Assembly (NCBI GenBank): GCA_036504895.1
Contig: DASXUJ010000022.1
Span: forward strand, 1-37,090
Direction: 5' to 3'
Source: Syntrophorhabdaceae bacterium
Lineage (GTDB): Bacteria > Desulfobacterota > Syntrophorhabdia > Syntrophorhabdales > Syntrophorhabdaceae
DNA: 37,090 bases
Shown: in pieces, positions 1-37,090 of the stretch
Layout: every line of letters begins with the position of its first letter
Position numbering within the stretch: position 1 is the first letter of the stretch
The notes under the pieces: generated by a model
What the model was told of the DNA's origin: nothing
Databases searched by the model: none
The model's input: the letters and a program-made list of their open reading frames with translations, nothing else
Program-made: the position numbers and the translations under genes

Positions 1-96
1 CCTTGCCCCTCTCTTTTAATTATGTATCGGATGGGCGGGGATAATCCCCACCTCCCATCACTCTTTCCTATTTCAAACCCTGAAAATAAAATCCTG

Positions 97-903
97 CTAT
101 TCATCTTCCAAGGTATCTATCACGTCGGCTGAAATTATCTCCGAGAAAGCGCCGAAATCGGCTACCTGCCCCACGGGCGAGGTGGAACAGAAGAAAGCCT
201 GCCTGCCTTCAGGAGATTGCTTTATTGCGAGGAGGACGCTTTTCGGTCTCTTCCGGCCCCGGCTTGTGTCGCGACTTTCGATCGTGCGCCAATGGGCATA
301 TTGGGCGAGGGGACTGTCGAAATCGGCGGCCGGGCTGAACTCGATGCCATATTTAACGGAACCGGATTCGTGCCGCACATTTGCGCTCCTTACGATCCCA
401 TGGGCCCGGACCGTGCCGAATCGCGGAAGCTCAATATCAATTAAAAGAGTGGAGCCGGGGGCGAAGCGGAGAGCCGGGCCCGGCAGAACGAAAGAGGCCC
501 CGTGGGGACTGATATCCTCCGCTTCCATGGCTGCCTTCTCATGGGCCGAGGAGAGGGTCATTTTCACCGGGCCTTCCTGCGCGGGCTCCACGCGCGAAGA
601 TTTCCGCCTTTCTACGCGCAGTATCTTTGCGGGCCGGAGGATCGCGATGAGCGTTCCCTCAGGCTCCACGGCCTTTATGGCATATGCCTCTGTTTCAAAC
701 GCGTAGATATAGGATTTATAGCTGTAGCTAATTGAAAGCGGCTCTCCATTGGCGAAGACCGCTTTTTCCCCTTCTATAAAAAGAGACAGGCCCTCCTCGC
801 GATCGGGGTCCGGTCTGAGCCTGCAGTATTCGAAATATCCTCCCCGGCAGACGAGGCTTACCCGGACTTCATGGCTGATTATCTCTCCAAGGTGAATTCT
901 CAT
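97..903 (-). CDS. PilZ-domain protein, probable c-di-GMP effector
   Basis: A 268-residue cytosolic protein. The PilZ signature is complete: RxxxR in RRKSSR (residues 99-104) followed by DxSxxG in DISPHG (130-135), the two motifs that hold cyclic di-GMP. About 95 residues precede them and may form a YcgR-like N-terminal beta domain. A tail of about 55 residues after the PilZ barrel matches nothing I recognise. An upstream in-frame ATG at 942 exists, but the ATG at 903 has GGAGG seven bases before it, so I start there. There is no membrane segment or signal peptide. It stands alone, divergent from the cyclophilin gene. A weak promoter (TTGCCA, GATAAT, only 15 bases apart) may lie about 50 bases upstream. 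Binding of c-di-GMP is inferred from the motif; the output (motility, polysaccharide or other) cannot be read from the sequence. Confidence 0.85.
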   Translation of the reverse strand: MRIHLGEIISHEVRVSLVCRGGYFEYCRLRPDPDREEGLSLFIEGEKAVFANGEPLSISYSYKSYIYAFETEAYAIKAVEPEGTLIAILRPAKILRVERRKSSRVEPAQEGPVKMTLSSAHEKAAMEAEDISPHGASFVLPGPALRFAPGSTLLIDIELPRFGTVRAHGIVRSANVRHESGSVKYGIEFSPAADFDSPLAQYAHWRTIESRDTSRGRKRPKSVLLAIKQSPEGRQAFFCSTSPVGQVADFGAFSEIISADVIDTLEDE

Positions 904-1143
904 TGCGGCGCCTCCGGAAGCCCTACACCTGCGTGCTCTCATTGTTGATTATCATGTATCGGTTGTCTTGGCAAGGGAAATTCATGAATAACACATCAGG
1001 CGGGCGGGACCGGGGTGCGGTCCTGAACCGTTCTGCATCGATTTGACATGGAGGCGCAAATGGGACTACCCTATTGGGGCAGTAAGGAAGGCCCGCCGGG
1101 ACGCGGGCTGGTTCAAAATAACAGCCGGAGCAGGAGGGAGCAG

Positions 1144-1731
1144 ATGAGGCGAGGGTATAGTTTATGTGCGGTCATTTTGGGGGTCATTCTGTTTATGGGA
1201 GCGGCCCATGGGTCGGATCCGGAGCTGACCGCCGTGATCCATACCACGAAGGGCGACATACACCTTACTCTCCTGCCGGACAAGGCGCCGCTCACGGTGA
1301 TGAATTTCGTGCAGCTGAGCAGAAGAGGTTTCTATAGCGGCCTTACCTTTCATCGCGTAATCCCGAATTTCATGGTTCAGGGGGGTGACCCGCTCGGCAC
1401 CGGCACGGGAGGACCCATGTATCAGTTCCGGGATGAGATTTCGCCTGATCTGAAACATAATAAACCCGGTACCCTTTCCATGGCAAACGCGGGCCCCAAC
1501 ACAAACGGCAGCCAATTTTTCATCACCCACGTCGCCACCCCGTGGCTCGATGGGAAACATACGATCTTCGGTTATGTGAAGGGCCCGAAGGACCAGGAGG
1601 TGGTGAACCGTATCTCAGTGGGAGACAAGATTACTTCGATTGAGATCAAGGGAGACACTAAGGCCCTCGAGGACCGGTACAAGGAGCAGCTCGAAAAATG
1701 GGACCGCGTCCTGAAGATGGTAGGCAAGTAA
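1144..1731 (+). CDS. Exported cyclophilin-type peptidyl-prolyl cis-trans isomerase
   Basis: A 195-residue PPIase that catalyses cis-trans isomerisation of Xaa-Pro bonds in folding proteins. The start at 1144 is fixed by AGGAGG just upstream; an in-frame ATG at 1048 lacks support and would bury the signal peptide. Residues 1-23 form a Sec signal (basic start, hydrophobic stretch, small residues near AHG), so it should act in the periplasm. The cyclophilin core runs from about 28 to 180 and keeps the active-site pattern: FHRVI (catalytic R71), MVQGGD (Q79), [14 protein letters not shown] (113-126), W134 and H139. The C-terminal 25 residues are a charged helix. It appears monocistronic; a 6-bp hairpin (1091-1108) lies in its leader. 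Function is secure from the family, the client proteins are not known. Confidence 0.93.
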
Positions 1732-1868
1732 GGTCTCTCAAGAAAACCACCGGGCTTAAAGGAAGAACAGGCGCCTTGAAACCCGTCGGATGAGTGGTTA
1801 TGCTTAAGGCATATATACATTCGAGGATCCTCTTTCCCTAGAGGCGCCTGCAGGCTTCGGGCCGCCTC

Positions 1869-1898
1869 TTACCCGCAGTACCGTCATTTAAATATAAA
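1869..1898 (+). promoter_or_regulatory. Possible sigma70 promoter for the PLD-like gene
   Basis: TTACCC and TATAAA are separated by 18 bases, about 75 bases before the ATG at 1972. The -10 matches five of six consensus bases but the -35 only three of six, so support is weak. Confidence 0.3.
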
Positions 1899-1971
1899 TA
1901 AGGGAAATAAGACGCGGGAGGATCCATATTTCCTGCCGGACCATTCATGAGGCAGGACAGGGAGTAGTAAT

Positions 1972-2844
1972 ATGATGAAAAAGATTCAAAACATAATAGC
2001 CTTTGTAGAGTTTTTGGCCGGCGCGGGACTCGCGATTTTCTTCCACCTCGTGCTCCATTACGAGCAGGCTGCCTATATAATATTCGGGATCGGCATCCTC
2101 CTCTCCCTCGGCACTTATCTGGTGCGGGAAGATATAGAAAAGACAAGGGATACCCTGCTCGAGGAGTATCACAAGGCACATGAAACCACATTCATGCTCT
2201 CTCAGATCACCGACGCCGAATGCCAGGCCAAGGCGCAGGAAGTGATGGCTTCGGCGAAGCGCACCCTCTCACTCCTGAAACACGGACGGATCCCCCTCGA
2301 TGAAAACGAATTTTATCTCGAGGCGGCGAAGTGCTGTGACCAGGCCCTTCACGACATCAAAGCCATCGACCCCCTTAACCAGGGTTGGACCTCCAGGGCT
2401 GCGTTGCTCAACCTTGTCCAGGCCAACGCCCGTGCCTTGGAGCGGGGCGTGAAGATAACCCGTGTTTTTGTGGTGGACCGGGAGGAGTTATTGGGCGCCG
2501 AAGGCCAAAACGTGCTCCTGGGGCAGTTTCAGGACGGGATCGAGGTTCGTATAGTCTATCGCGACGAAATTCCGGCTGCGAAAGGCGACATGGTCAGCTG
2601 GGAGAACAACAGTTCTTTCGATCTTACTATTTATGACGATAAGGTGATGATGGGGCTCGTCATGAGCGGGACCAAATATTTCGGAACAAAGACCCGGGAA
2701 GCGACCCATATGGAGAAATACCTGCGCCTCTTCGACCTGATCAACAATGCCGCCCATGGGGCAGTCGAACAGGACGGCGCCGTCATTCCCGCGATCGGGT
2801 ACCGCCTTCAGGAAGTTTCCGACAGAACGGCTGAGCTTGTTTGA
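1972..2844 (+). CDS. Membrane-anchored protein with degenerate PLD-like domain
   Basis: A 290-residue protein of unknown function. Two hydrophobic segments at about 8-28 and 33-51 form a hairpin in the membrane, leaving both ends on the same side. A helical linker follows (about 52-130). The C-terminal half (about 145-275) reads like the phospholipase D fold: ARALERGVKITRVFVVD, then QFQDGIEVRIVYRDEI, then SSFDLTIYDDKVMMG. The catalytic HxKxxxxD motif is absent, so it is more likely a binding or sensor domain than an enzyme. GGGAG precedes the start. It converges on the ECF operon and has no co-directional partner. The fold assignment is my inference from the beta-strand pattern, and no named family is certain. 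Confidence 0.75.
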   Translation: MMKKIQNIIAFVEFLAGAGLAIFFHLVLHYEQAAYIIFGIGILLSLGTYLVREDIEKTRDTLLEEYHKAHETTFMLSQITDAECQAKAQEVMASAKRTLSLLKHGRIPLDENEFYLEAAKCCDQALHDIKAIDPLNQGWTSRAALLNLVQANARALERGVKITRVFVVDREELLGAEGQNVLLGQFQDGIEVRIVYRDEIPAAKGDMVSWENNSSFDLTIYDDKVMMGLVMSGTKYFGTKTREATHMEKYLRLFDLINNAAHGAVEQDGAVIPAIGYRLQEVSDRTAELV

Positions 2845-2925
2845 GCCCGGCGCCCTGTGCACGACTCGCAGCCTCCTTAACAAATAGGGTAATTTATCCT
2901 GGTTGGACGAGCAAAAAGGGGAGGG

Positions 2926-3720
2926 CTACATTCTTCCGGCCATAACCACGCCCAAATCGAGGCCCAGCCTCAGATAGAGACAGAGGGCGACAAGAATCGA
3001 GAGAGAAGCGAGGATCGCCCAATCACGCGTTTTCATGACCGGCTCGTAATAGAGGGTACGGGCCGCATCGGGAGTAAACCCCTTTGATTCAAGGGCCATG
3101 GCGAGAAGATTGGTGTAGCGGATGGCGGAGATGAACATAGGGACCGCGAGGGGGATGAGCTTCCCCATACGCAGGGCGGGGTTCTTTGATTCGAGGTCGA
3201 GGCCTCGTGATACCTGGGCTTCCACGATGGTCGCCCCCGCCCCCGCGAATGTGGGTACAAGCCTCAGTGCCGTGGATAGGGCAAAGGCTACCGGGTAGGG
3301 CAGCTTCATTTTAATGAGCCCGTTGGTCATCTCTTCATTTCGGGTCGTGGCGAGGAGCAGAAGGCCGGTTATTACGAAGGTGGCGAGCCTTAAGCCCATA
3401 GCAACGCCGAAGAGGAGGGACTCCCGGCTCACTTTCAGGGACCGCCACGACCACAGGGTAGTCGGTCCCTCCGCGAAGAACGGCCAGAGCGCCACGCTGA
3501 ACAGTACCAGGAGCATGAGGATGAGGCGGAGTTTCCACAGGGCGCCGATCGCATGGGCCGAGACTGCCGTGCATACTATTGCCGCGGTAATGAACGCCAC
3601 ATAGAGAGGATCGTTGAAGGAGAGGGTCATGGCAAAAAGCATGATCGTTCCTATCATCTTGGTTCTCGGATCGAGGCGGTGAAGCCACGAATCGCGGTCC
3701 TGGAAGAGGGAGATAATCAT
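2926..3720 (-). CDS. ecfT: ECF transporter transmembrane component EcfT
   Basis: A 264-residue integral membrane protein with about five to six hydrophobic segments. It couples ATP hydrolysis by the EcfA ATPases to the substrate-binding S component in energy-coupling-factor importers. The two coupling-helix motifs that dock into the ATPases are visible as SRG (171-173) and SKG (212-214), both of the x-R/K-G type expected for EcfT. Its ATG overlaps the stop of the ATPase gene by four bases (ATGA), so the two are translationally coupled. It is the last gene of the operon. The family is confident; the transported vitamin or cofactor is set by the S component, which I could not assign. Confidence 0.93.
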   Translation of the reverse strand: MIISLFQDRDSWLHRLDPRTKMIGTIMLFAMTLSFNDPLYVAFITAAIVCTAVSAHAIGALWKLRLILMLLVLFSVALWPFFAEGPTTLWSWRSLKVSRESLLFGVAMGLRLATFVITGLLLLATTRNEEMTNGLIKMKLPYPVAFALSTALRLVPTFAGAGATIVEAQVSRGLDLESKNPALRMGKLIPLAVPMFISAIRYTNLLAMALESKGFTPDAARTLYYEPVMKTRDWAILASLSILVALCLYLRLGLDLGVVMAGRM

Positions 3721-5393
3721 CCCCCGAGCTCCTTTACCAGGCCCTCTACGGTGAGTGCGCCCGCCCCGAGCCAGTTGCTGAGGCGGACGAGCCCCGAGGG
3801 GGCAAGAGACGCCCGGGCAAGCCTTTCTTCATCCCTGAATACGCGCCGGGTGGGGCCGTCCGAGATGATTTCGCCTTCCCGCATGACCACGACCCTCGAC
3901 GCAAATGATTCGGCGATCCACATGGCGTGGGTGATGATGACGATGGTATGGCCTCGCTCGTTCAGGTCCCTGAGCATCTTCATCGTTTCCACCTGATAGG
4001 TATAATCGAGTCCCGTGGTCGGTTCGTCGAGGACTATTATCTCAGGTTTTACGGCGAGTACGGAGGCGACGGCCACCCGCTGGCGCTCCCCGCGGGTGAG
4101 GAGAAATGGCGATCTTTCCTCATACCCCATGAGGCCGGTGGCCTCAAGGGCCCTCATCACGTTTTCTTCCACTGTGTTCGTGCTTTCACCAAGGGTTCTG
4201 GGCCCGAACCCGACCTCCTCGCGCACGGTGGAGGCAAAAATCTGGTGGTCGGGGTTCTGAAAGACGTATCCCACCAATCTCGCGAGATCGCGCTTCCGAA
4301 GCTCTCCTGTGGTCCTGCCCATTACATTCATGCAGCCTGAGGCAGGCATAAGAAGGCCGTTGAAATGTTTTGCCAGGGTCGTTTTTCCGGAGCCGTTCTG
4401 GCCCAGAAGGGCCACGAATTCTCCCCTGCCTATGGAGATATTGACCGATTTGAGGGAATCCCCATGATTTCCGGGATAGCGGAAACAGAGGTCGCGGGTC
4501 TCCAGAACCGGGTTTCCGGTCCAGGGGGATTCGATCGGGTCAAGGGCCGGACGCGTTTCAGGTCCGGCGAGATTCTGCGCGGTCATGAGACCCTTTGCCT
4601 CCTCGAATGTCAGGGGGGAGCCTGGCCAGCCCATGGACTGGAAGAGGGAGATCGTCGGGGGCGTCATGACCCCGCAGGATTCGAGGAGGCCGGGACTTGA
4701 GAAGATCCGGGCCGTTGAATCAACGGCGACCAGCTCACCCTCTTTCATGAGCCACAGGACATCGGCGCCCGCCACGTTCTCCGGCTCGGTGTCAACCATA
4801 ATCAGGGTCCTTTTCCGCTCCCTCAGCCTGCCTGCGAGGGAGAGCACGTCCCGCCGCCCCCTGGGATCGAGGTCGGTCACGGGCTCGTCCAGAAGGAGGA
4901 CGTCGGGCTCTATGGCAAGGACCGAGGCGATGGCGAGGCGTTGTTTCTGGCCCCCCGAAAGGGTGGCTGAATCGCGGCTGCCCAGGCCGTTCAGACCCAC
5001 GAATGCGAGATAGCGCTCAACGCGCCCTCTGATCACGTCACGGGAAAGACGCTGGTTTTCAGGGCCGAAGGCAACCTCGAGCTCCACGTTCGAGGAGAAG
5101 AGTTGGGCCTCGAAATCCTGGAGCACGAGGCCCGCCATGGCGGAAAGCTCCACGATCCCGCGGCTGCCGACATCTTTCCCTTTTATTTTCACCCCGCCCT
5201 TGAATTCTCCCTTGAAGAACCTGGGTATAAGCCCGTTCATCGTGTTCAGGAGGGTTGACTTTCCCGCCCCTGAATGGCCCATGATTGCGACGAAGGCCCC
5301 TTCCTCCACCACGGCGCTTATGTCTTTGAGTGCCTTCTCGAGGCTGCCCCGGTAGGTGAAGGAGAGGGAATCGATAGTGACTGAGGCGGCCAT
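3717..5393 (-). CDS. Fused double ATPase of an ECF transporter (EcfA-EcfA')
   Basis: A 558-residue tandem ABC ATPase that powers the ECF importer from the cytosolic side. Half 1 has Walker A GHSGAGKST (39-47), signature LSGGQKQR (145-152) and Walker B VLLLDEP (165-171). Half 2 has Walker A GQNGSGKTT (331-339), signature LTRGERQR (432-439) and Walker B IIVLDEP (452-458). The halves are unequal: half 1 reads MVDTEPE where the H-loop histidine is expected, and half 2 has a changed signature, while half 2 keeps the histidine (IITHAMW). Because each site pairs the Walker motifs of one half with the signature of the other, this gives one canonical and one degenerate site. The start lies six bases after the S-component stop with no obvious Shine-Dalgarno, suggesting coupling. 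Confidence 0.94.
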   Translation of the reverse strand: MAASVTIDSLSFTYRGSLEKALKDISAVVEEGAFVAIMGHSGAGKSTLLNTMNGLIPRFFKGEFKGGVKIKGKDVGSRGIVELSAMAGLVLQDFEAQLFSSNVELEVAFGPENQRLSRDVIRGRVERYLAFVGLNGLGSRDSATLSGGQKQRLAIASVLAIEPDVLLLDEPVTDLDPRGRRDVLSLAGRLRERKRTLIMVDTEPENVAGADVLWLMKEGELVAVDSTARIFSSPGLLESCGVMTPPTISLFQSMGWPGSPLTFEEAKGLMTAQNLAGPETRPALDPIESPWTGNPVLETRDLCFRYPGNHGDSLKSVNISIGRGEFVALLGQNGSGKTTLAKHFNGLLMPASGCMNVMGRTTGELRKRDLARLVGYVFQNPDHQIFASTVREEVGFGPRTLGESTNTVEENVMRALEATGLMGYEERSPFLLTRGERQRVAVASVLAVKPEIIVLDEPTTGLDYTYQVETMKMLRDLNERGHTIVIITHAMWIAESFASRVVVMREGEIISDGPTRRVFRDEERLARASLAPSGLVRLSNWLGAGALTVEGLVKELGG

Positions 5394-5399
5394 GGGGGC

Positions 5400-6146
5400 T
5401 TACATGAGAAGACAGCCGAGAATGATGATCCCGGCAGACGCGGGGCCGAGTATACTCGGGGGGAGGTAAGGGATTAACCCGCTGGTGAGTCCGAGAACGA
5501 CCCCGGCCGTGAGGACCCATGCACCCAGAGGGCCGGTCGCGCGCCGGACGGGCCGCTCGAGATCCATTACATCGATCCAGAGGAGACCCAGTTGTCCCCG
5601 CGTGATATCATAGACGGCAATCAGGAGAAGGACGCCCACCATGCCGCCGACCACATTATTGAGAACGATAATTTTGGAGAGGACCGAATAGGGGACGATG
5701 CCGAGCAGGTCGACCCAGACGGCGATCATCACAGCGCATACACCACTCGAAAGCATGGTGATAAGGATGTACCTCACCCAGCTGAGAGGGTTTCCCGCCT
5801 TCCACTCGTAATGCTTTCCGGCAATGGGCGCGAGATTGATCCAGAGCGAGTAGATCGCATAGCCCTGGAGGAGGTTGCCCACGAACCCTCCCAGAGAGCC
5901 TGGGCCGAAGGTGCCGCCGAAGACATCGCCGATGAGGTTGCCCAATCCGAGCCCCCATGCCCCGGCAGGCCCGAAAAGAAAGCCGAAGACCACGAGGAAG
6001 ACCCCGGCCACTCTCACTTCGGCAATACCTGGAACCAGAGGGATGGCAGTCTTGAAGGCGATAAGGGCCGCCGCATAGATAGCCGCGCAGACGGCTACGA
6101 GCACGATCATTCTCGTGTTCTTCCACATGGAAAAGAGGTAGGTCAT
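5400..6146 (-). CDS. ECF transporter S component, substrate unassigned
   Basis: A 248-residue hydrophobic membrane protein with about six to seven segments, first in an operon with the ECF ATPase and EcfT genes. S components bind the vitamin, cofactor precursor or metal in the membrane plane. The N-terminal part shows a pattern common in vitamin-type S components: an arginine-containing strip (GIAEVRVAGVF), then FGPAGAWGLGLGNLIGDVFG and a GPGSLGGFVGNLLQGY stretch. This loosely recalls QueT-like proteins, but I would not name a substrate. No vitamin riboswitch fits in the leader, which is only about 47 nt from the predicted transcription start. The start is the first ATG, with AGGAG 11 bases upstream. 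The dedicated gene order makes its role in the transporter firm. Confidence 0.85.
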   Translation of the reverse strand: MTYLFSMWKNTRMIVLVAVCAAIYAAALIAFKTAIPLVPGIAEVRVAGVFLVVFGFLFGPAGAWGLGLGNLIGDVFGGTFGPGSLGGFVGNLLQGYAIYSLWINLAPIAGKHYEWKAGNPLSWVRYILITMLSSGVCAVMIAVWVDLLGIVPYSVLSKIIVLNNVVGGMVGVLLLIAVYDITRGQLGLLWIDVMDLERPVRRATGPLGAWVLTAGVVLGLTSGLIPYLPPSILGPASAGIIILGCLLM

Positions 6147-6199
6147 GGCCTCGAAGTCTCCTGTTCGTGAGGGGTTATGGCGTGCAGTCCGATGACCTG

Positions 6200-6229
6200 A
6201 ATATATGATAGGTACGGTTTCCCTGTCAA
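6200..6229 (-). promoter_or_regulatory. Sigma70 promoter of the ECF operon
   Basis: On the minus strand a perfect TTGACA (6229-6224) is followed after 18 bases by TATATT (6205-6200). The predicted transcript starts near 6193, about 47 bases before the S-component ATG. Confidence 0.7.
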
Positions 6230-6365
6230 TGAAGAAAATAGACGGGTCATCCCGATTGCCTTCAGGGTTCGTCTTTGCGCCCTTCCGTTGACAGCGGTCG
6301 CCGGGGGGTTATATTACGATCAGCCGCTCCCGGGATGGGAGTGGGAAGGAAAGGAGGAAAGGATA

Positions 6366-6833
6366 ATGTATCTTTATCTCGTGCAGCATGGAGAGGCAAA
6401 GGGGGAGGCAGAGGACCCTGAAAGGGGCCTCACGGGAAAAGGCGTGGAGGACGTGGACCGGGTTGCCCAATAGGCGGCCGGCGTGCAAGTAAAGCCTACT
6501 GCGATCCATCATAGCGGAAAGGCCAGGGCGCGGCACACCGCGCTGATCCTGGCAGACTTCTTACGACCCCCGGAAGGTATTCGCGGCAGCGGCGGCCTGG
6601 GGCCCACGGATAATCCCGAGGTGTGGTACAAGCTCCTTGCCGGGATGGAGGAGGACGTGATGCTCGTGGGTCATCTGCCCCTTCTTTCGAGGCTTACGGG
6701 AATGCTCCTTGCCAAAGACAAAGAAGAGACGATCGTCGATTTCAAGATGGGCGGCATGGTCTGCCTGAACAGGATCCATTCTGAAAAATGGCAGATAGAG
6801 TGGATGATCATCCCCGAGCTTATAAGGGGATAG
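6366..6833 (+). pseudogene. sixA: SixA-like phosphohistidine phosphatase interrupted by in-frame amber codon
   Basis: The frame encodes a 155-codon histidine phosphatase, the normal SixA length, which removes phosphate from histidines of phosphorelay proteins. A good AGGAGG lies before the ATG at 6366. Codon 36, TAG at 6471-6473, breaks it, but the same frame continues without a shift to the stop at 6831-6833. Both sides of the break keep family features: LVQHGEA with the phospho-acceptor H8 upstream; SGKARARHTA and VGHLP with the second histidine downstream. This looks like a single-base nonsense change. A GTG at 6483 could restart a 116-residue product, but that would lack H8. Alternatives are sequencing error or readthrough. 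TAG ends many other genes here, which argues against general amber recoding. Confidence 0.8.
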
Positions 6834-6863
6834 AAGGGCAGCACGGCATGCATCACCGGTCCG

Positions 6864-7607
6864 TCAGGACCTGAGGTACCGGAGCGCCATCCAGATCCCT
6901 ACCGCCGCGAAGATCACACGCAGATACGCATCGGGCAGGGCCCCCGCCGACACGGCGCCCAAAAAACCGCCCGCCAATGCCCCCGCGGCGAGTCCCCATG
7001 CAATATCCTTCCTCACATTGCCGAGCCTGTAATGGGTGAATGCCCCGCTTATACTTATCGGTACCATGGCGAGGAGCGACGTGCCCTGGGCCAGGTGCTG
7101 GCCCATGCCTGCGAGCATGACCATGAGGGGCACCATGACTACCCCGCCTCCCACGCCCATCATACCCGAGAGGAAGCCCGTGGCGCAGCCGATAAGAAGA
7201 AAGATGACGGCGCTTGCCCAAGGGGAGAGGGGTCCCCCTGGTCCGGGCACGTAGCTTTTAAAAATGAGCATGAGGGACGCGAAGGCTATGAGGCACCCGA
7301 AGGCCCTCCTCAGTCTTCTCTCCGGTAGGGAATGGGCGAAGAGCGCGCCCAGGCGGGCGGTAAAGATCGCGCTCACGGCGACGAGGGCCGCTCTCATCCA
7401 GTCCGCGTTCCCCTGAAACAGATAGGTGGCCGCCGCCACGGATGCGGTGAAGGCAATGGCGACCAGGCTCGTCCCGTGCGCCTGGTGCTGCGTCACCTTC
7501 GCGAGCCACGTCATGAGAGGTATCATGATGATGCCTCCTCCCACGCCCAAAAGGCCGCCCAGAAGTCCCCCGAGAAACCCGCTTATCAACCCTACAAGCC
7601 AATTCAT
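6864..7607 (-). CDS. TauE/SafE-family membrane transporter
   Basis: A 247-residue, strongly hydrophobic protein of the TauE/SafE (DUF81) family, members of which export sulfite, sulfoacetate or other small organic anions. The family's internal duplication is clear: GGLLGVGGGIIMIPLM near residue 20 and GMMGVGGGVVMVPLM near residue 145 occupy equivalent places in the two halves, each followed by a QHxAxGTSL segment (HQAHGTSL, HLAQGTSL). About eight membrane segments are expected. GGAG lies ten bases before the start. It is a single gene that converges with the interrupted sixA and is divergent from larE. The substrate cannot be told from sequence; a link to the sulfur chemistry of LarE next door is only a suggestion. 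Confidence 0.92.
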   Translation of the reverse strand: MNWLVGLISGFLGGLLGGLLGVGGGIIMIPLMTWLAKVTQHQAHGTSLVAIAFTASVAAATYLFQGNADWMRAALVAVSAIFTARLGALFAHSLPERRLRRAFGCLIAFASLMLIFKSYVPGPGGPLSPWASAVIFLLIGCATGFLSGMMGVGGGVVMVPLMVMLAGMGQHLAQGTSLLAMVPISISGAFTHYRLGNVRKDIAWGLAAGALAGGFLGAVSAGALPDAYLRVIFAAVGIWMALRYLRS

Positions 7608-7714
7608 GGAAATAAAGCTCCTTAGGCACGCGCCATCTTCGCACCACGCCGAATATTATCACGTCACCGGGGATTAATCCATTTTCCCCTTCCAGGGCCC
7701 GCAGCGGCCCCGTG

Positions 7715-7744
7715 TTGCGGACGGATCATGTATCCTGCTATATT
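7715..7744 (+). promoter_or_regulatory. Possible promoter giving a near-leaderless larE message
   Basis: TTGCGG and TATATT lie 18 bases apart, with the -10 ending five bases before the ATG at 7750. The -10 is good and the -35 poor. If real, the larE message would be essentially leaderless, which fits the weak ribosome site (AAGAG). Confidence 0.3.
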
Positions 7745-7749
7745 AAGAG

Positions 7750-8550
7750 ATGAAGACGATCGAGGAGAAATACGAAGGGCTGAAGAGGATTATAAAGGGG
7801 CTCGACCGGGTCCTGGTGACCTTTTCCGGGGGAGTGGACAGCACCTTTCTTCTCAAGTGCTGTATTGACGTACTGGGGAGAGAGAGCGTGCTGGCCTTCA
7901 TAGGCGCTTCGCCTTCCTACCCGGCCCGGGAGATGGAGGAGGCGAAGGAATATGCCGCTCTCATAGGCGCCGATTACATCTGCATACAGACCTCCGAGAT
8001 GGCAGACCCCGATTACCTTCGCAATCCCAGGGAGAGGTGCTATTATTGCAAGCGCAATCTCTTCGAAATGGCAGAAAAGACGGCAAAGGCGAAGGGTCTT
8101 GCCCATATTTTGGAAGGCTCGAATCTTGACGATATGGATGATTTCAGGCCCGGAAGGCGGGCGGTTGCAGAAAAGGGCGCGGTAAGCCCCCTGCTCATGG
8201 CAGAGCTCACCAAGGCGGAGGTGAGGGAGCTTTCAAAAGTCCTCGGACTGCCCACCCATGATAAGCCGTCACTCGCCTGTCTCGCCTCTAGAGTGCCTTA
8301 CGGGACGGCAATCGACGCGGTCCTGCTCAAGAAGATCGAGGATTCCGAAGAATTCCTGAAATCCCTTGGCATAAGGCAGGCGCGGGTGCGTGTCCATGGC
8401 GACATGGCGAGAATAGAGGTCGCCGACCCTGATTTCGACATAGCGATTATCAATAGAAAAAAGATCGTTGACCGGCTGAAGGAGCTGGGGTTTACCTATG
8501 TCGCCCTCGACCTCAGAGGGTATAGAACGGGTAGCATGAACGAAGTCTGA
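7750..8550 (+). CDS. larE: ATP-dependent sulfur transferase, LarE family
   Basis: A 266-residue PP-loop enzyme. The ATP-pyrophosphatase loop is SGGVDS (26-31), and GSNLDDMDDFRPGRRA (123-138) is typical of LarE. LarE adenylates a carboxylate of a nicotinic-acid-derived precursor and inserts sulfur, building the nickel-pincer cofactor of lactate racemase and relatives. The conserved CLASRVPYG segment carries C177 at the place of the sacrificial cysteine of the Lactobacillus enzyme. Two more cysteines, C97 and C100 in CYYC, make a three-cysteine set that could hold an iron-sulfur cluster, as described for some other LarE proteins. No larA, larB or larC is in the window. The 3' end overlaps the convergent ogt gene by 38 bases. 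Confidence 0.88.
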   Translation: MKTIEEKYEGLKRIIKGLDRVLVTFSGGVDSTFLLKCCIDVLGRESVLAFIGASPSYPAREMEEAKEYAALIGADYICIQTSEMADPDYLRNPRERCYYCKRNLFEMAEKTAKAKGLAHILEGSNLDDMDDFRPGRRAVAEKGAVSPLLMAELTKAEVRELSKVLGLPTHDKPSLACLASRVPYGTAIDAVLLKKIEDSEEFLKSLGIRQARVRVHGDMARIEVADPDFDIAIINRKKIVDRLKELGFTYVALDLRGYRTGSMNEV

Positions 8551-9043
8551 TCCCTTCCAGGGCCAGGAGTCTCTCTTTATACTTGAGTCCCATGGAGAAG
8601 CCGCCGATCGTCCCATCTGACCGGATTACCCGGTGACAGGGGATGATGATGGGAATCGGGTTTCTGCCCAGGGCCTGCCCCACCGCCTGCGCCGCGTTCC
8701 TGTATCCCAGTGCTGCGGCGAGCCTGCCGTAACTGGTGAGCTCCCCATGGGGCACCTTCATGAGCGCCTTCAGCACGCGCTGCGTAAATTCCCCCTCTTG
8801 TGAAAGGTCCACGTCAACAGTGAAATCAACTTTTTGCCCCCGGAGGTACCGGTCGAGCATCACGTGGAGGGACCTGAAAGGCCGGTCCGATTCGATCCCG
8901 TCAGGAAAGCGCGCGACGAGCGCTTTCCTGATCTCGAGGCTGCCCTGGCCGCGGATGTCGAGCTCGATCACCTTCCCCTCTCTTGCCACAAGGATCAGGT
9001 TCCCGAGCGAAGATTCACGAATGGAAAATTCAATTAACGCCAT
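8513..9043 (-). CDS. ogt: Methylated-DNA--protein-cysteine methyltransferase
   Basis: A 176-residue suicide DNA-repair protein that takes alkyl groups from O6-alkylguanine onto its own cysteine. The active-site motif is intact: IPCHRVIRSDGTIGGF near residues 134-149, with the acceptor cysteine in PCHRV. Upstream of it, LTSYGRLAAALGYRNAAQAVG is the usual helix-turn-helix region with the arginine finger position. The N-terminal 80 residues are the variable Ogt/MGMT domain. There is no AraC-type Ada domain, so it is the stand-alone repair form. A GGGGGA site precedes the ATG. The gene converges with larE and its last 38 bases overlap it. It is divergent from the metallo-hydrolase gene. Confidence 0.95.
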   Translation of the reverse strand: MALIEFSIRESSLGNLILVAREGKVIELDIRGQGSLEIRKALVARFPDGIESDRPFRSLHVMLDRYLRGQKVDFTVDVDLSQEGEFTQRVLKALMKVPHGELTSYGRLAAALGYRNAAQAVGQALGRNPIPIIIPCHRVIRSDGTIGGFSMGLKYKERLLALEGIRLRSCYPFYTL

Positions 9044-9099
9044 ATTTGCTTTCCCCCGGATGATTCACTACAATAAGGATATCACAGAGGAGGCGGCGA

Positions 9100-9864
9100 A
9101 TGGAAGGCTTCATCAAGTTCTTCGGCACCGGGGGCGCCCGGTTCGTGGCATCGAGCCAGATAAGGGCAACAGGCGGGCTTTGGCTCAATTTCAGGGAGAC
9201 GAACCTGTTCATCGACCCCGGACCCGGAGCGGTGGTGAGGATCCACGCGTCAAAAGACCACTTCGAGACGCGCCGCCTGGACGGCATCATCCTCACCCAC
9301 AAACATCTCGATCACTCCAATGACGTGAACATCCTTATAGAGGCGATGACCGAAGGAGGGTTCAAGAAAAGGGGGACCCTCTTCTGTCCCGAGGACGCGG
9401 TCTCGACAGACCCGGTGGTGCTCAAATATGCGAGGGGCTTTATCGAAAAAGTGGAGCTCCTGAAGGCGGAGAAAAGCTACACCGTCAAAGACGTCGCCTT
9501 TACCTCGCCCGTCCGGCATATCCATGGAGTGGAGACATACGGCCTCGTCTTCCACCTGAACCGGACCGTCGGCATCATCTCGGACACGAGATTTTTCAAT
9601 GAATTACCCGATTTCTATCACACCGATTACCTCATCGTGAATGTATTGAGGACCGCGCCCAATGACCCGAACCGCCCCCTCGACCACCTCTCCCTCGATG
9701 ATTTCGCCGCCATCATCACCCGCGTGAAGCCCCAAAAGGCGATCATGACCCATTTCGGCATGACCATGATCCAAGCCAAGCCCCACCTCCTGGCGGAGCA
9801 GCTCACAAAGGAGACGGGGATAGAAGTGATCGCGGCCCACGACGGGATGAAGCTCGATTTTTGA
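9100..9864 (+). CDS. MBL-fold metallo-hydrolase, RNase Z/phosphodiesterase-like
   Basis: A 254-residue metallo-beta-lactamase-fold hydrolase. The metal motif is THKHLDHSND with H67, H69, D71 and H72 arranged as HxHxDH. A later RHIHG, the ISDTRFF aspartate and MTHFGM near residue 220 supply the remaining likely metal ligands, in the order seen in RNase Z-like and cyclic-nucleotide phosphodiesterase-like members. The N-terminal FFGTGGARFVASSQIRATGG stretch also fits that group. GGAGG six bases before the ATG sets the start. It is followed by a small gene that starts 12 bases after its stop. The substrate is not known: tRNA processing is unlikely without an exosite arm, and a nucleotide or phosphodiester substrate is plausible. 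Confidence 0.88.
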   Translation: MEGFIKFFGTGGARFVASSQIRATGGLWLNFRETNLFIDPGPGAVVRIHASKDHFETRRLDGIILTHKHLDHSNDVNILIEAMTEGGFKKRGTLFCPEDAVSTDPVVLKYARGFIEKVELLKAEKSYTVKDVAFTSPVRHIHGVETYGLVFHLNRTVGIISDTRFFNELPDFYHTDYLIVNVLRTAPNDPNRPLDHLSLDDFAAIITRVKPQKAIMTHFGMTMIQAKPHLLAEQLTKETGIEVIAAHDGMKLDF

Positions 9865-9875
9865 TCATAGGACCC

Positions 9876-10193
9876 ATGACCTTTGACCGGCTCATCAATG
9901 ACTGGCAATGGGAACCCATTCGGAATTGTCCCGGGCGATATGTGCTCACAGGGGCACGGGCGGACCTGTCTCCTCAGGCGCTGCTCGGCGGCGAGGTGAT
10001 CTTGTCGGTTTATGATGTGAAAACAGCGAGGGACACGGTGATGGTGGCCCGATTTTCGGGAGGGGGGTTGATCACCTATAAACGGGAGAACGGAACATAC
10101 CTCCATACCCTGAATACGGAAGAAGGCCTTGCGAGGAAGCTCCTTCAGTTGGGAATAGAACCGGGGGAGCCGGGGGAGGTTGGCTGCGTGTGA
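9876..10193 (+). CDS. Small conserved-looking protein of unknown function
   Basis: A 105-residue soluble protein that I do not recognise. It opens with a Trp- and Arg-rich segment (MTFDRLINDWQWEPI), followed by RYVLTGARADLSPQALLGG, alternating strands (ILSVYDVKTARDTVMVARF) and a final helix ending in a Gly/Glu-rich tail. The pattern suggests a small alpha/beta fold. A TTG at 9861 that overlaps the preceding stop codon is a possible coupled start; the ATG at 9876 seems more natural. Its position directly behind the MBL hydrolase implies co-transcription and perhaps a shared task. No function is offered. Confidence 0.65.
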   Translation: MTFDRLINDWQWEPIRNCPGRYVLTGARADLSPQALLGGEVILSVYDVKTARDTVMVARFSGGGLITYKRENGTYLHTLNTEEGLARKLLQLGIEPGEPGEVGCV

Positions 10194-10290
10194 GGCGAAG
10201 GAACTTTGACTGTTTCTTCTTCTAGCCTTCATTTCTCATGTAAAAACATAGGGGACGACGAAGGATATTGGGAACAGGGCGAAGTCGAAG

Positions 10291-10342
10291 ATTTTGACAA
10301 AAAACCATTTGTCAAAATAGATAACAAAATATTTTTGTCATC
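10291..10342. promoter_or_regulatory. Two adjacent AT-rich palindromes upstream of the MFS gene
   Basis: A perfect 11-base inverted repeat (ATTTTGACAAA at 10291-10301, TTTGTCAAAAT at 10308-10318, spacer six) is followed at once by a second quasi-palindrome, 10320-10342, with nine of eleven pairs matching. Both share TTTGTCA/TGACAAA half-sites. They lie 120-170 bases before the MFS start. They may be tandem operator sites; as RNA hairpins they would be weak and lack a clean U-run. Confidence 0.5.
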
Positions 10343-10464
10343 TCCATCTCAGTACCTGTAGGTGTTCTTCTTCAGCGGTTTTTTTAAAAAACTATGTGAA
10401 AATTTGGCGGGAACGGGTAGAGTAGTAGTAAGGCAAGAGTGAATTATCCCGGGAATAAAAAATC

Positions 10465-11694
10465 ATGATCCATTATGCATGGATCATCGCATGTACGGGG
10501 ACCCTCGTGGTCCTGGGGGCCCACGGCTTCGGGAGGATGTCCTATTCCCTTATCCTTCCGGCCATGCGGGACGGCCTTGGACTTACCTATACCCAGGTGG
10601 GGCTTATCGGCACGGGCAATTTCATAGGCTATCTTTTCCTTGCTCTCCTCGGAGGCTTTCTTGCCTCCCGGTTCGGGGTGAGACGGCTGGTCTTTGTCTC
10701 CCTTCTCCTTATGGGGGTGAGCCTTTTCGCCACGGGCCTGAGCAACTCCTTTTTCTCCGCCTTCATGATGAGGCTGATCACGGGCCTGGGCAACGGCGGC
10801 GCCTATGTCCCCATCATGGCCCTGCCCGCTGCCTGGTTCGCCGCACGAAAGAGAGGGCTTGCCACGGGGATCATGCCCGTGGGATCGGGGCTCGGCCTCA
10901 CCATCACCGGTCTCATCCTGCCTCCTCTCATGGCGGCGTATGGGCCGATGGGATGGAAATATGCATGGTTCGTCCTGGGGTGCGCCGTATTCTGCCTTGC
11001 CTTCGTCTCCTATGCTCTTCTGAGAGACGACCCCTCGGAAAAAGGGCTTACCATGTACGGGGGAGAAGAGCCCCGGAAGACGACGGCAAAGCTGACCATC
11101 CTGAGTGCCTGGAAAGAGTTGTGGAGGGAGAGGGAAGTCTGGAAGCTCGGCATAGTCTACTTCATGTACGGCTTCTCCTATATCATCTACCTCACCTTTT
11201 TCGTGGTCTACCTCACGAGAGAGATAGGCGTCTCTCTCGGTCTCGCCGGCGCCATCCTCGCGCTCCTCGGATTTATCGCCATCTCGTCAGGCATAGTGTG
11301 GGGGGTGATATCGGATGCGGTGGGCCGCAGGTACGGCTCCATGCTCGCCTATATCACCCTTGCAGTAGCCTACCTTATCCCGCCATTCTGGCAGAGCGTT
11401 CCGGGGCTCTACCTTTCCGCCATCCTCTTCGGCCTCTCCATGTCCTCTCTGCCGGTCATCATGGCGGCCGCAGTCGGAGACGCCGTGGGAGGCAGGCTCG
11501 CCCCGGCAGGATTAGGGTTCATCACCGTCTTCTTCGGCATAGGCCAGGCATTAGGCCCTGCCTGCGCAGGCATGATAAAAGACGCAACAGGAAGCTTCGC
11601 CAACGCCTTCATACTGGCAGGGGCGATCTCATTGGCAGGAGCGGCGATATCGTTGTGTATGAGAAAGAGAGTCTCTATAAAAGACAGTCTCTAG
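10465..11694 (+). CDS. MFS transporter
   Basis: A 409-residue major facilitator with about twelve membrane segments in two six-helix halves joined by a cytosolic loop near residues 195-220. The usual MFS loop-2/3 motif is present in the form GGFLASRFGVRRLVFVS after the second helix, and a related stretch WGVISDAVGRRYGSML occurs in the second half. Helix 1 holds HGFGRMSYSLILPAM, and helices 4-5 contain GNGGAYVPIMAL and GLATGIMPVGSGLG, as in YbfB-like or organic-anion MFS proteins. The substrate is unknown. No strong Shine-Dalgarno is visible before the ATG. The gene sits alone behind a 270-bp AT-rich intergenic stretch carrying two palindromes, and its stop lies in the heptamer repeats that close off the convergent AroE-like gene. 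Confidence 0.9.
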   Translation: MIHYAWIIACTGTLVVLGAHGFGRMSYSLILPAMRDGLGLTYTQVGLIGTGNFIGYLFLALLGGFLASRFGVRRLVFVSLLLMGVSLFATGLSNSFFSAFMMRLITGLGNGGAYVPIMALPAAWFAARKRGLATGIMPVGSGLGLTITGLILPPLMAAYGPMGWKYAWFVLGCAVFCLAFVSYALLRDDPSEKGLTMYGGEEPRKTTAKLTILSAWKELWREREVWKLGIVYFMYGFSYIIYLTFFVVYLTREIGVSLGLAGAILALLGFIAISSGIVWGVISDAVGRRYGSMLAYITLAVAYLIPPFWQSVPGLYLSAILFGLSMSSLPVIMAAAVGDAVGGRLAPAGLGFITVFFGIGQALGPACAGMIKDATGSFANAFILAGAISLAGAAISLCMRKRVSIKDSL

Positions 11695-11778
11695 TATCTA
11701 GTATCTAGTAAAAGAATAAACCTTTAAGAATAAGGACTTTTCGCCTGGGTCTTCACTAGAGACTAGAGACTAGCGACT
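11686..11778. repeat. Inverted heptamer arrays at the ends of two convergent genes
   Basis: CTAGTAT repeats (11691-11710, nearly three units) face ACTAGAG/ACTAGCG repeats (11755-11775, three units). The two arms are imperfect inverted copies of each other and include the stop codons of both convergent genes (MFS TAG at 11692; AroE-like TAG at 11765). With a loop of about 45 bases they could fold as one long stem in either transcript. Confidence 0.75.
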
Positions 11779-12587
11779 GCCTCTATGATTTTCATATGCC
11801 GCGCCATGAGTACAAATTGCCCCAGTGTCATTTCGTAGCCTGTCTGGATAGGGCAGCCGCGGGATTCTGCTCCTTTTAGCCACGGCGTCATTTCCGGCTC
11901 GGTTACTACATCGGCGACGAGGGTGTGAGAATCGAGGGTATCGAGGGGGAAAGGGGTCCTCGGGTCGCCGTTCATGCCGAGAGGCGTTCCGTTTATGGCG
12001 AGATCGATTCGGGCGAGACTTTGGAGCCGGTCCGAGAGGGTGACCGAAGGGTATCGACGGGCCAGGAGATCGAGAAGGGCATGCTGCCGGTCGATATCCG
12101 TGTCAATTACCGTAATCGATTCCGCCCCCGCGTCCGCGACTGCGTAGGCAATCGCGCCTCCCGCGCCTCCCGCGCCGAAAAGGGCGATATTTTTTCTCCT
12201 TACATCGAAACCGTGACGGGCGAGGGCCTCGAGAAAACCCAATCCGTCGACCATATCCCCTGTGAGGCGCCCATCATCGGTCCTGCGGATCACATTCACC
12301 GCACCCAGGTCGCGGGCACGCGGGGAAAGCTCGTCCACGCGGCGCGCGGCTTCCTGTTTATGGGGAATGGTGACGACGCAACCGGGACAATTTTCCCATC
12401 CTCTAAGGAGGGAGAAGAAGGGTTCCACGTAACCAGGGCGGATATCCATGGCTACCATGACCCGGTCCATCTCTTTTTCTTTAAAATAACGGTTGAAGGT
12501 GGTCGGCGACTTTACCTGGACTACCGGGTGGCCGATCATGGGATAAATGAGGGTTGTCCCTGACGGGAGAATGGGGCCGATGCTCAT
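11763..12587 (-). CDS. Shikimate dehydrogenase-like protein (AroE family)
   Basis: A 274-residue member of the shikimate/quinate dehydrogenase family, NADP-linked oxidoreductases of the aromatic-acid pathway. The N-terminal substrate domain has KSPTTFN (26-32) at the usual SxS site and IPHK with the catalytic K77; D114 is the catalytic aspartate. The nucleotide-binding loop is GAGGAGG (138-144), followed by an acidic strand end (VIDTD), then NGTPLGM and the late GYEMTLGQ with the conserved glutamine. Two departures matter: the normal NTD triplet reads MVD (112-114), and the substrate site shows PTT instead of serine. It may therefore be an AroE paralogue with a different substrate. AAAGGAG lies before the ATG. 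No other aromatic-pathway gene is adjacent. Confidence 0.85.
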   Translation of the reverse strand: MSIGPILPSGTTLIYPMIGHPVVQVKSPTTFNRYFKEKEMDRVMVAMDIRPGYVEPFFSLLRGWENCPGCVVTIPHKQEAARRVDELSPRARDLGAVNVIRRTDDGRLTGDMVDGLGFLEALARHGFDVRRKNIALFGAGGAGGAIAYAVADAGAESITVIDTDIDRQHALLDLLARRYPSVTLSDRLQSLARIDLAINGTPLGMNGDPRTPFPLDTLDSHTLVADVVTEPEMTPWLKGAESRGCPIQTGYEMTLGQFVLMARHMKIIEAVASL

Positions 12588-12678
12588 GGTCTTCTCCTTT
12601 TATTCCGTGCCTTAAAACGAGGGAAAGGCAAATCGGTACTATTCGTCAGGGTGTTCCGTCCGGCTCTTGTTTCCCGGA

Positions 12679-12996
12679 TCAGACGGCTTTTTCAGCTTTT
12701 TCAGCCTTTACTGTTTTCTTTCTCGTGGAAACTCTTTTTACCGGCACTTTCGCGGCTTTCGCTGCCATTGTCTGAACTTCATTTTCGAGCACGGCAAGTT
12801 GTCGGGAGAGGCGGCCGGCGACGACTACCTGCACGTCATTGGCTACCATCGATTTAAGGACCTCCAATTGGCGGGCAGCTTCATCGAGGTGGGTCCGTGA
12901 ATCCTGGAGTGCGTGACGTCCTGCGCAGAGGATGATCTGTTTGGCGAGTGACTCTATGCTGTTCCTTGCTTCTATAAATTCTTCAACGCTTGTCAT
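12679..12996 (-). CDS. Small helical protein with Lys/Ala-rich tail
   Basis: A 105-residue protein I do not recognise. Residues 1-80 are almost wholly helical with heptad-like spacing of Leu, Ile and Val, so a coiled coil or helical bundle is likely. The last 25 residues are basic and Ala-rich (VKRVSTRKKTVKAEKAEKAV), similar to tails that bind nucleic acid or polyanions. One cysteine occurs at position 24. There is no signal peptide. AAGGAAGTG lies just before the ATG. It is transcribed on the minus strand ahead of the AroE-like gene (91-bp gap) and has its own candidate promoter. A chromosome-associated or polymer-granule (phasin-like) role is possible but unsupported. Confidence 0.7.
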   Translation of the reverse strand: MTSVEEFIEARNSIESLAKQIILCAGRHALQDSRTHLDEAARQLEVLKSMVANDVQVVVAGRLSRQLAVLENEVQTMAAKAAKVPVKRVSTRKKTVKAEKAEKAV

Positions 12997-13118
12997 ATGC
13001 CACTTCCTTTTGGTATGCTTCGAATCTTATTACAGGAAATCGAAAGACGATTGAATTCCGTATCAGCCGCACCCATAATTAGCCGCGGAGAAAAGAGGAT
13101 AGGGTCGACCGTACTAAT

Positions 13119-13147
13119 AGTATACACCTTTTCACGAGATATGGCAT
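13119..13147 (-). promoter_or_regulatory. Candidate promoter of the small helical protein gene
   Basis: Minus strand: ATGCCA (13147-13142), 17 bases, then TATACT (13124-13119). Predicted start near 13112, giving a leader of about 115 nt. Confidence 0.45.
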
Positions 13148-13212
13148 CAAAAGTCTTTAAAAGGCATTGGAAACAATATGTTGCGCCCGGCGTCAATCAG
13201 GCGGGGGGAAGA

Positions 13213-13246
13213 ATAAAAAAAGGGTCCGGAATTACCCGGACCCTTT
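13213..13246 (-). terminator. Rho-independent terminator of the cold-shock gene
   Basis: On the minus strand an 11-bp perfect stem, AAAGGGTCCGG (13246-13236) with CCGGACCCTTT (13229-13219), a six-base loop and a run of Ts at once after it. It begins ten bases downstream of the csp stop. This is the clearest terminator in the window. Confidence 0.93.
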
Positions 13247-13255
13247 CGGAAAGGA

Positions 13256-13456
13256 CTAGCCTCTTACTACGTTTGCCGCAGCCGGGCCCTTGGGGCCGCT
13301 CACTACGTCAAAGTTTACGGTCTCACCCTCTGCGAGTGATTTAAAGCCACTGTCGCTAATGGCTGAATAATGGACGAATACGTCCGAACCATCTTCTTTC
13401 GTAATAAAACCAAAACCCTTTGCATCGTTGAACCACTTCACTGTACCTTTTGCCAT
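13256..13456 (-). CDS. Cold-shock-domain RNA chaperone (CspA family)
   Basis: A 66-residue single cold-shock domain that binds single-stranded RNA and DNA. Both RNA-binding motifs are present: KGFGFI (RNP1, residues 13-18) and VFVHY (RNP2, 26-30, with Tyr-Ser in place of the common Phe-Ser). It begins [17 protein letters not shown], typical of the family, and is of normal length. GAGG lies nine bases before the ATG. The unit is complete: an extended -10 promoter, a leader of about 116 nt and a strong terminator. A long leader is usual in cold-inducible csp genes, but cold induction here is only inferred. Which Csp paralogue it is cannot be told. Confidence 0.97.
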
Positions 13457-13578
13457 TTAGACATACCTCATTTTTGTATTTGAAGCAGCGGAGCTTTAAG
13501 TTATGAGGAGAAACGACAAAAAAGACTTATTTCTGAGGTTACCAATAACCGATACTTCCGGGTACTTCATTGAAATAT

Positions 13579-13607
13579 AGTATCACATAAACGGGAAAAA
13601 ATTGCAA
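13579..13607 (-). promoter_or_regulatory. Promoter of the cold-shock gene with 116-nt leader
   Basis: Minus strand: TTGCAA (13607-13602), 17 bases, GATACT (13584-13579) with TG one base before the -10 (extended -10). Predicted start near 13572. The leader 13457-13572 contains short T- and A-rich runs but no family I can name. Confidence 0.6.
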
Positions 13608-13627
13608 CACCTAAGTATCACGCGCTA

Positions 13628-15151
13628 TCATACGTGGTTCCTGAAGATCTGCCGGAAATGAAAACCGTAGACCGAATAGGTTATAGCCCTGGGCAGGAGG
13701 CGGGGACGGGTGAGGAGAGACCAGAAAAGGAGCTTCCAGTAATAGCGCCGGGCCCTGTCCTTTATCCCCAGGAGCAGCATGGTCTTGAGTGGCGCCTTTA
13801 TATAATAACCGCGGTGGAGCCACATCGACCTCAGGGGCAGGCGTCTCTTATTTGTCTTCAAAGGTTTGTAATCGGAGAGGAATCCCTTGACCCGCTCATA
13901 AAAAGATCCCGGTGAGTAGATGGTGCTGATGATCTTTTTGTATCCCTCGGCAAGTTTCTCGTAGCCCATGGAGGGAATTATATTAGTCGAGAAATCGGTG
14001 TTGTCCCCGCTCATCTCTTCGAGCACCCGGCCCTCTCGCCGAAGGCGCTCATAAAGCTCGCTGCCCCGGGGGGCATTCAACATGCCTACCATGGCGGTGA
14101 TAATCCTGCTCTTTTGGACGAACTCTATCTGCCTCTCGAAGATATCGGGTGAATCATTATCGAAGCCGACAATGAAGCCCCCCTTCACATCGAGGCCGAA
14201 GCGCTGAATCTTCTGCACGCTCGCCACAAGGTCGCGGTTCATGTTTTGAAATTTATTACATTCCTTGAGGGCGAGATTATCCGGCGTTTCAATGCCGACG
14301 AAGACCGACTCGAAGCCTGCCCGGGCCATAAGCCCCATCAGCTCCTCGTCGTCAGCCAGATCTATCGAAGCCTCCGTGCCGAACTGAAAGGGATACCTTC
14401 TCTTTTTCATCCAATCGATTATGGCAGGCAACACTTCCCCCTTGAGCTTCTTCTTGTTGCCGATAAAATTATCATCCACAAAAAAGACGTCCCCTCTCCA
14501 GCCGAGGGAAAAGAGGGCCTCCAGCTCCTCCACTAACCGGGATTTATCCTTGGTCCGACTCTTTTTGCCGTAAAGGGTTGTAATATCGCAGAACTCGCAT
14601 TTGAAGGGGCAGCCCCGGGAATACTGAATATTCATACATGCATAACGCTTCATATCGGTAAGTCCCCAGAGGGGGACGGGAGTATCCGCCAAAGCGGGGA
14701 AGGTAGTCGAAGTATAGATCTGTTGCGCCTTCCCTGTCTCGAGATCTTCGAGAAACCGGGGCAGGGTAACCTCGGCTTCATTGAGGACCAGGTGGTCCAC
14801 CTCAGGGTATTGATCATGATTTGCGGTAAAAAGCGGGCCTCCTGCCACGATTGGCACTCCTTGTGCCCTGCACCGGGCAAGGACCTCTTTTACCGATCCC
14901 CTCTGAATCGCCATGGCGCTGATAAAGACGAGGTCGGCCCACCGGAGATGCTCATCCTTCAGCTGGGTCACATTCATGTCTATAAGTCTCTTTTCCCATT
15001 CCCCGGGGAGCATGGCGGCAACCGTAAGCAATCCCAGGGGAGGATTAAGGGCCTTCTTTGAAATGAACCGTATGGCATACTTGAAACTCCAGAATGTATC
15101 GGGACATCTGGGGTAGAGGAGAAGGGCTTTCTTTGTCGGCGCACGGGTCAT
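13628..15151 (-). CDS. B12-binding-domain radical SAM protein, HpnP-like
   Basis: A 507-residue radical SAM enzyme. The N-terminal 150 residues resemble a cobalamin-binding Rossmann domain (FISAMAIQRG, IVAGGPLFT), without a classical DxHxxG: LIDMN stands at that place. The SAM/iron-sulfur motif is CPFKCEFC with C181, C185 and C188. Downstream GTEASIDLADD, FVGIETPD and GGFIVGFDND fit the radical SAM barrel. A basic, aromatic-rich C-terminal domain of about 120 residues follows, as in the hopanoid-methylase-like group with a DUF4070 tail. Proteins of this group methylate unactivated carbons or act on lipids; the substrate here is unknown. An in-frame ATG at 15229 exists, but GGGGGGA before 15151 and the family N-terminus favour the shorter form. 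Confidence 0.87.
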   Translation of the reverse strand: MTRAPTKKALLLYPRCPDTFWSFKYAIRFISKKALNPPLGLLTVAAMLPGEWEKRLIDMNVTQLKDEHLRWADLVFISAMAIQRGSVKEVLARCRAQGVPIVAGGPLFTANHDQYPEVDHLVLNEAEVTLPRFLEDLETGKAQQIYTSTTFPALADTPVPLWGLTDMKRYACMNIQYSRGCPFKCEFCDITTLYGKKSRTKDKSRLVEELEALFSLGWRGDVFFVDDNFIGNKKKLKGEVLPAIIDWMKKRRYPFQFGTEASIDLADDEELMGLMARAGFESVFVGIETPDNLALKECNKFQNMNRDLVASVQKIQRFGLDVKGGFIVGFDNDSPDIFERQIEFVQKSRIITAMVGMLNAPRGSELYERLRREGRVLEEMSGDNTDFSTNIIPSMGYEKLAEGYKKIISTIYSPGSFYERVKGFLSDYKPLKTNKRRLPLRSMWLHRGYYIKAPLKTMLLLGIKDRARRYYWKLLFWSLLTRPRLLPRAITYSVYGFHFRQIFRNHV

Positions 15152-15199
15152 GTATTCATCCCCCCCTTCTGTCGGATACGGGCAAAATTCCCAATATTG

Positions 15200-15229
15200 A
15201 TAAAATAAGTCTCCCAGTTCAATTGTCAA
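15200..15229 (-). promoter_or_regulatory. Promoter of the radical SAM gene
   Basis: Minus strand: perfect TTGACA (15229-15224), 18 bases, TTTTAT (15205-15200). It lies between the hydrolase stop and the radical SAM start, so the latter can be transcribed on its own, with a leader of about 40 nt. Confidence 0.55.
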
Positions 15230-15254
15230 GAAAGGAGATCCGGCCGCCCGGCTT

Positions 15255-16163
15255 CTACATGGTGGGAGAGATAGTCAGGAGAAAATCTTCTATGGCTTTA
15301 TTTACCTGTGCCGGATGAGTCACGGGGCCCATGTGGCCCATATCCCTGAGCGTGATCACTCTGGATCGCGGCAGAACGGGAGAGAGAAGAGCGATGAGTC
15401 TCTTTGCAGGGGCGGTGGATTTCGTTCCGGTCAGGAGCAGGGCGGGCACATCGAGTGCCGCGAAGGCGGCGAGTGGTGTGGTCTCGTGGAAGGAGGCGTA
15501 CCATTCGGGGCGTGCCGCGACCATGCCCGCCGCGAAACCGGCGCGCCTCGCCTCGCTCGTCGTGCTCCACGTGCCGGAACCGACCCAGTAATCGACGAAA
15601 TATTCCCCTGCGGCCTCAAATTCGCCCCTGTCCATCATGCATTGGGTTTCGTCTCTATTCACCATGATCTCCCGGGAGGCGGCGCTCTCGGGGTCCGCGG
15701 CCACGACAAGGCTCCACAGGGCAGGCTCGTAGAGCGTCAACGAGAGGAGCCGGGGCAGGTGGCGCAGCGCAACTTTAAGGGCAATGGCTCCGCCCCATGA
15801 ATGGCCGATCAGGTGAAATCGTTCCCCCGCCGCCTGAAAGACCGATTCAAGGAGGTCGCACTCGTCATCCACCGACATGCCGCGAGAACCTGACCATGCG
15901 GGGGTGCGGCCATGACCATAGAGGTCCGGGGCAATAATCCGGAACCTGTCCGAGAGCCGGTCCATCAAAGGGCGCCACTGACCGGACGTGCTTGCACTTC
16001 CGTGGATGCAGACCACTGACGGCCCGCGGCCCGTCTCACGATAAATGCAGACGGGTATCCTCACATGCTGCGGCGGATTCTCAGGTGTAATGGCGTCCCC
16101 CTTTATAGTCTCATTCCATCGTGAGGTGCTTCCTTTTTCCAGGTATAACGGGAATCTTCTCAT
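15255..16163 (-). CDS. Alpha/beta-hydrolase-fold protein
   Basis: A 302-residue cytosolic hydrolase. The oxyanion region is CIHGSASTSGQW (52-63), the strand-helix DLYGHGRT follows, and the nucleophile elbow is GHSWGG with S122. The C-terminal MGHMGPVTHP contains the likely catalytic histidine. At the usual acid position (LLLTGTKSTAPAK) there is no aspartate after the strand, so the acid may come from elsewhere, as in some relatives. The order and spacing suit esterases, C-C hydrolases and haloperoxidase-like members. No signal peptide is present. The gene stands upstream of the radical SAM gene on the same strand but each appears to have its own promoter. Substrate unknown. Confidence 0.85.
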   Translation of the reverse strand: MRRFPLYLEKGSTSRWNETIKGDAITPENPPQHVRIPVCIYRETGRGPSVVCIHGSASTSGQWRPLMDRLSDRFRIIAPDLYGHGRTPAWSGSRGMSVDDECDLLESVFQAAGERFHLIGHSWGGAIALKVALRHLPRLLSLTLYEPALWSLVVAADPESAASREIMVNRDETQCMMDRGEFEAAGEYFVDYWVGSGTWSTTSEARRAGFAAGMVAARPEWYASFHETTPLAAFAALDVPALLLTGTKSTAPAKRLIALLSPVLPRSRVITLRDMGHMGPVTHPAQVNKAIEDFLLTISPTM

Positions 16164-16359
16164 ACTATGATTCAGGGACAGGAAGAGTCAAGAATAATCT
16201 GTCGCCCCTGACCATTATTGTGCAAATGGAAGGCAGACCTTTCCAGGTCTTTTTTCGAGTCAACGACAGGATTACCCGGAGTAAATAAATGAATATACCA
16301 CCTTGTCAAATGGGCAGGTTTTTTAGACTCTTGTAAATAATGGGAGGGGGCGAAGCCCT
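16164..16359. other. Intergenic region with a terminator-like hairpin
   Basis: No gene seen. Besides the hydrolase promoter, it holds AGACCT-TTCC-AGGTCT (16235-16250) followed by TTTTT on the plus strand, terminator-like in shape but facing no plus-strand gene. On the minus strand the same hairpin lies in the hydrolase leader. Confidence 0.5.
16280..16309 (-). promoter_or_regulatory. Promoter of the alpha/beta hydrolase gene
   Basis: Minus strand: perfect TTGACA (16309-16304), 18 bases, TTTACT (16285-16280). Predicted start near 16273, leader about 110 nt. Confidence 0.5.
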
Positions 16360-16482
16360 GGCGGCAAAGATAAGGATGCAGGTTCTAGGCGCGCGGTCCT
16401 CTGGGATGCGACGGCGTACTAAAGTACGTCAAAGCATCACAGGGACCGCGCAACGACGAAGATGCGCCTTAGATTTGCCGCC
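16360..16482. repeat. 123-bp nested palindrome, REP-like element
   Basis: Outer arms GGCGGCAAA (16360-16368) and TTTGCCGCC (16474-16482) are perfect complements, with TAAGG/CCTTA just inside. A second perfect stem, GCGCGGTCC (16391-16399) with GGACCGCGC (16443-16451), encloses CTGGGATGC/GCATCACAG and finally CGTACT/AGTACG around a two-base loop. Part of the inner arm can pair in two ways (GGCGC near 16388 with GCGCC near 16464). It ends five bases downstream of the MRJP-like stop codon. Its architecture is that of a dispersed palindromic unit and not of a simple terminator, since no T-run follows. Confidence 0.8.
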
Positions 16483-16487
16483 TGACC

Positions 16488-17648
16488 TTACTTGAGAAGG
16501 ACCGGTTGAGCGTCCACCTTAACCCTGAACAACACATAAGGCTTCTGCCTCATATCCTTGCCTGCGTTATGTCCCGGCCCTCGCTCTATCTGGTTTGCCG
16601 TGAAGTAGAGAAAGCCGTCCCCTGCCAGCGACAGGGTGTCGGGCCAGAGCATCCTCGGGTCGTGGGCGATGGTCTCTATGGCGCCGTCAGGCATATAGCG
16701 GTGGATTGCGTTGTGCTCGTAATCGGAAAGGTAGATGCGGCCCTGGGTGTCCGACTCGAGGCCGTCCGATGCACCGCCTTTGTCGCCATGGTCCTTGACG
16801 GTCGCGACCACACTCTCCTCCGTTGCATTAGGGTCGGCCAACGCGTCAACACTCACGCTGTAGAGACGGCGGGATGAGAGGGGGCAATAGAAGAGACGGG
16901 AGCCGTCGTTGTTTATGGCGATGCCGTCGGCCGCCACCGCAAGGGGAAATGGTTTCTGACCGGGAAGATAAAGGAGCAGGGGGCTGCCTTCCACCATGGC
17001 GAGAAAACCCTTCTCAGGCTTGGTTGAAGGATGTTCGACGAGCCGTCTCCAGCCTTTGCCGGTTTCGAGGTCGACCACGATAATGGCGCCTGCCCCGGAA
17101 TCGGTGATAAATGCCAGGCCTTGCTTTCCCTTCCTCAGATCGAATCTTATGTCGTTGAGATAGGTATTCGCCAGGGCCACGTCCCGGGTGAGGAGTATGG
17201 TCTTGAAGACTTTATTGGTGCTGAGGTCTATGCCCACGAGCTTCGGACCTTCGAATGTGGTGGGTCCGAAGGCGATGCTCCCCGTATCGAGGACCCAGAG
17301 CCTGTCCTTCGGATCGACGACCACGCTTTGGACCGAGACGAAGCAATCCTTCTGACTGCCCTTTTCGCAGGTGTTGATCTTCTGGTTAGGGTAGGGGACG
17401 GTCTTTCCCTTCTTCAACTCCATCACGGTGGCGGTTACCTTGTCTCCCCATTGAGGGAAATTGACGAATATTCGACCTTTCTGCGATACGGTGACACCCG
17501 TGGGCATGGGGCCGTGAAAGAAGGCGATCGCTTCGATATTTCCTATCGTCTTTTCTTTTGCGAGATCTTTCCCGGAGGCGGCATTACCGGGCAGAGCACT
17601 CAGGACCATAAAGAAAGCCAGCACCGAAACAGCGAGAAATCGATTCAT
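16488..17648 (-). CDS. Secreted major royal jelly/Yellow-family protein
   Basis: A 386-residue exported beta-propeller protein. The start at 17648 has AAAGGAGG six bases before it; the in-frame ATG at 17702 has none. Residues 1-24 form a Sec signal ending near GNAAS. The body carries family landmarks: PTGVTVSQKGRIFVNFPQWGD, then SVQSVVVDPKDRLWVLDTG, YLNDIRFDL, AFITDSGAGAIIVVDLETG, and ADGIAINNDGSRLFYCPLSSRRLYSV with SDG and TQGRIYLSDYEHNAI later. In insects these are Yellow and royal-jelly proteins; bacterial members have no firm biochemical role, though they are related to SMP-30-like lactonase propellers. It has a good promoter of its own. The nested palindrome directly follows its stop. 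Confidence 0.88.
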   Translation of the reverse strand: MNRFLAVSVLAFFMVLSALPGNAASGKDLAKEKTIGNIEAIAFFHGPMPTGVTVSQKGRIFVNFPQWGDKVTATVMELKKGKTVPYPNQKINTCEKGSQKDCFVSVQSVVVDPKDRLWVLDTGSIAFGPTTFEGPKLVGIDLSTNKVFKTILLTRDVALANTYLNDIRFDLRKGKQGLAFITDSGAGAIIVVDLETGKGWRRLVEHPSTKPEKGFLAMVEGSPLLLYLPGQKPFPLAVAADGIAINNDGSRLFYCPLSSRRLYSVSVDALADPNATEESVVATVKDHGDKGGASDGLESDTQGRIYLSDYEHNAIHRYMPDGAIETIAHDPRMLWPDTLSLAGDGFLYFTANQIERGPGHNAGKDMRQKPYVLFRVKVDAQPVLLK

Positions 17649-17701
17649 CAACTGCCTCCTTTGTCCCGCCCGTAGAGGGAGGGAGGGAATGATTTTTTTC
17701 A

Positions 17702-17729
17702 ATTATATCTTATGTATGAAAAGGATCAA
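17702..17729 (-). promoter_or_regulatory. Promoter of the MRJP-like gene
   Basis: Minus strand: TTGATC (17729-17724), 16 bases, perfect TATAAT (17707-17702). Predicted start near 17695, about 47 nt before the ATG. Confidence 0.65.
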
Positions 17730-17828
17730 GAGCAATTGGGGTAACACATAAAAAAATAGGGAGTTGTATACAGGATGAGGCAGGAGAAGTCTGTTCCTGG
17801 AATTTCACAGAATTTATTTTTTCATCGG

Positions 17829-18551
17829 CTAGCCTTCCGAGTTCTCCCTCTCCTCCCTTTTTGCCCCCCGGAGGATTCCGGCCACGGTCTCTCTTATGCG
17901 GACCATTTTGGCAGGCGGGAAGGGCTTGATATGGGCGAAGGTGGGATTGAGGGTGGGAGCGGAGCGGAACTCCTGGATAAAGAACTTCCCGGCCCCCCTG
18001 ATCCTCTCTGCGGTCCGGTAGACGTCTTCCTCCCTGTGGAGGAAGGGGACCACGGTCATCCTGAACTCATAGTCCACGTGACCTTCCATAATGAAATCTA
18101 TGCTTTCCTGGATGGGCGCGGCGTCCGTTTCGACACCGCACCACCGGGAATATTTATCCAGGGGGCCCTTCACGTCCATGGCAAGGTAATCCACGAAACC
18201 TTCAGCTACCAGTCTCCTGACTGCCGCCGGATTCGACCCGTTCGTGTCGAGCTTGATCTGCATGCCCATGTCCTTGAGCCGGCGGGCGAGAAGAAAAAGG
18301 TTTTTATGGATCGTGGGCTCGCCGCCCGTGATCACCACCTTATCGACCCAGTTCTTATATTTTTTCAAAGTAAGAAAAATGTGATCGAGAGGGATGTTTT
18401 CCAGCTTTTCGTGATTCACCACGAGTCCGCTGTTATGGCAATAAGGGCACCTGAAGTTGCATCCCCCCGTAAAAAGGACCGATGAAAGCTGCTTTTTCCA
18501 GTCGATAAAACTGGTCTCGATAAATCCTTTGATACAGGGAGCATCAACCAT
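17829..18551 (-). CDS. nrdG: Anaerobic ribonucleotide reductase activating protein
   Basis: A 240-residue radical SAM activase that puts the glycyl radical on NrdD. The cluster motif is CNFRCPYC with C31, C35 and C38; the later VVITGGEPTIH is the GGE motif that contacts SAM, and KLDTNGSNP fits the barrel. It begins CIKGFIETSFIDWKKQLSSVLFTGGC, the form found with redoxin-type class III reductases and longer than enterobacterial NrdG (about 155 residues). Its start overlaps the redoxin gene by eight bases, so translation is probably coupled. It ends the nrdD-redoxin-nrdG operon. Without the neighbours it could be confused with a generic pyruvate-formate-lyase-type activase, but the context settles it. 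Confidence 0.93.
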   Translation of the reverse strand: MVDAPCIKGFIETSFIDWKKQLSSVLFTGGCNFRCPYCHNSGLVVNHEKLENIPLDHIFLTLKKYKNWVDKVVITGGEPTIHKNLFLLARRLKDMGMQIKLDTNGSNPAAVRRLVAEGFVDYLAMDVKGPLDKYSRWCGVETDAAPIQESIDFIMEGHVDYEFRMTVVPFLHREEDVYRTAERIRGAGKFFIQEFRSAPTLNPTFAHIKPFPPAKMVRIRETVAGILRGAKREERENSEG

Positions 18552-18804
18552 TGAATGCGCTCAACACCTCTTCGATCTGGGGGACGCTGCCGCGCCACTC
18601 GCCGAGTCCGTTCTCCATCTCGTCTTCCACCACGACGGTCGGCAGGGCCATGACACGGTAGAATGTGGCCTCCGCAAGGCCTTCCGCAGTTCCCGTATTA
18701 TATGAAATCACGCCTATATTCTTTTCCTTGAGACTCTCCCCCAGCTTTTTCGCCATGGGACACATGGGACAATCATCTTTGTAAAAGATCTTCACTACAC
18801 TCAT
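18544..18804 (-). CDS. Glutaredoxin/thioredoxin-like protein, likely NrdD electron donor
   Basis: An 86-residue thioredoxin-fold protein. The redox motif is CPMC (C12, C15), and the cis-proline loop is MALPTVVVED, both normal for the NrdH/glutaredoxin-like group. I start at 18804, which has GGAGG ten bases upstream; a longer frame from 18897 adds 31 residues of no family character. It lies between nrdD and nrdG and overlaps nrdG by eight bases. In one class of anaerobic reductases, characterised in Methanosarcina barkeri, such a redoxin replaces formate as reductant. That it does so here is inferred from position and motif. Confidence 0.88.
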   Translation of the reverse strand: MSVVKIFYKDDCPMCPMAKKLGESLKEKNIGVISYNTGTAEGLAEATFYRVMALPTVVVEDEMENGLGEWRGSVPQIEEVLSAFNG

Positions 18805-18917
18805 ATCCTGCAGTCCTCCCGTTTCGTAGAGTAGGCGCCCCTTGGGGCCATGAAGACTCATCATAAGCCGCGCCCACGGCCTCATATTCTTCTTCACTTA
18901 ATATTTGGATCAATCAG

Positions 18918-21002
18918 TTATTCGTTTACTGCCGCTTCCGCGCTGGAGAAGAACTCGATGTTCCGGTGCCTGTCCTTAAGCTCTCCCAGCTTCCCCTTGT
19001 TCCAGCTCGATATTTTCGTAAAGTAGCCCGTGATCCTGGTGATTCCGTCCACGTCTTCCGAGCCGCAATAGGAGCAGGTATCCTGGAGCCCCCGACCCGT
19101 CCTGTGACACTTGTTGCAGGTGGTGAATTCCGGAGAAAAGGCGATCTGGTCGCTGGTGGTGAATTTGAAAGTCTTTATGACGAAGTCGGCAATGGCCTCC
19201 TTGGAGGGCTGAGACTCTCCGAGCCAGACGTGGGATATGGAGCCCGCTTCGATGAGGGGATGGAAGATGCCCTCGCTCGTTACCCTTTCGATCGGATTCA
19301 TGGGCACCTTTACATTCACATGGGTAGAATTGGTGTAATAGACTTCGCCCGTGGCGATATCGCCTTTCACGACCCTGCCCGACATAGGGGAGAAATATCT
19401 GAGGTCGAGGCGGGCAAACCGGTAGCTCGTGCTTTCCGCGGGGGTCTGCTCGAGAAGGATCTTAAAGCCTTCCTGCCGTTTCATCTTTTCGCACAGGAGG
19501 TTCATATGGGCAATTACTTTGAGGCCGAATTTGAGGGCCTTCTTGGAATCGTGCAGCTCCTCGCCCGTGTGGACCTGGACCATCTCATTGAGGCCCACCA
19601 TGCCCACGAGGTGGGACGCGAGGTTGAAGCGGAGGTAAGGCGATCCATCCCTGTTCATGGTGAGGAGCGAGAGGGGACCGTTCTCTCCGAGGGAGAGGAG
19701 CCTTTCGAGGAAATTCCTCTTTTCCTTATGGGCTTTCACGGCGAGCATGAACTTTTCAGTGAGAAGGTTGAAGAGCTTTGTATCGTCGTTCTTCGCCTGG
19801 TAGGCGATTCTCGGAAGATTGAGGGAGACGTTCTGAAGGGCGCTATACCTCATCCTCCAGGGCTCCTTCGCATCGAGGAGGTCGTGCTCTTCCAGCTTGA
19901 AACTCAACCGGCAGCACTCCGATATCTTGGCCGTATCTCCCCGGTCGAAGACGAAGTAGGTATTCCCTTTGTCGGCAGCCACGTCCGATATGAGGTGGAG
20001 GAATTCCATATGGTCGGGGGTGCGGAAAAACTTCTCCGTAATATGAACGATCGGTTTGGGGAAGAAGAAAGGCCTTCCCGCGCCGTCCCCTTCTTTAAAT
20101 ACCTCGAAGAGCTTCCATGCGAACCTCTGGCCCTCTTTTTCATATTCGCCATAGGTCTTGCCCGTGAATTTACCGCCCGGGCCGATGGCAGGGGTATCGA
20201 CGAAATGCTTGGGCACTTCCCAATAGATATTGATATCGGAGAATATGGCCTGACCGCCGCGCGCCACTGCCTGTTGTGAGAATTCGAAGATGAGCATTTG
20301 GGCGAGCTGCTTCACCTGTTCGTCGCTCATGCCTTCGATATAGGGGGCAAAAAAGATATTGACCGCATCCCATCCGATAGCGCCCGCGAAGTTGCTCTGA
20401 AGGGCCGCCGCGAATTTGATGAGGTGGGCCAGCAGTACCTCCGGCTGTTTTGCCGGTTTTGCCATGGAGAGCGAATGGGGCAGGTCGAGTCCGAATCTCT
20501 TGATGTATTCCAGGGACTGGCCGCTGCAATAAGGCCTGTCGATGAATCCGAGGTCGTGGAGGTGGATGTCGCCGTTCATATGGGCGTCCGCGACTTCCGG
20601 AGAGAAGACGGAGAGGAGTGCGTACTCCTTCTTTATCCTTTCCGCCAGGGTCAGGTTTGTGGCTTCCGGACCATGGGGCACGTTCGCGTTTTCTTTATTC
20701 GGGTGAAGGATGAGGTTATCCACATCAAAGACCGGCATACCGAGCCTGGTATGCATCTTCCGGGGGGTTTCAAGTCCTTTTTCTATCAGTTTGGCATTTA
20801 CGATTTCTCTGATAAGGGGTGCGGTCACCACCTTAATGCCCGATTTTCTTACCATCTTCTCCACTTCCCTGCTCACTTCGACGGCGGTATCCTCATCGAT
20901 TACCGTCTCCCTCGTGAGAGCGTCTACAATTTTGGTCCTGTCCCAGTCGGAAATGGATTCTTCGGAAGTGCGGACAAAAAGGTTTAAGTCAGTGGTCTCC
21001 AT
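18918..21002 (-). CDS. nrdD: Anaerobic (class III) ribonucleoside-triphosphate reductase
   Basis: A 694-residue glycyl-radical enzyme that turns ribonucleoside triphosphates into deoxy forms without oxygen. An N-terminal ATP cone (about 1-85) gives allosteric control. The catalytic barrel follows, with HLHDLGFIDRPYCSGQS near 147-163 and an unusual vicinal pair SECCRLSF (C363, C364), where the thiyl cysteine is expected. The C-terminal zinc ribbon has CNKC and CSYC (629, 632, 643, 646), and the glycyl radical loop is RITGYF, glycine 659. The ATG at 21002 has GGGGG five bases away; a TTG one codon upstream is less likely. The redoxin and nrdG follow. The promoter carries NrdR-like boxes. The CC pair and the redoxin suggest the redoxin-dependent class. 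Confidence 0.97.
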   Translation of the reverse strand: METTDLNLFVRTSEESISDWDRTKIVDALTRETVIDEDTAVEVSREVEKMVRKSGIKVVTAPLIREIVNAKLIEKGLETPRKMHTRLGMPVFDVDNLILHPNKENANVPHGPEATNLTLAERIKKEYALLSVFSPEVADAHMNGDIHLHDLGFIDRPYCSGQSLEYIKRFGLDLPHSLSMAKPAKQPEVLLAHLIKFAAALQSNFAGAIGWDAVNIFFAPYIEGMSDEQVKQLAQMLIFEFSQQAVARGGQAIFSDINIYWEVPKHFVDTPAIGPGGKFTGKTYGEYEKEGQRFAWKLFEVFKEGDGAGRPFFFPKPIVHITEKFFRTPDHMEFLHLISDVAADKGNTYFVFDRGDTAKISECCRLSFKLEEHDLLDAKEPWRMRYSALQNVSLNLPRIAYQAKNDDTKLFNLLTEKFMLAVKAHKEKRNFLERLLSLGENGPLSLLTMNRDGSPYLRFNLASHLVGMVGLNEMVQVHTGEELHDSKKALKFGLKVIAHMNLLCEKMKRQEGFKILLEQTPAESTSYRFARLDLRYFSPMSGRVVKGDIATGEVYYTNSTHVNVKVPMNPIERVTSEGIFHPLIEAGSISHVWLGESQPSKEAIADFVIKTFKFTTSDQIAFSPEFTTCNKCHRTGRGLQDTCSYCGSEDVDGITRITGYFTKISSWNKGKLGELKDRHRNIEFFSSAEAAVNE

Positions 21003-21008
21003 CAATAC

Positions 21009-21068
21009 CCCCTATATTTAGTGATGTTGCCTGAGATGAATACTACATATGGCCTCAAAGGATGTCAA
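21009..21068 (-). promoter_or_regulatory. nrdD promoter with tandem NrdR-box-like sites
   Basis: Minus strand: perfect TTGACA (21068-21063), 17 bases, TAGTAT (21045-21040). Two 16-bp sites resembling the NrdR consensus (acaCWATATATWGtgt) lie at 21055-21040 (11 of 16) and 21024-21009 (12-13 of 16). They are exactly 31 bp apart, three helical turns, the spacing seen in known NrdR operators. The first covers the -10. This suggests ATP/dATP-dependent repression by NrdR; no nrdR gene is in the window. Confidence 0.75.
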
Positions 21069-21113
21069 GAGGAAAAATGATTTTTTTATTGATATCAGGG
21101 CAACCGCTCCTTT

Positions 21114-22811
21114 TCAGGGAGCCTTCCGGAGCACCCTCGCGAGGGTCTCACTCAGCTCCTCGAGCTTATAAGGCTTGGAAATCATGTCCACAAACCCATA
21201 GCGGGTGAAATCGGACATGATCCGATTGTTTGCGTATCCGCTCGATACCACCGCCTTTATCCCGGGGTCGATCTCCACGAGCTCTTCCATGGCCTCCTCT
21301 CCTCCCATACCGCCTGGAATGGTAAGGTCCAGAATTACGAGATCGAAGGGGGCGGCCTTCTTCCGGGCTTCCACATAGAGATCGATCGCCTCCACCCCGT
21401 CTTTTGCGCATTCTGTTTCGTATCCGAGGAACCCGAGCATTTCGCCTATGGTGTCGCGCACGATCTCTTCGTCATCCATGAGCAGGATCCGGCCCTTCCC
21501 TGTGGTAAGGGAGGCTTTATCACCCGATGAGAGAGGATTTTTCTTTTGTGTGGCGGGAAGGGTAATGATGAAGGTGGTACCGATCCCCAGGTGCGATTTT
21601 ACTTCGATATATCCGCCGTGCTTTCGGATGATGGAATAGGAGGTGGCGAGCCCGAGGCCGCTTCCCCTCTGTTTTGTAGTGAAAAAGGGATCGAAGATCT
21701 TATCCACATACTCTTCCGGTATGCCGATGCCGTGGTCCATGATGGTGACCCGAATGTAGGAGCCCCTGCCGGGGAGCACATCTCCCGGCCCCTGGTCCTG
21801 CTCGATCATTAGGTTTTCGGCCTTTACTTCAATTGTGCCGCCTGTAGGCATGGCCTCTTTTGCGTTGATGACGAGGTTCTGTATTACCTGGCTCACCTGC
21901 CCTTCATCCACATCCACGTTCCAGAGGTCTTCGGGAAGGGAGAAGAAGCAGCGCACATTCGAGCCGGTAAGGGTAAAATTCGTCGAATCCTCCAGGATAT
22001 GGGTGATGCCCGTGGTCCTCTTGATCGGCGCGCCCCCCTTGGAAAAGGTGAGGAGCTGCTGGGTCAGGTCCTTCGCCCTGTTCACCGCCTGCTCGGCGCC
22101 CGCGAGCCGCTTGAATGAGGGATCGTCGGGTTTGGTCGTCATTTTGGCCAGGGAGATATTTCCCATGATGGCGGTCATGATATTATTGAAATCGTGGGCG
22201 ATGCCGCCGGCGAGGATGCCCAGGGATTCGAGCTTGCTCGCTTTGAAAAGCTCCTCCTCCAATCTCCTGCGGTCTCCGATGTCGCGGAGATATGCGAGGA
22301 TCGCGCTCTTGCCCGCGAAGGCAATAGTGCTTACCACTGCCTCGATATAGACGAGGGCGCCGTCCTTCTTCACTCCCTTGAACTCGTACCTGTCCGGGGT
22401 AGCCTCACCCTTCAAGCGCATGGCGTGGTAATTGGAGATCTTCTCCTTTTCGTCCTCATGGACGAGAAAAACCGCCGGCTGGCCCAAAAGATCTTCAGGG
22501 GCGCCATACCCGAAGATTTCCACAAGCCTCCGGTTTGCGTAGATATGGACGCCGTCCCGGATAATCGCCACTCCGTCATGGGAATGCTCGATGGCGATCC
22601 GATAGCGCTCCTCCGATTCCCTCAGCTCTTTTTCCGTCTGCCTGTTTTTCGCGAGGGCATCGGAGATCTCAGTGATCTCGGCGAGATGGCGCTTTCCCTT
22701 TTCTTCGGCCATACGCTGGTAATAGACCGAACGGGTCTTCTCCTCGTCGAGTGATTTCCTGAGTGCGGTGATTTCTTCGTCCCTGTCGGGGCCGTTCATA
22801 TCATCCTTCAT
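21114..22811 (-). CDS. Hybrid PAS histidine kinase with C-terminal receiver
   Basis: A 565-residue cytosolic sensor kinase. Order: coiled coil (about 10-65), PAS domain with PAC tail (about 67-185), HisKA with AGGIAHDFNN and phospho-acceptor H206, ATPase domain with N-box NLVINAKEA (N318 region), G1 DHGIGIP and G2 GSGLGLA, then a receiver (440-562) with MDDEE, acceptor D495 and K546. There is no membrane segment, so input comes from inside the cell. Its ATG at 22811 overlaps the FIST gene stop (ATGA), implying coupled synthesis. An internal ATG at 22799 with AAGGA is a possible alternative. The receiver makes it a hybrid kinase; no separate response regulator is adjacent. The FIST partner is the likely source of signal. 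Confidence 0.94.
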   Translation of the reverse strand: MKDDMNGPDRDEEITALRKSLDEEKTRSVYYQRMAEEKGKRHLAEITEISDALAKNRQTEKELRESEERYRIAIEHSHDGVAIIRDGVHIYANRRLVEIFGYGAPEDLLGQPAVFLVHEDEKEKISNYHAMRLKGEATPDRYEFKGVKKDGALVYIEAVVSTIAFAGKSAILAYLRDIGDRRRLEEELFKASKLESLGILAGGIAHDFNNIMTAIMGNISLAKMTTKPDDPSFKRLAGAEQAVNRAKDLTQQLLTFSKGGAPIKRTTGITHILEDSTNFTLTGSNVRCFFSLPEDLWNVDVDEGQVSQVIQNLVINAKEAMPTGGTIEVKAENLMIEQDQGPGDVLPGRGSYIRVTIMDHGIGIPEEYVDKIFDPFFTTKQRGSGLGLATSYSIIRKHGGYIEVKSHLGIGTTFIITLPATQKKNPLSSGDKASLTTGKGRILLMDDEEIVRDTIGEMLGFLGYETECAKDGVEAIDLYVEARKKAAPFDLVILDLTIPGGMGGEEAMEELVEIDPGIKAVVSSGYANNRIMSDFTRYGFVDMISKPYKLEELSETLARVLRKAP

Positions 22812-24052
22812 GGGTCCTCTGCAATAACGACAAGGACGCCGGTCCAATCGAGACCCCTGGGCCTTCCCAGGAGCGGAGCGATCTCAACGCCCGTAAAGAG
22901 CCCGAGGAGGGGAACCCCGTAATGGTTGCACGTCCGCTGGACTTCAGCCGATTCCTCCGCTGTCGAGCTCGAATACCCCATGGTCCTGCCCGCACAGTCG
23001 ATATAGAGGGCGAAGAGGGGCTTTTTCCCTTCCCTCACCACCCTTTCCATAAGGGCCATTGAATTCTCTCCGGCTGATTCTACCATTTTTCTCGTATCTC
23101 TGAGCATAAACTGGACTTCGAGGCCCTCTTCAAAATCCGGCTCAAAGAGAGTCACCCCGCTTCCGTCAGGCAGAACGCCTATCATCAGGCGGTTTACATA
23201 GTCGCTCTCCCGGGGGTCTCCATAACGCTCGCCGTAGTTTACCCCGAGAGTGAGATAATTGACGGGCGCCTGGCCCCGCCATTCGCGGTTGCCGAAGAGC
23301 TCGTCGATGATTTCCGCGATGGGTCTCCCGTCCAGCTCGTAGATCACCGGCCCTTCGATTTTCGTGATCCTGTGATAAACCCCGTCGAGGGGGCTGCAGC
23401 CGTGCATGATGACGGAGTCGAGGGAGACATTCCCGGAAAGGACGATCCCGACAGCCTGCTGGGTGCCCACATAGGAGCCGCAGAACTGTGTGCCCGGGCC
23501 TATTTCATAATTCCCCAGCATACCGGCCCCGGCTAAAGAAATTTCAGGAGCCATGTTCCGTGAAAGACCATCGAGAAAAGGTGAAGATGCGTTGAGAAGA
23601 GGCGGCATTCCATTTTCGGCGGCCTTTCTCACCCATTCGAAGAAGAGGAAGACGCCCTTATCGCCGGGACCTGTTGCCATAAGCTCGGCGAGTCTTATCC
23701 CCGCGGCCTCCTCGCCCTTATCGAGATCTCCCGTGGCGGCGACCCTGTGCCGTATGTCTTCGCTTTCAATGATCGCCACGGCAGCGGGAAAACCATCATA
23801 GAGAAGGTGGTGATTCGTGACTATCCCTATGGTGGAGCCTCCCGCAATGGGGACATCCGAGCCGACCACCTGCCTGATCCCCGAGAAAAATGCCTCGTGA
23901 TCGAGACAGCCGGCACAGAAGGCGTATACAAAATCGGGTCGCCCGATCGCTGCCGACTCTACGGCCTCGCGCGCGGCCCGGAAGCCGGAGGCCAGCCCGT
24001 CCTCGAGGTCGCAAAACCCTATGCCTACCTTGGTCTTTACTCCCGAAGGCAT
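22808..24052 (-). CDS. FIST-domain sensory protein
   Basis: A 414-residue protein of FIST_N (about 30-225) plus FIST_C (about 235-400) architecture. FIST domains are predicted ligand sensors, probably for amino acids or small molecules, and often act with kinases or chemotaxis proteins. Landmarks are DFVYAFCAGCLDHEAFFSG, the VPIAGGSTIGIVTNHH loop, the middle GNYEIGPGTQFCG, and the late GVPLLGLFTGVEIAPLLG. No membrane segment or output domain is present, so the product should pass its signal to a partner; the following kinase gene overlaps it by four bases. GAGGGGA precedes the ATG at 24052. An inverted repeat (TTCAAC/GTTGAA, 24166-24184) lies in its upstream region. The ligand is unknown. Confidence 0.9.
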   Translation of the reverse strand: MPSGVKTKVGIGFCDLEDGLASGFRAAREAVESAAIGRPDFVYAFCAGCLDHEAFFSGIRQVVGSDVPIAGGSTIGIVTNHHLLYDGFPAAVAIIESEDIRHRVAATGDLDKGEEAAGIRLAELMATGPGDKGVFLFFEWVRKAAENGMPPLLNASSPFLDGLSRNMAPEISLAGAGMLGNYEIGPGTQFCGSYVGTQQAVGIVLSGNVSLDSVIMHGCSPLDGVYHRITKIEGPVIYELDGRPIAEIIDELFGNREWRGQAPVNYLTLGVNYGERYGDPRESDYVNRLMIGVLPDGSGVTLFEPDFEEGLEVQFMLRDTRKMVESAGENSMALMERVVREGKKPLFALYIDCAGRTMGYSSSTAEESAEVQRTCNHYGVPLLGLFTGVEIAPLLGRPRGLDWTGVLVVIAEDP

Positions 24053-24549
24053 GCTTCAATCCCCTCGTCTAATGGTGCCCTGTGCAAGAAAAATGCTCCC
24101 CTTTCGGAGATTTCCCATGGTTCGGAAACCTGCCTCACTATGTTTTGCCACAATACAGACCCTAATTCAACAAAAATGGTTGAACCAACCCTTTATCCTT
24201 CCCCCTCTTGAATTCGAGGTCAAGAGGGCCCCATAATCATACTGTCGTACTGTCGGCGGGCATGGGGGAGCAGCGCTCCCGGCACGGGCGCCGTGACGAC
24301 AGGATGTGTCTGCTGCCTTTCTCTTCCTTGGAAAGAAGGGTTCGAAAAAGGGCCGGCAAAGGAGAAAAATTAAGTTATTTGTCTTCCGGGGCCATTCCTT
24401 CTGAATAGTCCTTGACAAAGGGCCATGGGCGCAGGAGAATAGAAAAAAAAGACCCCTTTTGGCCGCGATTTTCCGAAAATGGCAGGAACGGGGCTTGAGG
24501 GGCGACCCCTTCGCGTGGGAACCTTGACGCCCCATTTCAGGGAGGATCT
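24053..24549. other. 497-bp divergent intergenic region with palindromes
   Basis: No convincing gene. It holds TTCAAC/GTTGAA (24166-24184), a perfect nine-base inverted repeat CCCTCTTGA/TCAAGAGGG (24203-24228, loop eight), and GC-rich hairpins around 24265-24295 (GGGAGC/GCTCCC, CACGG/CCGTG). A plus-strand promoter follows at 24412. The region separates the FIST-kinase operon from the Cache gene and may hold shared control sites. Confidence 0.55.
24412..24440 (+). promoter_or_regulatory. Promoter of the Cache-protein gene
   Basis: Perfect TTGACA (24412-24417), 17 bases, GAGAAT (24435-24440). Predicted start near 24447, leader about 100 nt. Confidence 0.6.
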
Positions 24550-25092
24550 ATGAAAAGGCTTTGGGTGGTAATGCTTCTGGTTGTACTCGGCACGGCAGCG
24601 ATGTGTCAACCGGGGTTCTGCAAGGAAAAGGCAGGGAAAGCTCTTTCCGCGCGGGACACACTCATCAAGAGCGAAATCGAGACTGCGATCAGCATGTTGC
24701 AGACCATCTCGGCGAAGCAGCAGAAAGGGGAGATGACCCTTGACCAGGCAAAGCAGCTCGGGGCGGACCTTCTCCGGGGACTCCGCTACGGCAAAGACGG
24801 ATACTTCTGGGCGGACACCACGGAAGGAGTATGCGTGGTCCTCTATGGGCAGAAGGACGTGGAGGGAAAGAACAGGCTGGATCTTAAGGATGCCAAGGGT
24901 AAATCCCTCGTCAGGGACTTGATTGCCACGGCGAAGGCAGGAGGCGGTTACGAGGATTACTGGTTCCCTAAGGCGAATGAAACGACGCCCCTGCCCAAGA
25001 GGGGTTACGTGCAGCTCTTCGAACCCTTTGGATGGGTTGTGGGCACCGGATACTACGTCACGGAAAAGGCCCCTAAGGGAAAAGTGAAATAA
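24550..25092 (+). CDS. Periplasmic stand-alone Cache-domain protein
   Basis: A 180-residue exported protein. Residues 1-24 form a signal peptide. The rest is a single small Cache (sCache_2-like) domain: a long N-terminal helix (about 33-75), then LLRGLRYGKDGYFWADTTEGVCVVLYGQ, KSLVRDLIATAKAGGGYEDYWFPK, and RGYVQLFEPFGWVVGTGYYV, the usual ending. Cache domains bind small carboxylates and similar ligands as outer sensors of chemoreceptors and kinases; here no transmembrane anchor or output domain is attached, so it would have to act through another protein or as a binding protein. GGAGG lies four bases before the ATG. Divergent from the FIST-kinase operon. A terminator-like stem without U-run (CGGGGGAG/CTCCCCCG, 25103-25137) follows. 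Confidence 0.88.
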   Translation: MKRLWVVMLLVVLGTAAMCQPGFCKEKAGKALSARDTLIKSEIETAISMLQTISAKQQKGEMTLDQAKQLGADLLRGLRYGKDGYFWADTTEGVCVVLYGQKDVEGKNRLDLKDAKGKSLVRDLIATAKAGGGYEDYWFPKANETTPLPKRGYVQLFEPFGWVVGTGYYVTEKAPKGKVK

Positions 25093-25165
25093 CCCGGGAT
25101 TCCGGGGGAGGGAATGAAAGCAAAGAGCTCTCCCCCGAAACAACCGATTCTCCCGAAAACCCTGC

Positions 25166-25195
25166 TTGACAATCCCCCCTGTTACCTGGAAGAAT
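25166..25195 (+). promoter_or_regulatory. Promoter of the exported hydrolase gene
   Basis: Perfect TTGACA (25166-25171), 18 bases, AAGAAT (25190-25195). Predicted start near 25202, leader about 110 nt to the ATG at 25311. Confidence 0.5.
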
Positions 25196-25310
25196 GGAAC
25201 ATACGATGACCTTCGAGAAGCCGAAAAGAGATACCCATCAGGCGTCCCCGTGTCCGGCCCGGCCCCTCGCACCGGGACCCGGTAAGGACGGAGCTCGGGA
25301 GGAGAAAATT

Positions 25311-26243
25311 ATGACAAAATGGGTGCTCACTATTTGTATCTTTGCCTTTCTCTCTATTTCCTGGCTCCCGGCCCCCTTATGCCGGGCCGGAAACGACGAT
25401 GGGCAGGCCCCGGTAAGAAATGCCGTTACGGAAGCCGCGACCGGGCTGGTCCGGGTGGGCGACATCGACGTGAGCTATAGGGTGAAGGGCGAGGGCTTCC
25501 CCATCATCCTCATTACCGGTTACAGCGCTACCATGGACATCTGGGACCCCCTCACGATCGAGGTCCTGTCCGCGCGCTATAAAGTCATTATCTTCGATAA
25601 CCGCGGCATCGGGAAAACCACGGCCTCGGACAAACCCTTTACCATAGAGCTTTTCGCAGAGGACACGAGGGGCCTCATGGACGCCCTGAAAATAAAAAAG
25701 GCCCATCTCCTCGGCTGGTCCATGGGCACTTTCATCGCCACCGAGCTCGCGCTCAGGTATCCGGAGAAGGTGGACAAGCTGATCCTCTACGCGGGAAATT
25801 GCGATTGGACAGGTTCTGACGTGGTAGAGGCCCGCCCTGAAGTCCTGGCCGCCCTCATGGACCTTTCGGGTTCCAGACAAGAACGCTCCGGACGTCTCGT
25901 CTCCATCCTCTATCCTGGGAAATGGCTCGACGATCACCCCGATTTCCTGCAAAAGTTGCCGCGAGCCAAAGAGCAGCCGTTGCGGGAGACCCTGGAGCGA
26001 CAGGGCAATGCCCTTGCCTCATGGAAGGGGACATGCAAAAGAATCGGCACCCTCTCGTCACCGACGTTGATTATTACCGGCACGGAGGACGTGGTGATCC
26101 CTCCGGCCAATTCGCTCCGTATGGCGGCGAAGATCCCCGGCTCCTGGCTCATACGCATGCCGGGCGGCCATTCTGCCATGCACCAGTATCCGGAAACCTT
26201 CAGCCGCTGTCTCCGCACCTTTTTGGACGGAGAGAAAGAGTAG
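25311..26243 (+). CDS. Exported alpha/beta hydrolase
   Basis: A 310-residue hydrolase with a Sec signal (1-26, ending APLCRAG). The start at 25311 is set by GGAGG AG six bases upstream; an in-frame ATG at 25194 overlaps the promoter and would bury the signal. Catalytic parts are GWSMG with S137, DNRGIGKT after the second strand (96-103), GTEDVVIP with the likely acid, and GGHSAMHQ with the histidine. This is the common DNRGxG group of periplasmic or surface esterases and lactonases. It is followed after 60 bases by the Pat-like gene on the same strand, so the two may be co-transcribed. Substrate unknown. Confidence 0.88.
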   Translation: MTKWVLTICIFAFLSISWLPAPLCRAGNDDGQAPVRNAVTEAATGLVRVGDIDVSYRVKGEGFPIILITGYSATMDIWDPLTIEVLSARYKVIIFDNRGIGKTTASDKPFTIELFAEDTRGLMDALKIKKAHLLGWSMGTFIATELALRYPEKVDKLILYAGNCDWTGSDVVEARPEVLAALMDLSGSRQERSGRLVSILYPGKWLDDHPDFLQKLPRAKEQPLRETLERQGNALASWKGTCKRIGTLSSPTLIITGTEDVVIPPANSLRMAAKIPGSWLIRMPGGHSAMHQYPETFSRCLRTFLDGEKE

Positions 26244-26303
26244 GAGACGAGAGGCGGGGAACGGCTGGCATCCGGGAAATAACGAGCTTAAAGGAAAAAG
26301 CGA

Positions 26304-28973
26304 ATGAACGATCTCAAAACCCTGTTCAATCCGAAGAGCATCGCAGTGGTAGGCGCCACCGATAAGGAGCATTCCGTAGGGAGATCCATTCTCCGGAATC
26401 TCCTTCTGTCGGAGGACCGGCAGGTATTTGCGGTAAACCCTCACAGGGAGTCGGTTATGGGGCTCCCCTGCTACGGGCGCGTAAAAGATATTCCCCGGGC
26501 CGTCGACCTTGCCGTGATCGCCGTGCCCAGGGAGATGGTCGTCGAGGCGATCGAAGACTGCGGGCTTGCAGGCGCCGGCGGGGTGATTATCGTCTCGTCG
26601 GGGTTCGGCGAGGGGGGTTCCGAAGGAAAGAGACAGGAAGGGGAGATTGCGGCGCTGCGCGACAAGTATGGGATGCGGATCATCGGGCCCAACAGCGTAG
26701 GCATAATCAGGCCCACCATAGGGCTCAACACGACGCCCATAGAGGATATGCCCGACAAGGGCAATATCGCCTTTATCACCGAGAGCGCCGCCTTCGGGAG
26801 GGCCCTCATGGAGTGGGGCGTAGACGCCCGGATAGGCTTCAGCATGATCGCCTCTTTGGGATCCATGATCGACGTGGGCTTCGGCGACCTCATCGATTTT
26901 CTGGGTGAAGATCCCTCCACGAGGAGCATCATGATCTATATGGAGCACGGGATGGGAGACATCAAACGGTTCGCGAGCGCGGCCAAGGGCTTTTCCCGCA
27001 ACAAGCCCATCATCGTGCTGAGACCCCTTCCTGCCGACGAGGAGGATGAGACCGCCCGTTCGCTCACGGGCTCCATGGCCGGACATAACCGCATGTACGA
27101 TGCCCTCTTCAAAAGAATCGGCGTGGTGAGGGTGAGGGAGGCGGCCGATATCTTCAATGTGGCCGGCGTTCTTCATTCGAGGCGCCTTCCCAAGGGACCA
27201 CGCCTTCTCATTATCACCAATGCGGGCGGCGTGGGCACCATGGCGACGAATACCCTTACCGACCTGGGCGGTGTCCTTGCCTCCCTCTCAGGTGCCAGCT
27301 TAAAGGAATTCGATGATATTCTCCCATCCTATTGGAACAGGCAGAACCCCATCTACCTTCTGCGCGATGCAGATGCGGGGAGGTTCGACAGGGCGATCGC
27401 AATCGGCCTCGAGGACCCCGGAGTGGACGGTATCCTCATCATCTACACCTATCAGGCGGCCGCAAGCTCGGAAGATTTCGCACGGGTCGTGAGCGAGCGC
27501 GCGGGACAATCGCAAAAGCCGATCCTCACCGCCTGCATGGGCGGTCTCGAGGCCCGAAAGGGCAAGGAGCTCCTCCTCAGGCACAACATTCCCGACTACG
27601 ATACGCCCGAGGAGGCGGTAAAGACCTACGTCTACATGTACCGGTACGAGCGGAACCTCGAGCTCCTCTACGAGACGCCGTCGGAGCTCTCCGTGGACCG
27701 GGCCCCGCCCACCAATAACCTGCGTGTGGCCGTGAAGAGCGCCCTCGGGGAGGGAAGGACCTTCCTGGGCGGCGAAGAGGCGGCACGGTTTCTCACCAAT
27801 TACGGCATCCCCACGATCAGGTCCCATATGACCTCAGGCGTGGAGGAGGCCGTGGAAAAAGCCAAAAAGATCGGTTATCCCGTGGTCCTCAAGGTAATTT
27901 CCCCCGATATCTTCGATCGGGCAGACGTGGGCGGCCTCGCCATCGGCGTGGCCGACGAGGAGGAGTTGAGGTCGGAGTACGCCCGTATCCTGACGCGGAT
28001 CAAAGGCGAGGCCCCCTCCGTGCACATTGCGGGCATCGCGGTTCAGAAGATGGTCGAAAAGATCGATTACCACCTCATGCTCGGAGCGAAGAGAGACCCG
28101 AAGTTCGGGACCGTCATCCTCTTCGGCATGGGCGGCGTGGGCGCCCAGGTGTTCCGGGATTTTTCCCTGGCCCTGCCGCCCCTCAACCAGACCCTCGCGA
28201 GGCGGCTCATGGAAGAGACGCGGGTGTACAGGATGCTCCACGGGTACAGGGGCAGGCCGCCCGCAGACTTTAGAAAGCTCGAGGAGATGATCGTCGTCTT
28301 CTCCAATATGATCGTCGATTTCCCGGAGATCGCGGAGATGGATATAAACCCCATCGCCGTGACGGACGGCAGGCCTTCGGTCCTCGATGCGCGGATCATT
28401 CTCAAGGCCGAGGCGACTTCCTCCCCATCCCTTTATCCCCATCTCATCATCACCCCCTATCCCTCGCGGTACGTGACTCCATGGACGCTGCCCGACGGCA
28501 CGGAGGTGATCCTGAGGCCCGTGCGGCCCGAGGACGAGCCACTGGAGCACGAGATGCTCTCGACCCTGTCCGAGGAGACCCTCCGGACCAGGTTCTTTCA
28601 GACCATCAGCACCATTACCCATGAAATGCACGTGAGGTTCTGCAATATCGACTATGACCGCGAAATAGCCATGGTCGCCGAAATGAGGCAGGGCGGCGTC
28701 AGGCGCATCATCGGGATAAGCAGGCTTGTGATCGAGCCGAGCTTCGCAAGCGGAGAATATGCCGTGGTGGTTCACGATGATTTTCATGGGAAGGGTCTGG
28801 GCTACAAGCTGGTAGACGTGCTCATAGGCATCGCCCAGGAAAAAGGGATCGCGGAATTCAAGGGCTATGTTCAGGCAGGAAACACTAAGATGCTCGGTGT
28901 CTGCCGTCGCCTGGGATTTGCGGTCGAGCCGCTGCCCGACCGCACCTTCGAGGTGAAGCTGAAGCTGAAGTAG
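26304..28973 (+). CDS. Pat-like fusion: ADP-forming acyl-CoA synthetase plus GNAT acetyltransferase
   Basis: An 889-residue protein. Order: CoA-binding Rossmann domain (about 5-130), ligase-CoA domains (about 145-460), ATP-grasp domain (about 485-700) and a GNAT domain (about 730-889) with HGKGLGYKL as the acetyl-CoA loop. This is the layout of Pat/PatZ lysine acetyltransferases, which modify acyl-CoA synthetases and other enzymes. The ligase half looks inactive: at the SHTG site that carries the phospho-histidine in active enzymes it reads SLTG (L254), and the HK of the ATP-grasp SPDIxHK motif is DR (538-539). The ligase half may thus be a sensor of CoA, acyl-CoA or nucleotide. AAGGA lies nine bases before the ATG. 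Confidence 0.92.
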   Translation: MNDLKTLFNPKSIAVVGATDKEHSVGRSILRNLLLSEDRQVFAVNPHRESVMGLPCYGRVKDIPRAVDLAVIAVPREMVVEAIEDCGLAGAGGVIIVSSGFGEGGSEGKRQEGEIAALRDKYGMRIIGPNSVGIIRPTIGLNTTPIEDMPDKGNIAFITESAAFGRALMEWGVDARIGFSMIASLGSMIDVGFGDLIDFLGEDPSTRSIMIYMEHGMGDIKRFASAAKGFSRNKPIIVLRPLPADEEDETARSLTGSMAGHNRMYDALFKRIGVVRVREAADIFNVAGVLHSRRLPKGPRLLIITNAGGVGTMATNTLTDLGGVLASLSGASLKEFDDILPSYWNRQNPIYLLRDADAGRFDRAIAIGLEDPGVDGILIIYTYQAAASSEDFARVVSERAGQSQKPILTACMGGLEARKGKELLLRHNIPDYDTPEEAVKTYVYMYRYERNLELLYETPSELSVDRAPPTNNLRVAVKSALGEGRTFLGGEEAARFLTNYGIPTIRSHMTSGVEEAVEKAKKIGYPVVLKVISPDIFDRADVGGLAIGVADEEELRSEYARILTRIKGEAPSVHIAGIAVQKMVEKIDYHLMLGAKRDPKFGTVILFGMGGVGAQVFRDFSLALPPLNQTLARRLMEETRVYRMLHGYRGRPPADFRKLEEMIVVFSNMIVDFPEIAEMDINPIAVTDGRPSVLDARIILKAEATSSPSLYPHLIITPYPSRYVTPWTLPDGTEVILRPVRPEDEPLEHEMLSTLSEETLRTRFFQTISTITHEMHVRFCNIDYDREIAMVAEMRQGGVRRIIGISRLVIEPSFASGEYAVVVHDDFHGKGLGYKLVDVLIGIAQEKGIAEFKGYVQAGNTKMLGVCRRLGFAVEPLPDRTFEVKLKLK

Positions 28974-28983
28974 GGCAATTAAA

Positions 28984-29050
28984 GGGGCTCGCGTCGCCCC
29001 CTCGGGCGGCAAAGCCGACCGAGCCTCCCCCTCTCGCGCGCTGTGCGCGC
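28984..29050. repeat. Three consecutive hairpins between convergent genes
   Basis: GGGGC/GCCCC (28984-29000), CTCGGgCGGC/GCCGaCCGAG (29001-29023) and GCGCGC/GCGCGC (29036-29050) follow one another between the convergent Pat-like and VOC genes. The first has a short TTTAATT tract on the minus strand, so it may end the VOC message; the cluster may stop transcription from both sides. Confidence 0.55.
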
Positions 29051-29126
29051 TAATTGCGGAGCTTTTCCAACCATGCGCACTGATTAGTAAATTACTCCAC
29101 GGCCATTGGGTTCTTTGTCGAACCTT

Positions 29127-29486
29127 TTACCCCGACATTCTTGGCTGGAAGATGGCGAAGGCTGCGCCGGTGGGGTCGAGGAGCATGCTGAACCAGCCGG
29201 TGTCCGGTATGTCGGTCACATTCACGAGCACCTCGGCGCCGAGAGATTCCGCCCTCCTGGTGGAAAGGGCGACGTCTTCCACCAGTACGTAGGGCACCCA
29301 TTGGGCCGGGGCATCGGGTATGGGGCTCATCATCATACCTCCTCCGGTGCCTTCTCCGACTTTTATGACCGTATAATTTATCTCGGGCACTTCTTCATAT
29401 TCCCAATCGAATAAGCCTTTGTAGAATTCTTTCGCCCTCTCCGGGTCCTTTGTGTGCAACTCTGCGTGTACGAATGGATTTCCCAT
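29127..29486 (-). CDS. VOC-family (glyoxalase/bleomycin-resistance fold) protein
   Basis: A 119-residue single VOC module with two beta-alpha-beta-beta-beta halves. It starts MGNPFVHAELHTKDPERAKEFY, where H7 and, in the second half, E or D near LLDPTGAAFAIFQ are at the usual metal positions. The second half reads YVLVEDVALSTRRAESLGAEVLV. This subgroup (WVPYVLVEDV with an AxxAIFQ ending) is common as small VOC proteins often annotated as glyoxalase-like or hydroxylase partner, with few known reactions. AGGAGG lies before the ATG. It converges with the Pat-like gene. Substrate unknown; antibiotic resistance should not be assumed. Confidence 0.9.
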   Translation of the reverse strand: MGNPFVHAELHTKDPERAKEFYKGLFDWEYEEVPEINYTVIKVGEGTGGGMMMSPIPDAPAQWVPYVLVEDVALSTRRAESLGAEVLVNVTDIPDTGWFSMLLDPTGAAFAIFQPRMSG

Positions 29487-29687
29487 GGTGTCCTCCTTTT
29501 GTTGCGTGTTGAACCACGCATACGTCCTCCCCGAATATAGTCATCTGAGGCCCGTATGAAAGGGGGTGAACATAGAAATTGAGACGAGGACAGGTTGCAT
29601 ATTTAGCGAAAGAACCATATCTTTAACGATGAAGGCGGCTTAGGGATAGATATCCCGAGGAAGAGAAAAGAAAAAAGGAGAAAAGGC

Positions 29688-30068
29688 ATGACAAAAATAG
29701 TCGTCCCGGTCTTCATGGCACTGGTTACGTTGATCCTTCTTTTCCCCTGCCTTGCCCGGGCCTTTAATCAGGCGCACCTGGACCAGATGAGAGCCACTCA
29801 AAACTGCCGGGCCTGCGACCTTTCAGGGGCGAGTCTTACGGGGGCCAGCCTGGCGGGATCGGACCTCTCCGGCTCCGACCTTTCGAATTCGGACCTTTCG
29901 GGCGCCAATCTTTCGGGCGCCAATCTTTCGGGAGCGAGCCTCTCCCAGGCAAACCTCTCCGCCGCGAACCTCACGGGTGCGAACCTTTCGGGGACCCGTT
30001 TCACGGGAGCGATCTGGCCTGACGGCAGCAGGTGCGAAGCCGGCTCCGTGGGGGAGTGCGTCAGATGA
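29688..30068 (+). CDS. Secreted pentapeptide-repeat protein
   Basis: A 126-residue exported protein. Residues 1-25 are a signal peptide (ending LARAF). After a short linker with CRAC (42-45), about 14 consecutive A(D/N/S)LxG pentads run from roughly 46 to 112, ending TRFTGAIWPDGSRC. Such repeats fold as a right-handed quadrilateral beta-helix. A C-terminal segment has two more cysteines (RCEAGSVGEC), so disulfides outside the cell are possible. The repeats also repeat at DNA level (around 29885-29940). AAGGAG lies before the ATG. It ends in a bidirectional terminator shared with the phosphoesterase gene. Biological role unknown; the gyrase-protecting type is cytosolic and unlike this one. Confidence 0.9.
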   Translation: MTKIVVPVFMALVTLILLFPCLARAFNQAHLDQMRATQNCRACDLSGASLTGASLAGSDLSGSDLSNSDLSGANLSGANLSGASLSQANLSAANLTGANLSGTRFTGAIWPDGSRCEAGSVGECVR

Positions 30069-30085
30069 GAGAGGATTCTTACAAA

Positions 30086-30123
30086 AAAACGGGGGCCGCG
30101 GCGTCGAGCCGGGCCCCCGTTTT
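30086..30123. terminator. Bidirectional rho-independent terminator
   Basis: AAAACGGGGGCC (30086-30097) pairs with GGCCCCCGTTTT (30112-30123) around a 14-base loop. T-runs lie on both strands, TTTT on plus and seven Ts on minus. It serves the convergent pentapeptide-repeat and metallophosphoesterase genes. Confidence 0.88.
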
Positions 30124-30143
30124 CGATTCGAAGAAGGAAGAAG

Positions 30144-32567
30144 CTATTTCCCTACACCCCAGATCTGTGTCGCCGTCGGGGTCGCGGGATCATCGGAAAC
30201 AAGGTTGATAACCGCTGATTTTGCGCGAACCGAGGTGGGCGTGAAGGCTGCCTGGAAGGTGCAGGTCCTGCCCGGCGCCAGGGTCCGGCCGGAACATCGG
30301 TCCTTACCTGCCACAATCGAGAACTGGTCCGCATCTCCCGTGGTCGAGGTGATCGAGAGGTCCGTGATGGTAAGGTCCGCAATGCCCTTGGTCGCGGTGT
30401 TTTTGACCGTGAATGTGGCGATTGCCGTACGGCCTGTCCTCACATTACCGAAATTCTTGTAGAGGGGAGTGACGGCCGCGGTAGGGGCGCTCGTGAAGGT
30501 GGCGGTCACCGCGATGTTACCCGTCATGGTGATGGTGCAGGTAGATTTTCCCGCGCAGGCCGACCATCCGGCAAATGCGGCTCCCGAGCCCGGGGTCGGT
30601 GTGAGGGTTACCTGCGTGCCCGGCAGATAGGAGCCGGTGCAGGGAGTTCCTACCGCGCATGTAGCCGCCTGGTAAGGTCCCATCGCCACCGTGCCCGGCC
30701 CGGTGACATTGACGGTCATCGTGTACGGGGTGGCCAGGGGTTTTATAAGCTCCGCGTTGAATACGTGGGGGGTGGTATCGGTGAGGCCCTGGCCCACGGT
30801 GCCTGCCGCGATCCTGCCGGCGGCGATACTGTACCCCCGGGATTTTGCGGCAGGAGAGTCGCCCTGGACCGCCGGGTCCACATTGGTGACGAATATGGAG
30901 ACCGTATTTTCCGCGTTGCGGACGATGTTAAAGGTACGGAACTGCTGGGGATGATCGCGCAGAGATGAGGTCTCCACCTCCCAGAATCCGAATTCAGGAC
31001 TCGGTCCGGGCTGGGGCGTGACGGTATTGATGTGGCGATGGCCCGATATCCATAGAATTACATTCGAATAATTGTGAAGCGTCTGAAGGAGCATTGCATC
31101 GGTCACTACACTATAGGGGGGCACGGGATCGTTATTCGCGATCGGGGCGCCGGGAGTCTGGCAGGGGACGCCCACAGGGGTTGAGTCGTCGTTGCATGTG
31201 GAAATAAAGAGGGGGATCACCGTGTCGTTCGGCACGTTCTGGGATTGTGCGTTCGCGGGGACCGGGGCGTCCGGGACGTTCGTCTGGGGCCCCACCGGGA
31301 TATGGGCGGCAATGATCATGAGCTTGCCCTGGGCCTGACCCAGCTCGAGCTCGTTGATGAGCCAATCATACCTCTCCTGGTCGAGACAGCCCCGTGCGTA
31401 GGAGCTATAAATGGCGTAGGGATTTTCCTTGCAGGTGTCGTCGAGAACGATAACCTTTACCGGCACGTTTGATTTAGGCTCGAAGGTGTAAGAGGCCCAG
31501 TCCCGATCGAGGTTTGCCTGGGTGAGTCCGTGGCCTTTCGGGTGTGACGTGGTATTGAAGAATTCTCTCATCCATTTTAAGGACGTGGACGTATCGGTAG
31601 AGAGGCTGCGGCGGCTCGGGTCGGCTGCTACCAGGGGCGGCGTGATGGTCCCGTCTGCTCCCGCGCCGATGATAGTCCCTAAGGGGGTGGCGCCGTCGAT
31701 GGTGCCCACGTAAAACCCGCGGGACTCAAAAGTGGGAAACCCTCCCGCGCCCACGAGTCCGATGTCGAGGATCGTGGGACCTGTGAGGATGCGCCGCACG
31801 TAGTCCGTATAAGTAAGAGTGCCCAGCCAATACTGATCGTGATTGCCGATGACCACATACCAGGGGATCGACTTGTCGAGGCCGGCCGCCTGGTAGGGCC
31901 TCTGGTAATCTATCGAGCCTGCCCCCTTGTGCGCTCCCGAGCTGGGATTGATCCGCTTCCCGTCTATGACGTCGATAAACCACCTGAGCTCGTTATACTG
32001 AGTATTGTTCGCATCATCCCCCAAAGAGATGCCGAAATCGAAGGGGGTCTGTACGTGGAGGGCATTGACCGTCTGGATCGCCGCGTCGAGGACGTGGGTG
32101 GTGGAAAGGATGACCGGTGAGTAGGCCGAGGTATTTACATTTCCGTAAGGCGCCACCGTTCCGGGATAGACGCTTTGGGCAGGTGATTCTTTATCGGTAA
32201 TATGGATGTCCGAGATGGAGAAGAAATTGAGAAGGGTTTCGACCGGGGTGCGCGCCCCTGCCGCGCCGCCATTGGGGAGAAGGGGGCCGTAATCTACGGG
32301 AGCGCCCATGGGATCGTAGCTGGTGTAGCCCTGGGCGGCGTACTGGTCGACCTCGGTTATGGTAAGCTCCTGCGCCCCGGGAATGGCGAGAGGCCTTATC
32401 GTCCGCTGAAGGGTAGTATACACATCGGAGGAGATCGGATAGGTAGGCGGCGCCCCGTATGCGGGGCACAGGAGGGTGAGAGACAGAAAGAGCAGGAAGA
32501 GGGAGACGGTGATCTTCCGCCCGGCAGATCGTGCAGCGGGACTGCAGTGCTTCAAGATGTTTTTCAT
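30144..32567 (-). CDS. Secreted metallophosphoesterase with InlB-type and ASH-like C-terminal modules
   Basis: An 807-residue exported protein. The start at 32567 has AGGGGA before it and opens a signal peptide (hydrophobic 19-34, ending AYGAP); an in-frame ATG at 32690 does not. The calcineurin-like core (about 112-600) has SDIHITD (D120, H122), GDDANN (near 184), GNHD (241-244), AAHIPVG and SGHRH, all metal ligands of phosphoesterases. It looks like the TIGR03768-type secreted family. A module with VTLTPTPGSGAAFAGW and TMTGNIAVTATF (about 625-695) is an InlB B-repeat-like domain, and the last 110 residues (NFGNVRTGRTAIATFTVKN, APGRTCTFQAAFTP) are an ASH/Hydin-like domain. Extracellular substrate unknown. 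Shares a bidirectional terminator with the pentapeptide gene. Confidence 0.9.
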   Translation of the reverse strand: MKNILKHCSPAARSAGRKITVSLFLLFLSLTLLCPAYGAPPTYPISSDVYTTLQRTIRPLAIPGAQELTITEVDQYAAQGYTSYDPMGAPVDYGPLLPNGGAAGARTPVETLLNFFSISDIHITDKESPAQSVYPGTVAPYGNVNTSAYSPVILSTTHVLDAAIQTVNALHVQTPFDFGISLGDDANNTQYNELRWFIDVIDGKRINPSSGAHKGAGSIDYQRPYQAAGLDKSIPWYVVIGNHDQYWLGTLTYTDYVRRILTGPTILDIGLVGAGGFPTFESRGFYVGTIDGATPLGTIIGAGADGTITPPLVAADPSRRSLSTDTSTSLKWMREFFNTTSHPKGHGLTQANLDRDWASYTFEPKSNVPVKVIVLDDTCKENPYAIYSSYARGCLDQERYDWLINELELGQAQGKLMIIAAHIPVGPQTNVPDAPVPANAQSQNVPNDTVIPLFISTCNDDSTPVGVPCQTPGAPIANNDPVPPYSVVTDAMLLQTLHNYSNVILWISGHRHINTVTPQPGPSPEFGFWEVETSSLRDHPQQFRTFNIVRNAENTVSIFVTNVDPAVQGDSPAAKSRGYSIAAGRIAAGTVGQGLTDTTPHVFNAELIKPLATPYTMTVNVTGPGTVAMGPYQAATCAVGTPCTGSYLPGTQVTLTPTPGSGAAFAGWSACAGKSTCTITMTGNIAVTATFTSAPTAAVTPLYKNFGNVRTGRTAIATFTVKNTATKGIADLTITDLSITSTTGDADQFSIVAGKDRCSGRTLAPGRTCTFQAAFTPTSVRAKSAVINLVSDDPATPTATQIWGVGK

Positions 32568-32860
32568 TTTTGTTCCCCTATGTCTTGTTAACATCGTCTT
32601 GATTCCTCCGGAGATATTTTTGTGCAGTTGAGGAGCCGCAAGGAAGAAGACGGCGGCTTTTTCCAGCCCCATGCGGCGGCACCGCTGCACTCTATTTGAT
32701 TATCGAATCTCGTGATTATTTCTTAATCGGATGAAGGCGTCCTTGCGGCAATCGACGAAAATATGTATGATAGCCGATCGAGACCAGCAGTGCCGTACAT
32801 ACGGGGATGGACCAAATATATGAACGGTATTAATAGAAAAGAGCGAGAGGAGTAAATTTT
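32568..32860. promoter_or_regulatory. Divergent intergenic region with weak plus-strand promoter
   Basis: The region separates two secreted-protein genes. On the plus strand TTGCGG (32743-32748), 17 bases, TATGAT (32766-32771) may serve the carboxylesterase (leader about 83 nt); the -35 is poor. A short stem (AGCCGC/GCGGCT near 32635-32660) lies in the phosphoesterase leader. No riboswitch was recognised. Confidence 0.35.
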
Positions 32861-34486
32861 ATGGACAGGAAAATGTCGATCTTTATGACTTTGGTGCTAT
32901 GGGTCATAACCATGCTCCTTTTTTGTGCTGAAACTCTCGGTGCCCAGACCGGTCCCGACCCTGCCGTGGTACGGACGGATAAAGGCCTGGTCCGCGGCCT
33001 CATCCACGAGGGGGTGCGGGAATTCAAAGGTATACCTTACGCCCGGCCTCCGGTAGGCGAGCTGAGGTGGAGTACGCCAAAGGACGCCACTGCCTGGACC
33101 GGCATCCTCGACGCCACAAAATATAAAAATGCCTGTCCCCAGCTCAAGCGGTACGGGATCCCCGAAGCGAGTTATAACGAAGATTGCCTCCATCTCAACG
33201 TGACCGTCCCTTATTCCGGCAAGGCGGACCTCGACCGCCGCCGGGCGGTGATCGTCTGGCTTCACGGCGGCGCCTTTGTGGGCGGATCGAGCGCGCTCTA
33301 CCCCCTCGATTACATGGCGAAATCGGGCGACGTGGTCGTGGTATCGATGAACTACCGGCTCGGTATATTCGGCTTCACCGCCCATCCCTCGTTCGGATCG
33401 GATCATAACGGCGGGTACGGCCTCGAGGACCAGCGCGCCGCCCTGAGGTGGGTAAAGAAGAATATCGAGGTTTTCGGGGGAGATCCGGAGAATATTACCA
33501 TTGCCGGAGAGTCCGCCGGTGCGGCGGGCGTATGCATGCACATCCTGGCGCCCGATGAGACGACCGGGCTTTTCCATAAGGCCATCATCCAGAGCGCCGG
33601 CTGCGTCACCCCTCTTCCCACTCTGGAGGAGGGAAAGAAGATCGGCCGGAAGGCTGCATCCCTGGTAGGGTGTGGCGACGAAAAGACGGCGCTCGCGTGC
33701 CTCAGGAAGAAGCCGGTAAAGGATCTCCTCGACGCGGCGTCAACCGTCGCAGGTTCGAGCATCGTGACCTTTATGCCCGTCACCGGGACCAGGACCGTCC
33801 CAATGCCCGGGGCCAGGGCGATCCCGGCGGGCAAATTCGTCCACGTGCCCGTATTGAGCGGCGGCACCAGGGACGAGCTCCGGCTCTACGTGGCCTACGC
33901 GGTCCAGGCCGGGCAATCCGTCACCAGGGACAATTATGCAGACCTTTTGAAACAGACCTACGGCGCCCACACCGACGCGGTGGCGCAGGAATATCCGCCC
34001 GGCGCCTTCACTTCGGCAGCCTCCGCCCTGGGCACGGTCTGGTCCGATTTCCGGCCCGATGTGGGGATCAATAACTGTATTTATCTCGAGACGGCCAAAT
34101 TACTCAGGGAATCGGTCCCGGTGTATCAGTTCGTCTTTTCCGACCGGAATGCGCCGCCGGTCGCCCCTGATCCCGGGTTCGAAATGGGTGCGGTCCACTC
34201 ATCGGAACTGCCCTACCAGTTCCCCCACTTCGACAATACGAGCAATCTCGCGGGTCCGGACCTCCCGGCGCCATCACAAAAACTCGCGGTTCAAATGATG
34301 GCATACTGGACGAGCTTCGCGAAAACAGGCAGACCGGCTGCCCCTGATTCGCCCGGGTGGGAAGTTTTCAATGCCGATAATAAGGTCATGAATCTGGAGC
34401 CGGGCAAGGTCGGCTATTTCAATGCCGGTGCAGCCCACCACTGCGGCTTCTGGAAGACCCTCTATCCGGATATCCTGACGAAGTAA
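32861..34486 (+). CDS. Secreted type B carboxylesterase
   Basis: A 541-residue exported serine esterase. Signal peptide 1-28 (ending TLGAQ). Family hallmarks are all present: FKGIPYARPPVGELRW (55-70), EDCLHLNV (107-114), oxyanion HGGAF (135-139), nucleophile GESAGA with S218, acid E339 in GGTRDELRLY and H446 in GAVHSSELPYQF. It hydrolyses carboxylic esters, perhaps aromatic or phthalate-type ones as in many relatives, but the substrate is unknown. GAGAGGAG lies before the ATG. It is a single gene, divergent from the metallophosphoesterase and 170 bases ahead of the binding-protein genes. Confidence 0.95.
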   Translation: MDRKMSIFMTLVLWVITMLLFCAETLGAQTGPDPAVVRTDKGLVRGLIHEGVREFKGIPYARPPVGELRWSTPKDATAWTGILDATKYKNACPQLKRYGIPEASYNEDCLHLNVTVPYSGKADLDRRRAVIVWLHGGAFVGGSSALYPLDYMAKSGDVVVVSMNYRLGIFGFTAHPSFGSDHNGGYGLEDQRAALRWVKKNIEVFGGDPENITIAGESAGAAGVCMHILAPDETTGLFHKAIIQSAGCVTPLPTLEEGKKIGRKAASLVGCGDEKTALACLRKKPVKDLLDAASTVAGSSIVTFMPVTGTRTVPMPGARAIPAGKFVHVPVLSGGTRDELRLYVAYAVQAGQSVTRDNYADLLKQTYGAHTDAVAQEYPPGAFTSAASALGTVWSDFRPDVGINNCIYLETAKLLRESVPVYQFVFSDRNAPPVAPDPGFEMGAVHSSELPYQFPHFDNTSNLAGPDLPAPSQKLAVQMMAYWTSFAKTGRPAAPDSPGWEVFNADNKVMNLEPGKVGYFNAGAAHHCGFWKTLYPDILTK

Positions 34487-34641
34487 TGCCGAGGTTTGGC
34501 GCTGCGAAAGATTGATCTCGACGCGGCGAATGGGTACGCCGTAATATCCTTTTTCCCTCCATCTTCTATTCCTGTTGCCGGCAGAGAGTTGACGAAAAGT
34601 CTATTTTTCCCCCTCCTCTGAAATAATCAAAGACCGGGCCA

Positions 34642-34670
34642 TTTACAATAATAATCCTATTTGGTACCAT
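34642..34670 (+). promoter_or_regulatory. Candidate promoter of the binding-protein operon
   Basis: TTTACA (34642-34647), 17 bases, TACCAT (34665-34670). The predicted start is near 34677, only 5-11 bases before the candidate ATGs, giving a nearly leaderless message. This agrees with the lack of a Shine-Dalgarno there. Confidence 0.35.
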
Positions 34671-34681
34671 ATTTCGAATAT

Positions 34682-35704
34682 ATGATAATGAAGAAGTCCG
34701 GCCTTTTTGCACTGACAGCTCTCATTCCGGCGTTCATGAGCACCCTCCTGATCGCCCTTTCCGGGTGTGCCCCTCCGGCAGGCCGAGATGAAATCAAGCT
34801 TGCCGCTATCTCCGCGAACGTTATGGGCCTCTTCTTCGTTGCCGATGGTCGTCGCCTTTTCGAGAAAAACGGTCTTTCGCCTGCACTGAAGGTCTATCAG
34901 TCGGGGCCCCTCGGCCTGAAGCATCTCGAAGAAGGTACGGCGGACGTGGCGACGGCTGCTGATTTCGCGTTCGTGGCACATAGCTTCAAAGCCTCGAATC
35001 TGCGCGTAATAGGTGCTATCGGTAAGGGCGGGGGCATGCAGATTATCGCGAGGCGGGGCAGGGGCATTGCGAAACCGGCCGATCTCCAGGGTAAAACGGT
35101 AGCCGTCCCGAAGGGCACCGTCGCCCAATTCTTTCTGGGCGCCTATTTGCAGCGCAACGGCATCCCCTATCAGAAGGTCCGGGCGGTCTATCTCCCTCCC
35201 GCCGAAGTGGTGGAGGCCATGAGGAAAGGCACGGCAACGGCCGCCTGTGTCTGGTCCCCTTATATAGAGGAGATCAGGGATATACTCGGGAAAGAAGCGG
35301 TCTTCCTTCAATCTCACGGCCGGACCGATTACTACGCTCTTCTGGTGACACGGGACGACGTCATCAGGGAAAGGCCCGCGGTCCTCGAGAAGCTCCTGAA
35401 GGCAATGAGCGATGCGGAGGCGTTTACGAAGGCCCATCCGGAAGAAGCGATGGGGATTATCGCAAAGGCGACGGGCCTGACGATGGACCAGGTGCGCAGG
35501 GGTTGGTCCGAAAATAAGTATGAAGTAAGAATGGACCAGGGACTCCTCGCACTTATGGAAGCCGAGGCGCATTGGATGATCAGGAACAATCTGACCTCGA
35601 AGCGGAAGATGCCGAACTTTCTCGATTTGATCGACGTAAGGGCAATGAAAGCGGTGAAGCCCGAAGCAATAGGGATCATTCACCGGGAGAGCGATCGCCA
35701 TTAA
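34682..35704 (+). CDS. SsuA/NMT1-like solute-binding lipoprotein
   Basis: A 340-residue periplasmic binding protein of the nitrate/sulfonate/thiamine-precursor type (NMT1/THI5-like). A lipobox LSGC puts the lipid-modified cysteine at 29. The body has the two-lobe pattern: LFFVADGRRLFEKNGL, then TADVATAADFAFVAHSF, PADLQGKTVAVPKGTVAQFFL, and YLPPAEVVEAMRKGTATAACVWSPY. The likely start is ATG 34682 or 34688; a TTG at 34661 is possible but would spoil the signal. No Shine-Dalgarno is clear. No permease or ATPase follows; instead a paralogue and then a membrane signalling protein. Ligand unknown. Confidence 0.87.
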   Translation: MIMKKSGLFALTALIPAFMSTLLIALSGCAPPAGRDEIKLAAISANVMGLFFVADGRRLFEKNGLSPALKVYQSGPLGLKHLEEGTADVATAADFAFVAHSFKASNLRVIGAIGKGGGMQIIARRGRGIAKPADLQGKTVAVPKGTVAQFFLGAYLQRNGIPYQKVRAVYLPPAEVVEAMRKGTATAACVWSPYIEEIRDILGKEAVFLQSHGRTDYYALLVTRDDVIRERPAVLEKLLKAMSDAEAFTKAHPEEAMGIIAKATGLTMDQVRRGWSENKYEVRMDQGLLALMEAEAHWMIRNNLTSKRKMPNFLDLIDVRAMKAVKPEAIGIIHRESDRH

Positions 35705-35731
35705 AAGAAGGAGTGACGGAGGGATCGAATA

Positions 35732-36721
35732 TTGAAAAAGGGCATATTCACCCGGACCGGTACGGCGGCAGTTGTCTGCGGGCTGCTTCTTTTCGTGATC
35801 TTGACGGGTAATCCGGGGGCGGAGCCTCTTAGGGTCGGCGTTGCCATGGACATTAAGACCGCCCTCGTTCGTATCGCGCATGGACAAGGATTTTTCAAGA
35901 AGCAGGGTATCGATGTAGTGCTCAAGGAATACGAGTCAGGGGCTATGGCAATCGACGATCTGACGGCGGATAAGCTCGATTGGCTGACTGCCGCGGAATT
36001 CGTCTTTGTGGTGCAGAATGCCAGGCATCGCGATTTGAGAATGGCGGCCACCATCGGCATGGCAGCGGACATTGAGCTGATGATACGAAAAGATCACGCG
36101 ATCGCCCGTCCTGCGGACCTGAAAGGGAAGCGGGTCGCCATCAACCGGGGCAGCATGCCTGAGTTCTTTTTCTATACCTACCTCATCTATAATCGCATTC
36201 CCATTGGTAGCGTGCGGATCGTCAACCTTGCCCCTTCGGAAATGGTGAAACAGATGAGACAGGGAACGATCGACGCGGCGGTCTGCTGGCCGCCTTATAC
36301 CACAACGATGGTGAAGCAACTGGGCCCGAAGGTTGCGCGCTGGCCGGTACAGGGCGGGCAGGAATATTATTTTACCCTCATTGCAAAGGAAGGATTTCTC
36401 AAGAAGGAGCCGAAACGGACCGAGCGGTTCATGGCCGCCCTCGCAGAAGCCGAGAGTTTTCTGTTGAAGTATCCGGATAAAGCCAAAGCCGTCCTGCGCG
36501 ATATTTTAAAGCAAGACGCGGAGGGGTTCCTCGAAAACTGGTCCCGCACGTTCTTTCAGCTCCAGTTGACTCAGGACCTGCTCGTTCTCATGGAGCGAGA
36601 GGCAAAGTGGGCGATGCGCAACAACCTGCTCGAAAAAGGAGAGATACCTAATTATCTCGATTTTATCTATTTCGACGCCCTGGATAAAGTGAAACCCCAG
36701 GCGGTGAGCATTGTCCATTAG
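35732..36721 (+). CDS. Second SsuA/NMT1-like solute-binding protein, TTG start
   Basis: A 329-residue exported paralogue of the preceding gene. The start is TTG at 35732, set by GGAGGGA seven bases upstream; no ATG is near. The signal peptide (1-30) ends near NPGAEP and lacks a lipobox, so this one should be soluble in the periplasm. Matching blocks are IAHGQGFFKKQGIDVVLKEY, LDWLTAAEFVFVVQ, PADLKGKRVAINRGSMPEFF, LAPSEMVKQMRQGTIDAAVC, and the shared C-terminus MRNNLLEKGEIPNYLDFIY. The gap to the first gene is 27 bases, so they are one operon. A likely sensor gene follows 31 bases later. Ligand unknown. Confidence 0.88.
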   Translation: MKKGIFTRTGTAAVVCGLLLFVILTGNPGAEPLRVGVAMDIKTALVRIAHGQGFFKKQGIDVVLKEYESGAMAIDDLTADKLDWLTAAEFVFVVQNARHRDLRMAATIGMAADIELMIRKDHAIARPADLKGKRVAINRGSMPEFFFYTYLIYNRIPIGSVRIVNLAPSEMVKQMRQGTIDAAVCWPPYTTTMVKQLGPKVARWPVQGGQEYYFTLIAKEGFLKKEPKRTERFMAALAEAESFLLKYPDKAKAVLRDILKQDAEGFLENWSRTFFQLQLTQDLLVLMEREAKWAMRNNLLEKGEIPNYLDFIYFDALDKVKPQAVSIVH

Positions 36722-36752
36722 GAGAATTTCCTTTTTTCACCCCCTGACAGCC

Positions 36753-37090
36753 ATGTCGGTCAGGGCAAAGCTCCGGCTCAGTGCTGCGATCACCGTAGGC
36801 CTTGCCCTGCTCGTGGCGCTTACCGTCTCTTTACAATACAAAAATATCGGTCAGGCTTCGCGGACGGAGCGCTTTGCCCATGAGATGGTCAAGAATGTGT
36901 CTGACCTCAATTCTCTGGGATATACGTATCTTTTGCTCCAAAACAAACGCCCCCAGGCGCAATGGCAGATCAAACACGGCACGTTGGGAAGGCTCCTCTC
37001 GGAATATACGGTGAGGGACCCCAATGAAGAGCTGATCATGGCGAGGCTGCGCTCCAACCTGGAACAGGTAAAAAGTCTCTTTGACATATT
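36753..37090 (+). CDS. N-terminus of a membrane signalling protein, probably a sensor kinase (partial)
   Basis: An open frame of 112 codons from ATG 36753 runs off the window without a stop. It starts with a basic segment and one membrane helix (RLSAAITVGLALLVALTVSL, about 8-27), then a periplasmic helical stretch (TERFAHEMVKNVSDLNSLGY, TVRDPNEELIMARLRSNLEQ) of the four-helix type that heads many histidine kinases and chemoreceptors. Kinase or receptor domains would lie beyond the edge. No Shine-Dalgarno precedes the ATG. It follows the two binding-protein genes after 31 bases, so it is probably in the same operon and may sense their loaded forms. The kinase call is inference. Confidence 0.65.
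   Translation, partial: MSVRAKLRLSAAITVGLALLVALTVSLQYKNIGQASRTERFAHEMVKNVSDLNSLGYTYLLLQNKRPQAQWQIKHGTLGRLLSEYTVRDPNEELIMARLRSNLEQVKSLFDI

What the first reader, a model, noticed from the sequence alone, without database searches (positions are those of the whole stretch)
34682..37090. Two binding proteins and a membrane sensor with no transporter: possible periplasmic sensing system
Two paralogous SsuA/NMT1-like proteins, one with a lipobox and one without, lie 27 bases apart. The next gene, 31 bases on, starts with one membrane helix and a helical periplasmic stretch as in sensor kinases. A transporter would need a permease and an ATPase, and neither is between or before them. This fits a three-part sensor in which soluble and lipid-anchored binding proteins report a ligand to a kinase, as LuxP-LuxQ or TorT-TorS do. 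The duplicated proteins share the C-terminal MRNNL...NFLD/NYLD block, which may be the contact surface.
Basis: partly seen in the sequence, partly recalled or inferred. Interest (0 to 1): 0.68.

Follow-up and report, generated by a model that had tools for sequence, protein, structure and literature searches.

The report
Binding proteins wired to membrane sensors
Two proteins that look like the bait-catching part of a nutrient importer sit, with no importer, directly beside a membrane sensor kinase; the same pairing recurs in well over a hundred loci from several bacterial phyla, so these binding proteins most likely report a still unknown chemical outside the cell to many kinds of signalling enzymes.

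Summary
Two NMT1/SsuA-fold binding proteins (SBPs) lie 27 bp apart, followed 31 bp on by a gene cut off by the contig end. I found the rest of that gene on contig C39, which joins by an exact, in-frame 11-base overlap. It encodes a 653-aa HAMP-PAS-HisKA-HATPase kinase, followed by a receiver protein and a hybrid kinase. Neither contig carries an ABC permease.

The pairing is a conserved system. In 80 loci from the genome collection, the gene after the SBP encodes the same membrane sensor domain in 76; 2 loci end at contig edges and 2 lack it. Within the phylum, 46 of 58 SBPs are followed by the sensor and 8 by another SBP. None of these loci has a detectable permease. The sensor domain is absent from Pfam, is predicted to be a four-helix bundle, and is joined to various kinases, GGDEF/EAL, HD-GYP or MCP outputs. 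The SBPs form a clade apart from transporter-linked NMT1 SBPs, with their own conserved C-terminal block.

Nearest precedents: XylFII-LytS, TorT-TorS, AioX-AioS, NspS-MbaA. The ligand is unknown and SBP-receptor contact is inferred. Verdict: new variant of a known kind.

The parts
34682..35704 (+). SBP1: NMT1/SsuA-fold solute-binding lipoprotein (338 aa from ATG 34688), lipobox Cys codon about 34766-34768
   Evidence: orthologue of the (frameshifted) first SBP in L077, 46% over 200 aa, tree support 100/98
35573..35683 (+). SBP1 C-terminal block (W-MIRNNL...PNFLD...VKPEAIGIIH), conserved in sensor-linked SBPs
35732..36721 (+). SBP2: NMT1/SsuA-fold solute-binding protein (329 aa), TTG start, signal-like N-terminus, no lipobox
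   Evidence: 58-63% to SBPs of L077 and L073; AlphaFold2 pLDDT 93.9; best fold matches TauA and SsuA
36608..36718 (+). SBP2 C-terminal block (WAMRNNL...PNYLDFIY...VKPQAVSIVH)
36753..37090 (+). Gene 3, first 109 of 653 aa: TM1 and first half of the periplasmic four-helix sensor domain; continues at bases 1-1632 of contig C39 (L126) with second half of sensor, TM2, HAMP, PAS, HisKA, HATPase_c
   Evidence: exact 11-base overlap TTTGACATATT, in frame; 51-53% collinear with L073/L077 kinases across the join

Best explanation
This is a binding-protein-dependent sensory system. Shown by sequence: two NMT1/SsuA-fold SBPs (one lipid-anchored, one without lipobox) are encoded directly before a membrane histidine kinase with an uncatalogued periplasmic domain, then a single-domain receiver and a receiver-kinase-receiver hybrid, with no transporter genes. 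Inferred: the SBPs bind an extracytoplasmic solute; the loaded and/or empty SBP docks on the four-helix periplasmic domain; helix movement passes through TM2 and HAMP to the kinase, which phosphorylates the adjacent receiver and/or hybrid kinase. Elsewhere the same SBP-plus-sensor input drives other outputs: GGDEF/EAL, HD-GYP, MCP and other kinase classes. The SBPs have probably left transport.
For: Full gene 3 recovered: exact 11-base in-frame overlap C22/C39, collinear with homologues across the join. Kinase, receiver and hybrid domains. No PF00528 permease on C22, C39, C8 or C70, while two other NMT1 SBPs of this genome (C75, C104) do have one beside them. Linkage: sensor-domain gene next in 76 of 80 genome-contig loci (2 contig edges, 2 exceptions); in the phylum survey 46 of 58 SBPs followed by sensor, 8 by another SBP, 1 edge, 3 other. 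Reverse: 25 of 26 strong sensor loci had the SBP directly before the sensor, the other being a contig-edge fragment. No permease found by the local scan near any of them. SBPs form a clade apart from transporter-linked NMT1 SBPs (99/99), with bimodal scores 200-490 vs 40-96 and a C-terminal block that controls lack. Receptor domain: AlphaFold2 four-helix bundle, pLDDT 86, resembling McpS, XylFII-bound LytS, NarQ, TorS. Varied outputs on one input.
Against: No binding or phosphotransfer data. The ligand is unknown. Helical bundles match one another widely, so the fold match alone is weak. The four-helix domain could bind a ligand itself, as NarX or Tar do. A few family SBPs lack a neighbouring sensor (L086, L088, L093, L170, L244). 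No DNA-binding regulator is encoded in the operon, so the final output is unknown.
Confidence: 0.83

Rival explanations
1. The SBPs belong to an ABC importer whose permease and ATPase are encoded elsewhere, and the adjacent kinase merely regulates uptake.
For: NMT1/SsuA SBPs normally serve importers; this genome has 12 PF00528 hits on other contigs.
Against: The permeases at C75 and C104 have their own NMT1 SBPs. None of the surveyed loci has a permease nearby. The SBPs form a separate clade with a distinct C-terminal block. The same SBPs also pair with GGDEF/EAL, HD-GYP and MCP outputs.
Confidence: 0.08
2. The four-helix domain senses a small ligand by itself (NarX/Tar-like), and the SBPs only scavenge or buffer that ligand.
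For: Whole-length fold similarity to NarQ (Z about 14, 212 aligned); conserved W71, E130, R134 and Q138 (numbering of L191) could form a small pocket.
Against: The near-obligate one-to-one gene pairing in both directions is more than a scavenger would need; SBP-bound LytS is as good a fold match (Z 16.2).
Confidence: 0.09

Closest known systems
XylFII-LytS (xylose sensing, Clostridium beijerinckii)
   Same: SBP bound by a four-helix-bundle histidine-kinase sensor domain; the bound LytS domain (5xsj_L) superposes on the predicted sensor domain, Z 16.2, 1.8 A over 121 residues; XylFII docks on helices H3 and H4 (PMC9769921)
   Different: XylFII is a sugar SBP of another SBP class (own knowledge); different kinase type; ligand here unknown
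TorT-TorS (TMAO)
   Same: SBP plus all-helical kinase sensor; 3i9y matches with Z 13.4
   Different: TorS sensor is larger (229 residues in 3i9y); gene 3 is far below the TorS family cut-off (138 vs 676.5) and the match is in the kinase core; TorT is not an NMT1 protein (own knowledge)
AioX-AioS-AioR (arsenite)
   Same: A subfamily of transporter-type SBPs turned to sensing, encoded beside a kinase and receiver (PMC5908839)
   Different: AioX is of the phosphonate-binding (PhnD) type; system tied to arsenic metabolism; response regulator acts on DNA, whereas here a lone receiver and a hybrid kinase follow
NspS-MbaA (polyamines, Vibrio cholerae)
   Same: SBP paired with a membrane c-di-GMP enzyme (PMC8967002), like the GGDEF/EAL members found here
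   Different: NspS is of another SBP family (own knowledge); c-di-GMP output only
LuxP-LuxQ (AI-2)
   Same: SBP plus kinase
   Different: LuxQ periplasmic part is of tandem PAS-like type (PMC8534201); here all-helical; below LuxQ cut-off (95.5 vs 1200)
SsuA/TauA sulfonate-binding proteins
   Same: Fold: TauA Z 30.9 over 278 residues
   Different: No permease or ATPase; below NCBIfam SsuA cut-off (117.5 and 117.8 vs 163.5); own C-terminal block

Membership tests
NMT1/THI5-like SBP superfamily (PF09084) | Pfam score above gathering cut-off | tested here: met
   79.6 and 82.6 bits vs 20.5
SsuA aliphatic-sulfonate SBP (TIGR01728) | score above curated cut-off | tested here: not met
   117.5 and 117.8 vs 163.5 bits
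ABC importer | permease and ATPase genes beside the SBP | tested here: not met
   no PF00528 hit on C22 or C39; next genes are kinase, receiver, hybrid kinase, glyoxalase-like; none in survey loci
SBP-dependent receptor systems (functional kind) | SBP gene paired with a transmembrane receptor with periplasmic domain and cytoplasmic output | tested here: met
SBP-dependent receptor systems (functional kind) | physical, ligand-dependent SBP-receptor interaction | not testable with these tools
   needs biochemistry or a two-chain model
LuxPQ | LuxQ family score above cut-off | tested here: not met
   95.5 vs 1200 bits, PAS and kinase part only
LuxPQ | PAS-like periplasmic domain | tested here: not met
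   model of a family sensor domain is all helix
TorTS | TorS family score above cut-off | tested here: not met
   138 vs 676.5 bits
XylFII-LytS | four-helix-bundle sensor of LytS type | tested here: inconclusive
   Z 16.2, but helical bundles match widely and no clear sequence match outside TM2/HAMP
Known Pfam sensor domain (4HB_MCP, HBM, NIT and others) | Pfam match of the periplasmic part | tested here: not met
   54 of 54 sensor domains match only HAMP consistently

The most novel reading that the evidence does not exclude
A large unrecognised receptor family: a subgroup of NMT1-fold binding proteins that has left transport, obligately paired with an uncatalogued four-helix periplasmic domain, forms one interchangeable input module attached to histidine kinases of several classes, c-di-GMP enzymes, HD-GYP and chemotaxis outputs across Desulfobacterota, Nitrospirota, Pseudomonadota and Acidobacteriota. 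Several SBPs per receptor may let one kinase read several solutes.
Probability: 0.65. Interest if true: 0.66.

Novelty: new variant of a known kind. Interest (0 to 1): 0.56.

Why it matters
Only about ten sensor kinases are known to be switched by a binding protein (PMC9602780). These SBPs score as NMT1/SsuA-type ABC-transporter binding proteins, so sequence-based annotation would call them importer parts and their receptors 'sensor kinases' of unknown input. Recognising the pair gives one testable rule for the input of a broad set of environmental kinases and c-di-GMP enzymes, and offers cultured non-pathogens (Methylomonas, Geomonas, Geotalea, Andreprevotia) in which to find the ligand.

Tried and rejected
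G037:C138 (L013) gave only a 43-residue hit in an unrelated neighbourhood and was dropped. Plasmid search gave only distant transporter SBPs at or below 28% identity. First permease seeds were poor and were replaced; two of the second set still caught ABC ATPases, so ATPase-type hits were read as such. An ABC-transporter reading was considered first and rejected. LuxPQ and TorTS membership rejected. Literature terms NMT1 with histidine kinase or diguanylate cyclase found no description of such a pair in the held library; the main review on SBPs in signalling (PMC8050422) is not held, so priority cannot be settled. The 'contact surface' idea could only be tested as specificity of the block, not as an interface.

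Full report
What is there. The window is the whole contig C22 of a 4.35 Mb genome in 138 contigs. At its right end lie two NMT1-type binding proteins, SBP1 (ATG 34682/34688 to 35704, lipobox) and SBP2 (35732-36721, no lipobox), 27 bp apart and 33% identical, and a third gene from ATG 36753 that runs off the contig.

The missing end. A search of the same genome with the second half of a homologous sensor domain gave contig C39 at its very first bases (54% identity, open frame of 544 aa). C22 ends and C39 begins with the same 11 bases (TTTGACATATT), in frame. The joined protein has 653 aa without stops and aligns collinearly across the join with the kinases of L073 and L077 (51-53%). Domains: TM, periplasmic part, TM, HAMP, PAS, HisKA, HATPase_c. 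Behind it come a single receiver protein and a receiver-HisKA-HATPase-receiver hybrid, then a glyoxalase-like gene and a helicase on the other strand. The same order, SBP(s)-kinase-receiver-hybrid, is in L011 (three SBPs; receiver 75% identical) and, with lower similarity, in L014. No PF00528 permease lies on C22 or C39; the genome has 12 elsewhere, and two other NMT1 SBPs (C75, C104) do sit beside one.

A conserved pairing. The profile of these SBPs found 28 of 395 genomes of the phylum. In 46 fetched loci holding 58 family SBPs, the next gene carries the same sensor domain for 46, another SBP for 8, a contig edge for 1 and something else for 3. An independent scan of genome contigs kept 80 loci from records labelled Desulfobacterota/Deltaproteobacteria, Nitrospirae, Beta- and Gammaproteobacteria, Magnetococcales and Acidobacteria/Holophagaceae: the sensor follows in 76, 2 end at the contig edge, 2 lack it. 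The two surveys share some genomes, so they are not fully independent. In reverse, a search with the sensor-domain profile gave 26 fetched loci with strong sensor hits; 25 have the family SBP directly before the sensor and one (L267) is a contig-edge fragment, while four weak hits are other HAMP receptors. No permease was found near any family locus by a local seed scan that does find permeases beside control NMT1 SBPs; that scan is weaker than a Pfam scan.

The SBPs are a distinct clade. Scores against the family profile are bimodal: members about 200-490 bits, other NMT1 SBPs of related genomes 40-96. In a maximum-likelihood tree the 60 family rows separate from 7 transporter-linked controls (99/99; control branches are long). 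SBP1 groups with the first SBP of L077 (100/98) and SBP2 with the second SBP of L077 and with L073 (100/100), so the two-SBP arrangement is older than the split of these lineages. Family members align to the end of the profile (340-342 of 342), whereas all 26 control SBPs stop by position 283, and profile matches to solved SBPs also mostly stop before it. It is thus a mark of sensor-linked SBPs. SBP2 is predicted with confidence (pLDDT 93.9) and is closest in fold to TauA and SsuA (Z 30.9 and 30.5). That gives no ligand, because NrtA, CmpA and Thi5 share the fold.

The receptor domain. Fifty-four sensor domains scanned one by one match only HAMP consistently in Pfam; a profile search of PDB sequences finds clear relatives only for TM2/HAMP. 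AlphaFold2 gives a four-helix bundle flanked by TM helices and HAMP (pLDDT 86; the model is of the L191 family member, since the window holds only half of the domain). VIA-align ranks McpS, XylFII-bound LytS (Z 16.2, 1.8 A over 121 residues), NarQ (whole length) and TorS among the best. For helical bundles such Z values are suggestive only. The most conserved positions (W71, E130, R134, L135, Q138) lie in the early parts of helices 2 and 4, which I infer to be the membrane-distal part; in XylFII-LytS the SBP docks on helices 3 and 4 (PMC9769921).

One input, many outputs. Downstream halves include HisKA, HisKA_2/HWE and HisKA_3 kinases with or without receivers, PAS-only proteins, GGDEF and EAL (13 and 7 of 73), HD-GYP (L081) and one MCP. 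Gene 3 itself looks recombined: its sensor half is closest to L073/L077, whose kinases are HisKA_3-type (detected in L073; masked in L077), while its kinase core is closest (66%) to L011, whose sensor is only 35% identical. This modularity argues that SBP and sensor domain form the functional input unit.

Mechanism (inferred). Ligand binds SBP; SBP docks on the bundle; helix movement passes to HAMP and kinase; phosphate goes to the lone receiver and/or the hybrid. A lipid-anchored and a non-lipidated SBP on one receptor could give two affinities or two ligands; no data distinguish these. No DNA-binding regulator is encoded nearby, so the final target is unknown.

Relation to the known. SBP-switched receptors are an established kind: about ten sensor kinases, and SBPs of at least 13 families act on receptor domains (PMC9602780). 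Kinases activated by SBPs are often encoded next to the SBP gene (PMC11113362). AioX shows the same path from a transporter SBP family into sensing (PMC5908839). What differs here is the NMT1 family, the dedicated uncatalogued receptor domain, the spread across phyla and output types, and the frequent presence of two or three SBPs. I found no description in the held library, but the main review is not held, hence 'new variant of a known kind'.

Taxon. The same-genus genome G002 shares contig length 41,235 and locus with PNOM01000018.1 ('Syntrophus sp. isolate SW.010'), and family members G030 and G036 match DBQU01000068.1 and LVAA01000023.1 (Deltaproteobacteria/Syntrophobacterales labels). The window thus comes from an anaerobic Desulfobacterota relative (inference).

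Noticed in passing
L126 (own contig C39) 1-3641 and window 36753-37090: Gene 3 appears to be a recombinant: sensor half like L073/L077, kinase core and following receiver like L011 (66% and 75%).
   Followed up: partly
L077:6870-7870: The first SBP of the orthologous two-SBP operon is broken by a frameshift, while SBP2 and the kinase are intact apart from a masked stretch of N; pseudogene or assembly error.
   Followed up: no
L211:5354-8716: A 1121-aa frame with a weak SBP-like domain (52.6 bits) and a histidine kinase, perhaps a fused version, next to a normal SBP-sensor pair.
   Followed up: no
L089:387-5525: Two sensor-domain genes in a row behind one SBP.
   Followed up: no
L140-L156: A conserved group of NMT1 SBPs (score about 50 on the family profile) with mostly no permease or kinase detected within 1.5 kb in many relatives; role unclear.
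   Followed up: no
L237 (JABHRR010000048.1): An SBP-sensor-kinase pair in a bin labelled Woesearchaeota archaeon; probably bacterial contamination of the bin.
   Followed up: no
L170, L244, L088, L093: Family SBPs without a neighbouring sensor gene (one in Polaromonas sp. P2-4); they may work with a receptor encoded elsewhere.
   Followed up: partly
window 30144-32690 (-) and 32861-34486 (+): Upstream of the SBPs: a large exported protein with InlB-like and Ig-like repeats, and a carboxylesterase; no obvious link to the sensor.
   Followed up: partly
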